Position numbers and translations under genes: made by a program. Source: Sulfurimonas indica (lineage in GTDB: Bacteria > Campylobacterota > Campylobacteria > Campylobacterales > Sulfurimonadaceae). Taken from it: a DNA stretch of 64,000 nucleotides. Of the stretch, positions 1-64,000 are shown piece by piece; the stretch's first letter is position 1, and each line of letters begins with the position of its first letter. The DNA is taken from positions 1-64,000 of the forward strand of contig NZ_SDID01000004.1 of assembly GCF_009192995.1 (NCBI RefSeq). The letters run 5' to 3'. The notes beneath the pieces were generated by a model, which did not search any database, was not told the DNA's origin, and was given only the letters and a program-made list of their open reading frames with translations.

Positions 1-62
1 AAGAGTGAAATTATAGCTGTTAAATCTTAAAAAATCTTTATTTTTCTATAAAATAAAAGCGA

Positions 63-68
63 TATAAT
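63..68 (+). promoter_or_regulatory. -10 box of the first operon
   Basis: A perfect TATAAT lies 38 bases upstream of the 53-residue gene, behind an AT-rich stretch with T-tracts. This is the usual sigma70 promoter look of Campylobacterota, where the -35 box is often absent. Transcription would start near base 75. Confidence 0.6.
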
Positions 69-105
69 TGCGAAAAATTATTATATTTGAATAAGGACAG
101 AGCAA

Positions 106-267
106 ATGGCACAAGTTGCAGAAAATATTGGATGTCAAAATAGAGAATGTATTGCAAAAGATGAATGTAAACGTCAGCTTATTGCAAAAAACGGAACAGC
201 AGTTGAAATCAAAGAGTTTGGTGGTACTGCTGAGAAAAAATGTGGAAAATTCCTTCCAATAGACTAA
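106..267 (+). CDS. small four-cysteine protein, 53 aa, unknown function
   Basis: The ATG follows an AAGGA ribosome binding site (93-97) and opens a 53-codon frame beginning MAQVAENIGC and ending KCGKFLPID. It has four cysteines (C10, C15, C21, C46), no signal peptide and no membrane segment, so it is probably cytoplasmic. The first three cysteines are closely spaced (x4, x5), which could bind a metal, but the spacing fits no zinc-ribbon or ferredoxin pattern that I recognise. Its own TATAAT box and its stop overlapping the next start (TAATG) support a real gene that heads an operon with the lipoprotein and nfo. Its function is unknown. Confidence 0.72.
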   Translation: MAQVAENIGCQNRECIAKDECKRQLIAKNGTAVEIKEFGGTAEKKCGKFLPID

Positions 268-740
268 TGAAATACTTTTTACTCTCTTTCATTTTTCTTT
301 TTAGTGCATGTAGTATTAAAAACTATGAGCATACAGAGAGTAAAATCGTAACGATTAAAACTCCAAAATTAAAATTTTCAGATATAGGTTATTTACGACA
401 TAGTGACAAAGCTCTCGAGTTAGAGCTTTTTGTTGCTGGACATGTTTTTAAACGAATCAATATCAATCATCTGATTTGCGTGAGTGATGAAGGATGTATA
501 TCTAAAGAGGGGTTTAACAGTGAGTACCTCAATAGTGCATATCCTCCAAATTTACTGCAAAATATACTTTTGGGGCATAGAATCTTTGATGGAGTAAATC
601 TGACAAAGAGTTCTTTTGGATTTACACAGCGTATTCTCACACAGGATGTAGATATTAAGTATGTTGTAAAAGCAAAAGAGGTCTATTTTAAAGATAGAAA
701 AAATCATATACTATTTAAAATTAAGGATATAAGTCGATGA
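267..740 (+). CDS. putative lipoprotein, 157 aa
   Basis: The start is taken at the ATG that overlaps the previous stop (TAATG). An in-frame ATG 27 bases upstream would put nine extra residues in front of the signal peptide. From 267 the protein begins [15 protein letters not shown], a lipoprotein signal with lipobox FSAC and acylated C15. The mature part of about 140 residues is mixed alpha/beta in character, with two further cysteines (in CVSDEGC). No family is recognised. It overlaps nfo by four bases (ATGA), so the two are probably translationally coupled, although nothing suggests a role in DNA repair. Confidence 0.75.
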
Positions 741-1627
741 GCAGTAAATTTGTTGGCGCACATGTAAGTGCAAGTGGAGGTGTTTACAATGCACCGTTAA
801 ATGCGATGGAGATAGGGGCAAAGGCTTTTGCTCTCTTTACAAAGAACCAAAGACAGTGGGTTGCAAAGCCATTAGAGAGCGAAACGATAGAGAAGTTTCA
901 AGAGAATTTGGTAAAGAGCGGTATAGAGCCAAAGCATATATTGCCACATGATTCTTATCTTATCAATCTAGGGCATCCTGAGAGTGAAAAACTGGAAAAA
1001 TCTCGTGCAGCATTCATCGATGAATTGGAGCGTTGTGCGCAACTTGGACTGGACAGGCTTAACTTTCATCCAGGAAGTCATTTGGTCAAAGTAAGTAAAA
1101 AAGATAAAGAGAATCCTGAAGTAATGCAGCCAATAGAAGATAAATGTTTGGATGTAATCGCAGAATCCATCAATATCGCACTTGATAAAACAAGCGGAGT
1201 AGCTGCAGTTATAGAAAATACGGCAGGGCAGGGGAGTAACCTTGGCTGGAAGTTTGAGCATATTGCACATATTATTGACAAAGTAGAAGATAAAAATCGT
1301 GTAGGTGTCTGTATCGATACTTGTCATATGTTTACAGCGGGTTATGATATCAGAACACGTGAAGCGTACGATAAAACATGGAGTGAGTTTGATAGGATCA
1401 TAGGCTTTCAATACTTGATGGGAATGCACATCAACGACTCAAAACCGCCACTTGGTTCTCACGTGGATAGACATCACTCTTTAGGAAAAGGAGAGATTGG
1501 TTTGGATGCTTTTAGATTTATAATGAATGATGAGAGAATGGATGATATTCCTTTGATACTTGAGACGATTGATGAGAGCATCTGGGCAGAAGAGATTCAG
1601 CTTTTATACTCTTTTGAGAATAAATAG
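737..1627 (+). CDS. nfo: endonuclease IV (AP endonuclease)
   Basis: This is a 296-residue protein of the Nfo family, which cleaves 5' of abasic sites in base excision repair using a trinuclear zinc centre in a TIM barrel. The three family signatures are present in order: [26 protein letters not shown] and [17 protein letters not shown]. They carry the His, Glu and Asp zinc ligands. Length is normal for the family (about 280-300). It starts inside the end of the lipoprotein gene (ATGA overlap), so it is read from the same operon. Confidence 0.97.
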
Positions 1628-1666
1628 TGTAATATGGTTGCACTAATTTTTTTGGGAGAGATGAAA

Positions 1667-2872
1667 ATGAAAAAAGTAGCACTGTTGTCTCTGGTGGCAA
1701 GTTCAATTTTAATGGCAGGTGGGTATAAGATTCCAGAGACGTCAACAAATGCGGTAGCACTGGGTGCTGCAAATGTTGCGCACAATCAAAACAATGCAGA
1801 TGCAGCATACTACAATCCTGCAAAAATGGTCTTTATGTCTGATGAAAATCATATTGAGGCTGATATAACTTATATTGGGCTTGATAAGGTTAAATGGAAA
1901 CCAGTAGCAGGCAATGAAATTCAATCTGAAAGTGAAGATTTTGTAATTCCGACTCTTCATTATGTTTCTGGGGCCCTTGGGGATAATGGTGCTAGAGTTG
2001 GTGTAAGTATTGTTGCTCCTGGTGGGCTTTCTAAGCGTTGGAAAGATGCTCCTGCTGTATATAAAGCAGAAGAATTTACATTAACAACTATTGAAGTAAA
2101 TCCGACAGCAGCTTTTAAAATTAATGATAAGTTGGGTCTGGCAGTTGGTTTTAGAGTGATTTATTCAGAAGGAATAGTAAAAAGTACTTCTCCTATAGGT
2201 TCTCGATATATGGAAGGAGATTCAATAGATTATGGTTATAATTTAGCTTTGGCTTATAATCCTACATCTGACATAGAATTAGGTTTAACATATCGTTCAA
2301 AAATTAATTTAACTGAAGAAGGAAATGCTAAACTTTATTCGGATGCAGGTAGTACTAAATTTTATGATGGGTGGTCAACAGTCTCTATACCATTACCAGC
2401 AGCATTAGACATAGCAATAGCATATACGTTGCCAACAAACACTACATTAGAAATTGTATATGAAAAAACATATTGGTCTGCATATAAAGATTTAAATTTT
2501 GATTATACAGTTCCTATGCCTGCAGCATTTGATGCATCTATACCAAAAGACTGGAAAGATACTAACACATTTCGTTTCGGTCTTACACAAGAGCTTGATG
2601 ACCTGACTCTTATGGCAGGTTTAGTAATTGATGAGAGTCCTGTACCAAATAAAACTATCGGCTTTGAACTTCCAGATACGGACTCAACTGCAGTCTCTTT
2701 AGGTGGACGTTATAAAATCAATGAGAGTATTGATGTAGGTCTTTCAGCACTTTATTCTATGCATGAAAATAGAACCATTAGTGCATCAGATGCAAATGAC
2801 AATGGTCTTGTTGGAGGGTTTAGTGATGGAAACATCTTAATCATCTCTGCGGGGCTAGGTTATAAATTTTAA
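1667..2872 (+). CDS. FadL/OmpP1-type outer-membrane transporter, 401 aa
   Basis: An outer-membrane beta-barrel of the FadL/TodX family, which takes up hydrophobic compounds such as long-chain fatty acids. The start at 1667 is preferred to the in-frame ATG codons at 1634 and 1661 because GGGAGAG (1654-1660) is well spaced only for 1667. The protein then begins with a clean signal peptide, MKKVALLSLVASSILMAGG. The mature N-terminus has the family's NPA turn (AAYYNPAKM) and the chain ends in an aromatic, GLGYKF, as barrel proteins do. It is followed after 8 bases by the AAA+ gene. The substrate cannot be told from the sequence. Confidence 0.88.
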   Translation: MKKVALLSLVASSILMAGGYKIPETSTNAVALGAANVAHNQNNADAAYYNPAKMVFMSDENHIEADITYIGLDKVKWKPVAGNEIQSESEDFVIPTLHYVSGALGDNGARVGVSIVAPGGLSKRWKDAPAVYKAEEFTLTTIEVNPTAAFKINDKLGLAVGFRVIYSEGIVKSTSPIGSRYMEGDSIDYGYNLALAYNPTSDIELGLTYRSKINLTEEGNAKLYSDAGSTKFYDGWSTVSIPLPAALDIAIAYTLPTNTTLEIVYEKTYWSAYKDLNFDYTVPMPAAFDASIPKDWKDTNTFRFGLTQELDDLTLMAGLVIDESPVPNKTIGFELPDTDSTAVSLGGRYKINESIDVGLSALYSMHENRTISASDANDNGLVGGFSDGNILIISAGLGYKF

Positions 2873-2880
2873 GGAAATAT

Positions 2881-4617
2881 TTGAAGACATTAGTTAATTT
2901 TTTAAAGACAAAGGATGTAGCAAAGTCAGATATCTTTATACACCTTAAAACAAGTGTGGCAGAGGCAAATATCCTTCGCCATATCGCTCAAAAATATGTT
3001 GAGGGACAGGATGATGTTCTTGTACTTTCACTTTTGGAAGAGCTCTACAAAGATGATGGATACAAACATTTGAATCATCTCATCGAAGTAAAAAACCTTT
3101 TGGAACTCGGCTGGTTGCATCAGCAGAGTTTCACTCCTATCAAAATCTCAGAAGTAACACCACTAGAGCTTCTAAATACAGCAGTAGGACTTACACCGAG
3201 TTTTTTAAAACTGCTACAAGATGGTACATTAGATTTGGATTTGCCAGATGTGAAGCCTTATGCAGACCATTTGGAGTATCTACAAGACCAGTTTTTTAGA
3301 ATAGAGTTGTATCAAAAGATGTCTGTTATTCGTCAAAATGTGCATGAGCACTCTTTAGGCATTGACAGACTCCAAAACAAGCTCAAACTTTTAGAAAAAC
3401 GTATTGAAGAGAGAGTGGAACAGACTTCAGAAAATCTTGTACTTGACAAGTTCTTTAAACAAAAAAAGATGAACAACTATGAGCAGGTTATCTTCATCGC
3501 ACTTCTGCGTGAGGAGTACAGTGCAACAGATGCATCTCTGCGTGAGATGAACACATTGATAGAGCTGATTTCTATCGATGAGTATGAGAGAATTAAAAAC
3601 CGCTCACTCTTAGAAGAGGGTTCTCACTTGCTGAGCAGTGGTATTATCGATTATGAAGAGATGCTGAATCCTTTTGGTGGAATTTCCCGTTCTTTCTACA
3701 TTGTGGACGATGTGCTCCAAAGTATCATTCATCCGCAAAAGACGAAAAAGGTAACACGACTCAAGCTGAATGCTCTTGTAGAGGAACAGGATATCTTTGA
3801 GCTAATCGACAGTGAGACATCCTTGGAGGATGTTGTGCTTAACAGTGAAACAAAAGAGACGCTTGAAAATCTTATGAAACAGGTTGATAAAGAGGTTGTA
3901 AATCGTCTTGTAAAATGGGGTATAAAAAGTAAAAAAAGCGGTATCGATGCACGCATTATTTTTTACGGTCCGGCAGGAACAGGAAAGACGATGACGGCTT
4001 ACTCTCTGGCAAAATCGCTCAAGCGTCAGGTATTGGCATTTGATTGTTCAAAAATTCTTTCTATGTATGTGGGTGAGAGTGAAAAAAACGTACGTAAGAT
4101 TTTCGATACTTTTTACGAACTGAGTGAGAAGACAAAAACAGAGCCGATTTTACTACTAAATGAAGCGGATCAGTTTTTAGGAGCAAGAAGTTCTGGGAAT
4201 ATTACAGGTTCAGATCAGATGCACAACCAGATGCAAAATATCTTCTTAGAACAGATTGAGAATTTTCGAGGCATGCTTATAGCAACAACCAACTTGCTTG
4301 AAAATATTGACAAAGCTTTCTCACGTAGATTTAACTACAAGATAGAGTTTAAAAAGCCAAATAAAGAACAAAGACTTGAGCTTTGGAACAAAATGCTACC
4401 AAAGAGTGCACCATATGAAGATGGTTTCGATGTTACAAAACTTGCGGAGTATTCACTAACGGGCGGACAGATAAACTTAATCGTTAAAAATACGGCATAC
4501 AAAGTAGCTGTTAGAGAAGAGCCTCTTTTCACATTTGAGGATTTTATAGATGAAATTCGTAGAGAAAGAGATGCAAATTTCGACAGTGAAAAGTCTATGG
4601 GATTTTTAAATAAGTAA
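2881..4617 (+). CDS. AAA+ ATPase, 578 aa
   Basis: Start codon TTG, 8 bases after the FadL gene, with AAGGAA upstream. Residues 1-340 are a helical N-terminal region of unknown role. Residues 345-550 are an AAA+ module of the SpoVK/COG0464 type: Walker A GPAGTGKT at 363-370, a Walker B ILLLNEAD with Asn427 in the place of the usual Asp followed by Glu428, and an ATTNLLENIDKAFSRRF segment with sensor 1 and arginine finger. The NE Walker B occurs in related winged-helix AAA proteins, so it is probably not a defect. No membrane segment is present. It is likely a cytoplasmic remodelling ATPase, client unknown. Confidence 0.8.
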   Translation: MKTLVNFLKTKDVAKSDIFIHLKTSVAEANILRHIAQKYVEGQDDVLVLSLLEELYKDDGYKHLNHLIEVKNLLELGWLHQQSFTPIKISEVTPLELLNTAVGLTPSFLKLLQDGTLDLDLPDVKPYADHLEYLQDQFFRIELYQKMSVIRQNVHEHSLGIDRLQNKLKLLEKRIEERVEQTSENLVLDKFFKQKKMNNYEQVIFIALLREEYSATDASLREMNTLIELISIDEYERIKNRSLLEEGSHLLSSGIIDYEEMLNPFGGISRSFYIVDDVLQSIIHPQKTKKVTRLKLNALVEEQDIFELIDSETSLEDVVLNSETKETLENLMKQVDKEVVNRLVKWGIKSKKSGIDARIIFYGPAGTGKTMTAYSLAKSLKRQVLAFDCSKILSMYVGESEKNVRKIFDTFYELSEKTKTEPILLLNEADQFLGARSSGNITGSDQMHNQMQNIFLEQIENFRGMLIATTNLLENIDKAFSRRFNYKIEFKKPNKEQRLELWNKMLPKSAPYEDGFDVTKLAEYSLTGGQINLIVKNTAYKVAVREEPLFTFEDFIDEIRRERDANFDSEKSMGFLNK

Positions 4618-4688
4618 ATTTTTCATCTACTAACGATTCGCTAACATTAGTATGTAACAATACAACATAACAAACCAAAGGAGTTATG

Positions 4689-4979
4689 ATGAAAAAAGTA
4701 GTGATAATAGCTTTATCTCTTATTGCAACGGTTGCAATGGCTAAAGGTCCAAGTGGCGGTGGCGGCATGGGTGGTGGAAGTGGCTACCGTTCAGGCGGCG
4801 GTGGCGACAGTTCACAGATGAATCAAAACCAATACGAACATCAGTATAAATACCAATATAAAGGCTTAAAAGAACAAGGTAGTGGCTCTGGAAAAGGTCA
4901 AGGTGATGGTTCTGGGCAAGGTTCTAAGTCAATGCAACAAAACAGAACGCAGTCACAAAATATGGTACAAACCTATTAA
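4689..4979 (+). CDS. small secreted Gly/Gln-rich protein, 96 aa
   Basis: The ATG at 4689 lies 5 bases after AAGGAG (4678-4683), whereas the ATG at 4686 is too close. The product begins with a signal peptide, MKKVVIIALSLIATVAMA, cut before KGPSGGG. The mature chain of about 78 residues is low complexity: glycine/serine runs near the N-terminus, then a Tyr/Gln stretch (NQYEHQYKYQYKG), then Gly-Ser-Gln and Met-Gln. There is no cysteine. It is probably a disordered periplasmic or surface protein. It stands alone between the AAA+ gene and a strong hairpin terminator. Function unknown. Confidence 0.72.
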   Translation: MKKVVIIALSLIATVAMAKGPSGGGGMGGGSGYRSGGGGDSSQMNQNQYEHQYKYQYKGLKEQGSGSGKGQGDGSGQGSKSMQQNRTQSQNMVQTY

Positions 4980-4993
4980 TTAAAATAAACAAG

Positions 4994-5026
4994 AAGATGA
5001 CTTAAATATCTTTTTTAAGTCATCTT
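4994..5026. terminator. Rho-independent terminator, probably bidirectional
   Basis: Perfect arms AAGATGACTTAA (4994-5005) and TTAAGTCATCTT (5015-5026) surround a 9-base loop and are followed by TTAT. The hairpin closes the small secreted gene and separates it from the nuo leader. Confidence 0.75.
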
Positions 5027-5145
5027 TTATCTCATTTATATTACAAAATTACACACATTTTCTCTCATTTAAAAAGCTGTGTTGCGATAAGTGACATTTT
5101 CAATATCTTCTAGCTTATAAAACTTTTTTTTAATACTCTTTTTGA

Positions 5146-5151
5146 TATAGT
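5146..5151 (+). promoter_or_regulatory. predicted nuo operon promoter (extended -10)
   Basis: TATAGT preceded by TGA gives an extended -10 element, behind two T-tracts at 5125-5132 and 5139-5143. Transcription would start near 5158, leaving a leader of about 125 bases before nuoA. No other element in 5041-5283 is as good. Confidence 0.5.
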
Positions 5152-5233
5152 GCAGTAACTGTTTTTTCTAAATGCAAAAGCATACAAGCCATTAACACAG
5201 GCTGTTTATAAGCGTTAGAAGACAAATATTAAG

Positions 5234-5264
5234 AAGAGTTATATTTAACATAAATATTGCTCTT
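5234..5264 (+). promoter_or_regulatory. hairpin in the nuo leader
   Basis: AAGAG (5234-5238) pairs with CTCTT (5260-5264) and ATATTT (5241-5246) with AAATAT (5252-5257), with a two-base mismatch between the helices. It ends 7 bases before the AAAGGTAGG ribosome binding site of nuoA and could affect its access. The rest of 5041-5233 holds the promoter and nothing else that I recognise. Confidence 0.35.
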
Positions 5265-5283
5265 AATTTAAAAGGTAGGTTAT

Positions 5284-5673
5284 ATGGATCATATAGTGAC
5301 TTCGAATCCGTATTTTGGGGTATTTGTACTATTTGTAATTACATTTGGTGCATTTATGGCTACGACTGTAATCGCTCGTTTGGCGAGTCGCGCGTTAGCT
5401 GCAAAAGATAGTGAAAAGATTAAGCTTTCTGTTTATGAATGTGGACCAGAAATCACAAAACAACCAAATAGAGTGTCGCCACAGTTTTACCTGTTCGCAC
5501 TGCTTTTTTTACTCTTTGATGTTGAGATTGTGTTTATGTTTCCATGGGCAGTTGACTTCAAAGTTTTAGGTTGGTTTGGATTTGCTGAGATGATTATGTT
5601 CATCTTATTATTGGCAATCGGTTTCGTATATGCATGGAAAAAAGGAGCGCTAGAATGGCACAACATAAAGTAA
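5284..5673 (+). CDS. nuoA: NADH-quinone oxidoreductase subunit A
   Basis: First gene of the complex I operon. The 129-residue protein has three membrane helices (about 10-35, 75-95 and 100-122) and the conserved loop [10 protein letters not shown] between helices 1 and 2, whose Cys sits near the quinone channel at the arm junction. Length is normal. Its 3' end overlaps nuoB by 19 bases, with the nuoB ribosome binding site inside it, which suggests translational coupling. The complex moves protons across the inner membrane while reducing menaquinone. Confidence 0.96.
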
Positions 5674-6164
5674 ATTATACACAAGACGGTGGACTTCCGG
5701 TTGCACTGACTTCTATTGACAAGATTGTAAACTGGGGGCGTTCAAATTCACTTTGGGCATTAACATATGGTCTTGCTTGTTGTGGTATTGAGATGATGGC
5801 ATCAGGTGCATCTCGTTTTGACTTTGACCGTTACGGAACGATCTTCCGTGCGTCTCCTCGTCAGGCAGATGTTATGATTGTAGCGGGTACGCTTACAAAA
5901 AAACATGCTGAGTTCATTAAGCGTCTGTATGACCAAATGACAGAACCAAGATGGGTTATCTCTATGGGTTCATGTGCAAATACTGGTGGAATGTTCAATA
6001 CTTACGCAACTGTTCAGGGTGCAGATAGAATTATTCCGGTTGATCTGTATCTTCCTGGTTGTGCTCCTCGTCCTGAGACACTTCAGTATGGTGTAATGTT
6101 ACTACAGAAAAAAATCCGTGCAAATAAAGCCGGAAATGCACAAAAAGCGAAGAGGTTAATGTAA
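5655..6164 (+). CDS. nuoB: NADH-quinone oxidoreductase subunit B
   Basis: The start at 5655 ([10 protein letters not shown]) is chosen because AAAGGAG (5641-5647) sits 7 bases upstream; an in-frame ATG at 5634 lies before that site. The 169-residue protein carries the four ligands of cluster N2, the last iron-sulfur centre before quinone: the tandem pair in LACCGIEMM (C42, C43), C107 in GSCAN and C136 in GCAPRPE. Its stop overlaps the nuoC start (TAATG). Confidence 0.97.
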
Positions 6165-6970
6165 TGAGAGCGTATAAACCTAAAGATGATGTACAGGCAA
6201 AAGCCTACTATACAGATAGATACTATGTAGCACCACAGGTTCCAAAGCAGGACGTTGATTGTGATGAAGTGTTTGCAGCTGACTTAGAGGCTATCAAAGC
6301 AAAGTTTGAAGTAAAAGACGCATACATTCAAGTAGAGCAGATGGTAATCTACATCAATCCACATGATATTTATGGTGTGTTAGAGTTGATGCGCGATGAA
6401 CTTGAGTATACACAACTCTCAGAGATGAGTGCAATCGATTGGCTTGCAAAAGACAATACATTTGAGATCTTTTATCAAATGCTTTCTATGACAAAACGCA
6501 AACGTATCCGTGTAAAATATTTTATTGAGAACGGTCAGGCAGTTGATTCTGTAGAGAAACTTTTCCGTTCTGCTGACTGGTCAGAGCGTGAGATGTATGA
6601 TATGTTTGGAATCGAAGCAAATGGACATCCGTTTATGAAAAGAATCCTTATGCCTTATGATTGGCAAGGACATCCACTTCTTAAAACTTATCCGTTAGAA
6701 GGTGACGAGTTTGCTGCGTGGTATGAAGTAGATAAGATCTATGGAAAAGAAGCACGTGATATCATCGGACCTGAACTTCGTGATACAGCAAGAGTTGACA
6801 GATATGACTCTGAGCGTTTTGCTCGCCTTGGTTTTGAAGTACCAAAAGGAACTGAGATTACAGATGATATGGAACCTACAGTTCAAGAGTATCAAGAAGA
6901 TGGTGGAGTATTCCTAATTAGAAAAGTAGATAAAGAGTCATCAAAAGTTATTGATGATCCTCAAAGATAG
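6164..6970 (+). CDS. nuoC: NADH-quinone oxidoreductase subunit C
   Basis: A 268-residue 30 kDa-subunit homologue in the peripheral arm, separate from NuoD as in most bacteria (fused in E. coli). The family signature runs [17 protein letters not shown] followed by [18 protein letters not shown]. An N-terminal extension of about 50 residues precedes the core and a charged tail of about 60 residues follows the signature, both longer than in minimal NuoC proteins. It overlaps nuoB by one base and precedes nuoD by 12. Confidence 0.95.
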
Positions 6971-6982
6971 GGTGGTAGAAAT

Positions 6983-8224
6983 ATGGCACAAGTAAAAAAC
7001 AGATTAACACCGTTTTTTGAAAACATTACATTTGACAGAGAAGATAATGAACTCATTCTTAACTTCGGTCCACAGCACCCTTCTGCTCACGGACAGTTAC
7101 GTCTTATGCTTCATCTGCAACAAGAGCAAATCGTAAAAGCACATCCGGATGTTGGATATCTTCACCGTGGTATGGAGAAGATGGCTGAGAATATGATCTA
7201 TAACGAGTTTATGCCTACTACTGACCGTATGGATTATATCGCTTCATCTTCAAATAACTATGGTTTCGCACTTGCAGTTGAGAAGCTCATCGGTCTTGAA
7301 GTACCGCGTCGTGCGAAAGTAATTCGTATGCTTCTTTTAGAGATCAACCGTTTGATGTCTCACCTTTTCTGGTTGGCAACAACTGCGCTTGATATCGGTG
7401 CAATGACAGTATTCTTATTTGCTTTCCGTGAAAGAGAGTACTTAATGGATATTATTGAAGGGTATTGTGGAGCACGTTTAACACATGCTGCGATTCGTAT
7501 CGGTGGTGTTCCTTTGGATATTCAAGATGACTTTTTACATCAGTTAAGAGTTTTCTTAAACAAACTTCCACAAAACATCAAAGATTACGAAGATCTACTT
7601 GATAGCAACCGTATCTGGAGAATGAGAATGGAAGAGGTTGGTGTGATACCGACTGAAATGGCACTCTCTTGGGGCTGTACAGGTCCAATGTTAAGAGCTT
7701 CTGGCGTTGCATGGGATATTCGTAAAGAAGAACCATATGAGCTTTATGATGAAGTAGAGTTCAATGTTCCTTGGTCTGACAAGGGTGATAACTTCGCACG
7801 TTACCGTATCTATATGGAAGAGATGAGAGAGTCTGCGAAGATTCTTTATCAATGTATAGAGATGTATGAGAAGTGTGAAAAAGATGGTCAAACTGAGCTT
7901 ATGGCACATGCGCCTAAATATATCTCAGCACCAAAACTTGACATTATGACACAAAACTACTCTTTGATGCAGCACTTCGTTCTTGTAACACAAGGTATGA
8001 GACCACCGGTTGGTGAAGTGTATGTACCGACAGAGTCTCCAAAAGGTGAACTCGGTTTCTACATTAACTCTCAAGGTGGACCGTATCCATACAGACTCAA
8101 ACTTCGTGCGCCGTCATTCTGGCATACAGGAATCTTAACTGACCTTTTACCAGGTCACTATATTCCGGATGTTGTATCTATCATTGGTACTACAAACATC
8201 GTATTTGGAGAGGTTGACAGATAA
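6983..8224 (+). CDS. nuoD: NADH-quinone oxidoreductase subunit D
   Basis: A 413-residue 49 kDa-subunit homologue, related to the large subunit of NiFe hydrogenases, that forms the quinone pocket together with NuoB. Visible family blocks are [15 protein letters not shown] near residue 30, with the quinone-head His, and [13 protein letters not shown]. The C-terminus is complete and ends IVFGEVDR. Length is normal. The stop overlaps the start of the next gene (TAATG). Confidence 0.97.
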
Positions 8225-8448
8225 TGAAAAGATATGATTTAAGACATTTAAAAGATAATTTTGAACCTCGTATGAAAGAGATTTTAGAAGAGAAACACAA
8301 GCCGACTGAGACTTTGATTTTTCTTTTTGAAATAGGTGACTTTACACCGATTCAGCGTTCAGCTGATTTGGTAAAAGAGTGTGGGTATGAGTTATATAAC
8401 TCACTGAAGTTTAACGAAGTCGACTGGACTATCGTAGTTAAAAAATAG
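8224..8448 (+). CDS. NuoE-position small subunit, 74 aa, not homologous to NuoE
   Basis: It sits exactly where nuoE is expected but is 74 residues long (NuoE is about 160) and has a single cysteine (KECGYEL), so it cannot carry the [2Fe-2S] cluster N1a. It begins [20 protein letters not shown] and is otherwise mixed alpha/beta and soluble. From memory, Campylobacter nuo operons carry a short gene of the same kind here (Cj1575c), and the protein is presumed an accessory subunit of the electron-input end. The overlap with nuoD and the 9-base gap to the next gene place it firmly in the operon. Confidence 0.8.
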   Translation: MKRYDLRHLKDNFEPRMKEILEEKHKPTETLIFLFEIGDFTPIQRSADLVKECGYELYNSLKFNEVDWTIVVKK

Positions 8449-8457
8449 GGATTTAAT

Positions 8458-10494
8458 GTGAGTAAAGTCTATTTTTCTACTTGGAAAGGTGAGTCTATAA
8501 ATAATATAGGCAAACCTGAAGAAGAGTGGGAAGAATCAGCTTATAACCTGCCGGCACAATACGACGATCATCGTGACTCTAAAGCTTTTATTGGCTGGGA
8601 CGGTGTTGCACTCTTTCATGAAGATGTGGATGTTATTCGTCTTGCTATGGAGTATGCTGCACAGTATCAAGAGTATAGTGAAGCATGTGGTAGATGTGCA
8701 CCTGGGCGTTGGGGTGGTCGTATTTTATATGACGTACTTGATAAAATCGCTCGTGGTGAAGGTGAAGTAGCTGATTTGGACCACTTGAAAGAGATTGGTA
8801 AAAGTATGCAAGTCACGTCAAAGTGTGAGATTGGTAAAACTGTACCAAATCCTATCCTTGACTTGATGACACACTTTGAAGATACATTCTTAGAGTGTAT
8901 CAATGAGAAGAAACAATCAAAACATTATGAAGAGAGTATCGGTTATATTGCAAAAATCACGGCTCCTTGTACAGATGCGTGTCCAAGCCATGTTGATATT
9001 CCTGCATATATTGAGGGTGTAAGAGACCTGCGTTTTGATGATTCTCTAGAAGCTACACGTCAGACTATGCCGCTTGCGCATGTTTGTGGTCGTGTTTGTC
9101 CACACCCATGTGAAGATGCATGTCGTAGAACAAATCTGGATGAGCCTATCTCTATTATGTCACTTAAGCGTCTTGGTGCTGACTGGGAGACGGACCATGG
9201 ATTTGACTTTTTCCATCCTATGGAGAAAAAACCGTCAATTGATAAGAAAATCGCCGTTATCGGTGCAGGTCCTGCAGGACTTACAACGGCTTACTACGCT
9301 GCTGCAGAGGGAATCGATGTAGATGTTTACGAAGAACTTCCTGTTCTTGGTGGTGAGGTAACAGTTGGTGTACCTGAGTACCGTATGCCTTGGGATAAGT
9401 ACGAAAAAGATATCGAATGTGTAAAAGATCTGGGTGTGAACTTTATCACAAACCGTAAAATCACAGCTGATGATATGCGTAAGTTTGAAAAAGAGTATGA
9501 TGCTGTTATGGTAGCTACAGGTACTCGAATCTCTAAAAAAGTTCGTTGTGAAAATGAGCGTGAAGAGATTAAGGGTTACTGGGGTGCTATTGATTTTCTT
9601 GACTGGGTAAACCTTTATGAGAAGTTTGATATAAAAACGCCAAAATCAGTACAAGAGCAGCAGATGCTAAGCCAAGACTTTGTTGACTTGACTGGTAAAA
9701 CAGTTGTCTGTGTTGGTGGTGGATTTACTTCGATGGACGTTGTCCGTTGTGCGATTCGTGCCAATGCGAAAAAAGTCTATATGGTTTATCGTCGTGACGA
9801 GAAGACAATTATTCGTAATACAACCTATGAAGAGTATCATGAAGCTGTAGAAGAAGGTGTAGAATTTCTTTTCCACTCTGCGGTAAATAAGATTACAACG
9901 GATGAAAATGATATCTTGCGTGAGCTTTTAATCGACAAATTTGAACTTGTACCTGATCCTGACGGTGGACGTCCACAGTTGGTGAAAATCGAGGGTGAGT
10001 CATATACGATTGAAGCAGACTACTTGATTCCTGCTGTTTCTCAGTCAGCTGATTTAGACCTGCTTCCTGAAGAGTGGGAAATCGAGAAGACATCATGGGC
10101 TACTATCAAGACAAACGGGAAAGACTATATGACCTCACGCAAGGGTATCTTTGCTTCTGGTGACTGTGAATATGGTCCGATGACGATTGTAAATGCAGTT
10201 GGCCAGGCAAAACGTGCAGCTTCTGTAATGTCCCGTTATGTTCAAACAGGTGAGATTACGCTTACTGATGAAGAGATTATGGAAGATCACTTGGCAAAAC
10301 TGAAAGTCTATGACAAGAAAGAGAAAGTTACAGGTTGGCTTCCGGGTCTTCCGCGTGAGCACTCTGCAGTTTTAACTGTTAATGAGCGTAAAGACAACAA
10401 CAAAGAAGTAAATCTTGGTTTCACACAAGAGCAGGCTTTAGCTGAAGCAGAGCGATGTATGCGTTGTTATTATATCGCTATGGTTCAGGCCTAG
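8458..10494 (+). CDS. NuoF-position FAD oxidoreductase: NuoF iron-sulfur domain fused to GltD-like module, 678 aa
   Basis: GTG start, with AGGG 7 bases upstream. Residues 60-150 resemble the C-terminal iron-sulfur domain of NuoF (EACGRCAPGRWGG, then TSKCEIG): C77, C80 and C123 are present, but the third ligand of the C-x2-C-x2-C motif is Gly83. Residues 165-250 form a GltD-type domain with two cysteine groups (APCTDACPSHVDIP; HVCGRVCPHPCEDAC) for [4Fe-4S] clusters. The rest is a two-dinucleotide flavoprotein: IGAGPAG at 268-274 for FAD, VGGGFTSMD near 419-427 for the second nucleotide, and FASGDC near the end. The FMN/NADH-binding domain of NuoF is absent. It probably feeds electrons to NuoG from NAD(P)H or another donor. 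Confidence 0.85.
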   Translation: MSKVYFSTWKGESINNIGKPEEEWEESAYNLPAQYDDHRDSKAFIGWDGVALFHEDVDVIRLAMEYAAQYQEYSEACGRCAPGRWGGRILYDVLDKIARGEGEVADLDHLKEIGKSMQVTSKCEIGKTVPNPILDLMTHFEDTFLECINEKKQSKHYEESIGYIAKITAPCTDACPSHVDIPAYIEGVRDLRFDDSLEATRQTMPLAHVCGRVCPHPCEDACRRTNLDEPISIMSLKRLGADWETDHGFDFFHPMEKKPSIDKKIAVIGAGPAGLTTAYYAAAEGIDVDVYEELPVLGGEVTVGVPEYRMPWDKYEKDIECVKDLGVNFITNRKITADDMRKFEKEYDAVMVATGTRISKKVRCENEREEIKGYWGAIDFLDWVNLYEKFDIKTPKSVQEQQMLSQDFVDLTGKTVVCVGGGFTSMDVVRCAIRANAKKVYMVYRRDEKTIIRNTTYEEYHEAVEEGVEFLFHSAVNKITTDENDILRELLIDKFELVPDPDGGRPQLVKIEGESYTIEADYLIPAVSQSADLDLLPEEWEIEKTSWATIKTNGKDYMTSRKGIFASGDCEYGPMTIVNAVGQAKRAASVMSRYVQTGEITLTDEEIMEDHLAKLKVYDKKEKVTGWLPGLPREHSAVLTVNERKDNNKEVNLGFTQEQALAEAERCMRCYYIAMVQA

Positions 10495-10503
10495 GAGTTG
10501 ATG

Positions 10504-12747
10504 ATGAGTAATACAATTAACTTTACAATAGATGGCAAAAACGTAACAGCGAACAAAGGTGAGACAATCCTTCAAGCTGCACGCAAAAACGGTGTCTATA
10601 TTCCAACAATGTGTTATATCTCAAAGACTTCTCCATGTGCATCTTGTCGGATCTGTTCCGTAGAGGTTGAGGGTGTTGATGGATTTATTCTATCATGTAA
10701 TACACCACCGACTGAAGGCATTGCAGTAAAGACAAACTCTCATGAGCTTGAGCGTGAACGTCAAAACATTATGAAGCTTTATGATGTAAATCACCCTTTA
10801 GAGTGTGGTGTATGTGACAAGTCTGGTGAGTGTGACCTGCAAAACATGACGTTGGAGTTTGGTGTCACGCAACAGGAGTTCTCTGCAAAAGATCAGCTCC
10901 GCAGTGTAAAAGACTGGGGACTTATCAATTATGACCCTGCACTTTGTATCATGTGTGAGAAGTGTGTGCATGTTTGTAATGAAGTAATCGGTGATGATGC
11001 AATTGAAGTGAAATTTGGTGGATATAGCTCAACTATCATTCCAAAAGATTCCGATACACTTGATTGTACTTTCTGTGGTGAATGTATTGCAGTTTGTCCG
11101 GTCGGTGCACTTGTAAGCAGTGATTTCAAATACACTGCAAATGCATGGGAACTATCACGTGTTCCATCAACGTGTGCACACTGCTCAGCTGGGTGTCCAC
11201 TAGAGTATGAGACACGTCACTCTGGTATCAATGGTGATGATTCAATTTACAGAGTAAAAAATAATTTTGAATTTGCATCACTCTGTGGAGCTGGACGTTT
11301 TGGATTTGATTTTGATGTACAAGCTGAAAAAGATGAAACAAGATTCACAGCAGCATTAGAAGCAATTCAAAATGCAAGTGCCATCCGTTTTTCATCAATA
11401 ATTACAAATGAAGAGGCGCTGATTTTACAAAAAATGAAAGAGAAGCTTGGTCTGAAACTTTTTAATGAAGATGCAAGACTCTATGCTCACTTTATGAAAG
11501 CTTATGCATCTGTAAGTGGAAAACTTCACGCAAGTGCAAACCTTGAAGCGATCAAACAGGCTGATGCTATCGTTATAGTAGGAACAAGAGTCGCAACAGA
11601 CAATCCTGGTGTTCGTTATGCTTTAACTACTGCAGCACGTCATAACGGTGCAAAAATCGTCTATGCACATCCTATGGAAGATGCATTGATGAAAAACACT
11701 GCAACACAGTTTATGAAGTATGAAGTAGGAACGGAAGAGGGTGTAATGGCTCTTCTTGCAAATGAACTTCTAAAAAATGCAGACCTTGATGATACAACAA
11801 AAGCCTTCTTGGATGACCTTGATTTAGGATATCTTGAAGCAGAAAGCAACGTAGGTGATGATGAGCTCTCTTTTATGAGTAAGTCGTTTATGCGTGCCGA
11901 GAAAAAAGTACTTGTAATTGGTGCTGATATGTTTGCTCACGCAAGGGCCCAAAACATTGCCAAACTCGCAGCGACAATTGAAAAATATACAGACTTCTCA
12001 CTGCTTGTTGTACCAAATGAGGTGAACACTGTAGGTGCTTCACTTATCTGTGATTTAGACGTTGATGAAGATTTAAGCAGTGTTGTTGGGTATAACGCTC
12101 ATGGAGAGTATATAATTGCAGCCGACGAAAATGCAGACTTAATCGTTCCAGCACTCAACCAGCAAGAGGGAACTGTTGTCAGTATTGATAATCAGGTGCT
12201 ACCGTTAAATGCTGCACTTGGCTTTGATGGGTACGAGCTTAATGATATAGCATCTGCATTTGATATTGAAGCTGAGAATACGATTGATTATACAAAAGAG
12301 CTACCACAGTCTGCTGGCTTTAAAGGAGTAGAGTTTGATTCACTGGAGAACTTCTTAGGGGAGTTTGGTGAAGATGAGCGTGGTTATCAGCTTGAGAGTG
12401 TAGAGTGTGTAATGGATGGTGAACTTGAAGAGGTAGCGGAACTTCCGGAGTATAACGGAACAGTTGTCTATCAGGCAAATCCTGTATTACAGTTTAACAG
12501 CTTTACAAACAAAACGAAGCAGTTGGAACGTGACACAACTCTAAGAGGCTCTGCACAGTTTGCAGCAGCAGCGAAGATTAGTGATGGCGATGAGGTAGAG
12601 ATTAGTTTAGGAGATTCGATACAAAGAAGAGTCTTTAAACTAGATGATGAGTTAAAAGGAACAATTGCACTTAACCCTACGTTTGATAGCGGTTATGATT
12701 ATGGCAGTTATAGATTTCTTAAATCCAAAATAGTGAGAGTAATGTAA
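10504..12747 (+). CDS. nuoG1: NADH-quinone oxidoreductase subunit G, first copy, 747 aa
   Basis: The start is taken at the second ATG of TTGATGATG, 6 bases after AGGAG. The iron-sulfur part is complete: C37-x10-C48-x2-C51-x13-C65 for a [2Fe-2S] cluster, HPLECGVCDKSGEC for the His/Cys-ligated cluster, CIMCEKCVHVC and CTFCGECIAVCP for two ferredoxin-like motifs, and CAHCSAGC followed by LCGAGRFGF, matching the extra N7-type cluster of some NuoG proteins. The remaining 480 residues are a shortened molybdopterin-oxidoreductase-like domain. A second nuoG follows with a one-base overlap. Confidence 0.93.
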   Translation: MSNTINFTIDGKNVTANKGETILQAARKNGVYIPTMCYISKTSPCASCRICSVEVEGVDGFILSCNTPPTEGIAVKTNSHELERERQNIMKLYDVNHPLECGVCDKSGECDLQNMTLEFGVTQQEFSAKDQLRSVKDWGLINYDPALCIMCEKCVHVCNEVIGDDAIEVKFGGYSSTIIPKDSDTLDCTFCGECIAVCPVGALVSSDFKYTANAWELSRVPSTCAHCSAGCPLEYETRHSGINGDDSIYRVKNNFEFASLCGAGRFGFDFDVQAEKDETRFTAALEAIQNASAIRFSSIITNEEALILQKMKEKLGLKLFNEDARLYAHFMKAYASVSGKLHASANLEAIKQADAIVIVGTRVATDNPGVRYALTTAARHNGAKIVYAHPMEDALMKNTATQFMKYEVGTEEGVMALLANELLKNADLDDTTKAFLDDLDLGYLEAESNVGDDELSFMSKSFMRAEKKVLVIGADMFAHARAQNIAKLAATIEKYTDFSLLVVPNEVNTVGASLICDLDVDEDLSSVVGYNAHGEYIIAADENADLIVPALNQQEGTVVSIDNQVLPLNAALGFDGYELNDIASAFDIEAENTIDYTKELPQSAGFKGVEFDSLENFLGEFGEDERGYQLESVECVMDGELEEVAELPEYNGTVVYQANPVLQFNSFTNKTKQLERDTTLRGSAQFAAAAKISDGDEVEISLGDSIQRRVFKLDDELKGTIALNPTFDSGYDYGSYRFLKSKIVRVM

Positions 12748-15233
12748 TGAGTAAAATAGTCATAAACATTGATGGAAAAGAGATTGAGACGCAAGAGGGA
12801 GAGTATCTTTTAAATGCTGCCCGTGCGAACGATATCTTCATTCCTGCAATATGTTATTTAACGCGTTGTAGTCCAACTCTTGCATGTCGTATATGTCTTG
12901 TTGAAGCAGATGGTAAGCAGGTTTACGCTTGTAATGCCAAAGCAAAAGACGGAATGAACATTACTACAAGCACAGAGAATATTGAAAAAGAGCGTCGCGC
13001 TATTATGGAAGTTTACGATGTAAACCATCCACTGCAGTGTGGTGTTTGTGACCAATCAGGAGAGTGTGAGCTTCAAAACTATACACTTGAAATTGGTGTA
13101 GATTCACAAAGTTATGCAATCAAAGATGTAGATAGAAGTAGCCATGACTGGGGACATCTTCACTACGATCCGGGTCTCTGTATCGTTTGTGAGCGCTGTG
13201 TAACTGCATGTAAAGATATGATTGGTGATAATTCACTCAAGACTATTCCTCGTGGTGCAGATGCAATCGATGCTGAGTTCAAAGAGAGTATGCCAAAAGA
13301 TGCTTATGCAATGTGGAATAAACTCAACAAATCAGTAATCGGTCTTACAAATGGAACAGATGTTCTTGACTGTACATCATGTGGTGAATGTGCTGCAGTT
13401 TGTCCGGTTGGTGCACTTGTAGATACGCATTTTATGTATAAATCAAATGCATGGGAGCTTAAGCAGATTCCTGCAACATGTGGACACTGTTCTGCAGGTT
13501 GTCAGATCTCTTATGATGTGAAGCATACAAGCATTGAAAATCCGGAAGATAAGATTTACCGTGTAATGAATGAGTGGAACTATGTTTCACTTTGTGGTGC
13601 GGGACGTTACGGATTTGATTATCAAAATGCAGATGCTGTAAAAGATGAAGTAGCATTTAACGCAGCACTAGAAGCATTCAAAAAAGCTGACACGATTGCA
13701 TTCACTTCTACTATTACAAATGAAGAAGCGCTTTTACTGCAAAAGATGAAAGAGAAGTTTGGATACAAACTTATCAACCCTGAAGCAAAAGCATTCCAGA
13801 CTTTTATGAAAGATTACTCTGAGATTAGTGGTACAAAACTTTACAGTTCTGACTTAGAGCGTGTACATACGACTAACTTTATCGTATCAATCGGATCAGC
13901 ATTAAAAACTGATAATCCAAATGCTCGTTATGCTCTTAATAACTCTCTTACAGTAAGCAAGGGTGCAGGAATCTATTTCCATCCGGTAGCCGATCCGATT
14001 ATTGAAGGTCTTGGTAAAGGAATCATGACTGTAACACATGCTCCACTGCAAGAAGAGATAGCACTTTATCTATTACTTGACCTGTTTGGTGATAAAGAAC
14101 AGATGCCATCTAAAATCAGTGAATATTTAGCATCATTTCACTCTGAAAAAACAATTACAGTAACTGAAGTAGTTAAAGAGAAAGTTGTTGAAATCGTTAA
14201 AGAAGTGAAAGTGAATGAAGAGACGGGTGAAGAGGAAGAGATTGAAGTAGAAAAATCTAAAATGGTCTCTAAAAAAGTTGAAAAAGAGGTTGTTGTTGAT
14301 GATAACAAACTTTTAGAGCTTTTAGGTGCAGATGATAAATTTATGGAGACTCTAGAGAAAAACCTTAAGAAAAAAGAGACTTTTGCTCTTATGGTTGGAC
14401 CGGATCTCTATACACATCCAAAATCAAAAAACCTTGCACGTTTAGTTGCACTTGTTGAAAAATACACGAAATTTGAACTTGTAATGATCCCATCTCTTAC
14501 AAATACACTAGGTGTAAGCCTGATTTGTGAGCTTGATGATGATAAAGGTTCTTATACTGTTGGTTACAACACGGATGGAGACTTTGTACTTTCAGCTCTT
14601 GGTGATGGTGATTTAGACATGCCGGCAATGAACCAGCAAGAGGGAACATTAACATCTGTTAATAAGCGTGTAAACCCTACAAATGCAGCGATTGGTTATA
14701 ACGGTTATGAGCTCAATGATATTGCAAATGCGCTTGGCTTTGAAGCTGAGAATGTTATTGACTATACAGTAGAACTTCCAACGGCTGTTGGATTTAAGCA
14801 CGAGGAGTTTGACAACCTACCAAATCATTATGAAAATGATGGTACTGAGATGCGCGGTTATGTGTTAGAAAATGTAGCAGTTACACTATCTGGTGATGAA
14901 AGTGTAGATAAATTCAGCGATGACAAGCTTGAAGGTAGTATAATCTACTTAGCTAATCCTGTGAGACAGTTCACTCCATTTACACATAAAACGACTGAAC
15001 TTGATGAGGTAAGCGGTATCTATATGAGTGAGGAATTCTTGTCAAATTCTGACTTCAATGAAGGTGATACTGTGAAAATTACAACTGACAATGGTGAATT
15101 AACTGCAAATGTAGTCAGTGATAACAAAATAAAAGGTTCAATTGTAGTTCTGCCTACTTTTGATAAAAATCTAAATTCAGAGGCTCTCTTTAGCGGATAT
15201 CGCTTTAGTACAGCTTCGATAGAAAAGGTGTAA
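12747..15233 (+). CDS. nuoG2: NADH-quinone oxidoreductase subunit G, second copy, 828 aa
   Basis: A paralogue of the preceding gene with the same order of motifs: C36-x10-C47-x2-C50-x11-C62, HPLQCGVCDQSGEC, CIVCERCVTAC, CTSCGECAAVCP, and CGHCSAGC with LCGAGRYGF. It therefore appears able to bind the full cluster set, including the N7 type. It differs by an insertion of about 30 residues between the two ferredoxin motifs and by a strongly charged segment near residues 465-520, rich in Val/Glu/Lys and probably helical. Later blocks shared with the first copy (NQQEGT; GYNGYELNDIA) show common descent. Start TAATG, overlapping the first copy. Confidence 0.92.
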   Translation: MSKIVINIDGKEIETQEGEYLLNAARANDIFIPAICYLTRCSPTLACRICLVEADGKQVYACNAKAKDGMNITTSTENIEKERRAIMEVYDVNHPLQCGVCDQSGECELQNYTLEIGVDSQSYAIKDVDRSSHDWGHLHYDPGLCIVCERCVTACKDMIGDNSLKTIPRGADAIDAEFKESMPKDAYAMWNKLNKSVIGLTNGTDVLDCTSCGECAAVCPVGALVDTHFMYKSNAWELKQIPATCGHCSAGCQISYDVKHTSIENPEDKIYRVMNEWNYVSLCGAGRYGFDYQNADAVKDEVAFNAALEAFKKADTIAFTSTITNEEALLLQKMKEKFGYKLINPEAKAFQTFMKDYSEISGTKLYSSDLERVHTTNFIVSIGSALKTDNPNARYALNNSLTVSKGAGIYFHPVADPIIEGLGKGIMTVTHAPLQEEIALYLLLDLFGDKEQMPSKISEYLASFHSEKTITVTEVVKEKVVEIVKEVKVNEETGEEEEIEVEKSKMVSKKVEKEVVVDDNKLLELLGADDKFMETLEKNLKKKETFALMVGPDLYTHPKSKNLARLVALVEKYTKFELVMIPSLTNTLGVSLICELDDDKGSYTVGYNTDGDFVLSALGDGDLDMPAMNQQEGTLTSVNKRVNPTNAAIGYNGYELNDIANALGFEAENVIDYTVELPTAVGFKHEEFDNLPNHYENDGTEMRGYVLENVAVTLSGDESVDKFSDDKLEGSIIYLANPVRQFTPFTHKTTELDEVSGIYMSEEFLSNSDFNEGDTVKITTDNGELTANVVSDNKIKGSIVVLPTFDKNLNSEALFSGYRFSTASIEKV

Positions 15234-15236
15234 TAT

Positions 15237-16226
15237 ATGGACAGTGCATATTTAATTGAAACGATAATCAAAGTCGTTGTAATTCTACTTATATTTTCAG
15301 CTTTAGCTGGTATTGGTACATATTTTGAGCGTAAGGTTCTTGCATTTATGCAACGCCGTTTAGGACCAATGAATGTTGGACCGTACGGACTTTTGCAAGT
15401 TGCAGCAGATGGTATCAAACTCTTTACAAAAGAGGATATTATCCCTACGAATGTAGTTGGTCCTATCTTTAAGATTGCACCTGTAATTACTGCAGCTACA
15501 GCATTTATGGCTGCAGCGGCAATTCCTTTCTTACCACCATTTGAGATTTTTGGATATGAAGTACATCCAATCGTAGCAGATGTGAACATTGGTATTTTAT
15601 ATGTTTTAGGTGTGATGGCAGTAGGGCTTTATGGTCCGCTTCTTGGTGGTATGGCATCGGCAAATAAGTTCTCTTTACTTTCAGCTGCGCGTACCGCTGC
15701 AGTATTTATCTCATATGAGGTTGTAACAGGGCTTTCACTGCTTGCTCCTATTATGATGGTAGGTTCATTATCACTTATTGATTTCAATGAGTACCAAGCT
15801 GGTGGTATCGGTGATTGGATTGTATGGTCACAGCCTGTAGCATTTATTCTTTTCTGGATTGCTGCTTTTGCTGAAACTGGTCGTACACCATTCCACTTGA
15901 TTGCAAATGACCACGAGATTATTGATGGTTTTGGTACTGAGTACTCTGGTATGAGATGGGGTCTTTTCTTCATCGGAGAGTACGCAAACATGTTCTTTAT
16001 CTCATTTGTAATTCCTTTAATCTTCTTGGGTGGTTACGGTGATGGCTCATTACTTGGAGCACTTGGTCTTCTTGGAAAAATGTCGTTCTTCTTCTTTTTC
16101 TTCTTATGGACAAGAGCTGCATGGCCAGATGTGAGACCTGACCAGTTAATGTGGTTATGTTGGAAAGTACTTATGCCAATAGCGGTGATTAATGTTGTAA
16201 TCACTGGCTTTGTGATGATGTTTTAA
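15237..16226 (+). CDS. nuoH: NADH-quinone oxidoreductase subunit H
   Basis: A 329-residue membrane subunit with about eight hydrophobic helices that forms much of the quinone channel. Family blocks are ERKVLAFMQRRLGPMNVGPY in the first loop, with its charged residues, and AAFAETGRTPFHLIANDHE followed by EYSGMRWGLFFIGEYANM. Length is normal. The gene starts 3 bases after nuoG2. Confidence 0.97.
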   Translation: MDSAYLIETIIKVVVILLIFSALAGIGTYFERKVLAFMQRRLGPMNVGPYGLLQVAADGIKLFTKEDIIPTNVVGPIFKIAPVITAATAFMAAAAIPFLPPFEIFGYEVHPIVADVNIGILYVLGVMAVGLYGPLLGGMASANKFSLLSAARTAAVFISYEVVTGLSLLAPIMMVGSLSLIDFNEYQAGGIGDWIVWSQPVAFILFWIAAFAETGRTPFHLIANDHEIIDGFGTEYSGMRWGLFFIGEYANMFFISFVIPLIFLGGYGDGSLLGALGLLGKMSFFFFFFLWTRAAWPDVRPDQLMWLCWKVLMPIAVINVVITGFVMMF

Positions 16227-16236
16227 GGGGATATGA

Positions 16237-16854
16237 ATGAGTTTAGAAGCATTTAACAATAGAAATGTAGCAGAAGGTGATTACTTTCTCGTTGACATAG
16301 AGGACTATCCGACAACAGGTTGGGATAAGTTCAAGCGTGTAGTAAAGAGAACTTTCAAAGGGGAGCTCTTTGTAGGTCTTTGGGTAGTAATGCGTGAGAT
16401 GATTCGTTTTGATATCCATACAGTTCAATATCCTCAAGAGAAGATGCCGATCGGTCCGAGATACCGTGCAGTACACCAGATGAAAAGACTTTGGGAATCT
16501 GATACTGAGCGATGTATCGGTTGTGGTCTTTGTGAAAAGATCTGTATCTCTGATTGTATCAGAATGGATACTCGCATCGATGAGAACTCTCGTAAAGAGG
16601 TTACAGAGTATACAATCAATCTTGGTCGTTGTATCTTCTGTGGATATTGTGCAGAGGTTTGTCCTGAACTTGCAATTACACACGGTGGTGAGTATGAGAA
16701 TGCAAGTGAGCAGAGAGAGCACTTCATTATGTATGAAGATATGTTAACACCGATTGACAAGATGAAAGCTGGTAAGCAGCTTGAATTCGAAGGTTTTGGT
16801 GCGATTACACCACATGAAGACGAGCGTGTTAAGAAAACACCTCTAGCATATTAA
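16237..16854 (+). CDS. nuoI: NADH-quinone oxidoreductase subunit I
   Basis: A 205-residue peripheral-arm protein with two [4Fe-4S] motifs, CIGCGLCEKICISDC and CIFCGYCAEVCPELAI, which are clusters N6a and N6b and pass electrons from NuoG to NuoB. An N-terminal amphipathic stretch (residues 15-55) lies where the family contacts the membrane. A GGGGA ribosome binding site precedes the ATG, 10 bases after nuoH. Confidence 0.96.
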   Translation: MSLEAFNNRNVAEGDYFLVDIEDYPTTGWDKFKRVVKRTFKGELFVGLWVVMREMIRFDIHTVQYPQEKMPIGPRYRAVHQMKRLWESDTERCIGCGLCEKICISDCIRMDTRIDENSRKEVTEYTINLGRCIFCGYCAEVCPELAITHGGEYENASEQREHFIMYEDMLTPIDKMKAGKQLEFEGFGAITPHEDERVKKTPLAY

Positions 16855-16866
16855 GGAGTATGGATT

Positions 16867-17442
16867 ATGTTTGAAGCAGTAGCGTTTTACTTGTTTGCAT
16901 TTTTAACGATAGCGATGTTTTTTATAACAGTGACTACATCGCAAGCGTTATATGCATTAACTGCATTGGCAGCGGGAATGATTTTTATATCGGCATTTTT
17001 CTTTATCCTTGGTGCTGATTTTTTAGGTGCGATACAGATTATCGTCTATACAGGTGCTGTAATGGCTCTTTATGCCTTTGGTATGATGTTCTTTGATACG
17101 ACACGTGAGGTTAAAGAGAAGAAAGGAAACAAATACATTATTGTTGGACTTTCAACTCTTGCAGCAGTTTTAATTGTTGTGATTTTCGCAGCTCCTATGG
17201 TAAGTGAAAATATTGTAGCACTTTATCCTGTGATTGAAGGTGTTGGAAATACACAGCTTGTAGGTGTGATTCTTTTTACAAAATACCTTATTCCATTTGA
17301 AGTTGCAGCGATTATGCTACTTGTAGCAATGGTTGCGGGAATTGTACTGGCTGGTAAGAAAATGGATCTCTCTCTTACACTTATGAGTGCTGAAGAAATC
17401 GAAGAGATTAAAAAAGAAAAAAATAAAAAGGTGCTTTCATGA
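16867..17442 (+). CDS. nuoJ: NADH-quinone oxidoreductase subunit J
   Basis: A 191-residue membrane protein with five hydrophobic helices. The third helix carries the conserved GAIQIIVYTGAVMALYAFG block with the pi-bulge region that couples quinone chemistry to proton movement. The tail is very lysine/glutamate rich (IEEIKKEKNKK). Its TGA overlaps the nuoK start. Confidence 0.95.
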   Translation: MFEAVAFYLFAFLTIAMFFITVTTSQALYALTALAAGMIFISAFFFILGADFLGAIQIIVYTGAVMALYAFGMMFFDTTREVKEKKGNKYIIVGLSTLAAVLIVVIFAAPMVSENIVALYPVIEGVGNTQLVGVILFTKYLIPFEVAAIMLLVAMVAGIVLAGKKMDLSLTLMSAEEIEEIKKEKNKKVLS

Positions 17443-17747
17443 TGGAAATAGGTTTAAATCATTATCTTGTTCTATCTACGATCCTGTTTGCAATAGGTCT
17501 TGTAGGTGTAATGAAGAGAAAGAACTTACTTTTATTGTTTTTCGCAACTGAGATTTTACTAAACTCTGTAAATATCGCTTTTGCTGCGATTTCACACTAT
17601 TATGGTGACTTAACTGGTCAAATGTTTGCATTTTTCGTAATTGCAATCGCTGCTTCAGAAGTTGCTGTAGGACTTGGTCTGTTAATTGTATGGTATAAAC
17701 GTCATGGAAATATCGACCTAGAAACTATGACAAGTATGAGAGGATAA
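17439..17747 (+). CDS. nuoK: NADH-quinone oxidoreductase subunit K
   Basis: A 102-residue, three-helix membrane protein of MnhC-like type. The buried glutamates used in proton transfer are visible in FFATEILLNSVNIAF and AIAASEVAVGLGL. Either the ATG at 17439 or the adjacent one at 17442 could start it, since AAAAGGTG at 17427-17433 is 5 or 8 bases away. Length is typical. Confidence 0.95.
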   Translation: MMEIGLNHYLVLSTILFAIGLVGVMKRKNLLLLFFATEILLNSVNIAFAAISHYYGDLTGQMFAFFVIAIAASEVAVGLGLLIVWYKRHGNIDLETMTSMRG

Positions 17748-17750
17748 GCT

Positions 17751-19679
17751 ATGGAAACATTATTATATATAGCACTTTTTGCACCACTTGTTAGTTCAAT
17801 GTTTTCTGCGTTGTTCACGACAACGCCAAAGAAAACATTTGTTGGTGTAATCGCTTCACTATTAATCTTTACTTCTTTTGTGAGCAGTAGTTTACTCTTA
17901 GCATTGATTGTAGTTAATGGAAGTGCACCTGTTCATGTTGAGATGATGACATGGATGGCGACTGGGGATTTATATATTCCTTTTGGGTTTATTGTTGATG
18001 AAGTATCAGTTACTATGATGATGGTTGTAACACTTGTTTCTACTATCGTTCATATCTACTCTATCGGTTACATGGATCATGACAAGGGCTTTAACAGATT
18101 CTTTGCATGGTTATCAGCATTCGTTTTCTCAATGATGGTTCTTGTTATGAGTGATAACTATGCTGGTCTTTTCATCGGTTGGGAAGGTGTTGGTCTTTGT
18201 TCTTGGGGGCTTATCGGATTCTGGTTCCACAAAGAGAGCGCTACTTGGGCAGCAAATGAAGCATTTATTATGAACCGTATCGCTGACCTTGGAATGTTGA
18301 TTGGTATCTTCTTAGTATATTGGAATACAGGTACACTTCAGTATGAAGGTGCATTTGAAGCATTTCAAACATTAGACACTGCTACACTAACTTGGATCGG
18401 TATCTTCTTGTTTATCGGTGCAATGGGTAAATCAGCACAGTTTCCACTCCATACGTGGCTTGCAGATGCGATGGAAGGTCCTACTCCTGTATCGGCTCTT
18501 ATTCACGCAGCAACAATGGTAACAGCGGGTGTATATCTTGTTATTCGTTCAAATGAGCTTTATAGCTTGATCCCTAATGTAGGTCTGTTCATCGCTTCGC
18601 TTGGTGCATTTGTTGCACTCTTTGCAGCATCGATGGCACTTGTTAACCGTGATATGAAACGTATCATCGCATACTCTACACTTTCACAGTTAGGATATAT
18701 GTTTGCAGCAGCTGGTCTTGGTGCATACTGGGTGGCACTTTTTCACCTTATGGCTCACGCATTCTTTAAAGCACTCTTATTCCTTGGTGCTGGTAACGTA
18801 ATGCACGCTATGCATGATGAACTTGATCCGTTTAAAATGGGTGGACTCAAGAAGGTAATGAAGTGGACTTGGATTATGATGACTATTGCTTCTTTAGCAT
18901 TAGCAGGAATCTTTCCATTTGCAGGTTTCTTCTCAAAAGATACAATCTTAGAAGCAGCATTTGCAGAGCATCACTTTGTGATTTACGGAGTACTTCTCTT
19001 TACTGCAGGTTTGACGGCATTCTATTCATTTAGACTTGTAGCACTCATCTTCCATGGTGAAGAGCGTTACAAAATCTTTGGTATTCATCCACATGAAGCA
19101 TATAGATTTATGCTTGTTGCGATGAGTCCGCTTTTAATTCTTGCAATGATTGCAGGTGTGCTTCAAGAGCCGTTCTTCCATATGATTGAAGAGATTTTAT
19201 CAGCACATGAGTATCATATCCATTCACATACTACACTTTGGATTATGTTAGTTGGAACACAGGTATTCGTTGCTTTAGCGATTCTTTATGCATATAAAAA
19301 ATATGCAAACGCATTTATTAAAGTACCAGATGGTACAAGTGCGATTGAAAACTCATTTGCATATAAACTTTTATACAATCAGTACTATATTCCTTATTTC
19401 TATGAAGAGTATCTTGTAAAACCATATAAAGAGATCTCTGATATGTTCTGGAATAAAGTCGATATGAAAATTGTTGATGCAAGTGTTGATGGAATTGCAG
19501 GTATCATCTATGGTACTGGTGAAAAAACAAGAGCAATGCAGAGTGGTAACCTCTCTACAATGTTAAAATGGATGGTAGTTGGTCTTGTGGTACTACTTTC
19601 ATTAGCTGTAGTTTTTGGACTTGCAGCAAGATATTCTGATAGTATCACGGTGATATTATCAGGTTTAGGAGTTATGTAA
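17751..19679 (+). CDS. nuoL: NADH-quinone oxidoreductase subunit L
   Basis: A 642-residue antiporter-like subunit at the distal end of the membrane arm. Conserved blocks are NYAGLFIGWEGVGLCSWGL, with the key Glu of helix 5, and PLHTWLADAMEGPTPVSALI with lysine-containing helices after it. The C-terminal third includes the segment that forms the long lateral helix and a final membrane anchor. The length fits a full NuoL. It starts 3 bases after nuoK and abuts nuoM with no gap. Confidence 0.97.
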   Translation: METLLYIALFAPLVSSMFSALFTTTPKKTFVGVIASLLIFTSFVSSSLLLALIVVNGSAPVHVEMMTWMATGDLYIPFGFIVDEVSVTMMMVVTLVSTIVHIYSIGYMDHDKGFNRFFAWLSAFVFSMMVLVMSDNYAGLFIGWEGVGLCSWGLIGFWFHKESATWAANEAFIMNRIADLGMLIGIFLVYWNTGTLQYEGAFEAFQTLDTATLTWIGIFLFIGAMGKSAQFPLHTWLADAMEGPTPVSALIHAATMVTAGVYLVIRSNELYSLIPNVGLFIASLGAFVALFAASMALVNRDMKRIIAYSTLSQLGYMFAAAGLGAYWVALFHLMAHAFFKALLFLGAGNVMHAMHDELDPFKMGGLKKVMKWTWIMMTIASLALAGIFPFAGFFSKDTILEAAFAEHHFVIYGVLLFTAGLTAFYSFRLVALIFHGEERYKIFGIHPHEAYRFMLVAMSPLLILAMIAGVLQEPFFHMIEEILSAHEYHIHSHTTLWIMLVGTQVFVALAILYAYKKYANAFIKVPDGTSAIENSFAYKLLYNQYYIPYFYEEYLVKPYKEISDMFWNKVDMKIVDASVDGIAGIIYGTGEKTRAMQSGNLSTMLKWMVVGLVVLLSLAVVFGLAARYSDSITVILSGLGVM

Positions 19680-21242
19680 ATGTTAGATCATATTTTATCG
19701 ATTTTAATCTTCTTTCCAGCAATTGCAGCTGTGTTTGGTTTTATGATTCAAAAAGATAGTATTCGTGCCTACGGTATTAGTGTGGCAGCTATCGAGTTTG
19801 GATTGTCACTGTGGTTATGGTTTGCATTTGATGGAAATGTGTCTGGAATGCAGTTTATGGAGAACCTACCGTTAGTACCGTCTTTTGGTATTAACTACAT
19901 CTTAGGTGTAGATGGAATTTCTCTATTTATTATTGTACTTGCAGCATTCTTTACGATGATAGGTATAGCATCACTTACTGAAACTCCTAATGAAAAGAAT
20001 ATGATTATCACGCTTCTGTTCTTACAAATGACGATGGTAGGTGTATTTGCTGCATTAGATGCGATTGTATTTTATGTGTTTTGGGAGCTTTCTCTTGTTC
20101 CAATGCTTTATATTATTGGTGCATGGGGTGGACCACTTCGTATATATGCGTCGATTAAGTTCTTCCTCTATACATTTGCAGGTTCACTTGTAATGCTTGT
20201 TGGTATGCTTTTTATGGCATACTTTTTCTACCAAGCAACAGGTGTATGGTCTTTTGCACTGCTTGATTGGTATAGACTGATTTTACCGGAAACGTTCCAA
20301 CTATGGCTATTCGCAGCCTTCTTTATCGGTTTTGCTATCAAGGTTCCAATGTTTCCATTCCATACATGGTTACCGTATGCGCATGGTCAAGCACCGACTA
20401 TAGGTTCTGTGATACTTGCGGCAATTCTACTTAAAATGGGTACATATGCATTTATCCGTTTTTCATTGCCACTATTCCCAGATGCATCGGCAGCGTTTAT
20501 GGTTCCAATCGCTGTAATCGCGATCATTATGATCATCTATACTGCGATGGTTGCATACGCGCAAAAAGATGTGAAGCAGGTTGTTGCTTATTCATCAATC
20601 TCACACATGGGTGTTATCATCCTTGGTACGTTTGCACTTAATGTTGAAGGTATTACAGGTTCAATCTTTTTAATGATTGCTCACGGTGTTGTATCTGGGG
20701 CTCTGTTCTTACTTGTAGGTGTTATCTATGATAGACGTCATACAAAACTTATGAGTGAATTTGGTGGGCTTGCACATGTTATGCCGAGATATGCAACTAT
20801 CTTTGGTATCATGTTAATGGCTTCAGTTGGTATGCCACTTACAATTAACTTTGTTGGTGAGTTCTTATCACTTTTAGGATTCTATCAACAATCTCATATC
20901 TTGACACTGTTAGCTGGAACTGCGATTATCGTTGGTGCTATTTATATGTTGTCAGCATACAAAAAAATGTTCTTTGGTGATGTTACAAAAGAGGAGAATA
21001 GAAATCTTCCTGATATAAACAAAAGAGAGTTGGTAGCACTTATTCCTCTTTCAATAATTACGATCTGGTTAGGTATCTATCCTAAACCAATTTTAGAGCC
21101 TATCAACAACTCTGTTGAGGCAGTTGTACAGTTAATGCATAATAAAGCACAGACAGAGTTGGCAAAAGAGAGAATTCCTAATCTGGTTAAAGAGAGAGTT
21201 CTAGTTATCAAAAAAACTGTTATTGAAGAGGAGGTGCACTAA
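19680..21242 (+). CDS. nuoM: NADH-quinone oxidoreductase subunit M
   Basis: A 520-residue antiporter-like subunit and the second proton channel. Visible blocks are YVFWELSLVPMLYIIGAWGG, with its helix-5 Glu, and VPMFPFHTWLPYAHGQAPT. The ATG follows the nuoL stop directly. A hydrophilic C-terminal extension of about 40 residues (ERIPNLVKERVLVIKKTV) goes beyond the last helix and is longer than in many NuoM proteins. Confidence 0.97.
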   Translation: MLDHILSILIFFPAIAAVFGFMIQKDSIRAYGISVAAIEFGLSLWLWFAFDGNVSGMQFMENLPLVPSFGINYILGVDGISLFIIVLAAFFTMIGIASLTETPNEKNMIITLLFLQMTMVGVFAALDAIVFYVFWELSLVPMLYIIGAWGGPLRIYASIKFFLYTFAGSLVMLVGMLFMAYFFYQATGVWSFALLDWYRLILPETFQLWLFAAFFIGFAIKVPMFPFHTWLPYAHGQAPTIGSVILAAILLKMGTYAFIRFSLPLFPDASAAFMVPIAVIAIIMIIYTAMVAYAQKDVKQVVAYSSISHMGVIILGTFALNVEGITGSIFLMIAHGVVSGALFLLVGVIYDRRHTKLMSEFGGLAHVMPRYATIFGIMLMASVGMPLTINFVGEFLSLLGFYQQSHILTLLAGTAIIVGAIYMLSAYKKMFFGDVTKEENRNLPDINKRELVALIPLSIITIWLGIYPKPILEPINNSVEAVVQLMHNKAQTELAKERIPNLVKERVLVIKKTVIEEEVH

Positions 21243-22750
21243 TGTTGTCGCCAATCAATGTTTCAATGGAGTCATTAAACTTAATGACTCTTGCACCAAT
21301 GCTTATACCGGTAGTTGGCGCACTGTTAATTCTAGTAATAGATATTATTAAAGGCGGTCTGCATAAATCATTGTATGTAGTGCTTAGCCTTCTGTTTTTG
21401 GCAATGGATTTTGTTGCTGTAGCAGATTCTAGTGGTGTCTTTATGGCAAATGGTACAACACTTGGTCTTTTTGATGTAATGCTGATAGATGGACTTGCTA
21501 TTCTTGCACAGTTTATTATTGTCGGTGCATCAATGCTATTTATTCCACTTGCAATGACACACAAGCGTTTTCATGAGTTTTCATACCCTGAGTTCTTCGC
21601 ACTCTTTTTGTTTATGATTGCAGGTTTTCAGTTTATGGTTGCTACTGATAACCTTATCTTAGTGTTTGTAGGTCTAGAGACTTCTTCTTTAGCACTTTAT
21701 ACACTGATAGCTATGCATAACCGTGACAAATCTTTCGAAGCAGCTGTGAAGTACTTTACTATGGGTGCATTGGCAGCAGGTTTCTTTAGTTTTGGTGCAA
21801 TGGTATTTTATGCGCTTACTGGTTCTGTTGAGATTAACAAAATCGCACTTGTTCTTGCTGCAAACGGATATGCTGACATGGGTTTTGTGCTAATCGGTGT
21901 GGCATTTTTCTTAGCTGCATTTGGTTTTAAACTTTCACTTATTCCGTTCCATACATGGGCACCGGATGTTTATGAAGGAAGTTCGGCTGCAATGGCTGGA
22001 TATATGTCAATCGTTCCAAAAATCGCTGCTTTTGTTGTTGCTATGAGATTCTTTGAATTCTTAGTGCATAGTGGTATTGTATGGCTTGATGTAGTACTTT
22101 ACATTGTTGTAGTTATAACGATGACGGCTTCAAATATGTGGGCACTTGTTCAAACTGATGTGAAGCGTATGCTTGCATACTCTTCTATCTCTCATGCAGG
22201 TTTTGTAATGGCTGCAATCCTCATCGGAACGACACAGGCAAATGCTGCGCTGTTCTTGTATTGGATTTTATTTAGTTTTACCAATCTTGGATCATTCTCT
22301 ATGCTTTGGGTGTCAAGACAGAAACATCTTCCAGATTATCAGAGTTCAGACCACTCATACAATAAGTTTGCAGGTATGATTAAAACTGCACCGATTGCAT
22401 CTGTGATTATGGCACTGTTTATGTTGAGTCTTGCAGGTTTACCACCATTTGCACTTTTTTGGGGTAAACTCTATATGATATCTTCAGCAGTTACAGGCGG
22501 TTATACAATTCTTGCACTAATCATGGCACTTAACTCTGCAATTGCAGGTTACTATTACTTAAAACTGATCGTTTATATGTTTATGAAAGAGCCGGTTCAA
22601 GGGAATGATGGTCATGTATATGTTGCAAATGCAACGTTGGCACTAAAAACCATTATCGGTATAGCAGCGATAGGAACTATATTTGCTTTTGTAGCGATAA
22701 ATCCAATTTTAGAATTTGTTACAGCATTTGTATACAACAGTGGATATTAA
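21242..22750 (+). CDS. nuoN: NADH-quinone oxidoreductase subunit N
   Basis: A 502-residue antiporter-like subunit and the third proton channel. Blocks include LVFVGLETSSLALYTLIA, with the helix-5 Glu, and LSLIPFHTWAPDVYEGSS. It overlaps nuoM by one base (TAATG). It is the last complex I gene here; pflA follows after 34 bases without a visible terminator. Confidence 0.97.
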   Translation: MLSPINVSMESLNLMTLAPMLIPVVGALLILVIDIIKGGLHKSLYVVLSLLFLAMDFVAVADSSGVFMANGTTLGLFDVMLIDGLAILAQFIIVGASMLFIPLAMTHKRFHEFSYPEFFALFLFMIAGFQFMVATDNLILVFVGLETSSLALYTLIAMHNRDKSFEAAVKYFTMGALAAGFFSFGAMVFYALTGSVEINKIALVLAANGYADMGFVLIGVAFFLAAFGFKLSLIPFHTWAPDVYEGSSAAMAGYMSIVPKIAAFVVAMRFFEFLVHSGIVWLDVVLYIVVVITMTASNMWALVQTDVKRMLAYSSISHAGFVMAAILIGTTQANAALFLYWILFSFTNLGSFSMLWVSRQKHLPDYQSSDHSYNKFAGMIKTAPIASVIMALFMLSLAGLPPFALFWGKLYMISSAVTGGYTILALIMALNSAIAGYYYLKLIVYMFMKEPVQGNDGHVYVANATLALKTIIGIAAIGTIFAFVAINPILEFVTAFVYNSGY

Positions 22751-22784
22751 ATAGACCTAGCTTATTTTTAAAGGAGAAGAGCAA

Positions 22785-25136
22785 TTGTTCAAACATATAC
22801 TCTTAGCCTTTATAGCACTACAGTCTTTTGCATTGGAGATATCAATCGATAGTGCAAAAGACAACTTTACAAAATACTCCATACTCTATATCACAAATAA
22901 AGAAAATTTTGTCTGTCATGAATTAAAAGATGATTTCTCTGTTACAAAAGAGATTATCTGTGCATTTTCAAAAAAACCTCTAAATGATATTGAAAATTTA
23001 CAAAACGATTTTTTTCAAGTGAAAAGTTTTCAAAAAAAAGATACCTATTTCATTTCAATAAAACCTTTTCACAAGATGAAACTCTATGCGGAAATCTTTG
23101 ATCTGACAGAGGATGACACTGTATTCTCAGCTGATGTTAGTATTGCAAATCGATGGAGTATCATTGGGTATAAAGAGAAGCTTCCCTTGATAAAAAGTGA
23201 AGAGAAGTCAACTTTGGCAATTAACTTTCCATTTTATTTGGATAAAGATAAGCTTCCCTATGTAGGAAGCCTTGATTTAGAAGGAAATCCGGTACATATT
23301 AAAAAAGTAGAAGATGTGACAGAGTATCTTAAAGTCAAAAAGTATTTTGCCACAAAGCGTTATGATGATGCTTTGGATATGATTGATGATATTTTATTAT
23401 CTTATCCAAATACCCTTTTTAAATCAGAACTCATTTATTACAAAATAAAAATCTATAACAAAATAAAAGATTATGAAAATGTCATCAGTAATGCAAAAGA
23501 GTTTTTGCGAGAGTACTCTTCAGATGAAAATGTCCCTGAAATACTTTCATTAATGGCAAAGGCTTATGCGCAAATCGGACAAAATACAGACGCGGATTAT
23601 TTCTTTGACAGACTCTTTAGTGAGCATAAAGGAAATATATTTGCAGAGTGGGGCTATATCTATAAAGGGGAGATGCTTGAAGCATCGGGTGGAAACACTG
23701 AAGCGATCAAGTACTATAAAAAAGCACTCTATAAGACAAAAGATTTAGAAGTGGCTGCTGCTGCAGCATATCATCTAACAGAGATACTCATGGCACATTC
23801 ACCGAAGAAAGCTGCGAAGTATGCACTCAAAATTATTGCTGCTAAACCAGACTATTTTATGCAAGACCTAAAAATGTCACAAAAGATAATGAACAGACTT
23901 GCCGAAGCAGAAGAGTATAAAGCAGCAGCAGCTATTGCAGAGGCGATGCTCCAAAGTATGGGCCCTACTTATGATGAGTATGAAGAACTTCTTAAAAACA
24001 GAGCACTTTGGCTTGCAAAAACGAAAGATAAAGAGCGTGCTATTAAAGCTTTAAATGATTATATGAAAAAATTTCCAGATGGAGACTATTTTGATGTCAT
24101 TCAAACTGCAAAAGATGGACTCTTCTTTGATGATAGTGATACAAATGCAAGTAAGAAGTTGGCTGAGTATGATAAACTCATAGAAGAGTATGCCGGAGAC
24201 GATATAGCTCAGCGTGCTCTGTATGAAAAAGCAAAACTGCTTTTAGAAGAGAAAGATTATGAAGCAGTTCTTAATTTAAAAGATTCATTAGAAGAGTTAC
24301 AAGAGAAGTATACTGATGTGGAAGATATCATCAAGCAAGCTGCTGTAGGATTGATGGAAGTGTCACTCAAGCAGCAGAACTGTAAAAATGTTTTGGTCAT
24401 TGCCAATGATTATAATATTACACTCTCAAATAGTTGGGATGATGGAATTTACACATGTGCAATGAAAGGCGGTGACTTCCAGCTTTCAAAATCAATCGCA
24501 TCGAAGAATCTTAACTCCAAAAATATAGATTTCAGAAAAAAATGGCTTTATCGATATGTCAAGATTGATTTTGAGACAGGAAACTATAGTGAGGCGGTAG
24601 ATGTCGCAAAAGATTTGATCGCTCTCATTGACAATGCAAAAGAGTCACCATATAAAGAGATATACAGATACCTTTTTGATGCTTATGAGCGCTTGGGACA
24701 AAAAGAAAATATGATCGATGCTATGGCAAAGATAGAAGAGGTATTTGGCTTTGATTATAAAGATATAGATAGATATGTTGCTATGGTCAGCTTGGGAAGT
24801 GAGCTCAAAGATGACAATATGATTATAAAATATGCATCAAAAGTCATGGATATCCAAAATCGCTCTCAAGCTCACGCACAGACACCATATATAGAGTTTG
24901 CCTTATACAGTGCATATATGAATAAAAATGAATTTAATAAAGCATATAAGGTCATAGCATCACTTAATAGCGTTAATCTCACTAATAAACAAAGAGCAAG
25001 ACAAAAGTATCTGCTTGGAATGGTGCTGAGTAAATTGTGGAGAGATGAAGATGCTACAAAAGCATACAGCGAAGCGATAGAAGCTGATCCAAACTCTGCA
25101 TGGGCAAAGCTTGCAAAATCAGCTTTAGAGATTTAA
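22785..25136 (+). CDS. pflA: PflA-type flagellar motor protein with TPR repeats, 783 aa
   Basis: TTG start with AAGGAG (22771-22776) 8 bases upstream. A signal peptide, [16 protein letters not shown], directs it to the periplasm. Residues 20-170 form a beta-rich domain; from about 180 to the end the chain is helical with many tetratricopeptide-like repeats ([39 protein letters not shown]). Length and position directly after nuoN match, from memory, Campylobacter pflA (about 788 residues), whose product is a structural part of the large periplasmic disks of the flagellar motor and is needed for rotation. The identification rests on length, architecture and synteny. It may be co-transcribed with nuo. 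Confidence 0.85.
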
Positions 25137-25906
25137 AGTTCTAAACAGTCACTGATACTGTAAAGGCCTGCATCTTTGTCTGCAAGCCATTTTCCAGCAC
25201 GAAGTGCACCTTTTGAGAATGTGTTGCGTGAGGTTGCAGTATGGTTGAGTTCAATGAACTCTCCATCATTATAAAAACCTACAGTATGACGACCAACAAT
25301 ATCTCCACCACGAAGAGCCATAACTGCTATCTCATCTTTTGTTCTCTCACCAATGTTGCCATCACGACCACTTACACGAACTTTATCGATGTCAAGTCCA
25401 CGTCCTCGTGCAGCTGATTCGCTGAGGGTGAGTGCCGTACCACTTGGTGCATCTTTTTTATGTCTGTGATGCATCTCTACGATTTCAATATCAAAGCCTT
25501 CTAAAGCTGCAGAGGCTTGATATACCAGTCTGTTTAAGAGTGCAACTCCTAAAGACATATTTGTAGCATAAAGTACAGGCATAAGCTCACTTGCCTGCTT
25601 TAAGAGGTTCAGTTGATGCGTATTGAGCCCTGTAGTTCCGATAACTAATGGTTTAGGAGTCTTTATCGCCTCTTCTAAGAGTAGTTCACAGGCTTCAGGA
25701 AGTGAAAAATCAACAATGATATCACTTGCACTTAAAAATGCATGCATATCAGATGTAACAAGCACGGAAGGATCGATTTGAAAATCGAGAGAGTTTCTAA
25801 CATAGACACTGCTTAGACTCATACCCTCAGTAGCTTTTAAATCTTCAATAAGCAGTTTTCCAACACGACCGCTTGCCCCAAATACACCTACTTTAATACT
25901 TGCCAT
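25133..25906 (-). CDS. dapB: 4-hydroxy-tetrahydrodipicolinate reductase
   Basis: A 257-residue enzyme of the lysine/diaminopimelate pathway that reduces the dipicolinate precursor with NAD(P)H. The N-terminus has the nucleotide-binding [11 protein letters not shown], and the catalytic block [16 protein letters not shown] lies at 144-159. The end overlaps pflA by 4 bases in convergent orientation with no terminator between. It is the last gene of a minus-strand operon after trxA, a thioredoxin-fold gene and trxB, 9 bases from trxB. Confidence 0.96.
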
Positions 25907-25915
25907 TTTTTTCCT

Positions 25916-26866
25916 TTAGTTTAATAATTCGTCAACATAACTAATTGCAGCAATACCTGCAACCGCACCGTCACCTGCAGCACTGACAACTTGTTTTGGT
26001 GCTTCAATACGCATATCACCTGCAGCAAAGAGACCAGGTATTGATGTTTTCATACTTAAATCAACGATAACCTGTCCTTGTTCATTTACATCACATAAAA
26101 ATGTACCATCATTTTGGATGAGTGTTTGGTTATTTACATCGTTACCGACAAAAGTAAAGACGCCAGGGACTTCGATATCACGAATATTTCCTTCTTTGTC
26201 TTTGACTTTAATGCCTGTTACACCCATTGCATCTCCATAAACTTCCTCGGGAGTAGAGTTAAGAATGAGCTCAATTTTCTCATTGCCTTCTACACGTTTT
26301 ACCGTATTTGGTGCTGCTCTGAAGGTATCACGTCTGTGGATAAGATAAACTTTTGAACAAATCTTTGCTAGGTAAAGTGCTTCTTCAAGTGCAGTGTCAC
26401 CGCCACCGATAACAGCTACCTCCTTGTCTTTATAAAAAAATCCGTCACATGTCGCACAGGTACTTACACCTTTTCCGAAAAACTCATCTTCTCCTTTAAA
26501 TCCTGCACGGCGTGGCGATGAACCGGTACATACAATTACAGAGCGTGAATGTGTAATACTCTCATCGCTCATAATAACAGAGAAAATATCTCCATCTTTT
26601 CTAATTTGTTTGACTTCAACCATTTCGTGTTTAAGTCCAAATTTTTGGCACTGCTCGGGCCATGGCATCATTAGGTCCATCCCTGTGATATCACCTGTGA
26701 CTCCAGGATAGTTTTCTATCTCTGAACTTTGCGTGATTTGTCCGCCTGGCATACCTTTTTCAAACATTGTTACATTCTCAAGTCCACCACGAGTTGTATA
26801 AAGCCCTGCAGTAAGTCCGGCAGGACCTCCGCCAACGATTGCACAATCTAAAATATTTTTGCTCAT
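25916..26866 (-). CDS. trxB: thioredoxin-disulfide reductase
   Basis: A 316-residue flavoprotein that reduces thioredoxin with NADPH. It has the FAD motif VGGGPAGLTAG (11-21), the redox-active CATC (C137, C140) in STCATCDGFFYKD, the NADPH motif IGGGDTALEEA and the C-terminal FAD block FAAGDMR. It overlaps the upstream thioredoxin-fold gene by four bases. The operon also holds trxA, so reductase and substrate are made together. Confidence 0.97.
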   Translation of the reverse strand: MSKNILDCAIVGGGPAGLTAGLYTTRGGLENVTMFEKGMPGGQITQSSEIENYPGVTGDITGMDLMMPWPEQCQKFGLKHEMVEVKQIRKDGDIFSVIMSDESITHSRSVIVCTGSSPRRAGFKGEDEFFGKGVSTCATCDGFFYKDKEVAVIGGGDTALEEALYLAKICSKVYLIHRRDTFRAAPNTVKRVEGNEKIELILNSTPEEVYGDAMGVTGIKVKDKEGNIRDIEVPGVFTFVGNDVNNQTLIQNDGTFLCDVNEQGQVIVDLSMKTSIPGLFAAGDMRIEAPKQVVSAAGDGAVAGIAAISYVDELLN

Positions 26867-27351
26867 AATTTTTTCACCTCTTTGCTTAATTCATCTAAAT
26901 TATCAAGTTTACGTATCATACTATCTTGTTTATAAAGAGACTCTTTGATTCTTTTTATAAAGAAAATGGAAGGGACTTCATAAATATTAAATCGCTGAAT
27001 GAATTTAAGCGATGTATTTGTCCCAGAACGTAAAAAAGTTGTTGTTTTTGAGTTTGCACTTATCTGATTGTAGTAGTCAATAGCAAGAATAGGGTTGTTT
27101 AAATCCAATTTTACCAACTTTTCTATACTCCCTTTTGTACGAGAGGAGTAAAAGACTACGATGTAGGTCTCTTCTTTTGGTGTGAAGATATCACTCTTCT
27201 CATAAAAAGCCCACTCTTTGAAATCGATAAATTTATATTCAGAAAATTTGTAATTGAAGTAAGCAAAAGCGCCGGCTATCATAGCGGCACCAAAGAAAGA
27301 GGCTAAAAGTGTGGAGAGAGAGAAGAGGCTTTTGCCTCCTTTTCTTGCCAC
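26863..27351 (-). CDS. membrane-anchored thioredoxin-fold protein lacking CxxC, 162 aa
   Basis: GTG start, with AAGG about 9 bases upstream. Residues 12-31 form one membrane helix (STLLASFFGAAMIAGAFAYF); the rest should face the periplasm. The soluble part looks like a thioredoxin fold: a strand YIVVFYSS where the active site should begin, and YEVPSIFFIKR, which matches the cis-proline loop and following strand. No cysteine is present, so the CxxC is lost (FYSSRTKGS in its place). It lies between trxA and trxB and overlaps trxB, so a binding or scaffold role linked to thiol chemistry is possible, but this is inference. Confidence 0.75.
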   Translation of the reverse strand: MARKGGKSLFSLSTLLASFFGAAMIAGAFAYFNYKFSEYKFIDFKEWAFYEKSDIFTPKEETYIVVFYSSRTKGSIEKLVKLDLNNPILAIDYYNQISANSKTTTFLRSGTNTSLKFIQRFNIYEVPSIFFIKRIKESLYKQDSMIRKLDNLDELSKEVKKL

Positions 27352-27368
27352 CTTTTAATACCTTAAAA

Positions 27369-27689
27369 TTACGCTAAAAGATCGTTGAGTTTTTGAGCGA
27401 ATGCATCTTTAGAAGCTGCACCAACCATTTGGTCTACTAACTCACCGTTTTTGAAGAACATTACTGTTGGAATAGAGCGGATACCAAATTTTACAGCAAT
27501 CTCTTGCTCTTCATCAGTATTTACTTTACAGATTTTTGCTTTTCCATCATAATCTTCAGCTAACTCTTCGATAACTGGAGCAATCATACGACAAGGACCA
27601 CACCATGGAGCCCAAAAGTCTACTAGTGCTACACCTTCTGCAAGTGTTGCTTCAAAGTTATCAGCAGTTAATTCAATATATTTACCCAT
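27369..27689 (-). CDS. trxA: thioredoxin
   Basis: A 106-residue cytoplasmic thioredoxin with the classic active site WAPWCGPC (C30, C33) and the cis-proline segment [14 protein letters not shown]. The start at 27689 ([10 protein letters not shown]) is preferred to an upstream in-frame ATG because AAAGGAAA lies 6 bases before it and it gives the normal family length. It is the first gene of the trxA-trxB-dapB operon. Confidence 0.97.
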
Positions 27690-27722
27690 TAGGATTTCCT
27701 TTTTACATTTATTGTTTGAAGT

Positions 27723-27728
27723 ATTATA
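27723..27728 (-). promoter_or_regulatory. trxA operon promoter, -10 box
   Basis: On the minus strand this reads TATAAT, 33 bases upstream of the trxA start. It lies in the 127-base divergent region shared with the haemoglobin gene. Confidence 0.6.
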
Positions 27729-27778
27729 CAAGTGATATTATTAATTATAACTTTAAATATACTTATAGAAATTATTTG

Positions 27779-27784
27779 TATAAT
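27779..27784 (+). promoter_or_regulatory. truncated haemoglobin gene promoter, -10 box
   Basis: TATAAT on the plus strand, 32 bases before the haemoglobin ATG and divergent from the trxA promoter. A GAAGGGAAG ribosome binding site follows at 27802-27810. Confidence 0.6.
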
Positions 27785-27816
27785 TCTGTCAAATTAATAC
27801 GTGAAGGGAAGCAATT

Positions 27817-28269
27817 ATGGAATTAAAAATTACAGATGGCAAACTTGGAGTTCGCCCTCCAGTTGCCAAACCACATCCCGGTTTTTTCTATGAAGTTGGT
27901 GAAGAGAGATTTCGTAAACTTGTTAATGATCATTACGATTCTATAAAAACAAGCGATATTGCATTTTTGTTTCCTGTCTTTGATGATGATGACTTTGCAG
28001 AAGCACAAAAGCATGCAGCAGATTTTTTGATAGAGATCTCCGGTGGACCTGACTACTTTACACAAACCCGTGGTGAACATCAGATGGTAGGGCGTCATGC
28101 ACCGTTTCGTATTGACGAAAAAGCAAGACGTACATGGTTGGAACTCTATCAACCGCTTTTGATGGAGCTAGAAAATGAGGGGATTACGCAAGAGTATATA
28201 GAGTCCTTTTGGAACTATCTGGACCTGTTTTCTATTTGGGTTATCAATACACCTATACTAGAGAGTTAA
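27817..28269 (+). CDS. truncated haemoglobin (globin), 150 aa
   Basis: The sequence fits the truncated (2-over-2) globin family, small haem proteins that handle O2 or NO. Residues 24-147 cover the fold. EISGGPDYFTQTRGEH matches the E-F region, and H94 in MVGRHAPFRID is the expected proximal haem ligand, followed by RTWLELY of the G helix. Y40 is near the B10 distal position. A proline-rich extension of about 20 residues (GVRPPVAKPHPGFF) precedes the fold. It is probably cytoplasmic. The assignment to group II or III is uncertain. The 3' end overlaps hisJ by 12 bases in convergent orientation. Confidence 0.85.
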   Translation: MELKITDGKLGVRPPVAKPHPGFFYEVGEERFRKLVNDHYDSIKTSDIAFLFPVFDDDDFAEAQKHAADFLIEISGGPDYFTQTRGEHQMVGRHAPFRIDEKARRTWLELYQPLLMELENEGITQEYIESFWNYLDLFSIWVINTPILES

Positions 28270-29037
28270 AAACTTTCTCTCTCTGTTGACAAAATAGGCA
28301 CATTCCCGGTAACCCACATCTTTTGCCATTCTGATGACCGCATCATTATAGAGTCCGACCTGTTCTGGCTTATGGGCATCTGATGAGAGTGTGATGGGAA
28401 TATCGAGTGCATAGGCCTGTGTGAGAAGTTCTAGCGATGGATAGGCTTCCGCCACAGGTTTTCTGTATCCTGCGACATTGATCTCTAAAACCATATCACT
28501 TTCTTTAATAGCCAAAAGAGCATTTTTAGCCAGTTTGCCAATCTCTTTTGTCGGCATAAAATTAAAAACTTTGATAAGGTCCAAGTGCCCTACAATATCA
28601 AAAAGTTTGCTTTTGGCCATTGTTTCAATAGTGTCAAAATATTTCTGCCATACTTCATTGACATCCTGTTCTTTCCATTTTCCAATAAATTCTGGATTAT
28701 CAAAGCTCCATCCCTCGATAAAGTGCACAGACCCAATAAGATAATCGACATTAGCCTCAAGTACTCTTTTATCCATATGCCCGGGAAGATAGTCAACCTC
28801 ATAGCCTAAAAGGATTTCGATCTTCTCTTTATACTTCTCTTTTGCATTTCTTACTTGCGTCTCATACTGCTGCATATCTTCAAATTTCATACGATAAGCC
28901 GGGTCAAAATCCATAGGAGCATGGTCAGAAAAACCGAAAATTTTTGTCCCCTTTTCAATAGCTGCCTCGATGTACTCTTCTACTTCTCCTTCGGCATGAT
29001 TACAAAGCGGTGTGTGGTTGTGCAAATCTACTATCAT
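28258..29037 (-). CDS. hisJ: PHP-type histidinol-phosphatase
   Basis: A 259-residue PHP-domain phosphoesterase that probably removes phosphate from histidinol phosphate in histidine synthesis. The metal-binding motifs are in order: VDLHNHTPLCNH, FSDHAP, LGYEVDYL, GSVHFIEGW, GHLDLIKVF, EINVAGYR and LSSDAHKPEQVG. Length matches HisJ/HisK proteins. No other his gene is nearby, so the substrate is inferred from the family. Confidence 0.88.
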   Translation of the reverse strand: MIVDLHNHTPLCNHAEGEVEEYIEAAIEKGTKIFGFSDHAPMDFDPAYRMKFEDMQQYETQVRNAKEKYKEKIEILLGYEVDYLPGHMDKRVLEANVDYLIGSVHFIEGWSFDNPEFIGKWKEQDVNEVWQKYFDTIETMAKSKLFDIVGHLDLIKVFNFMPTKEIGKLAKNALLAIKESDMVLEINVAGYRKPVAEAYPSLELLTQAYALDIPITLSSDAHKPEQVGLYNDAVIRMAKDVGYRECAYFVNRERKFLTL

Positions 29038-29067
29038 TTTTCTCTCGGATTTTTATATATTTTATGC

Positions 29068-29073
29068 TATTAT
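29068..29073 (+). promoter_or_regulatory. predicted cheZ operon promoter
   Basis: TATTAT preceded by TGC forms an extended -10 element behind TTTTTATATATTTT, 45 bases before cheZ. An overlapping TATAGT at 29071-29076 is an alternative. Confidence 0.45.
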
Positions 29074-29118
29074 AGTGACATTTAATAAATCAGCCCAATT
29101 TTGACGATGGAGAACCTT

Positions 29119-29808
29119 ATGACACAAGAAGAATTAGATGCATTGATGAATGGTGATATGGACATAGATGAACTATCAGAGGAAGAATCATCACAAGAAG
29201 AAGTATCTCCTGAGAATGACGAAAAGCATGAAGAGGACTCTGCAAATCTTCTTGAAGAAAATATTAAATCTGCAAAACTGCCACTTCCTGCAACTGATGA
29301 GAACAAAATGGTCCATCAACTTGATGATGTGACAAAAGAGTCTGAAGAAAAAGCGAGTGAAATCTTTGACATTATTGAGACAATCAGTAATGATTTGATG
29401 GAGAAAGAGGAGTCATTAACGACTGTTCTTGAAGTACTTAATGCAAATATAGAGCTCTTTGAAAAATTAACAACAAAATTTCCTGATATTGAGATTTTTA
29501 AAACACAGTTGGAGTTAAATCAAAAAGCAGTTGAAGATACAAATAGTACGATTGAAGCATTGCAAAACAGTGGTGATTCGATTATGACAGTTATGGATAT
29601 TATGCAGTATCAAGATATCCACAGACAGAAAATCGAGCGTGTTATCAATGTTATGCGTGCTTTATCGAAATATATGAATACTCTCTTTGAAGGTAAAATC
29701 GATGATGAAAAACGTGTCTCTTCGGCAACACACATTGCAGGTGATACACATAATGATGTAGCCTCAACTGAAGATATTGAAGCGCTTCTTGCGCAGTTTG
29801 GAAACTAA
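29119..29808 (+). CDS. cheZ: CheZ-type phosphatase of CheY
   Basis: The start at 29119 (MTQEELDALMNGD) is chosen because GGAG lies 6 bases upstream; earlier in-frame TTG and ATG codons precede that site. The 229-residue protein is acidic, with a long helical hairpin (about 75-195). The catalytic pair is recognisable: D166 and Q170 in MQYQDIHRQKIERV have the spacing of the Asp/Gln that dephosphorylate CheY in CheZ. The C-terminal EDIEALLAQFGN resembles a CheY-binding tail. From memory it matches Cj0700, which also precedes a U32 peptidase gene. It switches off the flagellar motor signal. Confidence 0.85.
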   Translation: MTQEELDALMNGDMDIDELSEEESSQEEVSPENDEKHEEDSANLLEENIKSAKLPLPATDENKMVHQLDDVTKESEEKASEIFDIIETISNDLMEKEESLTTVLEVLNANIELFEKLTTKFPDIEIFKTQLELNQKAVEDTNSTIEALQNSGDSIMTVMDIMQYQDIHRQKIERVINVMRALSKYMNTLFEGKIDDEKRVSSATHIAGDTHNDVASTEDIEALLAQFGN

Positions 29809-31103
29809 TGGGTACAAAAGTCGAATTACTCTCTCCTGCAGGGACACTGGAAAAACTAAAAATTGCGTTTGACTATGGTGCAGATGCTGTATATGGTGGT
29901 GTGAGCCACTTCTCGCTGCGTATACGCAGTGGTAAAGAGTTCTCTTTTGAGGATTTTGAGGAGGGCATCAAGTATGCTCACGCAAGAGGAAAAAAAGTTT
30001 ATGCCACAATTAACGGATTTCCTTTTAACTCTCAGCTGAATCTTTTAAAAAAACATATTCTCAAGATGGCAGAGTTACAGCCAGATGCTTTCATCATAGC
30101 AACGCCGGGCGTGCTTAAGTTGGCACATGAACTAGTGCCGGATATGCCACTACATCTCTCTACGCAAGCTAATGTTATGAATGTACTGGATGCAAAAGTC
30201 TACCATGACATGGGGGCTACAAGAATCATCACGGCACGTGAGATATCACTCAAGGACCTAAAAGCAATTAAAGAAGAGTTACCGGATTTGGAGCTTGAGG
30301 TTTTTGTGCATGGTTCAATGTGCTTTGCATATTCTGGGCGCTGTCTTATCTCAACGCTGCAAAGTGGTCGTGTACCAAATCGTGGAAGCTGTGCAAATGA
30401 CTGCCGTTTCCCATATGAGATATATGCTGCAAATCCTGAGACGGGTACACTCTTTAAGCTGGAAGAGGAAGAGGGCATAGGGACTTACATTATGAACTCA
30501 AAAGATTTGAATCTGGCTTCACATATGCAAGAAATCTTGGACTCTGGTGTGGTTGACAGTGTAAAGATAGAAGGTCGTACCAAAACAGCATACTATGCAG
30601 CAGTAACTGCAAAAGCTTACAGAATGGCCATTGATGATTATTATGCTGATAAACTAGATAGCACAAAGTATCAGTATGAACTTGAATCACTGCAAAATCG
30701 TGGCTATACAGATGCTTATCTTGTTTCACGTCCTTTTGAGAAGCATGATACGCAGTCACTTGATTTTACCATGCAACTTGGAACGCATCAGGTAACAGGT
30801 GTGACAAATGAAGCAGGAACGCACTATATGTGTAAGTTTACAACACGTCCTGGTGATGAACTTGAAGTTGTGGCTCCACAAGACGCTAAGATAGAGCTGG
30901 TGGATAATGAGAATGGTAGAACTTATGAAAAAAATGGAAGACTTTATTTGCAATTTAAGCAATTAAAAGCCGAGAATGGAAAACTTTGGGAAACAGTCCA
31001 TAGCGGAAATATCAACCCAATTGAGTTACCTACAAAGTTTCCTGCTTTTACATTTTTTAGAATTCCTTCACATCCTGATATGGGAACATATCCAAAAAGT
31101 TAA
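29808..31103 (+). CDS. U32-family protein, likely tRNA uridine 5-hydroxylation (TrhP/YegQ type)
   Basis: A 431-residue member of peptidase family U32. The N-terminal barrel begins with KVELLSPAGTLEKLKIAFDY and contains the signature EVFVHGSMCFAYSGRCL, then RGSCANDCRFPY, whose cysteines could hold an iron-sulfur cluster. A C-terminal U32 domain of about 100 residues is present. Members of this type have been linked to forming 5-hydroxyuridine in tRNA from prephenate; protease activity is doubtful. It overlaps cheZ by one base. The specific function is inferred from the family. Confidence 0.88.
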   Translation: MGTKVELLSPAGTLEKLKIAFDYGADAVYGGVSHFSLRIRSGKEFSFEDFEEGIKYAHARGKKVYATINGFPFNSQLNLLKKHILKMAELQPDAFIIATPGVLKLAHELVPDMPLHLSTQANVMNVLDAKVYHDMGATRIITAREISLKDLKAIKEELPDLELEVFVHGSMCFAYSGRCLISTLQSGRVPNRGSCANDCRFPYEIYAANPETGTLFKLEEEEGIGTYIMNSKDLNLASHMQEILDSGVVDSVKIEGRTKTAYYAAVTAKAYRMAIDDYYADKLDSTKYQYELESLQNRGYTDAYLVSRPFEKHDTQSLDFTMQLGTHQVTGVTNEAGTHYMCKFTTRPGDELEVVAPQDAKIELVDNENGRTYEKNGRLYLQFKQLKAENGKLWETVHSGNINPIELPTKFPAFTFFRIPSHPDMGTYPKS

Positions 31104-31150
31104 ATGCCTAGAATGAAAATTTATCGAAGATGAAAAAGCTGCTTTTATGA

Positions 31151-31156
31151 TATAAT
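31151..31156 (+). promoter_or_regulatory. purE promoter, extended -10
   Basis: TGATATAAT is a perfect extended -10 element, 29 bases before the purE ATG. The 82-base gap after the U32 gene shows no clear terminator. Confidence 0.65.
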
Positions 31157-31185
31157 TGCAGCATAAAAAATTAAGGAAAAAAGAT

Positions 31186-31683
31186 ATGAAATTTGTTTCA
31201 ATTGTCATAGGATCGAAGAGTGATTATGAGGTCATGAAGTCATGTTCTGATACATTGGAGAGTTTTGGCGTAAACTATGAGATGATTATCTCTTCTGCTC
31301 ACCGTTCACCGGAGAGAACAAAAGAGTATATCGAAAATGCGGAGAAAAAAGGGGCTCAGGTATTTATCGCTGCTGCTGGTATGGCTGCACACCTTGCTGG
31401 TGTTTTGTCTTCTAAAACAGTAAAGCCTATCATTGGTGTTCCAATGTCAGCTTCAGCACTGAGCGGAATTGATGCCCTGCTCTCAACTGTTCAAATGCCA
31501 GCAGGTATGCCGGTTGCTACAGTTGCTATTGGAAAAGCAGGAGCGATTAACTCTGCATATCTGGCAATGCAAATTTTGGCACTTGATAATGAAGAGTTAG
31601 CTATAAAACTTCAAGAAGACCGTATCGCAAAAGCGAAAAAAGTGGAGATGGACTCTTTAGAGATAGAGACTATTATTAAATAG
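31186..31683 (+). CDS. purE: N5-carboxyaminoimidazole ribonucleotide mutase
   Basis: A 165-residue class I PurE, which moves the carboxyl group of N5-CAIR in purine synthesis. Motifs are VIGSKSDYEVMK, ISSAHRSPERT with the catalytic His, AAAGMAAHLAGV and GVPMSASALSGIDALLS. The ATG at 31186 follows AAGGAA; an in-frame TTG ten codons upstream lies before that site and inside the promoter. It heads a group of genes leading towards glyQ. Confidence 0.97.
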   Translation: MKFVSIVIGSKSDYEVMKSCSDTLESFGVNYEMIISSAHRSPERTKEYIENAEKKGAQVFIAAAGMAAHLAGVLSSKTVKPIIGVPMSASALSGIDALLSTVQMPAGMPVATVAIGKAGAINSAYLAMQILALDNEELAIKLQEDRIAKAKKVEMDSLEIETIIK

Positions 31684-31705
31684 TTAACAGAAGCAGGAGA
31701 TAATA

Positions 31706-32188
31706 ATGAAGTGGATGAGCGACGACGAATACAGTGAGTTGACAGGCTTGGAATTATCAGCGATTGATGATTTGGTAGAGCGTGGTAAACTTACTGTAAA
31801 AGTTGAGGATGGTGTCCGTTATATTGACCCGTCAAAAGGTGCCACTGAAGTTATTGTTCCTGCAAAATTAAATGAACTGAGTGAAAAAAACAAGCATGAG
31901 ATGCTTGTACAACCTGAGTTCGTTGAAAAAACAATTGGAACAATCATAAATCTTCATGAGAAAGTTCTTGATGCAAAAGATGAAACACTTGAAGCAGTAC
32001 GTACAGAGAATGAATTTTTACGTGAGGCTTTGGCATCGCTCCAAGAACTTTATGATGAAGATAGAAAAACTATTCATACCCTGCAAGAGCAGCTCAAGCT
32101 CTCGCAACAAGAGGTAGAGTTTATGCGACGTAAGTATAAACTCATGTGGAACAAAGCTATCGAAGAACATACAGACAGTAACTCATGA
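31706..32188 (+). CDS. DUF3972-type protein, 160 aa
   Basis: Soluble protein beginning MKWMSDDEYSELTGLELSAI, an HTH-like or MerR-like start, with a second half (85-155) that is a long coiled coil (NEFLREALASLQELYDEDRK). From memory the gene between purE and glyQ in Campylobacter (Cj0703) is the DUF3972 protein with this shape. The function of the family is not known; a DNA-binding head with a coiled-coil dimer is one reading. It overlaps the next gene by four bases (ATGA). Confidence 0.72.
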   Translation: MKWMSDDEYSELTGLELSAIDDLVERGKLTVKVEDGVRYIDPSKGATEVIVPAKLNELSEKNKHEMLVQPEFVEKTIGTIINLHEKVLDAKDETLEAVRTENEFLREALASLQELYDEDRKTIHTLQEQLKLSQQEVEFMRRKYKLMWNKAIEEHTDSNS

Positions 32189-33054
32189 AAATAGCGCAGG
32201 AGTGTGTTGGCTGTATTATCAACCAAAGTCTCAAAGTCGCTGATGCGATACATGCAGACAAAAAGCTCAAAAACAAACTGCTCTCTACTGTTGAACAGAT
32301 GAGTCGAGATTTCTCATTTCAGCTTTCTCCTCCAGAAATCGCTGCAGATGTCTATGAAAAGATGGCTCAAATCGCTAACAAAAGGGACCTTTATGATGAG
32401 GTCAAAGCACTCTCAACAGATAAAGCACAATCTTTTCTCCCTTTTTTACAAGAAAAACTCTCAAAGAGTACAGATAAGCTTTTAACAGCGACCAAGATTG
32501 CCGTTGCAGGAAATGTTATAGACCTTGCTGCTGCAGTAGAGTTTGACCTAGAAGAAGAGCTTGAAAAAATCTTTCATACAGAGTTCTCACATAATGATTT
32601 TGAAATGCTCACGCAAGAGCTGGAAAATGCGAAAAGTGTTGTTGTTTTAGGAGATAATGTAGGTGAGCATATCTTTGACTATATGTTTATGGAAGTTTTA
32701 AAAGAGCTCTATCCGCACGTAGATTTTTCGTATATGGTACGAGGCAATCCAATCATCAATGATGTTACGATGAAAGAGGCATGTGAAGCCGGATTTGATA
32801 CGTTGTGTGAACTTATTGATAGTGGTGTGAATACTCCCGGATTTACCTATAATCGTGCTAATGAATATGCACAAAAAAACTTTGACAAAGCAGATTTAGT
32901 GATTAGTAAAGGAATGGGCAATTATGAATGTCTTTCACCGTCACACCACAAAAACATCTGTTTTTTACTCAAAGTCAAGTGTGATGTTGTAGCACGCTCT
33001 TTAGGACAGAATGTCGGTGATATAGTTTGTAAAGTGGTAAAGGAGAAAGAATGA
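32185..33054 (+). CDS. DUF89/ARMT1-type damage-control phosphatase, 289 aa
   Basis: A 289-residue protein with the DUF89 blocks: an N-terminal CVGC motif (C8, C11), VLGDNVGEHIFDYMF, MVRGNPIINDVTMKEA and ISKGMGNYE. DUF89 proteins are metal-dependent phosphatases thought to clear damaged or surplus phosphometabolites; prokaryotic members with CxxC are close to the archaeal AF1104 type. No membrane segment. It overlaps both neighbours by four bases, so it is translated with them. The substrate is unknown. Confidence 0.85.
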   Translation: MKIAQECVGCIINQSLKVADAIHADKKLKNKLLSTVEQMSRDFSFQLSPPEIAADVYEKMAQIANKRDLYDEVKALSTDKAQSFLPFLQEKLSKSTDKLLTATKIAVAGNVIDLAAAVEFDLEEELEKIFHTEFSHNDFEMLTQELENAKSVVVLGDNVGEHIFDYMFMEVLKELYPHVDFSYMVRGNPIINDVTMKEACEAGFDTLCELIDSGVNTPGFTYNRANEYAQKNFDKADLVISKGMGNYECLSPSHHKNICFLLKVKCDVVARSLGQNVGDIVCKVVKEKE

Positions 33055-33836
33055 TAAAAAAAGTCTTATTCGTTTTATTGTTGCTTAGTAATATAGTTAC
33101 AGCCGAGACAAAAATGGAGTATAAAATCTCTTTTGTAGGTATGAACATGGACTATCGTGAGTATGACAGGTCTGGTAATATTCTTGATAGTGAAAAATCA
33201 AACTATTTAGATGTTATAGGTGCAGAGTTTGAATATAGATATTTTTTGGATGAACGTTCAAATATTGATTTTAAAGTCTTGGGAGTTGAGGGTGAGAGTG
33301 AATATGTAGGTTCATATATTGGTTCAGGAGCTGGATATGGTTCTGTTGTAAGTACAACATCAAATGCCATTCGAGATATCTCTCTTGGATACAATGCTAC
33401 AAATATATCAGATTTTAATATTATGATGCTTGGTGGTCTTGGCCTAGGGTATAGATACTGGCAAAGAACACTTTCCTCTACACAGGTGGAAGTATATGAA
33501 TGGTACTCTTTACGTGCTAATGTAGGAATGCGGTTTGTGCATAAAAATCTGACTGCATCTTTGATCGCAGAGTATCAGTATGGTATTAAGCCGACAATGA
33601 CAGCTACGGGTATAGCAGATGATTTTGAACTCTCCTCTGCAAATATAGTAAAACTTTCTCTTCCTATTCGCTACATGATAAGTGAAAATATTGATTTAAT
33701 CTGTACATATGTTTTTGAATATCAAGAGATACAAGAGTCTAATGTTGTTTATGACGCTGCAGCAAATGGATATGTTGAGCCAGACTCTACAGCATACAAT
33801 CAATATCTGAAAGTTGGAATGGTTTTTAAATACTAA
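33051..33836 (+). CDS. outer-membrane beta-barrel protein, 261 aa
   Basis: It begins MIKKVLFVLLLLSNIVTAET, a signal peptide cut after TA. The mature chain alternates polar and aromatic residues in repeated strands, for example EYDRSGNILDSEKSNYLDV and EYQYGIKPTMTATG, and ends LKVGMVFKY with a terminal aromatic, as expected for an 8-12 strand barrel. There is no specific family that I can name. It starts within the DUF89 gene (ATGA overlap) and is the last gene before the glyQ promoter. Confidence 0.7.
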   Translation: MIKKVLFVLLLLSNIVTAETKMEYKISFVGMNMDYREYDRSGNILDSEKSNYLDVIGAEFEYRYFLDERSNIDFKVLGVEGESEYVGSYIGSGAGYGSVVSTTSNAIRDISLGYNATNISDFNIMMLGGLGLGYRYWQRTLSSTQVEVYEWYSLRANVGMRFVHKNLTASLIAEYQYGIKPTMTATGIADDFELSSANIVKLSLPIRYMISENIDLICTYVFEYQEIQESNVVYDAAANGYVEPDSTAYNQYLKVGMVFKY

Positions 33837-33851
33837 AAAAGCCACTTTAGA

Positions 33852-33857
33852 TATAAT
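33852..33857 (+). promoter_or_regulatory. glyQ promoter, -10 box
   Basis: A perfect TATAAT 26 bases upstream of glyQ, with transcription expected near 33864 and AAGG as the ribosome binding site. glyQ therefore has its own promoter although it follows the outer-membrane protein gene closely. Confidence 0.65.
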
Positions 33858-33883
33858 ACGAAAAATAAAATAAGGCAAGATAT

Positions 33884-34768
33884 ATGATAACTTTTAGTGA
33901 GATGTTACTTAAACTTCAAGAATTTTGGATGAAACAGGGGTGTAATATTGTACAGCCTTATGATATTCCAGCAGGAGCAGGAACATTTCATCCTGCTACA
34001 TTTCTTCGCTCACTAGACTCTACTCCTTGGGCAACAGCTTATGTTGCACCCTCACGCAGACCGACAGATGGACGCTATGGAGAGAATCCAAACAGACTTG
34101 GAAGCTACTATCAGTTTCAAGCACTCATAAAACCTTCTCCTGACAATATTCAGGAACTTTACCTACAATCATTAGAATATCTTGGACTTGATGTAAGTAA
34201 ACATGATATCCGTTTTATTGAAGACAACTGGGAATCTCCAACACTTGGTGCTTGGGGACTTGGTTGGGAAGTATGGCTTAATGGTATGGAAGTAACACAG
34301 TTTACTTACTTTCAACAGGTTGGAGGCATTGAGTGTTCTCCTGTAGCAGTTGAGATTACTTATGGGACAGAGCGTTTAGCAATGTATCTGCAAGGGGTTG
34401 ATACTGTCTTTGATATTGTTTGGAATGAGGCACCTGATGGAAGTAAGACACTCTACAAAGATGTGCATAAAGAGAGTGAGATAGAGTTCTCTAAGTACAA
34501 CTTTGAAGTAGCTGATACGGCTATGCTCTTTGATGAGTTTAATGCTAAAAGTGCAGAGTGTATGCGTACTCTTGAAGCAGGACTGCCACTACCTGCATAT
34601 GATCTGTGTATGATGGCGTCGAACGTTTTTAATGTACTGGATGCAAGAAAAGCTATCTCTCAGACAGAACGTCAAAACTATATCTTAAAAATCCGTGAAC
34701 TCTCACGTGGATGTGCTGAACTCTACAAAGCACAAGAAGAAGAGCGTAATAAAAGAGTAAACAGTTAA
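33884..34768 (+). CDS. glyQ: glycine--tRNA ligase alpha subunit
   Basis: A 294-residue catalytic subunit of the bacterial alpha2-beta2 glycyl-tRNA synthetase. Typical blocks are [40 protein letters not shown] and [12 protein letters not shown]. Length is normal. The beta subunit gene glyS is not next to it, as is also the case in Campylobacter and Helicobacter. It is followed by a 242-base structured gap and recG. Confidence 0.98.
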
Positions 34769-34813
34769 ATCTTTCATTTTGTCATATTTTTTTAGAGTTT
34801 TTTGATTTTTTGT

Positions 34814-34819
34814 TAAAGT
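34814..34819 (+). promoter_or_regulatory. possible promoter of the structured intergenic RNA
   Basis: TAAAGT preceded by TGT gives a weak extended -10 element behind three T-tracts (34787-34793, 34798-34803, 34806-34811). The predicted start is G34826, three bases before the first hairpin of the RNA candidate. The hexamer matches the consensus at only four of six bases. Confidence 0.35.
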
Positions 34820-34825
34820 TGTAGT

Positions 34826-34970
34826 GTTCCTACCGATTATTCGGTAGGACAAATTCCAGACTGTAAGAGGTCGCTTTTGAAGCGATTTACCCTAAAAATC
34901 AAGCTAAAATTTAGACCTTTTAGCTTGAAAATAGAGGTAAGTGGACATTAAGCCCACTCCTTAGTCTGGT
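34826..34970 (+). ncRNA. candidate structured RNA or recG leader
   Basis: Between glyQ and recG five helices form from perfect Watson-Crick arms: CCTACCGA/TCGGTAGG (34829-34836 with 34841-34848); a closing stem CCAGACT/AGTCTGG (34856-34862 with 34963-34969) that encloses TCGCTT/AAGCGA (34871-34876, 34880-34885), TTACC/GGTAA (34887-34891, 34936-34940) with an 11-pair hairpin inside it (34899-34909, 34918-34928), and GTGG/CCAC (34941-34944, 34954-34957). That is a free hairpin plus a multibranched domain of about 115 bases. No protein frame runs through it and no T-tract follows. I cannot match it to 6S, SRP, RNase P, tmRNA or a known riboswitch. Strand is inferred; a minus-strand TATAAT lies at 34971-34976. 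Confidence 0.5.
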
Positions 34971-35010
34971 ATTATAACAAAAAAATAAAAATTCGTAAAT
35001 GGATTGAAAG

Positions 35011-36819
35011 ATGCAACTCACAAAAGAGCAAGAAGCAAAATTTAAAAAACTTGGTATTAATTCTATTAGCGAGCTTGCTCTTTTAATTCCCCACTCTTAT
35101 GAAGATTATCGGCTTCAAGAGAAGCTCATACCTCACGCCAACCAACTTATTGATGCAACTGTTGAGTCTGTTTATCGTGCTCCTAATTCCATTCAGATAA
35201 CCTTTTTCGCACATAATTTTGGACATAGAGTAACAGGTGTTTTGTTTCGTCCCAAGCCTTATATGATGCATCAGTTTAAGGTAGGGGATAGAGATTACTA
35301 TTATGGAATGATAGAGTGTAAGATAGGAAACTGTTCTATGAGTATGCCAAGAAAAGTTACAAGTATTGGACAAATTACTCCTAAGTATAAATCTGCACTC
35401 AGGAGCGATGTGATGTTTCGCCTTACTCGTGAACTTCTTAACTTTGAGAACTTGCGTGAGGAGAGGCTTCCTGAGAAGATTATAGAAGAAGTTTTAGCAC
35501 TTCATTTTCCAACTCTAGAAGTTCTTCAAAACAGAGAGTTAAGCCAAGAAGCTGTAGAAGCTTTAAAATATTTGGAACTCTATAATTATATGAAACAACT
35601 CTCTCTCAAACGAAGATATTTTCAGCCATTGGTATCAAAGAGAGGTTTTTATGATGCTTTTGTGAACTCATTACCGTTTCAACTTACAGATGAGCAGCTA
35701 AAGACGATACAAGATATACAAAAAGATTTCGCAAAAAGTGTAGCAGCAAAACGTATGATAGTCGGAGATGTTGGTAGTGGTAAGACTATGGTTATCTTAG
35801 CAGCTGCAATTATGATGATGCCACAGAGGTCAATTCTGATGGCTCCCACAACTATTTTAGCAAACCAGCTTTATGAGGAGGCTCTTAAATATTTGCCACG
35901 AATGAAGATAGCCCTTGTGGCAAATAAAAGGAAAAAAGCTTCGTTAGAGGAGTATGATTTTATCATTGGAACACATGCCCTCTTGTACAGAGAATTACCA
36001 GAAGCAGCACTCGTTATGGTTGATGAACAGCATCGTTTTGGAACACAACAGCGAAATATGCTGGAAAAACTGATATCAAAGGGAGAAAAAAAGCCTCATT
36101 TCCTGCAATTTTCTGCCACTCCAATTCCTCGAACTTTAGCGATGATAGAGTCTGCACATATTGATGTGAGTCTTATTACATCTACACCTTATAAAAAAGA
36201 TATTGATTCTCGAGTCATTCATAAGAGTGATTTTAAAGATTTGCTATTACATATAAAAAGAGAGATAGAGAAAAAAAATCAGATTCTTATTGTTTATCCT
36301 TTGGTTGAGCAGAGTGAAGTCTTGGATTATCAGAGCATTGATGAAGCACGTGAGTACTGGGAGAGAAATTTTAAAAATGTTTATATTACCCATGGAAAAG
36401 ATAAAGAAAAAGAGCAGGTTTTGCTTGATTTTCGAGATAATGGAGATATCCTTATCTCAACTACTGTAGTAGAAGTAGGTATATCACTGCCAAGGCTTAC
36501 AACAGTTGTTATTGTAGGAGCTGAGAGATTAGGACTTTCAACTTTGCATCAATTGCGTGGGCGTGTGAGTCGCACAGGGCTTAAAGGTTACTGTTTTTTA
36601 TATACGAATCAAAAAAGCTCGGAACGACTTGATGAGTTTGTAAAGACCAGCAGTGGTTTTGATATAGCAAATCTTGATCTAAAGTATAGAAAAAGTGGTG
36701 ATCTGCTTAAGGGAATAAATCAAAGTGGTTCACAATTTAAGTGGGTGGATTTTATAGAAGATACTCAGATAGTACAAAAGGTAAAAGAAGATCTGCTTCT
36801 TTTACCTAAAAGTGATTAA
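35011..36819 (+). CDS. recG: ATP-dependent DNA helicase RecG
   Basis: A 602-residue superfamily 2 helicase that regresses stalled replication forks and moves branched DNA. An OB-fold wedge region (60-150) is followed by helicase motifs: Walker A GDVGSGKT at 252-259, DEQH at 338-341 then RFGTQQR, FSATPIPRTLA, and STTVVEVGISLPRLT and HQLRGRVSRTG near the end. It is about 90 residues shorter than E. coli RecG, with a reduced N-terminus. The ribosome binding site before the ATG is weak. The end overlaps hpf by four bases. Confidence 0.95.
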   Translation: MQLTKEQEAKFKKLGINSISELALLIPHSYEDYRLQEKLIPHANQLIDATVESVYRAPNSIQITFFAHNFGHRVTGVLFRPKPYMMHQFKVGDRDYYYGMIECKIGNCSMSMPRKVTSIGQITPKYKSALRSDVMFRLTRELLNFENLREERLPEKIIEEVLALHFPTLEVLQNRELSQEAVEALKYLELYNYMKQLSLKRRYFQPLVSKRGFYDAFVNSLPFQLTDEQLKTIQDIQKDFAKSVAAKRMIVGDVGSGKTMVILAAAIMMMPQRSILMAPTTILANQLYEEALKYLPRMKIALVANKRKKASLEEYDFIIGTHALLYRELPEAALVMVDEQHRFGTQQRNMLEKLISKGEKKPHFLQFSATPIPRTLAMIESAHIDVSLITSTPYKKDIDSRVIHKSDFKDLLLHIKREIEKKNQILIVYPLVEQSEVLDYQSIDEAREYWERNFKNVYITHGKDKEKEQVLLDFRDNGDILISTTVVEVGISLPRLTTVVIVGAERLGLSTLHQLRGRVSRTGLKGYCFLYTNQKSSERLDEFVKTSSGFDIANLDLKYRKSGDLLKGINQSGSQFKWVDFIEDTQIVQKVKEDLLLLPKSD

Positions 36820-37349
36820 TAAAGACCGAATTTACCATCATTTCTTTTGTAAAGAACACGTGTTTTTTGCTCATTGTCTACAAAAATTTCAAACATTTTT
36901 CCACTCTCTTTGAGGTCATTTAAAACATCTTCAACCTCACGTGGTTTGTAAAGATTAAGCTCAACAGGAATGATTTCATCTTCCATCTCTGAAGCTGCTT
37001 CTTTTACATCAACGATCTCAGCTTTTGCTTCATTGAGACCTACTTTTTGATGGTCAACTTCTCTGTCATGGAGGCGACGCATCGCTTTTTGTGCTCTCTC
37101 TGTTGCTAAATCGATCGCTGCATAGAGGTCTTGGTCATTTTGTTTGATAACAATAGTGTTTTTATGCGCTAGATTAATAACAAACTCAACAATAGAGTGC
37201 TCTTTGCCTTTTTTGGATTGTGTTGATACAATCACATTGACTGAAATGATATCAAGATTAAATTTTTTAAGTGTCTCAATAGAAGCAGTGATATGCTCTT
37301 TGATAGGCTCTGTTAGTTCTATATTTCTTCCTGTCATTGATATATTCAT
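36816..37349 (-). CDS. hpf: long-form ribosome hibernation promoting factor
   Basis: A 177-residue HPF/RaiA protein that pairs idle ribosomes. Residues 1-100 are the S30AE domain (MNISMTGRNIELTEPIKEHI; HDREVDHQK), which sits in the decoding site. Residues 118-177 form the C-terminal dimerisation domain (LYKPREVEDVLNDLKESG; FVDNEQKTRVLYKRNDGKFG), so this is the long form that makes 100S ribosomes alone. It has its own promoter and is convergent with recG. Confidence 0.95.
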   Translation of the reverse strand: MNISMTGRNIELTEPIKEHITASIETLKKFNLDIISVNVIVSTQSKKGKEHSIVEFVINLAHKNTIVIKQNDQDLYAAIDLATERAQKAMRRLHDREVDHQKVGLNEAKAEIVDVKEAASEMEDEIIPVELNLYKPREVEDVLNDLKESGKMFEIFVDNEQKTRVLYKRNDGKFGLY

Positions 37350-37372
37350 GATAAATCCTTTAATTTTTTTAG

Positions 37373-37378
37373 ATTATA
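37373..37378 (-). promoter_or_regulatory. hpf promoter, extended -10
   Basis: On the minus strand this is TGATATAAT, a perfect extended -10 element 24 bases upstream of hpf. It separates hpf from the pseudopilin operon that ends at 37408. Confidence 0.65.
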
Positions 37379-37407
37379 TCACGAAAAAGTTTATAATGAC
37401 ACAAGAA

Positions 37408-37890
37408 TTATAATTTTTGTATAGTTCTTCTAAAATATCTTACAGGCTCAGATGTAACATTTCTATCAGTAGGGACACTGACTGTTACATCGAGGATAAC
37501 AGTACCATCTGAAGCAGTGTTGGTTGTATTGGCATAAACTACACCGGCTGCTGTAGCATTACCGTCACAGGAACTACCGGCAACTGTAATATAACTCATA
37601 GATGCATTAATATCATAAATATTGTTATAGGAGAAGTTAATGCTGCTGATGCTACATGGATTTGCTTGAGACAGTTTTAACATGACATACTCGGTAGCAC
37701 TATGAGAAAGTATCGATGCTTGCTCATAGAGGTAGAGATCTGTGGTTTTCTTTGTTGTTTGTGACGTAAGGGCGAGAGAAAGTGCTAAAATGGTTGCAAT
37801 GATGACAATAACAGAAATAGCCATAATCATTGCTATACCACTTCTTTTCATTAATGAAGAGTTCTTTAATAAATTGTTTTTTCTTTGCAT
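37408..37890 (-). CDS. minor pseudopilin of MshP/PilX/GspK type, 160 aa
   Basis: GAGGAG lies 8 bases before the ATG at 37890, which overlaps the upstream gene by 25 bases. The basic leader ends KRSG and is followed by the hydrophobic helix IAMIMAISVIVIIATILALS, a prepilin peptidase site. Position +5 is not Glu (IAMIM), as in GspK and other tip pseudopilins that start an assembly. The rest (40-160) is small, with a disulfide-prone pair of cysteines (NPCSIS; SSCDGN). It is the third pilin-like gene after the giant secreted protein. Confidence 0.8.
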   Translation of the reverse strand: MQRKNNLLKNSSLMKRSGIAMIMAISVIVIIATILALSLALTSQTTKKTTDLYLYEQASILSHSATEYVMLKLSQANPCSISSINFSYNNIYDINASMSYITVAGSSCDGNATAAGVVYANTTNTASDGTVILDVTVSVPTDRNVTSEPVRYFRRTIQKL

Positions 37891-38768
37891 AGCGCATACT
37901 CCTCACCTGTTAATTCACTTTTTGCACATACCTGAACCTTTATCAAAGAACCTGCGGAGCGGAATCTAAAAGTATTTATACCTTCTGCTAAAAGGACTTT
38001 TTTACCATTATTTACATAAGTTTCACCTTTCCAAGGTCTATAGTCATAATAAAAATAGAGATTACCTATGTGTGATGTGTCATTGTAGTCTCCAAGTTCA
38101 ATTGCATAGGCTGTCCAAGCAAGTTTATAATATTCAAAAACTTCTTTTCCACTAAAGTCTGAACCATTAGGTAATAATTCATCTATATTTGTTCCTGCTT
38201 GAATAGGGTGAAGCGTCTCATTTTGATCATTAATGGGACCTTCGTATCCCCATGGATTTGCAGCAGAAAGATAGGAACCGATGAAATAAATAGCAGTATC
38301 ATTTACTGTAGCATTATTAACATAGGAAAGAATACCGATTTGAGTGTTCAGTGCATTTGTATCGGTCGCCGGGGAGATTAGTTTTGTAGCAGTTGAAGCA
38401 TTTAGATCAATAACTCCACTCCATAAAGGAGCATTTGTTCCTCGAAAACCATCAGTGTCTGCTGAAATCCACTCTAAAACAGTAGCATTTGGGTCAGAGA
38501 GACCAGTATCACTAAGATAATTATAGTCATTTATTATTAAATTTCTTGAGATAATAGAATTTTTTATACGATACTCTAAGCGTTTCGCGATAAACTCAAC
38601 TGCAGCAGCACTCTTCGACTGTAGATCATTGTTGATTTTTGAAAATATAAAACTTTCATACGCTTGGGCAATAAATTCTACACCAAACTTTCCTAATATT
38701 CCCATAATGACAATAACAAAAATAAGTTCGAGCATACTAAATGCATTACGTCTGTTTTTAAACATCAT
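37866..38768 (-). CDS. minor pseudopilin of MshO/PulJ type, 300 aa
   Basis: Begins MMFKNRRNAFSMLELIFVIV: a short basic leader, a processing site before FSMLE with Glu at +5, and the hydrophobic helix of type IV pilins. At 300 residues it is larger than a major pilin and fits the GspJ/MshO class. The globular part is rich in Asn, Tyr and Asp (ELGDYNDTSHIGNLYFYYDY), and two cysteines near the end (VCAKSELTGEEYALC) could form a disulfide loop. The ATG overlaps the stop of the preceding pilin gene, so translation is coupled. Confidence 0.82.
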   Translation of the reverse strand: MMFKNRRNAFSMLELIFVIVIMGILGKFGVEFIAQAYESFIFSKINNDLQSKSAAAVEFIAKRLEYRIKNSIISRNLIINDYNYLSDTGLSDPNATVLEWISADTDGFRGTNAPLWSGVIDLNASTATKLISPATDTNALNTQIGILSYVNNATVNDTAIYFIGSYLSAANPWGYEGPINDQNETLHPIQAGTNIDELLPNGSDFSGKEVFEYYKLAWTAYAIELGDYNDTSHIGNLYFYYDYRPWKGETYVNNGKKVLLAEGINTFRFRSAGSLIKVQVCAKSELTGEEYALCKEKTIY

Positions 38769-39415
38769 TAAAAAATCCTACTTTCAGGCTTTACTTCACC
38801 GATATTTGCAGTATAGGCACGTAGCACTACTACCGTGTTTCCTGAACTATCTGTAATTTTTATTTCAGTCTCTTTAAGGTTAGAGTTATTTGTTTCTTGT
38901 CCAAACTGTATATAAGAATTAGGAGATATACATTGTGTGACAGTTGCTGTTGCATAATAGCTGTTTTTATATGTAGCGCTACCTGTTCCTGCGCTACCAG
39001 TTTCAAATATTAGTCTATTACTATAGATACTAGATGCATATTCGACTGATGTCGCATCACCAACTGTATTTACTACTGTTGAATTATTGTCTAAACATTG
39101 TCTATTTACATGACCAACTCTTTTGAATGGAGGTCCTCCGATAGTACAATCTCCTGTATTTACAACCCTTGAATAGCCACCTGAGATACTATTGTCTTCT
39201 GCTGAGTTAACATCCCAGTAGTATGTTGTAGACTCATTTAAAATGGCCTCTGCAGCAAATATAGCTTCTTGAATGATATTGTTTTCAATCCCTTTTGTCG
39301 TTGTTTGAATCATCATGGGCAAAGAGACAATTGATATTGCAATAATGACTATTGCAAATATCAACTCAATCATTGTAAAAGCATTTTTTTGAAGAGATAA
39401 ATGTTTTCTTACCAC
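38768..39415 (-). CDS. minor pseudopilin of MshD/GspI type, 215 aa
   Basis: The start is GTG at 39415, with AGGAG six bases upstream; the overlapping ATG at 39417 is in the frame of the giant gene. The leader MVRKHLSLQKNA is followed by FTMIELIFAIVIIAISIVSL, a type IV pilin signature with Glu at +5. The globular part carries four cysteines (TGDCTIGG, RQCLD, TQCIS among them) and is rich in Ser, Thr and Asn. It overlaps the giant gene by 7 bases and the next pilin by one, so all four genes form one operon. Confidence 0.83.
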   Translation of the reverse strand: MVRKHLSLQKNAFTMIELIFAIVIIAISIVSLPMMIQTTTKGIENNIIQEAIFAAEAILNESTTYYWDVNSAEDNSISGGYSRVVNTGDCTIGGPPFKRVGHVNRQCLDNNSTVVNTVGDATSVEYASSIYSNRLIFETGSAGTGSATYKNSYYATATVTQCISPNSYIQFGQETNNSNLKETEIKITDSSGNTVVVLRAYTANIGEVKPESRIF

Positions 39416-42400
39416 ATTATTCTCCTATTTGTTTTGCCTGCAGCTTCAGTATGCGTTGTCGTATTGTCTTCATATTTACCACTCCATCCACCATCACCTA
39501 CAAACTGGATGATAAAAGTATTTGCTGTTGCATTTGCATCAGTATCATTGTTGATAAGCCAAGGAGATGATTGCATCTGCATAATAGCATCATATGGCAA
39601 TGGACCACTATATTCAATCAGCGCTTCTGTTTCATATTTATTTGCTGTGATATTTCTAGTAGCCACTTCATTTACATTACCAGTAGCTGCAATTTCTGTA
39701 ATCGTGCCTATGGTGCCATCTGTACCATCTGCAAGCCATCCGCCATCAATTTTATCATGATTTCGATTTTCGAACCATCTAACATCAGCAACTTGCCCAG
39801 CCCCACTTGGTAGATTGAGAGTATCACTACATGTTGTTGTACTAGGATTACAGTAAATAACGTAACTAATTAGCTCTTTAATATTATTATTATTTGTTGC
39901 ATTCATTCCTGTTTTACAAGGTTTTTGATTACAAATAACCGTAATTTTTGGAGCAATTGTACGACCATAATAGTGTAGAACTCTCTGATTGACAGATACA
40001 TTCCCTTCAGCATATTTATTGTTTGTGAGATCAGCATTGAAAAGTGTTGCATTGTCATCAACACTTATAGTTGTAAAGTTAATATCCTCAGGGTTTGCTG
40101 TTACATTTACATCTCTATCAAAATTGAGATTGGTCACTATCTGTGTTGTTCCATTCATATTTTTATGGAAGTAGGCACTTGTTGTTGTAAATGTAGGGTT
40201 TAGAGTTGTATTTCCTGCTGCTATTGTTTGATTGATATCATTTGCAGAGACAATCGTACCATTAATATCTTGATTGTGTACTCTGTAACTGTATCTCAGT
40301 GCTGTATTTGTTGTCGCTGTTTTGCCAATCTCAAGATTCATTGGTTTAGCAAAACATCCTGTAACATAATTGCTTAGAGGTGTTGTGCTATTTTTACCTA
40401 TAGCTGATATCGTTGTATTTAAGTGTACAGACATATTTTCATCTTGAGCAACATTTGCCATATAAACGAACGGTTTAAATGTTGTTGGTGGTGTAACATT
40501 CCCTGTACGCAGTGTTACATTGTTGCTGACACTGTATTGATATGGATGGAAGGTTACATTGAAATCATTATACTGTACATTTGTACTTGGGTTAAGATGT
40601 GTTGTACTAATTTCACAACCATTGTTTGTGGCTGCATTTACTAATTGAGTTGCTGAAGAATTTTGCACACAGTCGAGAGTAAGAAAAAAGTATGGACTGA
40701 CATGGTGTGTCATAAATGTTGGATTACTATCAACTGCGGTCCATGTTTTATCTACAAGATGAAGTCGATATTCGCCCACTTGAGCTACTGAAGTATTTGT
40801 ATCTACTTCACCATTGATAAAACGAATCTCTAGTGATTTGTTATCATCATCATTACATGCACCTGTTGTAATACTTGTTCTTGGCTCCCATCTATACTCT
40901 GCAATATCATTTGGTGTTGTTGTGTTAAATGAACGAGTATAACCTAGTGAAGAGATATTATTAATATGATTACTTGCATTAATCTCAATGTTATATTTGT
41001 AATCAGCTGCTAAATCAACTACTGGTGCTGTTGCCCCAACTGCACCAGAATAATTAGTTGTTAGTCTACTTTGACTTGTCGGTGCAGATTGGTTTTGATC
41101 ATCAAGGTTTAGCATGAATGCTTCTGGACGGATCGAAAAATTATCACGTGAACATACAAGTCTTGTATTGATACCATAGAGACACTCCATACATGCAGTA
41201 TATTGAGCTTTTGAAATATATGTTCCGGCATTACCACATGCTACGGCAACTTGTGTTGTTGTTACGCTGGATGCACCTACTGGAAAAGTTACCGCTTGTG
41301 AACAGGTACCGACATCTTGAACTAACTCTGTAAAATTATCAATCATATACTCATCATTAACTGAATCATACGTATGTTGTATAAGAGAACTGTTTCCATC
41401 ATTTGTAGTATTGTATGAAACTCTAAATGCGGCATTTTGTTTTGCTATACTATAAAACTCTGAACTTGTAAGGAGTTTTGTAGCTCCTTCGAGTATTGCA
41501 TTATCAAGAGCTGCCTTATTAAATTGTGTTGAGGTAGTATTGTTATCAAAGGTTACCCAAACTCTTTTTGAAATAGAACTAGCAAGTTCCATACAGGATG
41601 CATTTGTATCATGAAATGCTGAAGCGTCAATCATCTCTACTGCAACTATTGTAGAAGTTTCTTTTAATTCATCAAGATTTACAGGATCCATGGATAAGAC
41701 TTTAAAATTACCCACTCTTTGTGTTACCTGAGTTGGTAAGTTATAGTATTCATTGGAACCACCAGTATCATGGTTATAATAGTTATTATGAACAATATTA
41801 AAGATACCTTTAGCCGGAGCATATTTGAAGTTTGAAGTAGAACAGATTTCCATATTTTGACCAAGTTGTAGAGTATAAGGGATTGTTACACCATTTAATG
41901 TTAGGTTGTAGTTGGCTCTAACATCTATGGTCCCATTAAGGTCAGAGATTAAAGGATCCAGACTATAGTAAACATAAAAGTGTTCATTTGCTTGAATAGT
42001 ACCAATATAAATACCTTTAATAAAACTGTCAGAAACTGTTAAAGAACTATCAGAAACAGGTTGAGGAATTAAGTCTCCTATCGCTGCTACTTTTGTTGTG
42101 TTTCGTATATAAGTTGTTTGCGATGTATTGATATCAAGAATACTTACATTCATATCTGTAACTTCTAAATCAGAATCAACAAGATTACGAATAAATATAG
42201 TCATCTCTATATCTTCGTGAGGAAACACTGTACCTGTTAGGCGTGGCATTTTAGAACCATCATTTTTCTCTGTAAAATAGACACCTTGTTGTTTATAGGC
42301 ATAGTCATAACAGAATTTTGGGGCATAAAGTTCAGTTGCAAAGACAAGCATACTTGGGGTAATATAGTCATTATTAGATTCCCACTGAATATATAAAGAG

Positions 42401-43572
42401 GTCAGATTTGGATTGGCGTCCCTATATCCTTCCATCAGTGCTGAAACGTCGAAAGTATCAACATCGACACCATCATTGTTTATCTGTAAATTATTACTTG
42501 AACCATTAATGTCATCCCGTGTAATACCTGTTAGTTTTCCATCAAATATATTACTCTCGTCAATGCCTGTTGGAACAGGCATATTGTCATAGTTGATACC
42601 ATCAGGACTTATCTGTATTCTGTCATATGCCCATGTACTACCATCTCTATGCCCATATAGATACTCACCTTCGCCTGAGAAAAGAGAGAGTGTTGCATTG
42701 ACGGTATTTTCTTTTGGTAAGATAAAGTCTGTTATTGTAAAAGGATCACTTGGATTATCAATAATATCAAACCCGCTGTAAACAGAGATATTACGCATTT
42801 TTCCTGACGAATTTTCAGCATAAATAACGACTAAAGACCATCCACCAAAAACACCGGGACTTGGTTCTCTACCTTCATCAGTTGTTAAGTTTGCTACAGT
42901 AAAAACATGTTTTCCATCACTTTGAACTTCTGAACTTATAATACTTGTGACATCGGCAAAAGCTGCATAGGTTGTACCGTCACTACTGTTATAAGTATAG
43001 ATGGTATCAGCAACAACATTTTGGTATGCATTGCTATCTACTTTTAATTTTATATGATCTGCATTTGTATTAAGTAGTTCTGTTTCTGAAAAGTTACTGC
43101 CGTAGGTGCCGTCACTTGTTGTCTGGTAGCTAAATCCACTACCATCTTCATAGCCAAAACGAAGATCATACTCACTATCAGCACTAATTCTTCCTTGCCA
43201 AAAAAGACCTGCCCAAAGAACACCTTTTCCGCCTGTTGAAGGTGTATCGAAACTTGTTGGGATGGTAATATATGAAGAGGTGGAGTTCCATGTTGAACTA
43301 TCATCATCAATATCGATGTATTTACTTACATGCAGGTTACTTGTTATTAATTCATAGTCGGTCATTCCATGGCATGTACCACCATATCCATCAGTTTTTT
43401 CTGTCAGACACATAACAGTATTCCCTGCAATGGCATAGTTCCCTTGCACATTGTAGGTGTCTGCCGGGTTGACCTTGTCAAAATCATGCAGTACTGCACT
43501 CCAGCCATTGCAAGCAAAAAGTAGTGTAAATAGAGAGAGGAGAAATTGTTTTGGTATTGTAAAAGTTTTCAT
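39409..43572 (-). CDS. giant secreted protein of MshQ-like position, 1387 aa
   Basis: The start at 43572 (MKTFTIPKQFLLSLFTLLFA) is chosen because AAGGGG lies 6 bases upstream and it opens a signal peptide ending GWSA; an in-frame start 18 codons upstream lacks both. The mature chain is very rich in Asn, Thr, Asp and Tyr. Residues 30-400 look like a beta-sandwich domain found in large adhesins (GKGVLWAGLFWQGRISADSE; FGGWSLVVIYAEN; RNISVYSGF). Residues 430-600 resemble DUF11-like sandwiches. Around 800 a Cys-rich stretch leads into RDNFSIRPEAF, which recalls MshQ-type C-terminal regions (DUF6701). No anchor helix is visible. With three pseudopilins behind it, it is probably presented by a pilus-like machine. 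Confidence 0.8.
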   Translation of the reverse strand: MKTFTIPKQFLLSLFTLLFACNGWSAVLHDFDKVNPADTYNVQGNYAIAGNTVMCLTEKTDGYGGTCHGMTDYELITSNLHVSKYIDIDDDSSTWNSTSSYITIPTSFDTPSTGGKGVLWAGLFWQGRISADSEYDLRFGYEDGSGFSYQTTSDGTYGSNFSETELLNTNADHIKLKVDSNAYQNVVADTIYTYNSSDGTTYAAFADVTSIISSEVQSDGKHVFTVANLTTDEGREPSPGVFGGWSLVVIYAENSSGKMRNISVYSGFDIIDNPSDPFTITDFILPKENTVNATLSLFSGEGEYLYGHRDGSTWAYDRIQISPDGINYDNMPVPTGIDESNIFDGKLTGITRDDINGSSNNLQINNDGVDVDTFDVSALMEGYRDANPNLTSLYIQWESNNDYITPSMLVFATELYAPKFCYDYAYKQQGVYFTEKNDGSKMPRLTGTVFPHEDIEMTIFIRNLVDSDLEVTDMNVSILDINTSQTTYIRNTTKVAAIGDLIPQPVSDSSLTVSDSFIKGIYIGTIQANEHFYVYYSLDPLISDLNGTIDVRANYNLTLNGVTIPYTLQLGQNMEICSTSNFKYAPAKGIFNIVHNNYYNHDTGGSNEYYNLPTQVTQRVGNFKVLSMDPVNLDELKETSTIVAVEMIDASAFHDTNASCMELASSISKRVWVTFDNNTTSTQFNKAALDNAILEGATKLLTSSEFYSIAKQNAAFRVSYNTTNDGNSSLIQHTYDSVNDEYMIDNFTELVQDVGTCSQAVTFPVGASSVTTTQVAVACGNAGTYISKAQYTACMECLYGINTRLVCSRDNFSIRPEAFMLNLDDQNQSAPTSQSRLTTNYSGAVGATAPVVDLAADYKYNIEINASNHINNISSLGYTRSFNTTTPNDIAEYRWEPRTSITTGACNDDDNKSLEIRFINGEVDTNTSVAQVGEYRLHLVDKTWTAVDSNPTFMTHHVSPYFFLTLDCVQNSSATQLVNAATNNGCEISTTHLNPSTNVQYNDFNVTFHPYQYSVSNNVTLRTGNVTPPTTFKPFVYMANVAQDENMSVHLNTTISAIGKNSTTPLSNYVTGCFAKPMNLEIGKTATTNTALRYSYRVHNQDINGTIVSANDINQTIAAGNTTLNPTFTTTSAYFHKNMNGTTQIVTNLNFDRDVNVTANPEDINFTTISVDDNATLFNADLTNNKYAEGNVSVNQRVLHYYGRTIAPKITVICNQKPCKTGMNATNNNNIKELISYVIYCNPSTTTCSDTLNLPSGAGQVADVRWFENRNHDKIDGGWLADGTDGTIGTITEIAATGNVNEVATRNITANKYETEALIEYSGPLPYDAIMQMQSSPWLINNDTDANATANTFIIQFVGDGGWSGKYEDNTTTHTEAAGKTNRRIMW

Positions 43573-43649
43573 AAGAAACCCCTTTTTGAAGTAAAAATCA
43601 GTGCAGTCAACATTTGGGCTCAGCACTAAAGTTCACTTGTCCTTATTTT

Positions 43650-43655
43650 ATTGTA
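43650..43655 (-). promoter_or_regulatory. promoter of the giant protein/pseudopilin operon
   Basis: On the minus strand TGC-TACAAT is an extended -10 element about 78 bases before the giant gene's start, leaving a leader of about 70 bases. The remainder of 43656-43790 is very T/A-rich with no gene. Confidence 0.5.
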
Positions 43656-43812
43656 GCACTTTTTTTACAAAACTGTCTGAAATTTTTACGAAAACTATTT
43701 TTTTGATAAAAAAATAGACGTTTATTTATGTTCTTATTCTGTTTTTTTTGGATATTTTGTTTGAAAAAAGAATCTATTTTTATTGTTTAATGCCTATTAT
43801 ATATCTTTTGGA

Positions 43813-43818
43813 TAAAAT
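43813..43818 (+). promoter_or_regulatory. predicted bamD-lon promoter
   Basis: TAAAAT, 33 bases before bamD, follows T-rich sequence and precedes an AAGGAA ribosome binding site (43836-43841). It matches the -10 consensus at five of six positions. Confidence 0.4.
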
Positions 43819-43850
43819 AACAATCTAACTATAGTAAGGAATATTTTATT

Positions 43851-44591
43851 ATGCGAAAAAATTTACACTATTTTTCTTTTTTTATTGCAATAACACTTCT
43901 CTTTTCAGCTTGTTCAAAAGAGGTGGATGAGTATAATAAACCGGCAGTTTATTGGTATGGAAAAATAGTAGAGTCTATCAGCAGTGGTGATATTGACCGA
44001 GCAGATGATTACTACTCATCACTTCAGGGAGAGCATATCGGTTCACCTCTTTTACCAGAAGCTACGATGATTTTAGCTATAGCACATATGCATTTTGAAG
44101 AGTATCTTTTAACGGAACATTTTTTAAATGAGTATGGTAAACGCTATGCAAACGAAAATGAGATAGAGTATGCCGAGTTTTTAAAGATTAAAGCAAAATA
44201 TATGGCATTGCCAAATCCAAGACGTGATCAGGTTTTAATTGCCCAAGCCATTAAAGATGCAAATGCCTTTAAAGAGAAGTATCCACACTCTATGTACTAC
44301 TCTTTAGTGGATAGTATGTTGACAAATCTTTACCTTGCAGATGGCGTATTGAATGAGACTATCGCTTCGCTTTATGAAAGAGTTGACAAACCAAAAGCAG
44401 CTGCTTATTATAGAGCAATCATGCCAGAGAAGTGGATAAAATGGGATGAAATTGAGCGTGCGAATACTCCTTGGTACAAAGCAATGTTTGAAGGAGACGG
44501 AACATCGTCTTGGTATGAAATAATAATCCCTGATACGAAAAGTGTTGTATCGCGTAATACTGTTAACGAAGATATAAATAATACGAAATAA
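43851..44591 (+). CDS. bamD: outer-membrane protein assembly lipoprotein BamD
   Basis: A 246-residue lipoprotein with signal MRKNLHYFSFFIAITLLFSAC and acylated C21. The mature part is all helical, with TPR-like pairs (YWYGKIVESISSGDIDRADD; LPEATMILAIAHMHFEEYLL; DANAFKEKYPHSMYYSLVD). This is the shape of BamD, the essential partner of BamA in folding outer-membrane barrels. From memory, bamD precedes lon in Campylobacter too. lon follows after 20 bases. Confidence 0.88.
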   Translation: MRKNLHYFSFFIAITLLFSACSKEVDEYNKPAVYWYGKIVESISSGDIDRADDYYSSLQGEHIGSPLLPEATMILAIAHMHFEEYLLTEHFLNEYGKRYANENEIEYAEFLKIKAKYMALPNPRRDQVLIAQAIKDANAFKEKYPHSMYYSLVDSMLTNLYLADGVLNETIASLYERVDKPKAAAYYRAIMPEKWIKWDEIERANTPWYKAMFEGDGTSSWYEIIIPDTKSVVSRNTVNEDINNTK

Positions 44592-44611
44592 CTATAAAAG
44601 GATAACTGTTT

Positions 44612-47029
44612 ATGAAGTTAAGTAACTATGGAGAATTTCCAGCTGACATTCCTGTAATAGCAGAAGATGAGATTTTTTTATATCCATTTATGATTTCTCC
44701 TCTTTTTTTGAGTGATGAGAAAAATATAGCAGCAGCTACAAAAGCGATAGAAGAGAACTCTTTAGTCATAGTCTGTCCTACAAAAACAGGTCATGAAGGT
44801 GAACGTGATTATGAATCACTCTATGATGCAGGTGTTGTTGGCTCTATCATGCGAAAAGTATCTCTTCCGGATGGAAGGGTGAAAGTTCTTTTTCAAGGAC
44901 TTACACGTGCAAAATCACTCTATAAAGTGAGCGATGAACCATTAATTGCCCATGTGGATATTTTAGAAGCTACTCCGGTGAACTCACTTAAAATTGATGC
45001 GATTTTAGAAGTTGTACGTGAGAAGGTACGAGCTCTTTCTGCTGTAAGTAATTACTTTCCGCCTGATCTATTGCGAACAATTGAAGAAAATCATGATCAC
45101 AACCGTATTATTGATTTGATATGTTCAACTGTAAAACTTAAAAAAGAGCAGGCCTATAAACTCTTTGTTGAGACTGATACAGAAAAAAGATTTTTAGATC
45201 TGATTGATATTCTCATCGATGAGATAGAGGCCAACAAACTTCAGCGTGAGATCCGCTCAAAAGTACATACACACATTGAAAAAGTGAACAAAGAGTACTT
45301 TTTAAAAGAACAGCTTAAACAGATTCAAAAAGAACTCGGTACCGATACGGCACGTGAAGAGGAGATAGAAGAGTACTATAAAAAGCTTGAAGCTAAAAAG
45401 TCTAAAATGGGTGAAGATGCCTACAAAGAGATAAAAAAACAGCTTGAGCGTTTTGCGCGAATGCATCCAGACTCTTCAGATGCCTCTATGACACAGACAT
45501 ATTTGGACTGGGTTTTGGAGATTCCATTTGGTTCATATTCTAAAAAATCACTCAAGATTGAAACTGTTGAATCGCAGCTTGATAAAGACCACTTTTCATT
45601 AGAAAAACCAAAAGAGAGAATAGTAGAGTATTTTGCTGTTAAAGAGCTTTTGGAGTTACGTGGAATAGCACTGAAAAAGAGTGCAGGGGCAATTTTATGT
45701 TTCTCTGGACCTCCAGGTGTCGGTAAGACATCTTTGGCAAACTCCATTGCAACAGCACTCAAACGTCCACTTATCAGAATAGCCCTCGGTGGACTTGAAG
45801 ATGTAAATGAACTGCGTGGGCACCGTCGTACCTATGTTGGTGCAATGCCGGGGCGTATCACACAGGGACTCATTGATGCGAAGAAGATGAATCCTGTTAT
45901 AGTGCTTGATGAGATAGATAAAGTCTCACGCTCGCAACGTGGTGATCCAACCGCAGCACTTTTAGAGATACTTGACCCTGAACAAAACAGTGAGTTTAGA
46001 GATTATTATCTCAATTTTGACTTGGATCTATCAAATGTTATCTTCATCGCTACTGCAAATGATGTCGGACGTATTCCTGCCCCTCTGCGTGATAGAATGG
46101 AGTTTATTACACTCAGCTCTTACACGCCACAGGAGAAGTTCGAGATAGCAAAAAGATATCTCATTCCTCAAGAACTGAAAAAACATGGACTCAAAAAATC
46201 AGAGCTGAGTATTTCCAAACCGGCATTGCGTGAGCTTATTCACTCTTATACGCGTGAAGCAGGTGTGAGAAATTTGCGTCGCAGAATCGCTGAGATGTGT
46301 AGAAAAGCTGCTCGTGCGATACTTAAAGATGCAAGTGTAAGTAAGGTTTCTATTACGGTTAAAAATCTTAAAGAGTATTTTGACAAGTCAGTCTTTGAGA
46401 TTGAGAAAACAGATAAAGTACCTGTAGTTGGTGTTGTAAACGGTCTTGCATGGACGGCAGTTGGTGGAGATGTTCTAAAAATAGAGTCTATTCGTATCAG
46501 AGGTAAAAGTAATTTGCAACTTACAGGAAGTCTTGGTGATATAATGAAAGAGTCAGCTCGTATTGCTATGAGTGTAGTAAAAACACTCATAGACAAAAGA
46601 AAGCTTAGAATCTCTGCAGATAATATTCCAGTGACTTACACAGAGAAACAGGAGAAAGTGAAAGTCGATGCAAGTGAGGTGTATAAACGTTATGACCTTC
46701 ATATCCACGTTCCAGATGGTGCTACACCAAAAGATGGTCCAAGTGCAGGTATCGCGATGGTAAGTGTTATCGCTTCAATTTTGAGCTCACGAAAAATTCG
46801 TTCGGATATTGCCATGACAGGAGAGGTTTCACTTAGTGGAGAAGTACTGCCAATAGGCGGACTCAGAGAAAAACTCATTGCTGCGCATAAGGCTGAGATG
46901 AGTAAAGTGTTGATTCCTGCAAAAAATTATGAGAGAGATTTGGATGATATTCCAAAAGAAGTTCAAGACTCTTTAGAGATCATTCCTGTAAAACGTGTAG
47001 AAGAGGTGCTAAAACAAGTCCTTATTTAG
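44612..47029 (+). CDS. lon: ATP-dependent protease Lon
   Basis: An 805-residue LonA protease that degrades damaged and regulatory proteins in the cytoplasm. It has an N-terminal substrate domain (10-200), a coiled-coil linker (210-300), an AAA+ module with Walker A GPPGVGKT at 366-373 and VIVLDEIDKV, and a C-terminal peptidase with the catalytic pair S711 (DGPSAGIAM) and K754 (GGLREKLIAAHK), spaced 43 residues apart as in E. coli. Length is normal. Confidence 0.98.
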   Translation: MKLSNYGEFPADIPVIAEDEIFLYPFMISPLFLSDEKNIAAATKAIEENSLVIVCPTKTGHEGERDYESLYDAGVVGSIMRKVSLPDGRVKVLFQGLTRAKSLYKVSDEPLIAHVDILEATPVNSLKIDAILEVVREKVRALSAVSNYFPPDLLRTIEENHDHNRIIDLICSTVKLKKEQAYKLFVETDTEKRFLDLIDILIDEIEANKLQREIRSKVHTHIEKVNKEYFLKEQLKQIQKELGTDTAREEEIEEYYKKLEAKKSKMGEDAYKEIKKQLERFARMHPDSSDASMTQTYLDWVLEIPFGSYSKKSLKIETVESQLDKDHFSLEKPKERIVEYFAVKELLELRGIALKKSAGAILCFSGPPGVGKTSLANSIATALKRPLIRIALGGLEDVNELRGHRRTYVGAMPGRITQGLIDAKKMNPVIVLDEIDKVSRSQRGDPTAALLEILDPEQNSEFRDYYLNFDLDLSNVIFIATANDVGRIPAPLRDRMEFITLSSYTPQEKFEIAKRYLIPQELKKHGLKKSELSISKPALRELIHSYTREAGVRNLRRRIAEMCRKAARAILKDASVSKVSITVKNLKEYFDKSVFEIEKTDKVPVVGVVNGLAWTAVGGDVLKIESIRIRGKSNLQLTGSLGDIMKESARIAMSVVKTLIDKRKLRISADNIPVTYTEKQEKVKVDASEVYKRYDLHIHVPDGATPKDGPSAGIAMVSVIASILSSRKIRSDIAMTGEVSLSGEVLPIGGLREKLIAAHKAEMSKVLIPAKNYERDLDDIPKEVQDSLEIIPVKRVEEVLKQVLI

Positions 47030-47039
47030 ACTTGTTTTA
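47010..47039. terminator. bidirectional terminator between lon and the receiver gene
   Basis: Arms TAAAACAAGTC (47010-47020) and GACTTGTTTTA (47029-47039) pair perfectly around an 8-base loop. The hairpin spans the lon stop codon and reaches the stop codon of the convergent receiver gene, so both transcripts end in the same 30 bases. The T-runs are inside the stem on each strand. Confidence 0.6.
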
Positions 47040-47414
47040 AACGATGACAGTCTCCATTTTGCTGATGAGGTCATCGTTTCTGATAGGCTTCATTAAAAAT
47101 CCATTTGCTCCATACTCTAGTGCCTCAGCTTTTTTCGTCTCATCTGTCGTTAATACAATGATAGGAAGCTGACGAAGATTATCATCGGCACGGACAACTT
47201 TTAACATATCAATTCCACCCATTATAGGCATAATGATGTCCAGGAGAATAAGATCGATATCATTACGTCCTTTTAACTCTCCAATAGCATCTGAACCATT
47301 TTTAGCTTCGATAACTTCTTTTACATGACCACTTTTCATTAGCATAGATTTTAAAAGCTTTAAATTGATAATATCATCATCTACTGCTAATACTACTAAG
47401 TCTGTTCTTGTCAT
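47037..47414 (-). CDS. CheY-like single-domain response regulator, 125 aa
   Basis: A stand-alone receiver domain. The acidic pocket is VDDD (11-14), the phosphorylated residue is D59 in LILLDIIMP, the switch Thr lies in IVLTTDE and the conserved Lys in FLMKPIRND. No output domain is present, so it acts by protein contact or as a phosphate carrier. It is the last gene of the PAS, Hpt, hybrid kinase operon, 11 bases after the kinase, and is the likely target of that relay. Confidence 0.92.
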   Translation of the reverse strand: MTRTDLVVLAVDDDIINLKLLKSMLMKSGHVKEVIEAKNGSDAIGELKGRNDIDLILLDIIMPIMGGIDMLKVVRADDNLRQLPIIVLTTDETKKAEALEYGANGFLMKPIRNDDLISKMETVIV

Positions 47415-47425
47415 ATTTTTACCTT

Positions 47426-50400
47426 TTATATAAATTTTTCTATTACACCGCGAAGTGTATCTTTGTTTATGATATTTTTCATAATTTCATCAACATAGCT
47501 CAAATCTGTTGCATCTTCTGGCATTGAAGGGTCAGCAAGTAAAATGAGTGCTGAGTGAATGCCTTTAGCCTCATTCTCTGACTTCACAAAGTTTGCAAAT
47601 GTAACAAGATCAAGCTTTTCGGACTCTTTATCGAAAAGAACGATTTTATATGCATTCGATGCTATCTTATCATTCAACTCTTCGGATGAAGTAGCAACTT
47701 CATAGCTATATCCAAGTGAATCTAGAAGTTTTGTAAAGAGTTTTGTCTCAAACGGGCTTTTCTTCGCAAGAAGAATATCTGCATTATACTGAACTTCTTC
47801 TACTTCTGGAAGTGTTTCTTCTTCAACAGGCTCCGGAGTTTCAATTTGTTCTTCTTCTTGTGCTTCTTTCTCTAAAGTATCATCTGTATCAAAACCTTCT
47901 TCTTGGAGTATCTCTTCATCTATCTCTATAGCAGGGATCTCCTCTTCATCACTCTCTGATGAGAGTTTTGGAACAATAAGCTCTTGTTGAGTTGTCTCTA
48001 CTGCTGTCGTTACTTCATCTGCTTTTTTAGCTTTTTCTTTTAAAGCGTCTGCATTTGCCGGAACTGCATCATCAGCATCAACAATGTGGTCAGCAAGGAA
48101 ATGATTTAGAAGTGTAACGATCTCTGCACGTACAAGTGGTTTTGTTGTATATTCATCAAGCCCTGCACGTAAGAATCGTTCTCTATCGCCTTTTAGTGCA
48201 TTTGCAGTCAGTGCTAAAATTGGTACGTGAGGCTGGTTATAATCCTCTTCATACTCTAAAATCTCTTTTGTAGCTTCCATACCGTCAAGGAATGGCATCT
48301 GAATATCCATAAAGATAAGGTCATAGTTGCCATCTTTGCGTTTTTGGAATGCTTCAAGGCCATTTGAAGCAATATCAACAGTTAATCCTAAATCTTCAAG
48401 TGTACGTTTGATAAGCTTTTGATTAATGATATTATCTTCAGCTACTAAGATATTTGCATCAAACTTTGAAGATTCGGCATTGAACTTTTTACGATTTGCT
48501 TTTTTCGCTTTTTGGGCTTTAAAGTTTTCGTTGTTGTAATTTTCAAGAACTGCTTTGAGTTTTGTATTATTGAGTGGTTCATAGATAGTTTTGAAAATAT
48601 CCAGAGCCATTGAGTCAATTTTTCTCATAAGGTATGATTTTGTAAGTAGAACTAACTCTTCAGGCATTCCACTATATGCCTCCAGCTCATCTTCTTTAGT
48701 ATACTCATAATCAACAAACAGCAGGTCATAACTTACCTGTTTTTGTAGCATTTCAAGTTCATTTCTATCTGTAAACGTTGTATAGCTGATACCATAGAAG
48801 TCTAAATACTCACGCAGATAAGTGTCTTGTCTCTTTGTTTTGTGCGTTGACTCTAAAATCAGTGCATTGATACTTGAGAATGTACCTTTTGAACTCTCAT
48901 TAAGTACTTCAATCTCTTCAAAGTCAATCGTAAAGAAGAATGTAGTACCTTCACCCGGTTCAGAATGCAGGTCAAGTTGTCCACCCATAAGTTCAATAAA
49001 GCGGGCAGAAATTGTAAGACCAAGACCTGTACCACCATATTTACGAGTAATTGATGTATCGGCCTGTGAGAATGCCTCAAAGATTCTCGCTTTTTGTTCA
49101 CCTGTTACACCGATACCGCTATCTTGTACTTCAAATCGTACTCTTGTAATGCCTTCTTGTTCAGATTCAAGTTTTCTAATGTCAACATTGATAGCGCCAG
49201 AAGAGCTTGTAAATTTAACTGCATTTGAAAGCAAGTTAATGATAACTTCTTTAATTTTTGTCGGATCCCCTTTAAGCGGTTGCTCAAGCTCAGGATCGAT
49301 GAAACATCCAAGGTCGATATGTTTTTCACTCGCACGTACTGCATAAACTTCAACAGCACTTTCAAACTCTTCAATCGGATTAAAGACAACATCTTCAATC
49401 TCAAGTTTATTAGATTCGATTTTGGAGAGATCGAGAATATTATTGATAATTTCAAGAAGGTTTTCTGATGATTTTTCAATAATCTCAACAAATTCTGCTT
49501 GCTCTTCGCGTAATTCTGTATCTTTAAGAAGCTCCGTAAATCCAACGATACCATTGAGTGGTGTACGAATCTCATGTGACATATTGGCCAAGAACATCGA
49601 TTTTGCTTCAGAAGCTTCTTGAGCTGTTTCTTTATCGAGTTTTGTCTGTTCGATGATCTTCTCAAGAAGTTTATAGGCTTCTGCCGTACCTTGTGCAGTA
49701 TGAAGGTTGATATTGATGGCAGTATCATCTTCATTTGTATCTTCGGCAACTTTTGTAAGAACGTCTTCGAGGTTACGGATGTTTCTTGCAATTTCATTTG
49801 AGAGTAGGAAACCAAGAATTGCCAGAATGATAGAGATCAACCAAACTGAAAGCGTTACCGCAAGAAACTGCAGGGCTTCTGTTTTTACTGTTACAGCTCG
49901 GGCATCCATTGTTCCCAAAACAACATTTTCTGCATCGGAGAGAAGATTAGACTTTTCAGAGAGCATCGCAAACCAGATACCTGCATTTGTTTCATATTCA
50001 CCACTTGATGCAGATGTTAAAATACTTGCACGTTCACTATTGATATCTTCAAAAAGTTCCTGCGCATCTTCATTTTTAAAGATAGCATCAAGTTTTTTTA
50101 CGAGTTCTTTATCACGAATCGTGTCATAACTGATAGCATCAGCTTTTGCAATAAGTGAGATCCATGTATTGATCTCTTCTTCTTCCAGTTCAGTAGAGCG
50201 GGCAATCGCAAAAGAGATAAAGTCACGCTCATCTGCAGTTGCTGCATTTGAACGCACTAAAGAGATATACTCAGTTGAGAACTCATTAATGAGTGCATCC
50301 ATCTGATGATATGTAATCTCTTCTAACTCTTTGATACCGACTTTTTCTGCATATCCATAAACAATGTCATAAACATCATCAAAGTTTGTTTTTTGTTCAT

Positions 50401-50797
50401 CAACGAGTTTTCTTGTCTCCTTAATCTGTTTAAGAGCAGTTTCAAGTTTTTCTATCTGCTCTTTTTCAGCTTTTGAATAGTTGTGGAGCGTTGACTGTTG
50501 CTTTATGTGTTCAAAGTAAAGTTTCTCTTTTTCATTAACTATCTTTCTCTGTTTTACCAGTGATTTTAGTGTATTTGGAGAGGAGTTACCAAGATACATT
50601 ACCGTCATCCCTCTTTCACGAGAGATATTGTTTATAAGCCCATTGAGTTCTCTGTTTAGCGAAAGTCTATCTTGCAGGATCTGTGCTGCCTTATAATTTT
50701 CATAAGAGTTATATACGAAGTAACTTGTAATCGAGATAAGAATAATAATGGGGAAAAGTGAGATGAGTCTCAGTCTGTTTTTTAAGCCTAACTGCAT
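47426..50797 (-). CDS. hybrid sensor histidine kinase with NIT-type sensor, 1123 aa
   Basis: Membrane helices near 10-30 and 305-330 flank a helical periplasmic sensor of the nitrate/nitrite (NIT) type, with the family start [19 protein letters not shown] kinase core follows: H408 in [18 protein letters not shown], then ATPase boxes ([38 protein letters not shown]). Three receiver-like domains come next: one without a clear pocket (about 650-760), an intact one with D831 in [15 protein letters not shown] (about 780-900), and a C-terminal one (about 1005-1120) with its first acidic pair lost but VLFDKES kept. The linker at 940-1000 is very Glu-rich. The ligand is not proven. Confidence 0.9.
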
Positions 50798-50800
50798 CTT

Positions 50801-52534
50801 TTAAGCTCCTATTTCTGATATTTTATTGATTGTAGCATCAATTTTTTGGGCTGCTGCAATAATCTCATCTTTGTCTGATGAGTGAATAAGTGTTTCCAGT
50901 TCATTTGTGAATTCATGAAGACGCATATTATCGCTCATACCTTTAAATTTTAGTGCTTCATTACGGCATGTCCCTAAATCATCATTGCTTATAGCACTGT
51001 TTATTTTTTGAAAAATTTGATGGCTTTCATTCACAAAATCATCAAAAAGTTCATTAAAGCTTGCTTCATCAATACCTATCTCCTGAGCTGCTTGTGCTTT
51101 TGAAAATTGAGGAATCTCTTGTTCTGTATTTTCATTGCCTCCAAGGACAAGAAAGTCATCATCAGCAAGCTCTGGCATATCGATCTTCTCAGGTACATCT
51201 TTATCTTCGATATCGATCATAGCAATATCTTCATCATCTTTAAAATCCAAAGCTATATCAAAATCTTCCTCTTCGTCACTCTTTGAAAGTTCAGCTGTTT
51301 CTTCAGAAGATGTGTTTGTCATAACTTCATCATCATCTTTGAAATCAAGGCTAATAGTCTCTTCTTGTTCATTGCTTTCTATATTGATTTCTGTATCGTC
51401 TGAAACTGGTGCAACACTCTCTTCTATCTCTTCTTCAACGACGACAACTTTTTCAATTGGCTCACCAGCAAGTTTTGCAATGATTTTATAGAAGACATCA
51501 AGGTTATCTTCAATAACAGCCATATCTCCTGTTGCACTTACTGCCGATAAGACTTCATGAGCATCTTCGATACGGAGATTCGCAGCAACACCTTTTAGTT
51601 TGTGAGAAAGGATCTTAACATTGTTAACATCCCCTTCTGCGATTGATTTATCAATATCTGGTTTAAACTCTTTTGCCTGTGCAATAAAGTCTTGAATAAA
51701 TTCTTCAATCAAATCAAGTGGAAGCCCTAACTCTTTTGAAGCGATGTGTGGGTCATACTGATAACCATTATCCCATTCTTCTGCAAGTTCTTTCTTTACT
51801 ACTTTCTTAACAGGTTTTGTACTTGCTATAACATCCGATGCTGCCGGTTCAACAAATGGTTCTGGAGTAGGTGTTGCAGGAGCCTCAATCTCTTCTTCAA
51901 AGACATCTAAAGAGAGATCTCCAACATCAAGAGTCTCCTCTTCATGTTCAGGCATAGAAAGTGGTTCATCAAAGTTCTGTGTTACTTCGATTGGAGCCAC
52001 CTCATCTTCGATAGAGATTTGTTCTTCTGCTTGATATGGCTCAGGTACAGGTTCTGGTATGTTTGCTTCTGGTGCTATATCATAGTTGTCATGTACTGCT
52101 GCTGCAACTTCAGGTGCAGGTGTGAAAACTTTAGGTTCTTGTGGTGCTACTTTTGGCAGTTCTCTGTCAAGTATATCACTGGAGAGATTGTCGTTTTCAC
52201 TTTTTGAAAGCGGACGAAGATTGTTCAGGTGGATAATGTAAGCAGGTGAAGCCGGATTATCAATTAAAAAGAGCGGTGATACAGAGAGCGTAGCTTTAAA
52301 GGTTTTGGAATTGACATTGATAAGGACTTTTGACTCTTCAGATACATCGGCATAGTTGACGAAATCTATCCAATGAACATGTTTGAAGTTGTGTACATAT
52401 CCAGGTGTCTTTACAAACAGGTCGGCAAAGTCGGTTACCTCCGCACGTAATTCTGAGAGTGTATGAAAACCTAAGGTCTTTAAATCTTTCTCATCAATTC
52501 CTAAAAACTCTTTTTGAAAATTATAAATTAGCAT
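50801..52534 (-). CDS. Hpt-domain protein with PAS-like head, 577 aa
   Basis: Residues 1-115 look like a PAS-type sensory domain (LIYNFQKEFLGIDEKDLKTL to LRPLSKS). A long Glu/Pro/Val-rich acidic linker (125-235) follows. Residues 270-355 are an Hpt phosphotransfer domain with H311 in LSHKLKGVAANLR. A second acidic linker (375-470) leads to a second Hpt-like domain (490-575), in which the His is replaced by L528 (EALKFKGMSDNM). So one transfer site works and one is degenerate. It lies three bases upstream of the hybrid kinase and probably passes phosphate from its receiver onward. Cytoplasmic, no membrane helix. Confidence 0.82.
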   Translation of the reverse strand: MLIYNFQKEFLGIDEKDLKTLGFHTLSELRAEVTDFADLFVKTPGYVHNFKHVHWIDFVNYADVSEESKVLINVNSKTFKATLSVSPLFLIDNPASPAYIIHLNNLRPLSKSENDNLSSDILDRELPKVAPQEPKVFTPAPEVAAAVHDNYDIAPEANIPEPVPEPYQAEEQISIEDEVAPIEVTQNFDEPLSMPEHEEETLDVGDLSLDVFEEEIEAPATPTPEPFVEPAASDVIASTKPVKKVVKKELAEEWDNGYQYDPHIASKELGLPLDLIEEFIQDFIAQAKEFKPDIDKSIAEGDVNNVKILSHKLKGVAANLRIEDAHEVLSAVSATGDMAVIEDNLDVFYKIIAKLAGEPIEKVVVVEEEIEESVAPVSDDTEINIESNEQEETISLDFKDDDEVMTNTSSEETAELSKSDEEEDFDIALDFKDDEDIAMIDIEDKDVPEKIDMPELADDDFLVLGGNENTEQEIPQFSKAQAAQEIGIDEASFNELFDDFVNESHQIFQKINSAISNDDLGTCRNEALKFKGMSDNMRLHEFTNELETLIHSSDKDEIIAAAQKIDATINKISEIGA

Positions 52535-52546
52535 ATTCGTACCCTC

Positions 52547-52960
52547 TTAATCTTGTGTTTCAAGCATTTTTGTGTATGTCTCTTCATTCTCTTGGATGTC
52601 CTTACGAGACGCTGCTTTTCTTGCTGCTATATAACCAGTAATTTTGTCATCATTGTCTTTGATAGGAAGAATCTCTGTATCTACCCAATAGTATCTTCCG
52701 TCTTTTCGTAGATTTTTAACGAGTCCATTCCATGCCTGCCCGCTTTGAATTGTACTCCACATCTTTTCAAAAACGATTTTTGGCATATCCGGGTGCCTTA
52801 AGATATTGTGCGGTTTTCCTACGAGTTCCTCTACACTATAGCCTGAAACTTCGCTAAATGCTCTGTTCGCATAGGTTATAATGCCTTTGAGATCTGTCTG
52901 ACTGATTATGGCAGAACCATCAAAAAAATACTCTTCATCAATTGGTGTAGCTCTATTCAT
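52547..52960 (-). CDS. PAS-domain sensor of Aer/CetB type, 137 aa
   Basis: A single PAS domain that fills nearly the whole protein. Blocks ITYANRAFSEVSGYSVEELV, PHNILRHPDMPKIVFEKMW and LVKNLRKDGRYYWVDTEILP match the Aer-like PAS group, which often binds FAD and reads redox state in energy taxis; CetB of Campylobacter has a similar length. The last 20 residues are charged and helical. There is no output domain, so it must signal through a partner, plausibly the Hpt protein encoded 12 bases downstream. It heads the operon. Confidence 0.85.
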   Translation of the reverse strand: MNRATPIDEEYFFDGSAIISQTDLKGIITYANRAFSEVSGYSVEELVGKPHNILRHPDMPKIVFEKMWSTIQSGQAWNGLVKNLRKDGRYYWVDTEILPIKDNDDKITGYIAARKAASRKDIQENEETYTKMLETQD

Positions 52961-52983
52961 TAAAAACCTTTGAGATAACTAAA

Positions 52984-52989
52984 ATTATC
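52984..52989 (-). promoter_or_regulatory. predicted promoter of the PAS/Hpt/kinase operon
   Basis: On the minus strand TGT-GATAAT forms an extended -10 element 24 bases before the PAS gene, and AAGG lies 6 bases before its ATG. It sits in the 61-base gap after uvrC. Confidence 0.45.
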
Positions 52990-53021
52990 ACAAATATATC
53001 ATAAAGGAGTGAAAAAAAAAC

Positions 53022-54824
53022 TTAGTTATAAAATTTTTTGATAATTTTTGCATCTTTTTGACTCAAAACAGTACTAATTTCCTCAACTGTAAGCTTTTTT
53101 AAACTTTCAAATGTTCCAAAATGATTAAGTAGTTTTTGGATTTTAGCAGTTGAGATTCCGTGTAAACTTAAAAGCTTGCTCTCTTGGTCGAGCTTGAGTT
53201 TTGTCTTTTTATGAAAGCTAATAGCTGTGCGATGTGCTTCATCACGAAGCTTTTGAACCCATTGCAGACGTTTGTCACTCTCTTTGAGTCGAAAAACATC
53301 CTCTTTCGTATAGATGATATCTTTTGCCTTGCCTTTTGCACGATGTACTTTTGCATCAACTTTCTCTTTTGAAATAGCGATAACATCAAGCCAAACACCG
53401 TTAGATTCTAAAATCTCTAAGGCGAGCTTGAGCAGAGTTGCTCCGCCGTCCAGTATCCACAAATCAGGTGGAGAACTCTTTTTAAAACTCTCTACTCTAC
53501 GTGAGAGAAGTTCTCTCATCTGGCCATATTCATCTCTTGCTTCTAAGTGATAGATACGGTAGGATTGCTTATCAAATTTGTTATTTTCATAAACAACCAT
53601 AGCTCCAACAGTAGCAACACCTGACATATGTGAATTGTCAAAAATCTCAACCCTGTAAGGTATTTTTTCTAGAACACACAACTCCTGTATCTCTTTTAAA
53701 ATTCTCTCATCTTTGGACTTTGATTCTTTTTTGAGCAGCTCTTGTGCATTCAGTAGTGCCAATGTAATGAGATCTTTTTTTTTCCCTCTTTTTGGTACCG
53801 TAAGCAGTGCTTTTTTCTTAAAAATACGGCTGAGGTGCTCTTGAATGAGCTCTATATCTTCAAAAGAATCTGCAAGTAAGATAGGAGCTATAATAGGTGG
53901 CTTTTCATCTTTGTAAAAATCAAGTAAAGCACGTGAATAGAGTTCATTTGCATCAAAGCCCTCACGCAGGTTGATAATATCATGTGAAGAGGAGATGATT
54001 TTACCATGACGCATAAAGATTCTCACAAGTGCGGCCTTTTGCTCAGTATGGGTAATTGCAAAAATATCATAATCTTCATTTGTTGCAAAATCTATCTCAC
54101 TCTTTATCTCCGAACGGCTTATTTTGTCAATTCTGTCACGCAGTTCTGCAGCCTCTTCAAAGCGTAATTCTTCAGCATAAAACTCCATTTTCTTTTCCAG
54201 CTCTTTAATCAGGAGCTTTTTATTTTTGATGAGTTGTGTAGCTTTGTCTATCTCTTTTTGATAACGCTCTTTTGAGACTGGCAGCTCACATGGACCAAGG
54301 CATTTGTCTATCTGATAATAGAGACAGAGTTTTTTCGACTTTAGGCAGCCTTTTTTTTGAACAAGTTTTGCTATCTCATAAACGGAATTTAAAATATCCC
54401 TAGCCCCTACACTATAGGGACCATAGTAGCTAATCTCTTTACTTTTGATAATTTTGCGTGTGATGTCAAATCGTGGAAATTTTTCAGCGTTGTCAATATA
54501 GATGTAAGGGTATGTCTTATCATCACGCAATAAGATATTGTATTTAGGACTGAGCTGTTTAATGAGTGAATTTTCCAAAATAAGAGCGTCATGTTCGCTT
54601 TTTACGACAATATAGTTCAGAGATACGGTCTGCTCCAACATTTTTATAATGCGCACTGAGAGGTTTGGATTTGGACGTAGTTCAGGGCTGAAAAGCCAGT
54701 AGCTTTTGACTCTGTTACTGAGATTTTTTGCTTTTCCTATGTAAAGCAGTTTTCCGTTTTTGTCAAAATACTGATAGATACCGGCAGAGTCTGGGAGTTT
54801 CTGGATACTCTCTTTAAGATTCAT
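53022..54824 (-). CDS. uvrC: excinuclease ABC subunit C
   Basis: A 600-residue nuclease that makes both cuts in nucleotide excision repair. It has a GIY-YIG domain ([20 protein letters not shown]), a cysteine-rich region ([20 protein letters not shown]), a UVR domain ([19 protein letters not shown]) that binds UvrB, the RNase H-like 5' nuclease ([34 protein letters not shown]) and a C-terminal HhH region ([19 protein letters not shown]). Length is normal. It overlaps the upstream DciA-like gene by 11 bases. Confidence 0.97.
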
Positions 54825-55260
54825 GGAGCTCTTTTATAATATTTTGAATAGACTCTAAAAGCTCACGCAAATGCGCATCCTCTGTTGTGATTTTAAATGT
54901 CCCTGTTGCACGCTCAGGATAGCTTTGTGGTTCGTTTTGCTTCTCTTGAGTGCTCTTGCGTAAGGGAGTGTGTGTTACAAATGCTTTGATATCATTGATT
55001 GTAAAGCCCTCGCACTCTTTTGGTTGGACATACTTTAAAGCACTTTTAATGCTTTGTATATTATTATCAAACTCTTGTTTGGCACCTGGATGGTTCAGCA
55101 CAAAGAAAAGTGTATCGTTTTTTATGTAAGCAAACTTAATCATTTTTTGCAGCGGTGCCGAAAAACTGAGGCGTATGGTGTCTATACACTTAAAACGAGA
55201 TAATTTAGAAAATTGAGGTCGATTTTGAATAGAATTAATAATATCACGAGCATTTTTCAT
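54814..55260 (-). CDS. DciA/DUF721-like protein, 148 aa
   Basis: Soluble 148-residue protein. Residues 10-90 ([40 protein letters not shown]) resemble the KH-like fold of DUF721/DciA, a loader of the replicative helicase in many bacteria; the match is from pattern memory and is moderate. The tail is polar and helical. The ATG has no ribosome binding site; instead a minus-strand extended -10 (55267-55272) places the transcript start at the A of the ATG. uvrC overlaps its end, so the two are one operon. Confidence 0.6.
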
Positions 55261-55419
55261 CTGATAATTATAACAAGCTTTTTATTAAGTTTGAGTGCTT
55301 GTGGATATAAAGCGCCACCATATTATCAAGAGGATGTGCCAAAAGGTGATAATAATGTTGAATTTCACTATAAAAAGAAAAGTTTTGAGAACAATGAAAC
55401 GAATGCGAGCTGCAAATAA
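55225..55419 (+). CDS. small lipoprotein, 64 aa, LptM-like
   Basis: Read from TTG at 55225, with GAGG (55215-55218) six bases upstream; a TTG at 55213 overlaps that site and is less likely. The protein begins [20 protein letters not shown] and has lipobox SLSAC with acylated C26, followed by GYKAPPYYQED, which recalls the CGxKGPL start of LptM/YifL lipopeptides. The remaining 35 residues are polar. It overlaps nadB by one base (TAATG). Its 5' end overlaps that of the divergent DciA-like gene by 36 bases. Confidence 0.7.
   Translation: MNRINNITSIFHLIIITSFLLSLSACGYKAPPYYQEDVPKGDNNVEFHYKKKSFENNETNASCK
55267..55272 (-). promoter_or_regulatory. extended -10 giving a leaderless DciA-like/uvrC mRNA
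   Basis: On the minus strand the sequence is TGT-TATAAT. Counting the last T as -7 puts +1 at 55260, exactly the A of the ATG of the DciA-like gene, and no ribosome binding site lies between. Confidence 0.5.
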
Positions 55420-56867
55420 TGTTTCATTATGATGTAATTATTGTGGGTGCCGGTGTAGCAGGACTCTATGCTGCAATGAATCTCCCTCGTGATAAAAAAG
55501 TACTGTTGATAAACAAACGACAAACCTTTAAATGTAATACTTTCTACGCACAGGGTGGCGTAGCTCTGGCACGAGATGCAGCAGATGTTCCTGTACACAT
55601 CCAAGATACACTCTCAGCTGGTGATGGTCTGTGTGACAGAGAGGCTGTTGAGCTTTTAAGCAAACATTCCCGTGAGGTTATCGATGACTTGATAAAAAAC
55701 GGTTTTGAGTTTGATAGAGATGAAGAGGGTAATCTGCTCTATACAAGGGAAGCGGCACACTCATGCGAGCGAATTTTGCATGCAGGCGGTGATGCGACTG
55801 GACGCTATCTGCATCACTTTTTACTCCAACACAATCCTCACGCAATGCTCAGTGATGCACGTGTTGTTGATCTACTCATCAAAGATGGGGAGTGCTATGG
55901 TGTGACAGTATTGGACCACAGAGAGAGTTATAATCTCTATGCAAAAGATGTCATCATTGCAAGTGGCGGTGTAGGTTCACTTTATGAGTACCATACAAAC
56001 GCACCTTGTATCAGTGCCGATATTCAAGGCCTTTGTGTGATGAAGGGCATTGAACTGGACCGTATGGAGATGCTGCAGTTTCATCCGACTGTCTTTGTTA
56101 ATGCTACAGGCGCACAGAAGATGCTTTTGACTGAAGCGCTGCGAGGTGAAGGTGCAACGATAGTTGATGAGAATGGTAAACGTTTTTTGTTTGAGTATGA
56201 TGAACGAGGAGAGCTTGCTTCTCGTGATATCGTTTCCAAATCAATTTATAAATACAAGAAAAAGACAGGACTGCAGGTTTACTTGAATTTAGAGAACTTT
56301 GAAGAGGAGTATTTTGCACATCGTTTTCCAAATATCTATAAAAACCTGCGTGCGCTTGGTTATACGGTACCAAAAGACAGAGTGCCGATTTCTCCGGCAT
56401 TTCATTATGCCATAGGAGGTATCAAAACTGACCTGCATGCACGAGTGCCAAATGTGAAAAATCTTTATGCTATCGGTGAAGTTGCTTCAACAAGGGTCCA
56501 TGGTGCGAACAGACTTGCATCAAACTCACTCTTAGAAGGTCTTGTTTTTGCAAAAATAGCAGTTGATGATATCATGCAGAACAAAAACGAGAAGAAATTT
56601 CAGGAGTTTGCAGTCAGTGATGAGGTAATGAGCTTTAAAGATGACAAGGCAAAAAAGAATCAACTACGTCATATTATGTGGGAAAATGTCTCAATTATTC
56701 GAACAAAAAGTGGACTAAATGATGCTTTAGAGACAATTAATGCTCTTTTAAATGAAAAAATTGGTAAACTACTTAAATTTCGTTTATTGACAGCAAGAGA
56801 GATAGTGCTCTGTGCATTAAACAGAAGTGAATCCATAGGGGTTCATACAATACAAGAGGAGAAATGA
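55419..56867 (+). CDS. nadB: L-aspartate oxidase
   Basis: A 482-residue FAD enzyme that turns aspartate into iminoaspartate, the first step of NAD synthesis. The FAD motif is VGAGVAGLYAAMNL; TFYAQGGVALARD, HSCERILHAGGDATGR and ASGGVGSLYEYHTN are family blocks, and the C-terminal ANRLASNSLLEGLVF closes the FAD site. It is slightly shorter than E. coli NadB (540). nadA and nadC are not in the window. It overlaps the lipoprotein gene upstream and nhaD downstream. Confidence 0.96.
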   Translation: MFHYDVIIVGAGVAGLYAAMNLPRDKKVLLINKRQTFKCNTFYAQGGVALARDAADVPVHIQDTLSAGDGLCDREAVELLSKHSREVIDDLIKNGFEFDRDEEGNLLYTREAAHSCERILHAGGDATGRYLHHFLLQHNPHAMLSDARVVDLLIKDGECYGVTVLDHRESYNLYAKDVIIASGGVGSLYEYHTNAPCISADIQGLCVMKGIELDRMEMLQFHPTVFVNATGAQKMLLTEALRGEGATIVDENGKRFLFEYDERGELASRDIVSKSIYKYKKKTGLQVYLNLENFEEEYFAHRFPNIYKNLRALGYTVPKDRVPISPAFHYAIGGIKTDLHARVPNVKNLYAIGEVASTRVHGANRLASNSLLEGLVFAKIAVDDIMQNKNEKKFQEFAVSDEVMSFKDDKAKKNQLRHIMWENVSIIRTKSGLNDALETINALLNEKIGKLLKFRLLTAREIVLCALNRSESIGVHTIQEEK

Positions 56868-58219
56868 TGGAACACGGTTCAGTCGTAGAAGGTGCCCTTA
56901 AGGCACTAGAACATGCAACAACAGATGTAAATCTGGCTACAACATGGGTTGGATGGCTTAGTTTAGCTGTATTTGTTATAGCGTACTATTTTATAGCAAC
57001 AGAAGAGAGATATGAGGTGAACAAAGCTAAGCCTGCACTATTTGCAGGTACTTTAATGTTTATGCTTGTAGGTATCTATTTTACAATTAATGGATTGAGT
57101 CCTGATCATCTTCATGATGAATTAGAAAATCTAATTCTTGAAATTGCAGAGATTTTCTTCTTCTTGCTTGTTGCCATGACATACATTGAAACGCTTATTG
57201 AACGTGGTGTTTTTGATTTGATGAAGTATAAACTTGTCTCAAAAGGATATACATATAAAAAACTTTTCTGGCTAACAGGATTTTTAGCATTTTTTATCTC
57301 TCCTGTAGCAGACAACTTGACAACTGCGCTCATCCTTTCAACGGTGCTTTTTACGATTGACAAGAAAAATATGGCTTTCTTGGTTCCTGGTGCTATCAAT
57401 ATCGTCGTAGCTGCAAATGCTGGTGGTGCTTGGTCTCCATTTGGTGATATTACAACACTAATGGCATGGACAGCTGGTAAGGGTGAGTTTATAGACTTCC
57501 TCTATCTCTTTCCTGCATCATTTTTAGGTTGGGCAGTAACAGCATTCTTACTTGCTATGTCAGTTCCTGATGGTGAACCTGCATTTAATGCTGCAACAGA
57601 GTCAAAGCCTGTAGTACAAGATGGTGGTATGGGTGTTGTTTATCTTGGTATCGGAACGATTACAATCGCGGTTCTTGGACATCAATTCTTCCATTTCCCT
57701 GCAATGTGGGGTATGATGTTTGGTTTGGCACTGTTAAAACTTTACTCAGTTACTCTAGAAAAAGGCGGGAAAAATGCTTTCAATATCTACATCAATATGC
57801 AAAAAATAGAAAATGACACGCTTCTTTTCTTCTTTGGTATTCTTTCAGCTGTAGGTGCACTACATTTCTTAGGTTTCTTAGAGTATATTCATGATCTCTA
57901 TGGCATGATAGGTTCAACTGCGGCAAATATTGGTGTTGGTTTTCTTTCAGCTATTGTTGATAATGTACCTGTAATGAGTGCAATCTTAAAGTCATCTCCT
58001 GATATGGATTTAGCACAATGGATGTTGGTTACTATGACAGCCGGTGTCGGTGGTAGTCTTATCTCTTTTGGTTCTGCTGCAGGTGTCGGTGTTATGGGTC
58101 GTCTTCGTGGTATCTATACTTTTGGAAGCCATATGAAACATGCTTGGACTATTTTAGTAGGTTACATTGTTTCTGTATCTATTTGGTATATTCAATTTGA
58201 ATTAATGGGACTTTATTAA
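56867..58219 (+). CDS. nhaD: NhaD-type sodium/proton antiporter
   Basis: The second of two adjacent ATG codons is preferred because GAGGAG (56856-56861) ends 5 bases before it. The 450-residue protein has about 11-12 membrane helices. Blocks typical of NhaD are SPVADNLTTALILSTVLFT and NAGGAWSPFGDITTLMAWTA, with the Asp and Thr of the ion path, and AIVDNVPVMSAILKS in the second half. It exchanges Na+ for H+ at the inner membrane and would work with the proton gradient from complex I. It follows nadB in the same operon. Confidence 0.93.
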   Translation: MEHGSVVEGALKALEHATTDVNLATTWVGWLSLAVFVIAYYFIATEERYEVNKAKPALFAGTLMFMLVGIYFTINGLSPDHLHDELENLILEIAEIFFFLLVAMTYIETLIERGVFDLMKYKLVSKGYTYKKLFWLTGFLAFFISPVADNLTTALILSTVLFTIDKKNMAFLVPGAINIVVAANAGGAWSPFGDITTLMAWTAGKGEFIDFLYLFPASFLGWAVTAFLLAMSVPDGEPAFNAATESKPVVQDGGMGVVYLGIGTITIAVLGHQFFHFPAMWGMMFGLALLKLYSVTLEKGGKNAFNIYINMQKIENDTLLFFFGILSAVGALHFLGFLEYIHDLYGMIGSTAANIGVGFLSAIVDNVPVMSAILKSSPDMDLAQWMLVTMTAGVGGSLISFGSAAGVGVMGRLRGIYTFGSHMKHAWTILVGYIVSVSIWYIQFELMGLY

Positions 58220-58229
58220 TTATTCTCCT

Positions 58230-58258
58230 ATAAGCTCAGAGTTGAATTCTGAGCTTAT
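58230..58258 (+). terminator. hairpin terminator after nhaD
   Basis: ATAAGCTCAGA (58230-58240) pairs perfectly with TCTGAGCTTAT (58248-58258) around a 7-base loop, 10 bases after the nhaD stop. The T-tract after it is weak. Confidence 0.6.
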
Positions 58259-58295
58259 ATCTTCTAAACAAATTAAATCTTAATCTTGATTTTGC

Positions 58296-58301
58296 TATCC
58301 T
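58296..58301 (+). promoter_or_regulatory. possible guaA promoter
   Basis: TATCCT preceded by TGC is a weak extended -10 element. It would give a leader of about 143 bases before guaA. No TATAAT is present in the gap. Confidence 0.25.
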
Positions 58302-58353
58302 TTCACAAATAATTTATTAAATTAAAACTTCTTTATTTCTCAAAAAACAGTGT

Positions 58354-58441
58354 TTTTTGTAGCTTTAGGGGGTTGTAGGGACGAAAAGTCCCTGCCATCA
58401 AAGATGGGCTTTGCTCATTTTGATGTAAAAAACTATAAAAA
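58354..58441 (+). ncRNA. structured leader upstream of guaA
   Basis: Three nested or adjacent helices fill the 90 bases before the guaA ribosome binding site. TTTTTGTAG (58354-58362) pairs with CTATAAAAA (58433-58441) as a closing stem. Inside are AGGGAC/GTCCCT with loop GAAAA (58377-58393) and a 13-pair hairpin, CATCAAA and ATGGGC with GCTCAT and TTTGATG (58396-58425, one G bulge). The junction strand TTTAGGGGGTTG is unpaired. The closing stem ends next to AAAGG of guaA and could control it. I do not recognise a riboswitch class; a dispersed intergenic repeat is an alternative. Confidence 0.45.
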
Positions 58442-58450
58442 GGCATTTAT

Positions 58451-60001
58451 ATGACAAATGTTAGCATCATCGTTTTAGATTTCGGTTCTCAATATACACA
58501 ACTTATCGCACGTCGTTTGCGTGAAGATAAGATTTACTGTGAAATTCTTCCTTACCATACAAAAGTAGAAGATATCAAAGCAAAAAATCCTAAAGGTGTT
58601 ATCCTCTCCGGCGGTCCATCTTCTGTATATAATGAAGATGCTTATGAAGTAGATCAGGGTGTTTACTCTATGGGTATTCCCGTTCTTGGAATATGCTATG
58701 GTATGCAGAGAATTGCAGTTGATTTTGGTGGTAGTGTAATTCGATCTGATCATCATGAGTATGGAAAAGCAGAGCTTAATATTGTCGGATATCCTGATAA
58801 TGTATCTCCTCTTTTTGCAGAGTGTGATAACAATCGTATCGTTTGGATGAGTCACTCTGACAGAGTTGAGACACTTCCTGAAGGTTTTAAAGTTATTGCA
58901 ACTTCAGACAACTCTCCATATGCAGCAATTGCAAATGATGAAAAACGTGTTTATGCAATGCAGTTTCACCCGGAAGTTCAACACTCTGAAGAGGGTTACT
59001 TGATGCTTCGTAACTTCGCAAAAAATATCTGTGGTGTTACGGAAAAATGGAAAATGGAGCATTTCTTAAAAGAGCAAATCGCTAAAATCCGTGAACAAGT
59101 TGGTGATGGAAAAGTGCTTTGTGGACTCAGTGGTGGCGTTGACAGTTCTGTAGTTGCTGCAATGCTTTATGAAGCGATCGGGGATCAACTTATTCCTGTT
59201 TTTGTAGATAACGGACTTTTACGTAAAGGTGAGCGTGAGCAGGTTGAGCAGGTATTTAAAATCAATCTCAAAGTACCTTTGGTTGTTGCAGATGCAAGTG
59301 AGCTTTTCCTTTCTCGTTTGGCAGGTGTTGAAAATCCTGAAGAGAAACGTAAGATTATCGGACATACTTTTATTGAAGTTTTTGAGCAAGAGGCAAAAAA
59401 ACACGAAGGTATTAAATTTCTTGCACAAGGAACACTCTATCCGGATGTTATTGAGTCTATTTCAGTAAATGGTCCATCTGAAGTTATCAAGTCACATCAC
59501 AATGTTGGTGGACTTCCTGACTGGATGGATTTCGAGCTCATTGAGCCTCTCCGTGAGCTTTTTAAAGATGAAGTACGTAAAATAGGTCTTGAACTTGGTC
59601 TTCCAGAATCTATGATTAACCGTCATCCATTCCCTGGACCGGGACTTGCGATTCGTATCATGGGTGATGTGAATCCAACTGACTTGGACCTTCTGCGTGA
59701 GGCAGATGTTATTTTACTTGATGAGCTTAAAGCAAGCGGGTACTATGCAAAAACATGGCAAGCATTTGCAGTACTTTTAAATGTAAAATCAGTTGGTGTT
59801 ATGGGTGATAACCGTACTTATGACAATACTGTTTGTGTGCGTGTCGTTGAAGCAGTGGATGGAATGACAGCAACATTTGCACATTTACCGCATGATTTAC
59901 TTGAGAGAATTTCAAGAAGAATTATCAATGAGGTGGATGGAATCAATAGAGTTGTCTACGACATCTCTAGCAAGCCACCGGCAACTATTGAGTGGGAATA
60001 A
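58451..60001 (+). CDS. guaA: GMP synthase (glutamine-hydrolysing)
   Basis: A 516-residue enzyme that makes GMP from XMP. The N-terminal amidotransferase has the nucleophile C82 in LGICYGMQ and its His/Glu pair in [13 protein letters not shown]. The ATP pyrophosphatase domain has the PP-loop [10 protein letters not shown] near 224-233, and the C-terminal dimer domain contains [13 protein letters not shown] and ends KPPATIEWE. Length is normal. Confidence 0.98.
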
Positions 60002-60011
60002 ATCAAGAAAA

Positions 60012-60071
60012 ATTTCAATGCACTTTGAAATAATTTAGGCATCGGCATAGTTTACTATGCCTCAACCTAAA
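60012..60071 (+). terminator. two hairpins after guaA
   Basis: ATTTCAA/TTGAAAT (60012-60018, 60025-60031) is followed by a longer imperfect hairpin, TTTAGG/CCTAAA outside GGCATAG/CTATGCC (60034-60071). No T-tract follows, so these may be a weak or Rho-assisted terminator, or a 3'-end stabiliser. The rest of the gap to hemD holds nothing else clear. Confidence 0.4.
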
Positions 60072-60143
60072 AACATTCCAAATTACATCAAACTTTTTAT
60101 GATTTACAGTTTATCTTTTTTTGTTTTTTAATGAGGAGTCTTT

Positions 60144-60794
60144 ATGATAACACCTAGACCTCTGTATCTTTTTTCTATCTCTTCACATCCTGATGCTATC
60201 AGCATTAACTCGCTAGACATTACCTTTTTTAAACCTAACATTAATTTCTCAAAATATGATGCTTTGATTATTACCTCTAAACAGGCTAGTAAAGCGCTTA
60301 TGCAATATAAAAAAGAGGAGTATCTGCATCTGTCTGCTCTGTGTGTTTCTGTGCAGAGTGCCAAGTCTTATGAGGCTTTAGGTGGCAAAGTTTTGGATAT
60401 TGGAGGAGGTTATGGAGATAATCTTGAGGGTAAAATAAAATCTTATCCAAAAGAGAAAAAATGGCTCTATCTAAGAGCCAAAATTGTAGCATCTGATTTT
60501 GTTCAGATATGTAAAGATGAAGGCTATAAAATAGATGAGAGCATAGTCTATGAAAGTGACTGTTCACAAGCTATAAATGAAGTGCAAGTTAAAGATGATG
60601 CAATACTCATCTTTACTTCTCCATCAAGTGTAAATTGTTATTTGAAAAATCATACTTTTGAAGAAGGACAAAGTATCATTGTTATTGGGAAAACAACTGC
60701 AAAAGCACTTCCTATAGGAGTAAATTACGTTTTATCTGATAAAACAAGTATAGAAAGCTGCATAACAATAGCAAAAGAGCAATTTCTAAAATAA
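60144..60794 (+). CDS. hemD: uroporphyrinogen-III synthase
   Basis: A 216-residue protein with the loose pattern of HemD, which closes and flips ring D in tetrapyrrole synthesis. Recognisable parts are YDALIITSKQASKALMQY near 35, VSVQSAKSYEALGGKVLDI, KWLYLRAKIVASDF, and DDAILIFTSPSSVNCYL followed by IVIGKTTAKAL. Sequence conservation in this family is low, but the order of blocks is right. GAGGAG precedes the ATG. Confidence 0.85.
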   Translation: MITPRPLYLFSISSHPDAISINSLDITFFKPNINFSKYDALIITSKQASKALMQYKKEEYLHLSALCVSVQSAKSYEALGGKVLDIGGGYGDNLEGKIKSYPKEKKWLYLRAKIVASDFVQICKDEGYKIDESIVYESDCSQAINEVQVKDDAILIFTSPSSVNCYLKNHTFEEGQSIIVIGKTTAKALPIGVNYVLSDKTSIESCITIAKEQFLK

Positions 60795-60812
60795 TTTCAA
60801 GCAAATTTTTAG

Positions 60813-60818
60813 TATAAT
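60813..60818 (+). promoter_or_regulatory. promoter of the 6S-type RNA and purD
   Basis: TATAAT 7 bases before the predicted RNA start at about 60825, behind a T-tract (GCAAATTTTTAG). It is the only strong promoter between hemD and purD. Confidence 0.7.
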
Positions 60819-60824
60819 ATTTCA

Positions 60825-61027
60825 TATAGTCTGAGTAGTTCGTGTCAGCACGTATATGAGGGTTCTACATATTCATATCGTGAACAAGTAGAGCTAGCGT
60901 GTGCCGATGATCTCGCTTGAGGTATGTTAACTCTGCCAATGAGACTGTCGCCGTCAGCTAGTTCTCTCTTCACCCAAATTCGGCTTTTAGAACCAAGCCA
61001 ATAGTGTGACGGCTACTCGGATTATAT
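60825..61027 (+). ncRNA. ssrS: 6S RNA (purD-linked type)
   Basis: A GC-richer, non-coding stretch of about 200 bases. Its ends pair over 13 positions, ATAGTCTGAGTAG (60826-60838) with CTACTCGGATTAT (61013-61025), followed inward by GTCA with TGAC. That is the long closing stem expected of 6S RNA, which imitates an open promoter and binds the sigma70 polymerase. In Campylobacterales a conserved structured RNA lies in front of purD and has been interpreted as 6S; the position here is the same. The identification rests on location, size and the closing stem. Confidence 0.75.
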
Positions 61028-61044
61028 ATGAGACAACTTTAAAG

Positions 61045-61087
61045 AGTTTACTTAGAGTATGAAAGTACTTTAAGTAAACTTTTTTTA
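61045..61087 (+). terminator. Rho-independent terminator between 6S RNA and purD
   Basis: A 15-pair stem (61045-61059 with 61066-61080, loop TGAAAG, one G-T pair) is followed by TTTTTTATTT. It ends the 6S-type transcript only about 20 bases before the purD ATG, so purD must be read by passing this terminator or from a promoter that I do not see. Confidence 0.85.
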
Positions 61088-61103
61088 TTTATATGGAGAA
61101 TTA

Positions 61104-62369
61104 ATGAAGATTTTAATACTTGGCAGTGGTGGACGTGAATACTCAATAGGTCTTGCTATTGCAAATGAAAATGCAGGGCATGAGCTCTTTTTTCAACCTG
61201 GTAATGGTGCTACAGATGAGCTGGGAACAAATTTAGACATTAAAGACTACAATGATCTGGCTGCATTCGCAAAAGAGAATGCAATTGAGCTGACAATTGT
61301 AGGACCTGAAGCACCACTTGTTGACGGTGTTGTTGATATCTTCAAAGCAAATGGTCTGACTATTTTTGGACCAAGTAAAGAAGCAGCACAATTAGAAGGT
61401 TCAAAAGTCTATATGAAAAACTTCTTGGCAAAGTATGATATCCCAACTGCTCGCTATATTGAGAGTGACTCGATAGAGGAACTTTTTAAATTTACAAATA
61501 CTCTAGAGGCGCCAATCGTTGTAAAAGCAGATGGCCTTTGTGGTGGTAAAGGTGTTATTATCGCACAAAGCCATGATGAGGCAAAAAAAGCAATCAGTGA
61601 GATGCTTAGCGGTAAAAGTTTTGGAGATGCTGGAAAAAAAGTAATCGTTGAAGAGTTTTTAGATGGCTATGAGCTCTCTATGTTTGCCGTATGTGACGGA
61701 AAAGACTATATTTTACTTCCGGCTGCACAAGACCATAAACGTGTAGGTGATGGTGATACAGGACCAAATACAGGTGGTATGGGTGCATATGCTCCGACAC
61801 CTTTAGTTGATGAAGAACTTTATCAAAAGGTTAAAGATAGAATTATCCGACCAACTTTAGATGGTATGCAAAAAGAGGGTGCACCATTTGAGGGTGTCCT
61901 TTTTATCGGAATCATGGTTGTTAATGGTGAACCGATTACTTTGGAGTTCAATGTTCGTTTTGGGGATCCTGAATGTGAGATTTTAATGCCACTTATGACA
62001 TCTTCTGTTGCAGATATGTTCTATAAAGCAGCAACAAACCGTTTGGGTGAGATAAAAGTAGAATTTTCTGACCAGTATGCTGTAGGTGTGGTTATGGCGA
62101 GTGAGAACTATCCGTATAGTTCATCAACTCCAGCAGAGATTATTTTAGATGATGTACACCATGAAGAGATCGCAAAATATACGCATATCTCTTTTGCAGG
62201 GGTGAGCCGTGAAGATGGTAAACTTTATGCAACAGGTGGACGTGTTCTCGTATGCGTTGGTCTTGGGGATAGTATCAAAGAGGCACGTGACAGAGCATAT
62301 CTACGTTGTGGACAGGTACATTTTGCCGGTAAAAAATTCCGTAGTGATATAGCCTATCAGGCACTCTAG
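61104..62369 (+). CDS. purD: phosphoribosylamine--glycine ligase
   Basis: A 421-residue ATP-grasp enzyme of purine synthesis that makes glycinamide ribonucleotide. Blocks are [16 protein letters not shown] at the start, [36 protein letters not shown] and [13 protein letters not shown]. Length is normal. GGAG is 5 bases before the ATG. Expression depends on read-through of the terminator just upstream. Confidence 0.98.
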
Positions 62370-62378
62370 GAGAATTGT

Positions 62379-62828
62379 TTGAATGAAGAGATAGAGAATG
62401 TACTGCATCGTGAGGGTTTGGTACTAGCTGATATTAAAAAAAGAGCGATGGCCTTTTTTATTGATGAGATGCTGCTCTCTTTTCTTCTAATCATTGCAAT
62501 GTCGGACTCATTTTCCAATGCCAAAACGGTAGAAGAGATGATCATGCTTACAAATAACTTCATGTTTGAGTATCTGATAATGAAGATAGTATATCAGACA
62601 TTTTTTGTTATGCAGTATGGTGCTACACTTGGTAAAATCGCTATGAAGATTCGAGTCATTGAGATAACAACTCTGCAAAATCCCTCTTTTTTATGCTCAC
62701 TTAACCGTGCCATCTTTCGTGTTATTAGTGAGATGCTTTTCTATCTGGGGTTTTTATGGGGAATGATGGACCCTGCTCACCAGACCTGGCATGATAAAAC
62801 TGCAAAAACTTTGGTTGTCAATGTTTAG
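62379..62828 (+). CDS. RDD-family membrane protein, 149 aa
   Basis: TTG start with AGGAG (62368-62372) 6 bases upstream. The 149-residue protein has the RDD pattern: KRAMAFFIDEMLLSFLLIIA as the first helix, a second near 65-85 (FEYLIMKIVYQTFFVMQYGA) and a third near 115-130, with GATLGKIAMKIRVIE in between and HDKTAKTLVV at the end. In this copy the usual Arg-x-x-Asp core reads RAMAFFID. RDD proteins have varied or unknown roles. It overlaps lptD by 8 bases. Confidence 0.85.
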   Translation: MNEEIENVLHREGLVLADIKKRAMAFFIDEMLLSFLLIIAMSDSFSNAKTVEEMIMLTNNFMFEYLIMKIVYQTFFVMQYGATLGKIAMKIRVIEITTLQNPSFLCSLNRAIFRVISEMLFYLGFLWGMMDPAHQTWHDKTAKTLVVNV

Positions 62829-64000
62829 ACTCTTTTTTATTCTCTCACTTTTGATCGCATGTCTGTCTGCTGGAGATAAGGTAGAGATTTATGCTTCAAA
62901 ACTCAGTTCACATAATGAAATCATCAATGTTGCCGGTGGAGTCTCTGTTATATACAAAGATTATATTATTACAGCAGACAGAGCAACATATGATAAAAAA
63001 ACGGGTGACTTGGAACTCTTTGACAATATACGTGCCAATCATGCAGGTAAATACAAAATCCTTGGGAAATATGCCAAATTAAATATTGCCAAAAAAGAGC
63101 GTCTTTTTCGACCTTTTTATATGATTGACAACAAATCAGATGTCTGGATGAGTGGCGATGAGGGTAAAGCAACCGAAGAAGAGATAGATATAGCATCAGG
63201 TGTTGTGAGCGGATGTAACCCAATAGACCCGCTTTGGACGATGGAGTTTTCATCATCTGATTATGATACAGAGTCGATGTGGATAAATCTTTACAATATG
63301 CGTCTCTATATCTATGATATTCCAGTTCTTTATACTCCCTATTTTGGATATTCACTGGACACTACAAGACGAACAGGTCTTTTAAAACCTGCTATTGGAC
63401 TCTCTAATGATGAAGGTTTTTACTACCAACAACCAATATATATCGCTGAGCAGAACTGGTGGGATTTAGAATTTTTACCACAGATTAGAACCTCACGTGG
63501 AGCAGGTATTTATACAAAGTTTCGTTTTGTAGACTCTAAAGTTTCTCATGGTGAAATTAAGATGGGATACTTTAAAGAAAAAGAGGATTATTTTTTAAAA
63601 AACAACCTCCAAAATAACTCACACTATGGATTTAATGTCAAGTATGACAACAGAGACTTTTTAAATCTTTGGAGCGGTTATGATTTTTCCGGACAGTCCG
63701 GGCTTTATATAGATATCAATCATATGAATGATGTTGACTATATCAACTTGGAAAAGGGAGATACAACTGATACAGCAACGGCAACGCAGGTTCTCTCACG
63801 TGTTAATATTTTTTACAACACTCGACAGAACTATTTTGGTACATATTTGAAATATTATCAAGATTTAACACTCGATAATAATGAAAACACTTTGCAAAAA
63901 CTTCCGGTTGTTCAGTATCACTACTATTTGGATACACTGCTAAAAGACCATCTTTTGTACTCGCTTGATATAAAAAGTAATAATATCCGCAGGCAGACAA
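62821..64000 (+). CDS. lptD: LPS-assembly protein LptD, 5' part (runs off the window)
   Basis: The open frame starts at ATG 62821, inside the end of the RDD gene, and continues past the right edge, so 393 codons are visible. It begins with signal peptide MFRLFFILSLLIACLSAG. Residues 20-130 are the OstA/LptA-like beta-jellyroll (EIYASKLSSHNEIINVAGG; ITADRATYDKKTGDLELF), and from 150 the barrel begins, with the hallmark MRLYIYDIPVLYTPYFGYSL and RRTGLLKPAIGLSN. LptD places lipopolysaccharide into the outer leaflet. The C-terminal barrel strands lie outside the window. Confidence 0.92.
   Translation, partial: MFRLFFILSLLIACLSAGDKVEIYASKLSSHNEIINVAGGVSVIYKDYIITADRATYDKKTGDLELFDNIRANHAGKYKILGKYAKLNIAKKERLFRPFYMIDNKSDVWMSGDEGKATEEEIDIASGVVSGCNPIDPLWTMEFSSSDYDTESMWINLYNMRLYIYDIPVLYTPYFGYSLDTTRRTGLLKPAIGLSNDEGFYYQQPIYIAEQNWWDLEFLPQIRTSRGAGIYTKFRFVDSKVSHGEIKMGYFKEKEDYFLKNNLQNNSHYGFNVKYDNRDFLNLWSGYDFSGQSGLYIDINHMNDVDYINLEKGDTTDTATATQVLSRVNIFYNTRQNYFGTYLKYYQDLTLDNNENTLQKLPVVQYHYYLDTLLKDHLLYSLDIKSNNIRRQT

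Follow-up and report, generated by a model that had tools for sequence, protein, structure and literature searches.

The gap between glyQ and recG in Sulfurimonas indica holds, on its recG side, a folded stretch that is likely to be a type I toxin-antitoxin module with a layout like that of aapA/IsoA. In the window, by which we mean the whole 64,000-nucleotide stretch of DNA analyzed here, 242 bases separate glyQ (stop at 34768) from recG (start at 35011), a gap of 34769 to 35010 that the sequence-only reading had measured correctly; the parts of the element span 34811 to 34979 (Table 1). That reading had taken the structure for an orphan small RNA or a recG leader in a gap with no coding frame. 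The gap does contain a coding frame, and neither an orphan small RNA nor a recG leader is now the best reading: the plus strand carries a 24-codon ORF whose peptide is conserved in relatives, a -10 box is conserved on the minus strand, and related elements occupy other genomic sites.

Table 1 Parts of the element in the glyQ-recG gap, in window coordinates.
Feature	Position	Strand	Basis
Toxin mRNA extended -10, TG-T-TAAAGT	34811-34819	+	Sequence; aligned to TATAAT/TATGAT in L041 and L057; predicted
Toxin mRNA start	about G34826	+	Predicted
Free 5' hairpin of the mRNA	34828-34849	+	Folds; compensatory changes in the type A equivalent
Closing helix P1, 5' strand, CCAGACT	34856-34862	+	Fold; P1 in 33 of 33 elements, sequence varying
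Shine-Dalgarno, AAGAGG	34865-34870	+	Sequence; 6 bases 5' of the start codon
Start-codon hairpin P2, TCGCTT-TTG-AAGCGA, start codon as loop	34871-34885	+	Sequence; minimum free energy (MFE) folds of relatives
Type B ORF, 24-aa peptide MKRFTLKIKLKFRPFSLKIEVSGH, TTG start, TAA stop	34877-34951	+	10 loci; codon test; HMM match
Mid-ORF hairpin P3	34899-34928	+	Folds
Hairpin P4 around the stop codon	34941-34957	+	Minus-strand fold; plus-strand centroid
Closing helix P1, 3' strand, AGTCTGG	34963-34969	+	Fold; in the region proposed to mask the Shine-Dalgarno
Candidate antisense antitoxin RNA extended -10, TGTTATAAT	34971-34979	-	Sequence; family-wide box
Proposed antisense RNA start	about 34964	-	Predicted; heads towards glyQ

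The peptide encoded in the window, which we call type B, is conserved at 10 loci in two families, whereas most relatives with an intact element at the glyQ-recG site carry a different ORF, type A, of 25 codons (consensus MKYLNxILKVLTIIYIIVKIxxELN). To assess coding, we used a codon test in which the observed substitutions are repositioned at random, applied to pairs inside one divergence band (198 of 210 pairs for type A, 40-41 of 55 for type B, the latter taking in L247 despite its ATC start codon). These results bear on the view that the element is a structured non-coding sRNA and the ORF a by-product of its conserved helices. Such an RNA would agree with the very stable fold on both strands and with the weak toxin-side signals of the window, and the codon test was weak when limited to the first three type B sequences (z of 1.77, 2.22, and 1.24, and 1.82 in one other frame). 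With 11 type B sequences, however, the frame stands out, with an in-frame mean z of 2.35 and 88% of values above 1.64, against 1.02 or less in the other frames; type A behaves likewise (in-frame mean 2.41, other frames 0.60 or less). Moreover, the type B peptide is 24 codons long in all ten intact copies, with the start codon and Shine-Dalgarno in constant positions, and in all ten, positions 4, 6, 8, 10, 12, 15, 17, 19, and 21 are hydrophobic. We therefore regard a purely non-coding RNA as unlikely.

The two peptides differ in character. Type B peptides have a net charge of +5 to +9 and a hydrophobic moment that peaks at 180 degrees, and type A peptides peak at 105 degrees, as for an amphipathic helix (14 of 21 peptides used). 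In residue pattern, the type B peptide is thus cationic and beta-patterned and the type A peptide helix-patterned. Neither corresponds to a family in Pfam or NCBIfam; the type A peptide gave one sub-threshold match at chance level in NCBIfam. The ORF is lost or broken at some loci: at L056, L084, and L177 the hairpin, the closing helix, and the minus-strand -10 box are kept and the peptide ORF is mostly or wholly gone, L154 has a stop at codon 2, and L247 has ATC as its start codon. Loss or breakage of the ORF while the RNA frame remains would be expected if the encoded toxin were costly and dispensable. At two further loci, L246 and L249, these three parts likewise remain, and little or nothing of the peptide ORF is left. 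We also observed a type B-like peptide that stands without the RNA frame (MKKFKLKLAFRVWKLKVNFLV, L278 1501-1563, G144:C1:1904957).

The fold itself is far more stable than that of shuffled sequence, in line with the view of the sequence-only reading that such pairing is rare by chance: the plus strand reaches -58.4 kcal/mol (z -7.05) and the minus strand -61.6 kcal/mol (z -8.80), and 0 of 200 shuffles were as good on either strand. Folding from G34826 onward gave a z of -8.61. Across the family, all five helices were present in the MFE structure of 31 of 33 elements, compared with 17 of 1320 dinucleotide shuffles. The two that fell short were L163, with a weak 5' hairpin, and the window, whose plus-strand MFE has another stem where P2 and P4 would be; each of these hairpins is in the MFE of 10 of the 11 type B elements, the window being the exception. 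The free hairpin and the closed domain of about 115 bases described earlier hold, and the five perfectly paired helices were slightly too strong a statement, although the centroid and the minus-strand fold of the window retain separate hairpins.

Covariation supports the same structure. P1 was found in 33 of 33 elements, and its strands diverge in sequence (CCAGACT, TCCAACCAAGG, GCCAAAAGGAGG, and others) but stay complementary, and RNAalifold on the type A elements gave changes on both sides in 13 of 30 pairs. Compensatory changes in relatives, which the sequence-only reading had named as the test of a structured RNA, are thus present. Pairs of the type A Shine-Dalgarno vary from G-C to G-U, which favors the plus strand as the one that folds. 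The plus strand was the better fold in 23 of 33 elements and the minus strand in the other 10, including the window. With the 3' strand of P1 deleted in silico, 21 of 22 type A elements had a Shine-Dalgarno predicted to be more open, and for the window the predicted value rose from 0.43 to 0.64, a weak effect; at L041 and L057 this truncation left the predicted Shine-Dalgarno unfreed. We saw no conserved terminator on either strand of the elements. The minus strand of P3 in the window resembles a terminator (a stem, then TTTTT), but by eye this site is not conserved, and we therefore did not place the antisense 3' end there; in an antisense RNA of full length, the free hairpin at the 5' end of the mRNA would lie at the 3' end.

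No RNA in Rfam matched the element at the gathering score, in line with the earlier failure to recognize a known RNA, and nothing credible appeared at E up to 10; the best sub-threshold match was BjrC1505, at 24.1 bits against a gathering score of 50. What the element has in common with Rfam structured RNAs is a compact fold. The only gathering-score Rfam match in the window was the purD RNA motif (RF01069, 60888-61022, plus strand, 62.5 bits), which is perhaps the Campylobacterota 6S RNA.

We then examined how the element is distributed. A DNA search of 60 genomes, including that of the window, returned one full-length homologue (G013, 80%) and several relatives sharing only the promoter and 5' hairpin. 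We located glyQ in 123 of 135 genomes of the genus and fetched the downstream sequence from 100 of these. In 37 of the 100, recG lies close after glyQ, and sorting these by eye gave 12 with an intact element, 4 with a remnant, and 21 with none; one genome whose GlyQ is 98% identical (G020) lacks the element at this site. Among the 12 intact relatives, 10 carry the type A ORF and two carry type B, as in the window. An HMM of type A matched 24 of 135 genomes, and 22 matches were kept, of which 12 lie elsewhere than in the glyQ-recG gaps that we fetched; we dropped L164 (unrelated sequence near a contig end) and L165 (inside another frame), and L154 was kept for structure and left out of the peptide alignment. 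In another search, one of four matches (G096) was left out. Class-wide, type A was found in 7 of 397 genomes, including three from two other families, with the same layout. The records VCAX01000048.1 and VCAY01000028.1 are ALBOsym2 and ALBOsym3, symbionts of the vent snail Alviniconcha boucheti that PMC7580541 compares within Sulfurimonas.

To connect the two types through structure rather than peptide, we trained a covariance model, R1, on the 22 type A elements, with no type B sequence among them; for the given loci, we quote only matches to loci free of type A. The 22 training sequences match by construction. R1 found the window element at 44.5 bits (E 1.5e-7 among the given loci). Searched against the whole genome (G000), it returned the window element as its only match (44.5 bits, E 3.6e-6), and L041 and L057 scored 56.2 and 54.9 bits. 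In the genus search, with an E cutoff of 0.1, R1 matched 38 of 135 genomes and turned up new loci. The 11 regions that we read yielded further type B peptides at L245, L247, L248, L254, and L255; L250 looked like a chance match, and L252 and L253 resembled remnants or degenerate type A. A type B HMM built from seven peptides then added elements in G060, G160 (another genus of the same family), and G058 (another family), each with the promoter, hairpin, P1, P2, P3, P4, and a minus-strand TATAAT. R1 was significant for L256 and not for L257 or L258, which we counted in on anatomy and peptide. In all, this HMM pointed to 29 places in 25 genomes; of the 11 read, we kept G060, G160, G058, and the G144 element (start ATC), in addition to the window, and judged seven, L278 among them, to be chance matches or to lie outside the frame. 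The remaining places were weak and stayed out of the counts. In one further search, matches in 10 of 11 genomes were judged to be chance, several of them antisense to an apparent P-loop gene that we take to be ParA-like.

This distribution bears on two other explanations. The element could be a leader or attenuator with a leader peptide, controlling recG in the window and a small membrane protein in the type A loci, since recG begins 34 bases downstream on the same strand and a membrane protein of 33-37 aa directly follows 22 of 22 type A elements. Yet 21 of the 37 glyQ-recG relatives do without the element, unrelated genes lie downstream of type B elements at other places, and a leader would have no need for a conserved minus-strand -10 box. 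Since relatives also carry the element elsewhere in their genomes, its location is not bound to recG, and we consider a leader quite improbable. The element is patchily distributed, is missing from some sites, and occurs at more than one genomic location. This would also suit repetitive or small mobile DNA (a palindrome of the REP or MITE kind) or a hairpin that acts as DNA, for instance a recombination site, but promoters, Shine-Dalgarno, and peptide are conserved and the element is present as a single copy in its own genome. On that last ground we rejected a repeat or mobile element, and we regard this whole class of explanation as very improbable.

The small membrane protein is single-span (consensus MENLEDxxLTLIIVxMVFMIGNLxKRVKKLE) and is possibly a partner of the type A element. 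Its HMM matched 33 of 135 genomes of the genus, and none of the matches fell in G000, G013, G084, G060, G114, G129, G131, or G133, which have intact type B only. The family is encoded just after each element at L142-L163 and also exists without the element; further copies were seen at L046, L064, L084, L097, L098, L106, L129, and L132. The region L251 207-400 (G149:C60) encodes a second type A-like peptide, a divergent one (MKRDFIDTLLKVLKAIYLILQILKEF), after which comes a protein related to the small membrane protein but longer.

What points to a possible second transcript is the minus-strand box. A TATAAT-like box lies at the edge of P1 in 33 of 33 elements, and TGNTATAAT is present in 27 of the 33; this motif occurs 5 times in the 64-kb window, where 4.47 occurrences are expected. 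The conserved box sits beyond P1, 3' of the ORF. In the window it is a perfect extended -10 and, from its sequence, a candidate antisense promoter.

The type I toxin-antitoxin module to which these features point has its closest parallel in aapA/IsoA of Helicobacter pylori. PMC6733600 describes aapA/IsoA as having a small membrane-type peptide ORF, a stem-loop at the 5' terminus, a long-distance interaction between the 5' and 3' ends that conceals the Shine-Dalgarno until 3' trimming relieves it, and an antisense RNA promoter on the opposite strand; the -10 box of IsoA3 lies inside the toxin ORF. The element resembles this arrangement in its small peptide ORF, 5' stem-loop, long-distance helix, and opposite-strand promoter (predicted here). 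It differs in having its candidate antisense -10 box at its 3' end rather than inside the ORF, and in that the type B peptide is beta-patterned and cationic, not a helix. We rejected homology to AapA1: the type B HMM scored it at 0.0 bits, with 979 of 2000 shuffles as good, and the type A HMM (14 of 21 peptides) gave no score. Searches for an aapA locus for comparison of the frames returned no match in 19 and 11 genomes or in plasmids; lacking a positive control genome, they show nothing. Membrane type I toxins are described as alpha-helical in the review PMC8309996. In pattern, the 25-aa amphipathic type A peptide, with its peak at 105 degrees, is like TisB, Ldr/Fst, and Hok, and type B, with its peak at 180 degrees and nine alternating hydrophobic positions, is unlike them.

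Based on these features, we infer transcription of both strands, 3' trimming, toxicity, and neutralization, as follows. The plus-strand promoter would drive an mRNA of at least 150 bases from about 34826, opening with a stabilizing hairpin and containing a domain closed by the 5'-3' long-distance helix P1. We propose that the primary transcript is poorly translated because P1 and P2 hold the Shine-Dalgarno and the TTG. If the 3' strand of P1 were trimmed away, the ribosome site would become free and the 24-aa cationic amphipathic peptide could be made; its probable target is the membrane of the producing cell. An antisense RNA, driven by the minus-strand extended -10, would start inside P1 and pair with the mRNA, and this pairing would either block translation or expose the mRNA to RNase III.

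To judge from its signals, the toxin arm appears weakened in the window. The TAAAGT at 34814-34819, seven bases before G34826, is weaker than the TATAAT that most relatives show at this place (by a tally over elements), and the Shine-Dalgarno is AAGAGG, as against AGGAGG at L041 and L057. Together with the TTG start, the weak -10 and weak Shine-Dalgarno make toxin expression doubtful in this species. Several further observations stand against the module: its peptides have no sequence relation to a proven toxin, the window folds better on its minus than on its plus strand, P2 and P4 are missing from its plus-strand MFE, the P1 truncation leaves the Shine-Dalgarno of L041 and L057 unfreed, and neither strand has a conserved terminator.

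More tentatively, and without favoring it over its negation, we suggest that a single RNA frame acts as a chassis on which unrelated toxin peptides can be exchanged, with type B being a type I toxin of non-helical fold. The chassis may comprise the promoter, the 5' hairpin, the long-distance closing helix, the start-codon hairpin, and the antisense promoter. At the glyQ-recG site, the frame may hold a helical hydrophobic peptide and its membrane-protein partner in some species and a cationic beta-hairpin peptide in others, including S. indica. At this site the window is 85% identical to two type A relatives, G033 and G022, over the promoter and hairpin, with nothing beyond these parts among the matches listed. 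This pattern suggests a retained frame in which the ORF domain was exchanged.

We also searched for the peptides on mobile DNA. Type B was not found in phages, plasmids, or viral contigs. For type A, the L171 peptide as query gave no match in plasmids and one in phages, a Helicobacter prophage; with the L147 peptide, none was found in phages, and none was confirmed in viral contigs. By tblastn, the prophage record (BK070158.1) contains an unannotated type A-like peptide at L174 2501-2578, accompanied by a hairpin, a Shine-Dalgarno, and a small downstream ORF, and adjoined by a putative antirepressor gene. A copy in a prophage record implies that the module also rides on prophage.

Our literature searches found no type I toxin-antitoxin system for Sulfurimonas, for which a prior listing in databases such as T1TAdb is possible, and nothing on the present element among publications on Campylobacterota type I toxins, a search that covered the literature rather than database-only records. 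If our interpretation is right, RNA-controlled modules of the aapA/IsoA layout would reach beyond Helicobacter into Sulfurimonas, vent-snail symbionts included, and into other Campylobacterota. They would bring with them two families of peptides so short that ordinary gene finding misses them, one of which would offer a class of cationic, beta-patterned peptides for testing as membrane-active agents. The covariance model would find such loci without relying on the peptide, and the pattern would suggest that the conserved unit of these modules is the control RNA and not the toxin.

Follow-up and report, generated by a model that had tools for sequence, protein, structure and literature searches.

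A giant exported protein and three minor pilins of Sulfurimonas indica as the putative tip complex of an MSH-type pilus whose other parts are encoded elsewhere

The window analysed here, a stretch of 64,000 nucleotides at the start of contig NZ_SDID01000004.1 of Sulfurimonas indica, contains a compact cassette in which the gene for a giant exported protein is followed by three genes for pilin-like proteins, referred to below as D, O and P (Table 1). The four minus-strand reading frames are all intact and lie where a preliminary description of this DNA had placed them; from the giant to P, the successive overlaps between genes measure 7, 1 and 25 bases. Use of an upstream GTG would lengthen the giant to 1405 residues. 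The same description had put the four genes behind one promoter, a claim that we do not carry forward: 47 promoter-like sites are found against 34.6 in shuffled sequences (s.d. 5.9), a modest excess. No terminator-like site separates P from hpf, such a site being present only after hpf. Possibly, hpf is co-transcribed with the cassette while being no part of the pilus. In most relatives, too, the last pilin gene is followed by hpf in the same orientation.

Table 1. Features of the cassette and other annotated elements of the window
Feature	Position	Strand	Basis or remark
Giant exported protein, 1387 aa from ATG	39409..43572	-	ORF; presumed pilus tip adhesin
Signal-peptide-like N-terminus of giant, starts MKTFTIPKQFLLSLFTLLFACNG	43507..43572	-	read from sequence, putative
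Variable N-terminal part of giant, residues 20-414, beta-sandwich model	42331..43515	-	
Ig-like beta-sandwich, residues 415-571, start of giant's conserved core	41860..42330	-	predicted structure
DUF6701-aligned region of giant, residues 803-1205, motifs CSRDNFSIRPEAF and VGEY	39958..41166	-	mapped via PF20419-matching orthologues
C-terminal tail of giant, residues 1362-1387, ends ..TNRRIMW	39412..39489	-	conserved
MshD-type minor pilin (D), 215 aa, GTG start, Glu at +5	38768..39415	-	ORF, N_methyl match
MshO-type minor pilin (O), 300 aa, Glu at +5	37866..38768	-	ORF, N_methyl match
MshP-type minor pilin (P), 160 aa, without Glu at +5, GspK-like N-terminus	37408..37890	-	weak GspK-model match
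hpf, ribosome hibernation factor, same strand as cassette	36816..37349	-	usual downstream neighbour
purD RNA motif (RF01069), elsewhere in window	60888..61022	+	62.5 bits

Both D and O carry a class III prepilin leader and match the N_methyl model. In P, mature position +5 is occupied by Met, in agreement with the earlier remark that the smallest pilin lacks Glu at this site, and the distinction holds throughout the family: Glu+5 is found in 72 of 73 D proteins, in all 73 O proteins and in none of 68 P proteins. This combination of leaders with Glu+5 in D and O and its absence in P is the pattern expected of MshD, MshO and MshP. Profile HMMs of the globular parts alone, with the shared N-terminal helix left out, recover D, O and P of single-locus MSH operons (G094 and G115, see below) one-to-one at 59-117 bits, with 59-73 bits for D, 92-117 bits for O and 66-70 bits for P. 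The five type II secretion system (T2SS) pseudopilins of the same genome and its MshA-like pilins score at most 3.5 bits with these HMMs, which is noise. On the strength of these one-to-one matches we assign the pilins to MSH. As type II minor pseudopilins they find no place, being outside the gsp operon and scoring 0 bits or less for GspH-K similarity in their globular parts.

Correspondence with gammaproteobacterial proteins is fainter. Against a single reference, one Aeromonas MSHA locus (L188), MshD matches the D globular HMM weakly (11.2 bits, E 4e-4), and MshO and MshP of this one locus do not match the O and P globular HMMs. When the N-terminal helix is included, the right Aeromonas gene ranks top for each of the three pilins. 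The names MshD, MshO and MshP given in the preliminary description are therefore kept as putative ones: relative to Vibrio-type MSHA they rest on gene order, size and N-terminus, which agree, and in the globular domains no likeness of O and P to their gammaproteobacterial namesakes can be seen. The reference record, NZ_AP026896, is listed as an Aeromonas caviae plasmid; this 4.94-Mb record has the appearance of a chromosome, and a transposase-like gene splits its mshQ.

The giant divides into a variable N-terminal part and a conserved core. Across relatives, residues 20-414 have low occupancy and identity, and their model (pLDDT 72.7, pTM 0.83) is a rough one only. For the core (residues 415-1387) the model is confident (pLDDT 88.5, pTM 0.80) and shows beta-rich domains arranged in a chain; the Ig-like first of these superimposes on TTHA1873 and on Gram-positive pilin and adhesin domains (VIA Z 8-11, rmsd 2.5-3.9, 113-139 residues aligned). 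For the N-terminal domain, a PNGase F-like fold was the best Foldseek candidate (E 4e-5), but VIA Z did not exceed 5.5 and we consequently claim no fold. A sequence search of the PDB with the giant's profile produced no match. At the other end of the protein, the final Trp is nearly invariant among relatives, and the last 26 residues, which are conserved, are disordered in the model of the lone chain (pLDDT <50 at model residues 948-973); such a segment would suit a role as docking tail. The giants of some relatives carry Big_9, cadherin-like, Calx-beta or DUF11 domains, and size and architecture are diverse.

Relatives of the giant were detected by profile search in 78 of 99 related genomes. 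A GTDB scan yielded 138 loci, 79 of which were kept, nearly all of them Campylobacterota by title. Where enough downstream sequence is available, D-O-P directly follow the giant in 61 of 67 loci, and in four of the six exceptions a second giant in tandem lies between. Comparison of gene order across Campylobacterota, proposed earlier as a check, thus finds that the four genes recur together, contrary to the alternative that they do not co-occur in other genomes. The usual site of the cassette in this phylum is between lon/bamD and hpf/recG. In Sulfurovum-type loci a fourth, MshA-like pilin follows P. Tandem giants are seen in L121, L086, L091, L103, L123 and L229, L121 being a duplicated giant-D-O-P cassette, and some Nautiliales-like loci have tandem giants without pilins. 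An apparent 'pilT' downstream of the L142 cassette was set aside as a spurious weak match to an SRP-GTPase-like protein.

Searches across the whole 2.09-Mb genome, in which the window's contig is denoted C34, found the families of pilus ATPases, platform proteins, secretins and prepilin peptidases represented only on other contigs, bearing out the initial impression that no ATPase, secretin or prepilin peptidase gene lies near the cassette. Contig C45 holds a machinery operon in MSHA order, I-J-(K)-L-M-N-x-E-G, with an unassigned gene where K would be expected, another between N and E, and no pilin gene. Its MshL exceeds the curated TIGR02519 cut-off (270 versus 250 bits); MshE, MshG and MshM were assigned by gene order and relatedness, no equivalog cut-off being involved. 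The MshL secretin, MshM AAA ATPase, MshE and MshG by which we define an MSH system are accordingly present here in conserved order. Three short MshA-like pilins with class III leaders are encoded beside priA on contig C49 and would supply the major pilin of the MSH pilus. A PilT gene is located on contig C51, and the only prepilin peptidase of the genome on contig C1. Contig C52 carries a complete T2SS locus with its own pseudopilins G, H, I, J and K, and this is the only other secretin system in the genome; beside it a 2327-residue lipoprotein-like giant is encoded (L057:3173-10156). Of the two findings anticipated as unfavourable to a cassette served from elsewhere, a complete system that already has its own minor pilins does exist in the form of the T2SS; the MSH machinery locus itself has no minor pilins.

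With machinery and cassette on different contigs, and with more than one giant or MSH set in genomes G424 and G091, the four genes might be a relic, or the tip set of a different, undetected pilus, that has ceased to function with the split MSH machinery. The four frames are nonetheless intact, the set is conserved in 61/67 loci, and the T2SS is the sole other secretin system of the genome, so that we regard this reading as most improbable.

The putative tip genes, detached from the machinery's operon in S. indica, have homologues within it in five other genomes (G091, G094, G115, G424 and G437). In G094, G091, G437 and G115, homologues of giant-D-O-P and one more pilin directly precede mshI-J-L-M-N, and in G094 and G091 the single-locus operon can be followed further, to E, G and a pair of MshA-like pilins. 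The arrangement in G424 is the same except that P was not detected, and this genome contains a detached cassette as well. Among the genomes examined, no cassette homologues were found inside T2SS operons. This operon linkage to mshI-J-L-M-N in five genomes, together with the globular HMM matches, is our chief ground for placing the cassette with MSH rather than with type II secretion. A Legionella adelaidensis plasmid (L189) likewise bears an MSH-like operon, in which four pilin genes stand ahead of mshI-L and MshE.

Genomes at least 90% complete that have no MSH machinery (G010, G067 and G085) also miss the giant; in the fragmented assemblies G023 and G043 the machinery is present and no giant was detected, and in G049 (89% complete, fragmented assembly) the giant is present and MshE and MshL were not detected. 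G054, which apparently has a cassette and no MSH secretin, was dismissed as a counterexample, since an MshE gene lies there at a contig edge. Because nearly every genome of the genus has MSH machinery, this comparison of presence and absence has little power.

An accessory role in type II secretion, with the giant as secreted substrate and with D, O and P as extensions of the pseudopilus, would draw on the full T2SS of the genome and on the GspK-like N-terminus of the P-type pilin; like GspH-K, the three pilins have prepilin N-termini and one member without Glu5. The GspH-K set of this genome is, however, complete and separate: the locus already provides G, H, I, J and K, none of which shares more than the N-terminal helix with D, O or P, their globular domains being unrelated. 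As homologues of the cassette reside within MSH operons and none was seen in T2SS operons, we consider this account very unlikely. The preliminary proposal, a cassette of tip and adhesin served by machinery from other sites, agrees with the MSH machinery on other contigs, the wide conservation of the gene set and the linkage in five genomes. We hold with considerable confidence that the cassette specifies the tip complex of a type IVa-like pilus of the MSH type, the remaining parts of which are encoded elsewhere in the genome.

Does the giant take the place of MshQ, as the preliminary description had it? A direct search with DUF6701 (PF20419, cut-off 27 bits) found no match in the S. indica genome or in 17 giants, which is attributable to the remoteness of the homology; the Aeromonas MshQ, by comparison, matches DUF6701 at 6e-99. 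DUF6701 scores above cut-off in 28 of 397 Campylobacterota genomes. Same-genus giants of G056, G355, G334, G322 and G406 pass it and sit at the identical site, recG-hpf-P-O-D-giant-bamD-lon, and their DUF6701 stretch aligns with about residues 803-1205 of the window's giant. A comparison of the giant core with one Aeromonas MshQ by hhalign was not significant. Since same-site orthologues pass the cut-off, the giant of the window is, on sequence grounds, a remote MshQ relative by way of intermediates, and no family member by its own score; to this extent the earlier placement stands, the part that fails being a DUF6701 match of the protein itself.

Closely related genomes reveal a marked contrast within the cassette. 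Between G032 and G055, identity is 1.00 for D, 0.98 for O and 0.99 for P, with 0.93 for RecG and 0.96 for Lon in the flanks, whereas the giants share 0.66 identity over the last 950 residues (core) and 0.38 before (N-terminal part). Other genome pairs show a similar contrast of conserved pilins and diverged giant. The loci of the first pair (L061 and L064) would constitute a natural allele-exchange pair. Divergence of the giant over 98-100% identical pilins is as expected for an exchangeable tip adhesin, and is consistent with either allelic exchange or fast diversification of a putatively surface-exposed tip protein.

PilY1 has a variable N-terminus and a conserved C-terminal half, as does the giant. 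Together with PilV, PilW, PilX and FimU of type IVa pili, PilY1 also parallels the cassette as a large exported protein encoded with minor pilins; the giant differs in giving no PilY1 family match and in that its conserved half is all-beta and DUF6701-like. By analogy, the giant could prime assembly or retraction rather than adhere, and its variability could reflect escape from phage or immune-like pressure, not choice of ligand. The C-terminal position of the conserved half is compatible with this, PilY1 and minor pilins are reported to prime type IVa pili (in a passage of PMC9815625), and a fast-changing surface protein fits phage escape too. Priming alone leaves the diverse sizes and architectures of the giants (Big_9, cadherin-like, Calx-beta, DUF11) unexplained, and we judge it unlikely, though a serious contender; moreover, the priming and adhesin roles are not mutually exclusive.

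For the tip complex of an MSH-type pilus we infer a physical complex, its location at the tip, and adhesion through a ligand of the giant. In such a scheme the sole prepilin peptidase of the genome would process D, O and P, which would assemble in the inner membrane as a complex of minor pilins, while Sec would export the giant to the periplasm, where it would dock on this complex via its conserved C-terminal half and tail. MshE and MshG would then extend MshA-like pilins beneath the tip complex, this extension would drive the giant through the MshL secretin to the outside, where its variable N-terminal part would meet surfaces, and PilT would retract the pilus.

The system shares with MSHA (mshH-Q; Vibrio, Shewanella and Aeromonas) the D-O-P order and sizes, a Glu5-less P, a giant MshQ-type exported protein, the machinery order I-J-K-L-M-N-E-G and a locus without prepilin peptidase. 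It differs in that the giant is first here and last in MSHA, that the system is split over at least three sites, and that, unlike the Aeromonas protein, its MshE has no N-terminal RLG-type motif. In known MshE proteins this motif binds c-di-GMP. The MshE of the split Campylobacterota MSH (L038:8539-10275) is without it, and single-locus Campylobacterota MshE and Aeromonas MshE retain it (L165:11933-13606, L172:11923-13590 and L188:8609-10321); judging from the protein sequence, the split pilus may have lost c-di-GMP control via MshE.

Putative MSH systems in Epsilonproteobacteria were described by Denise et al. 2019 (PMC6668835). These agree with ours in phylum and system type, and the model used there allows a loner mshA; in that work, by contrast, MSH is almost exclusively single-locus and the main text is without mshQ or mshD. 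For Thiovulum, type IV pilus genes were reported that are akin to those of several types, MSH among them (PMC9938260). One paper counts MshQ with the MSH components whose function is unknown (PMC9815625), and another cites work on MshQ of Aeromonas hydrophila (PMC7439477). In Sulfurovum indicum, mshL is reported to be upregulated on elemental sulfur (PMC10045233). We found no description of a detached giant-first cassette in the open-access literature. The three-way split of the MSH genes and the giant-first, swappable cassette appear new; MSH in the phylum has been known since 2019.

A broader proposal, which we put forward tentatively and at somewhat less than even chances, is that MshQ is an interchangeable tip adhesin of MSH pili and that the Campylobacterota cassette is detached from the machinery and fixed in the chromosome; by exchange of giant alleles, sulfur-oxidizers might change the target of the pilus, possibly sulfur particles, and leave the machine untouched. 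The cassette sets the putative tip apart from the machine, and nature supplies pairs in which the minor pilins are nearly the same and the giants differ, which makes the tip-adhesin hypothesis directly testable. The cassette thereby bears on the attachment of Sulfurimonas and Sulfurovum.
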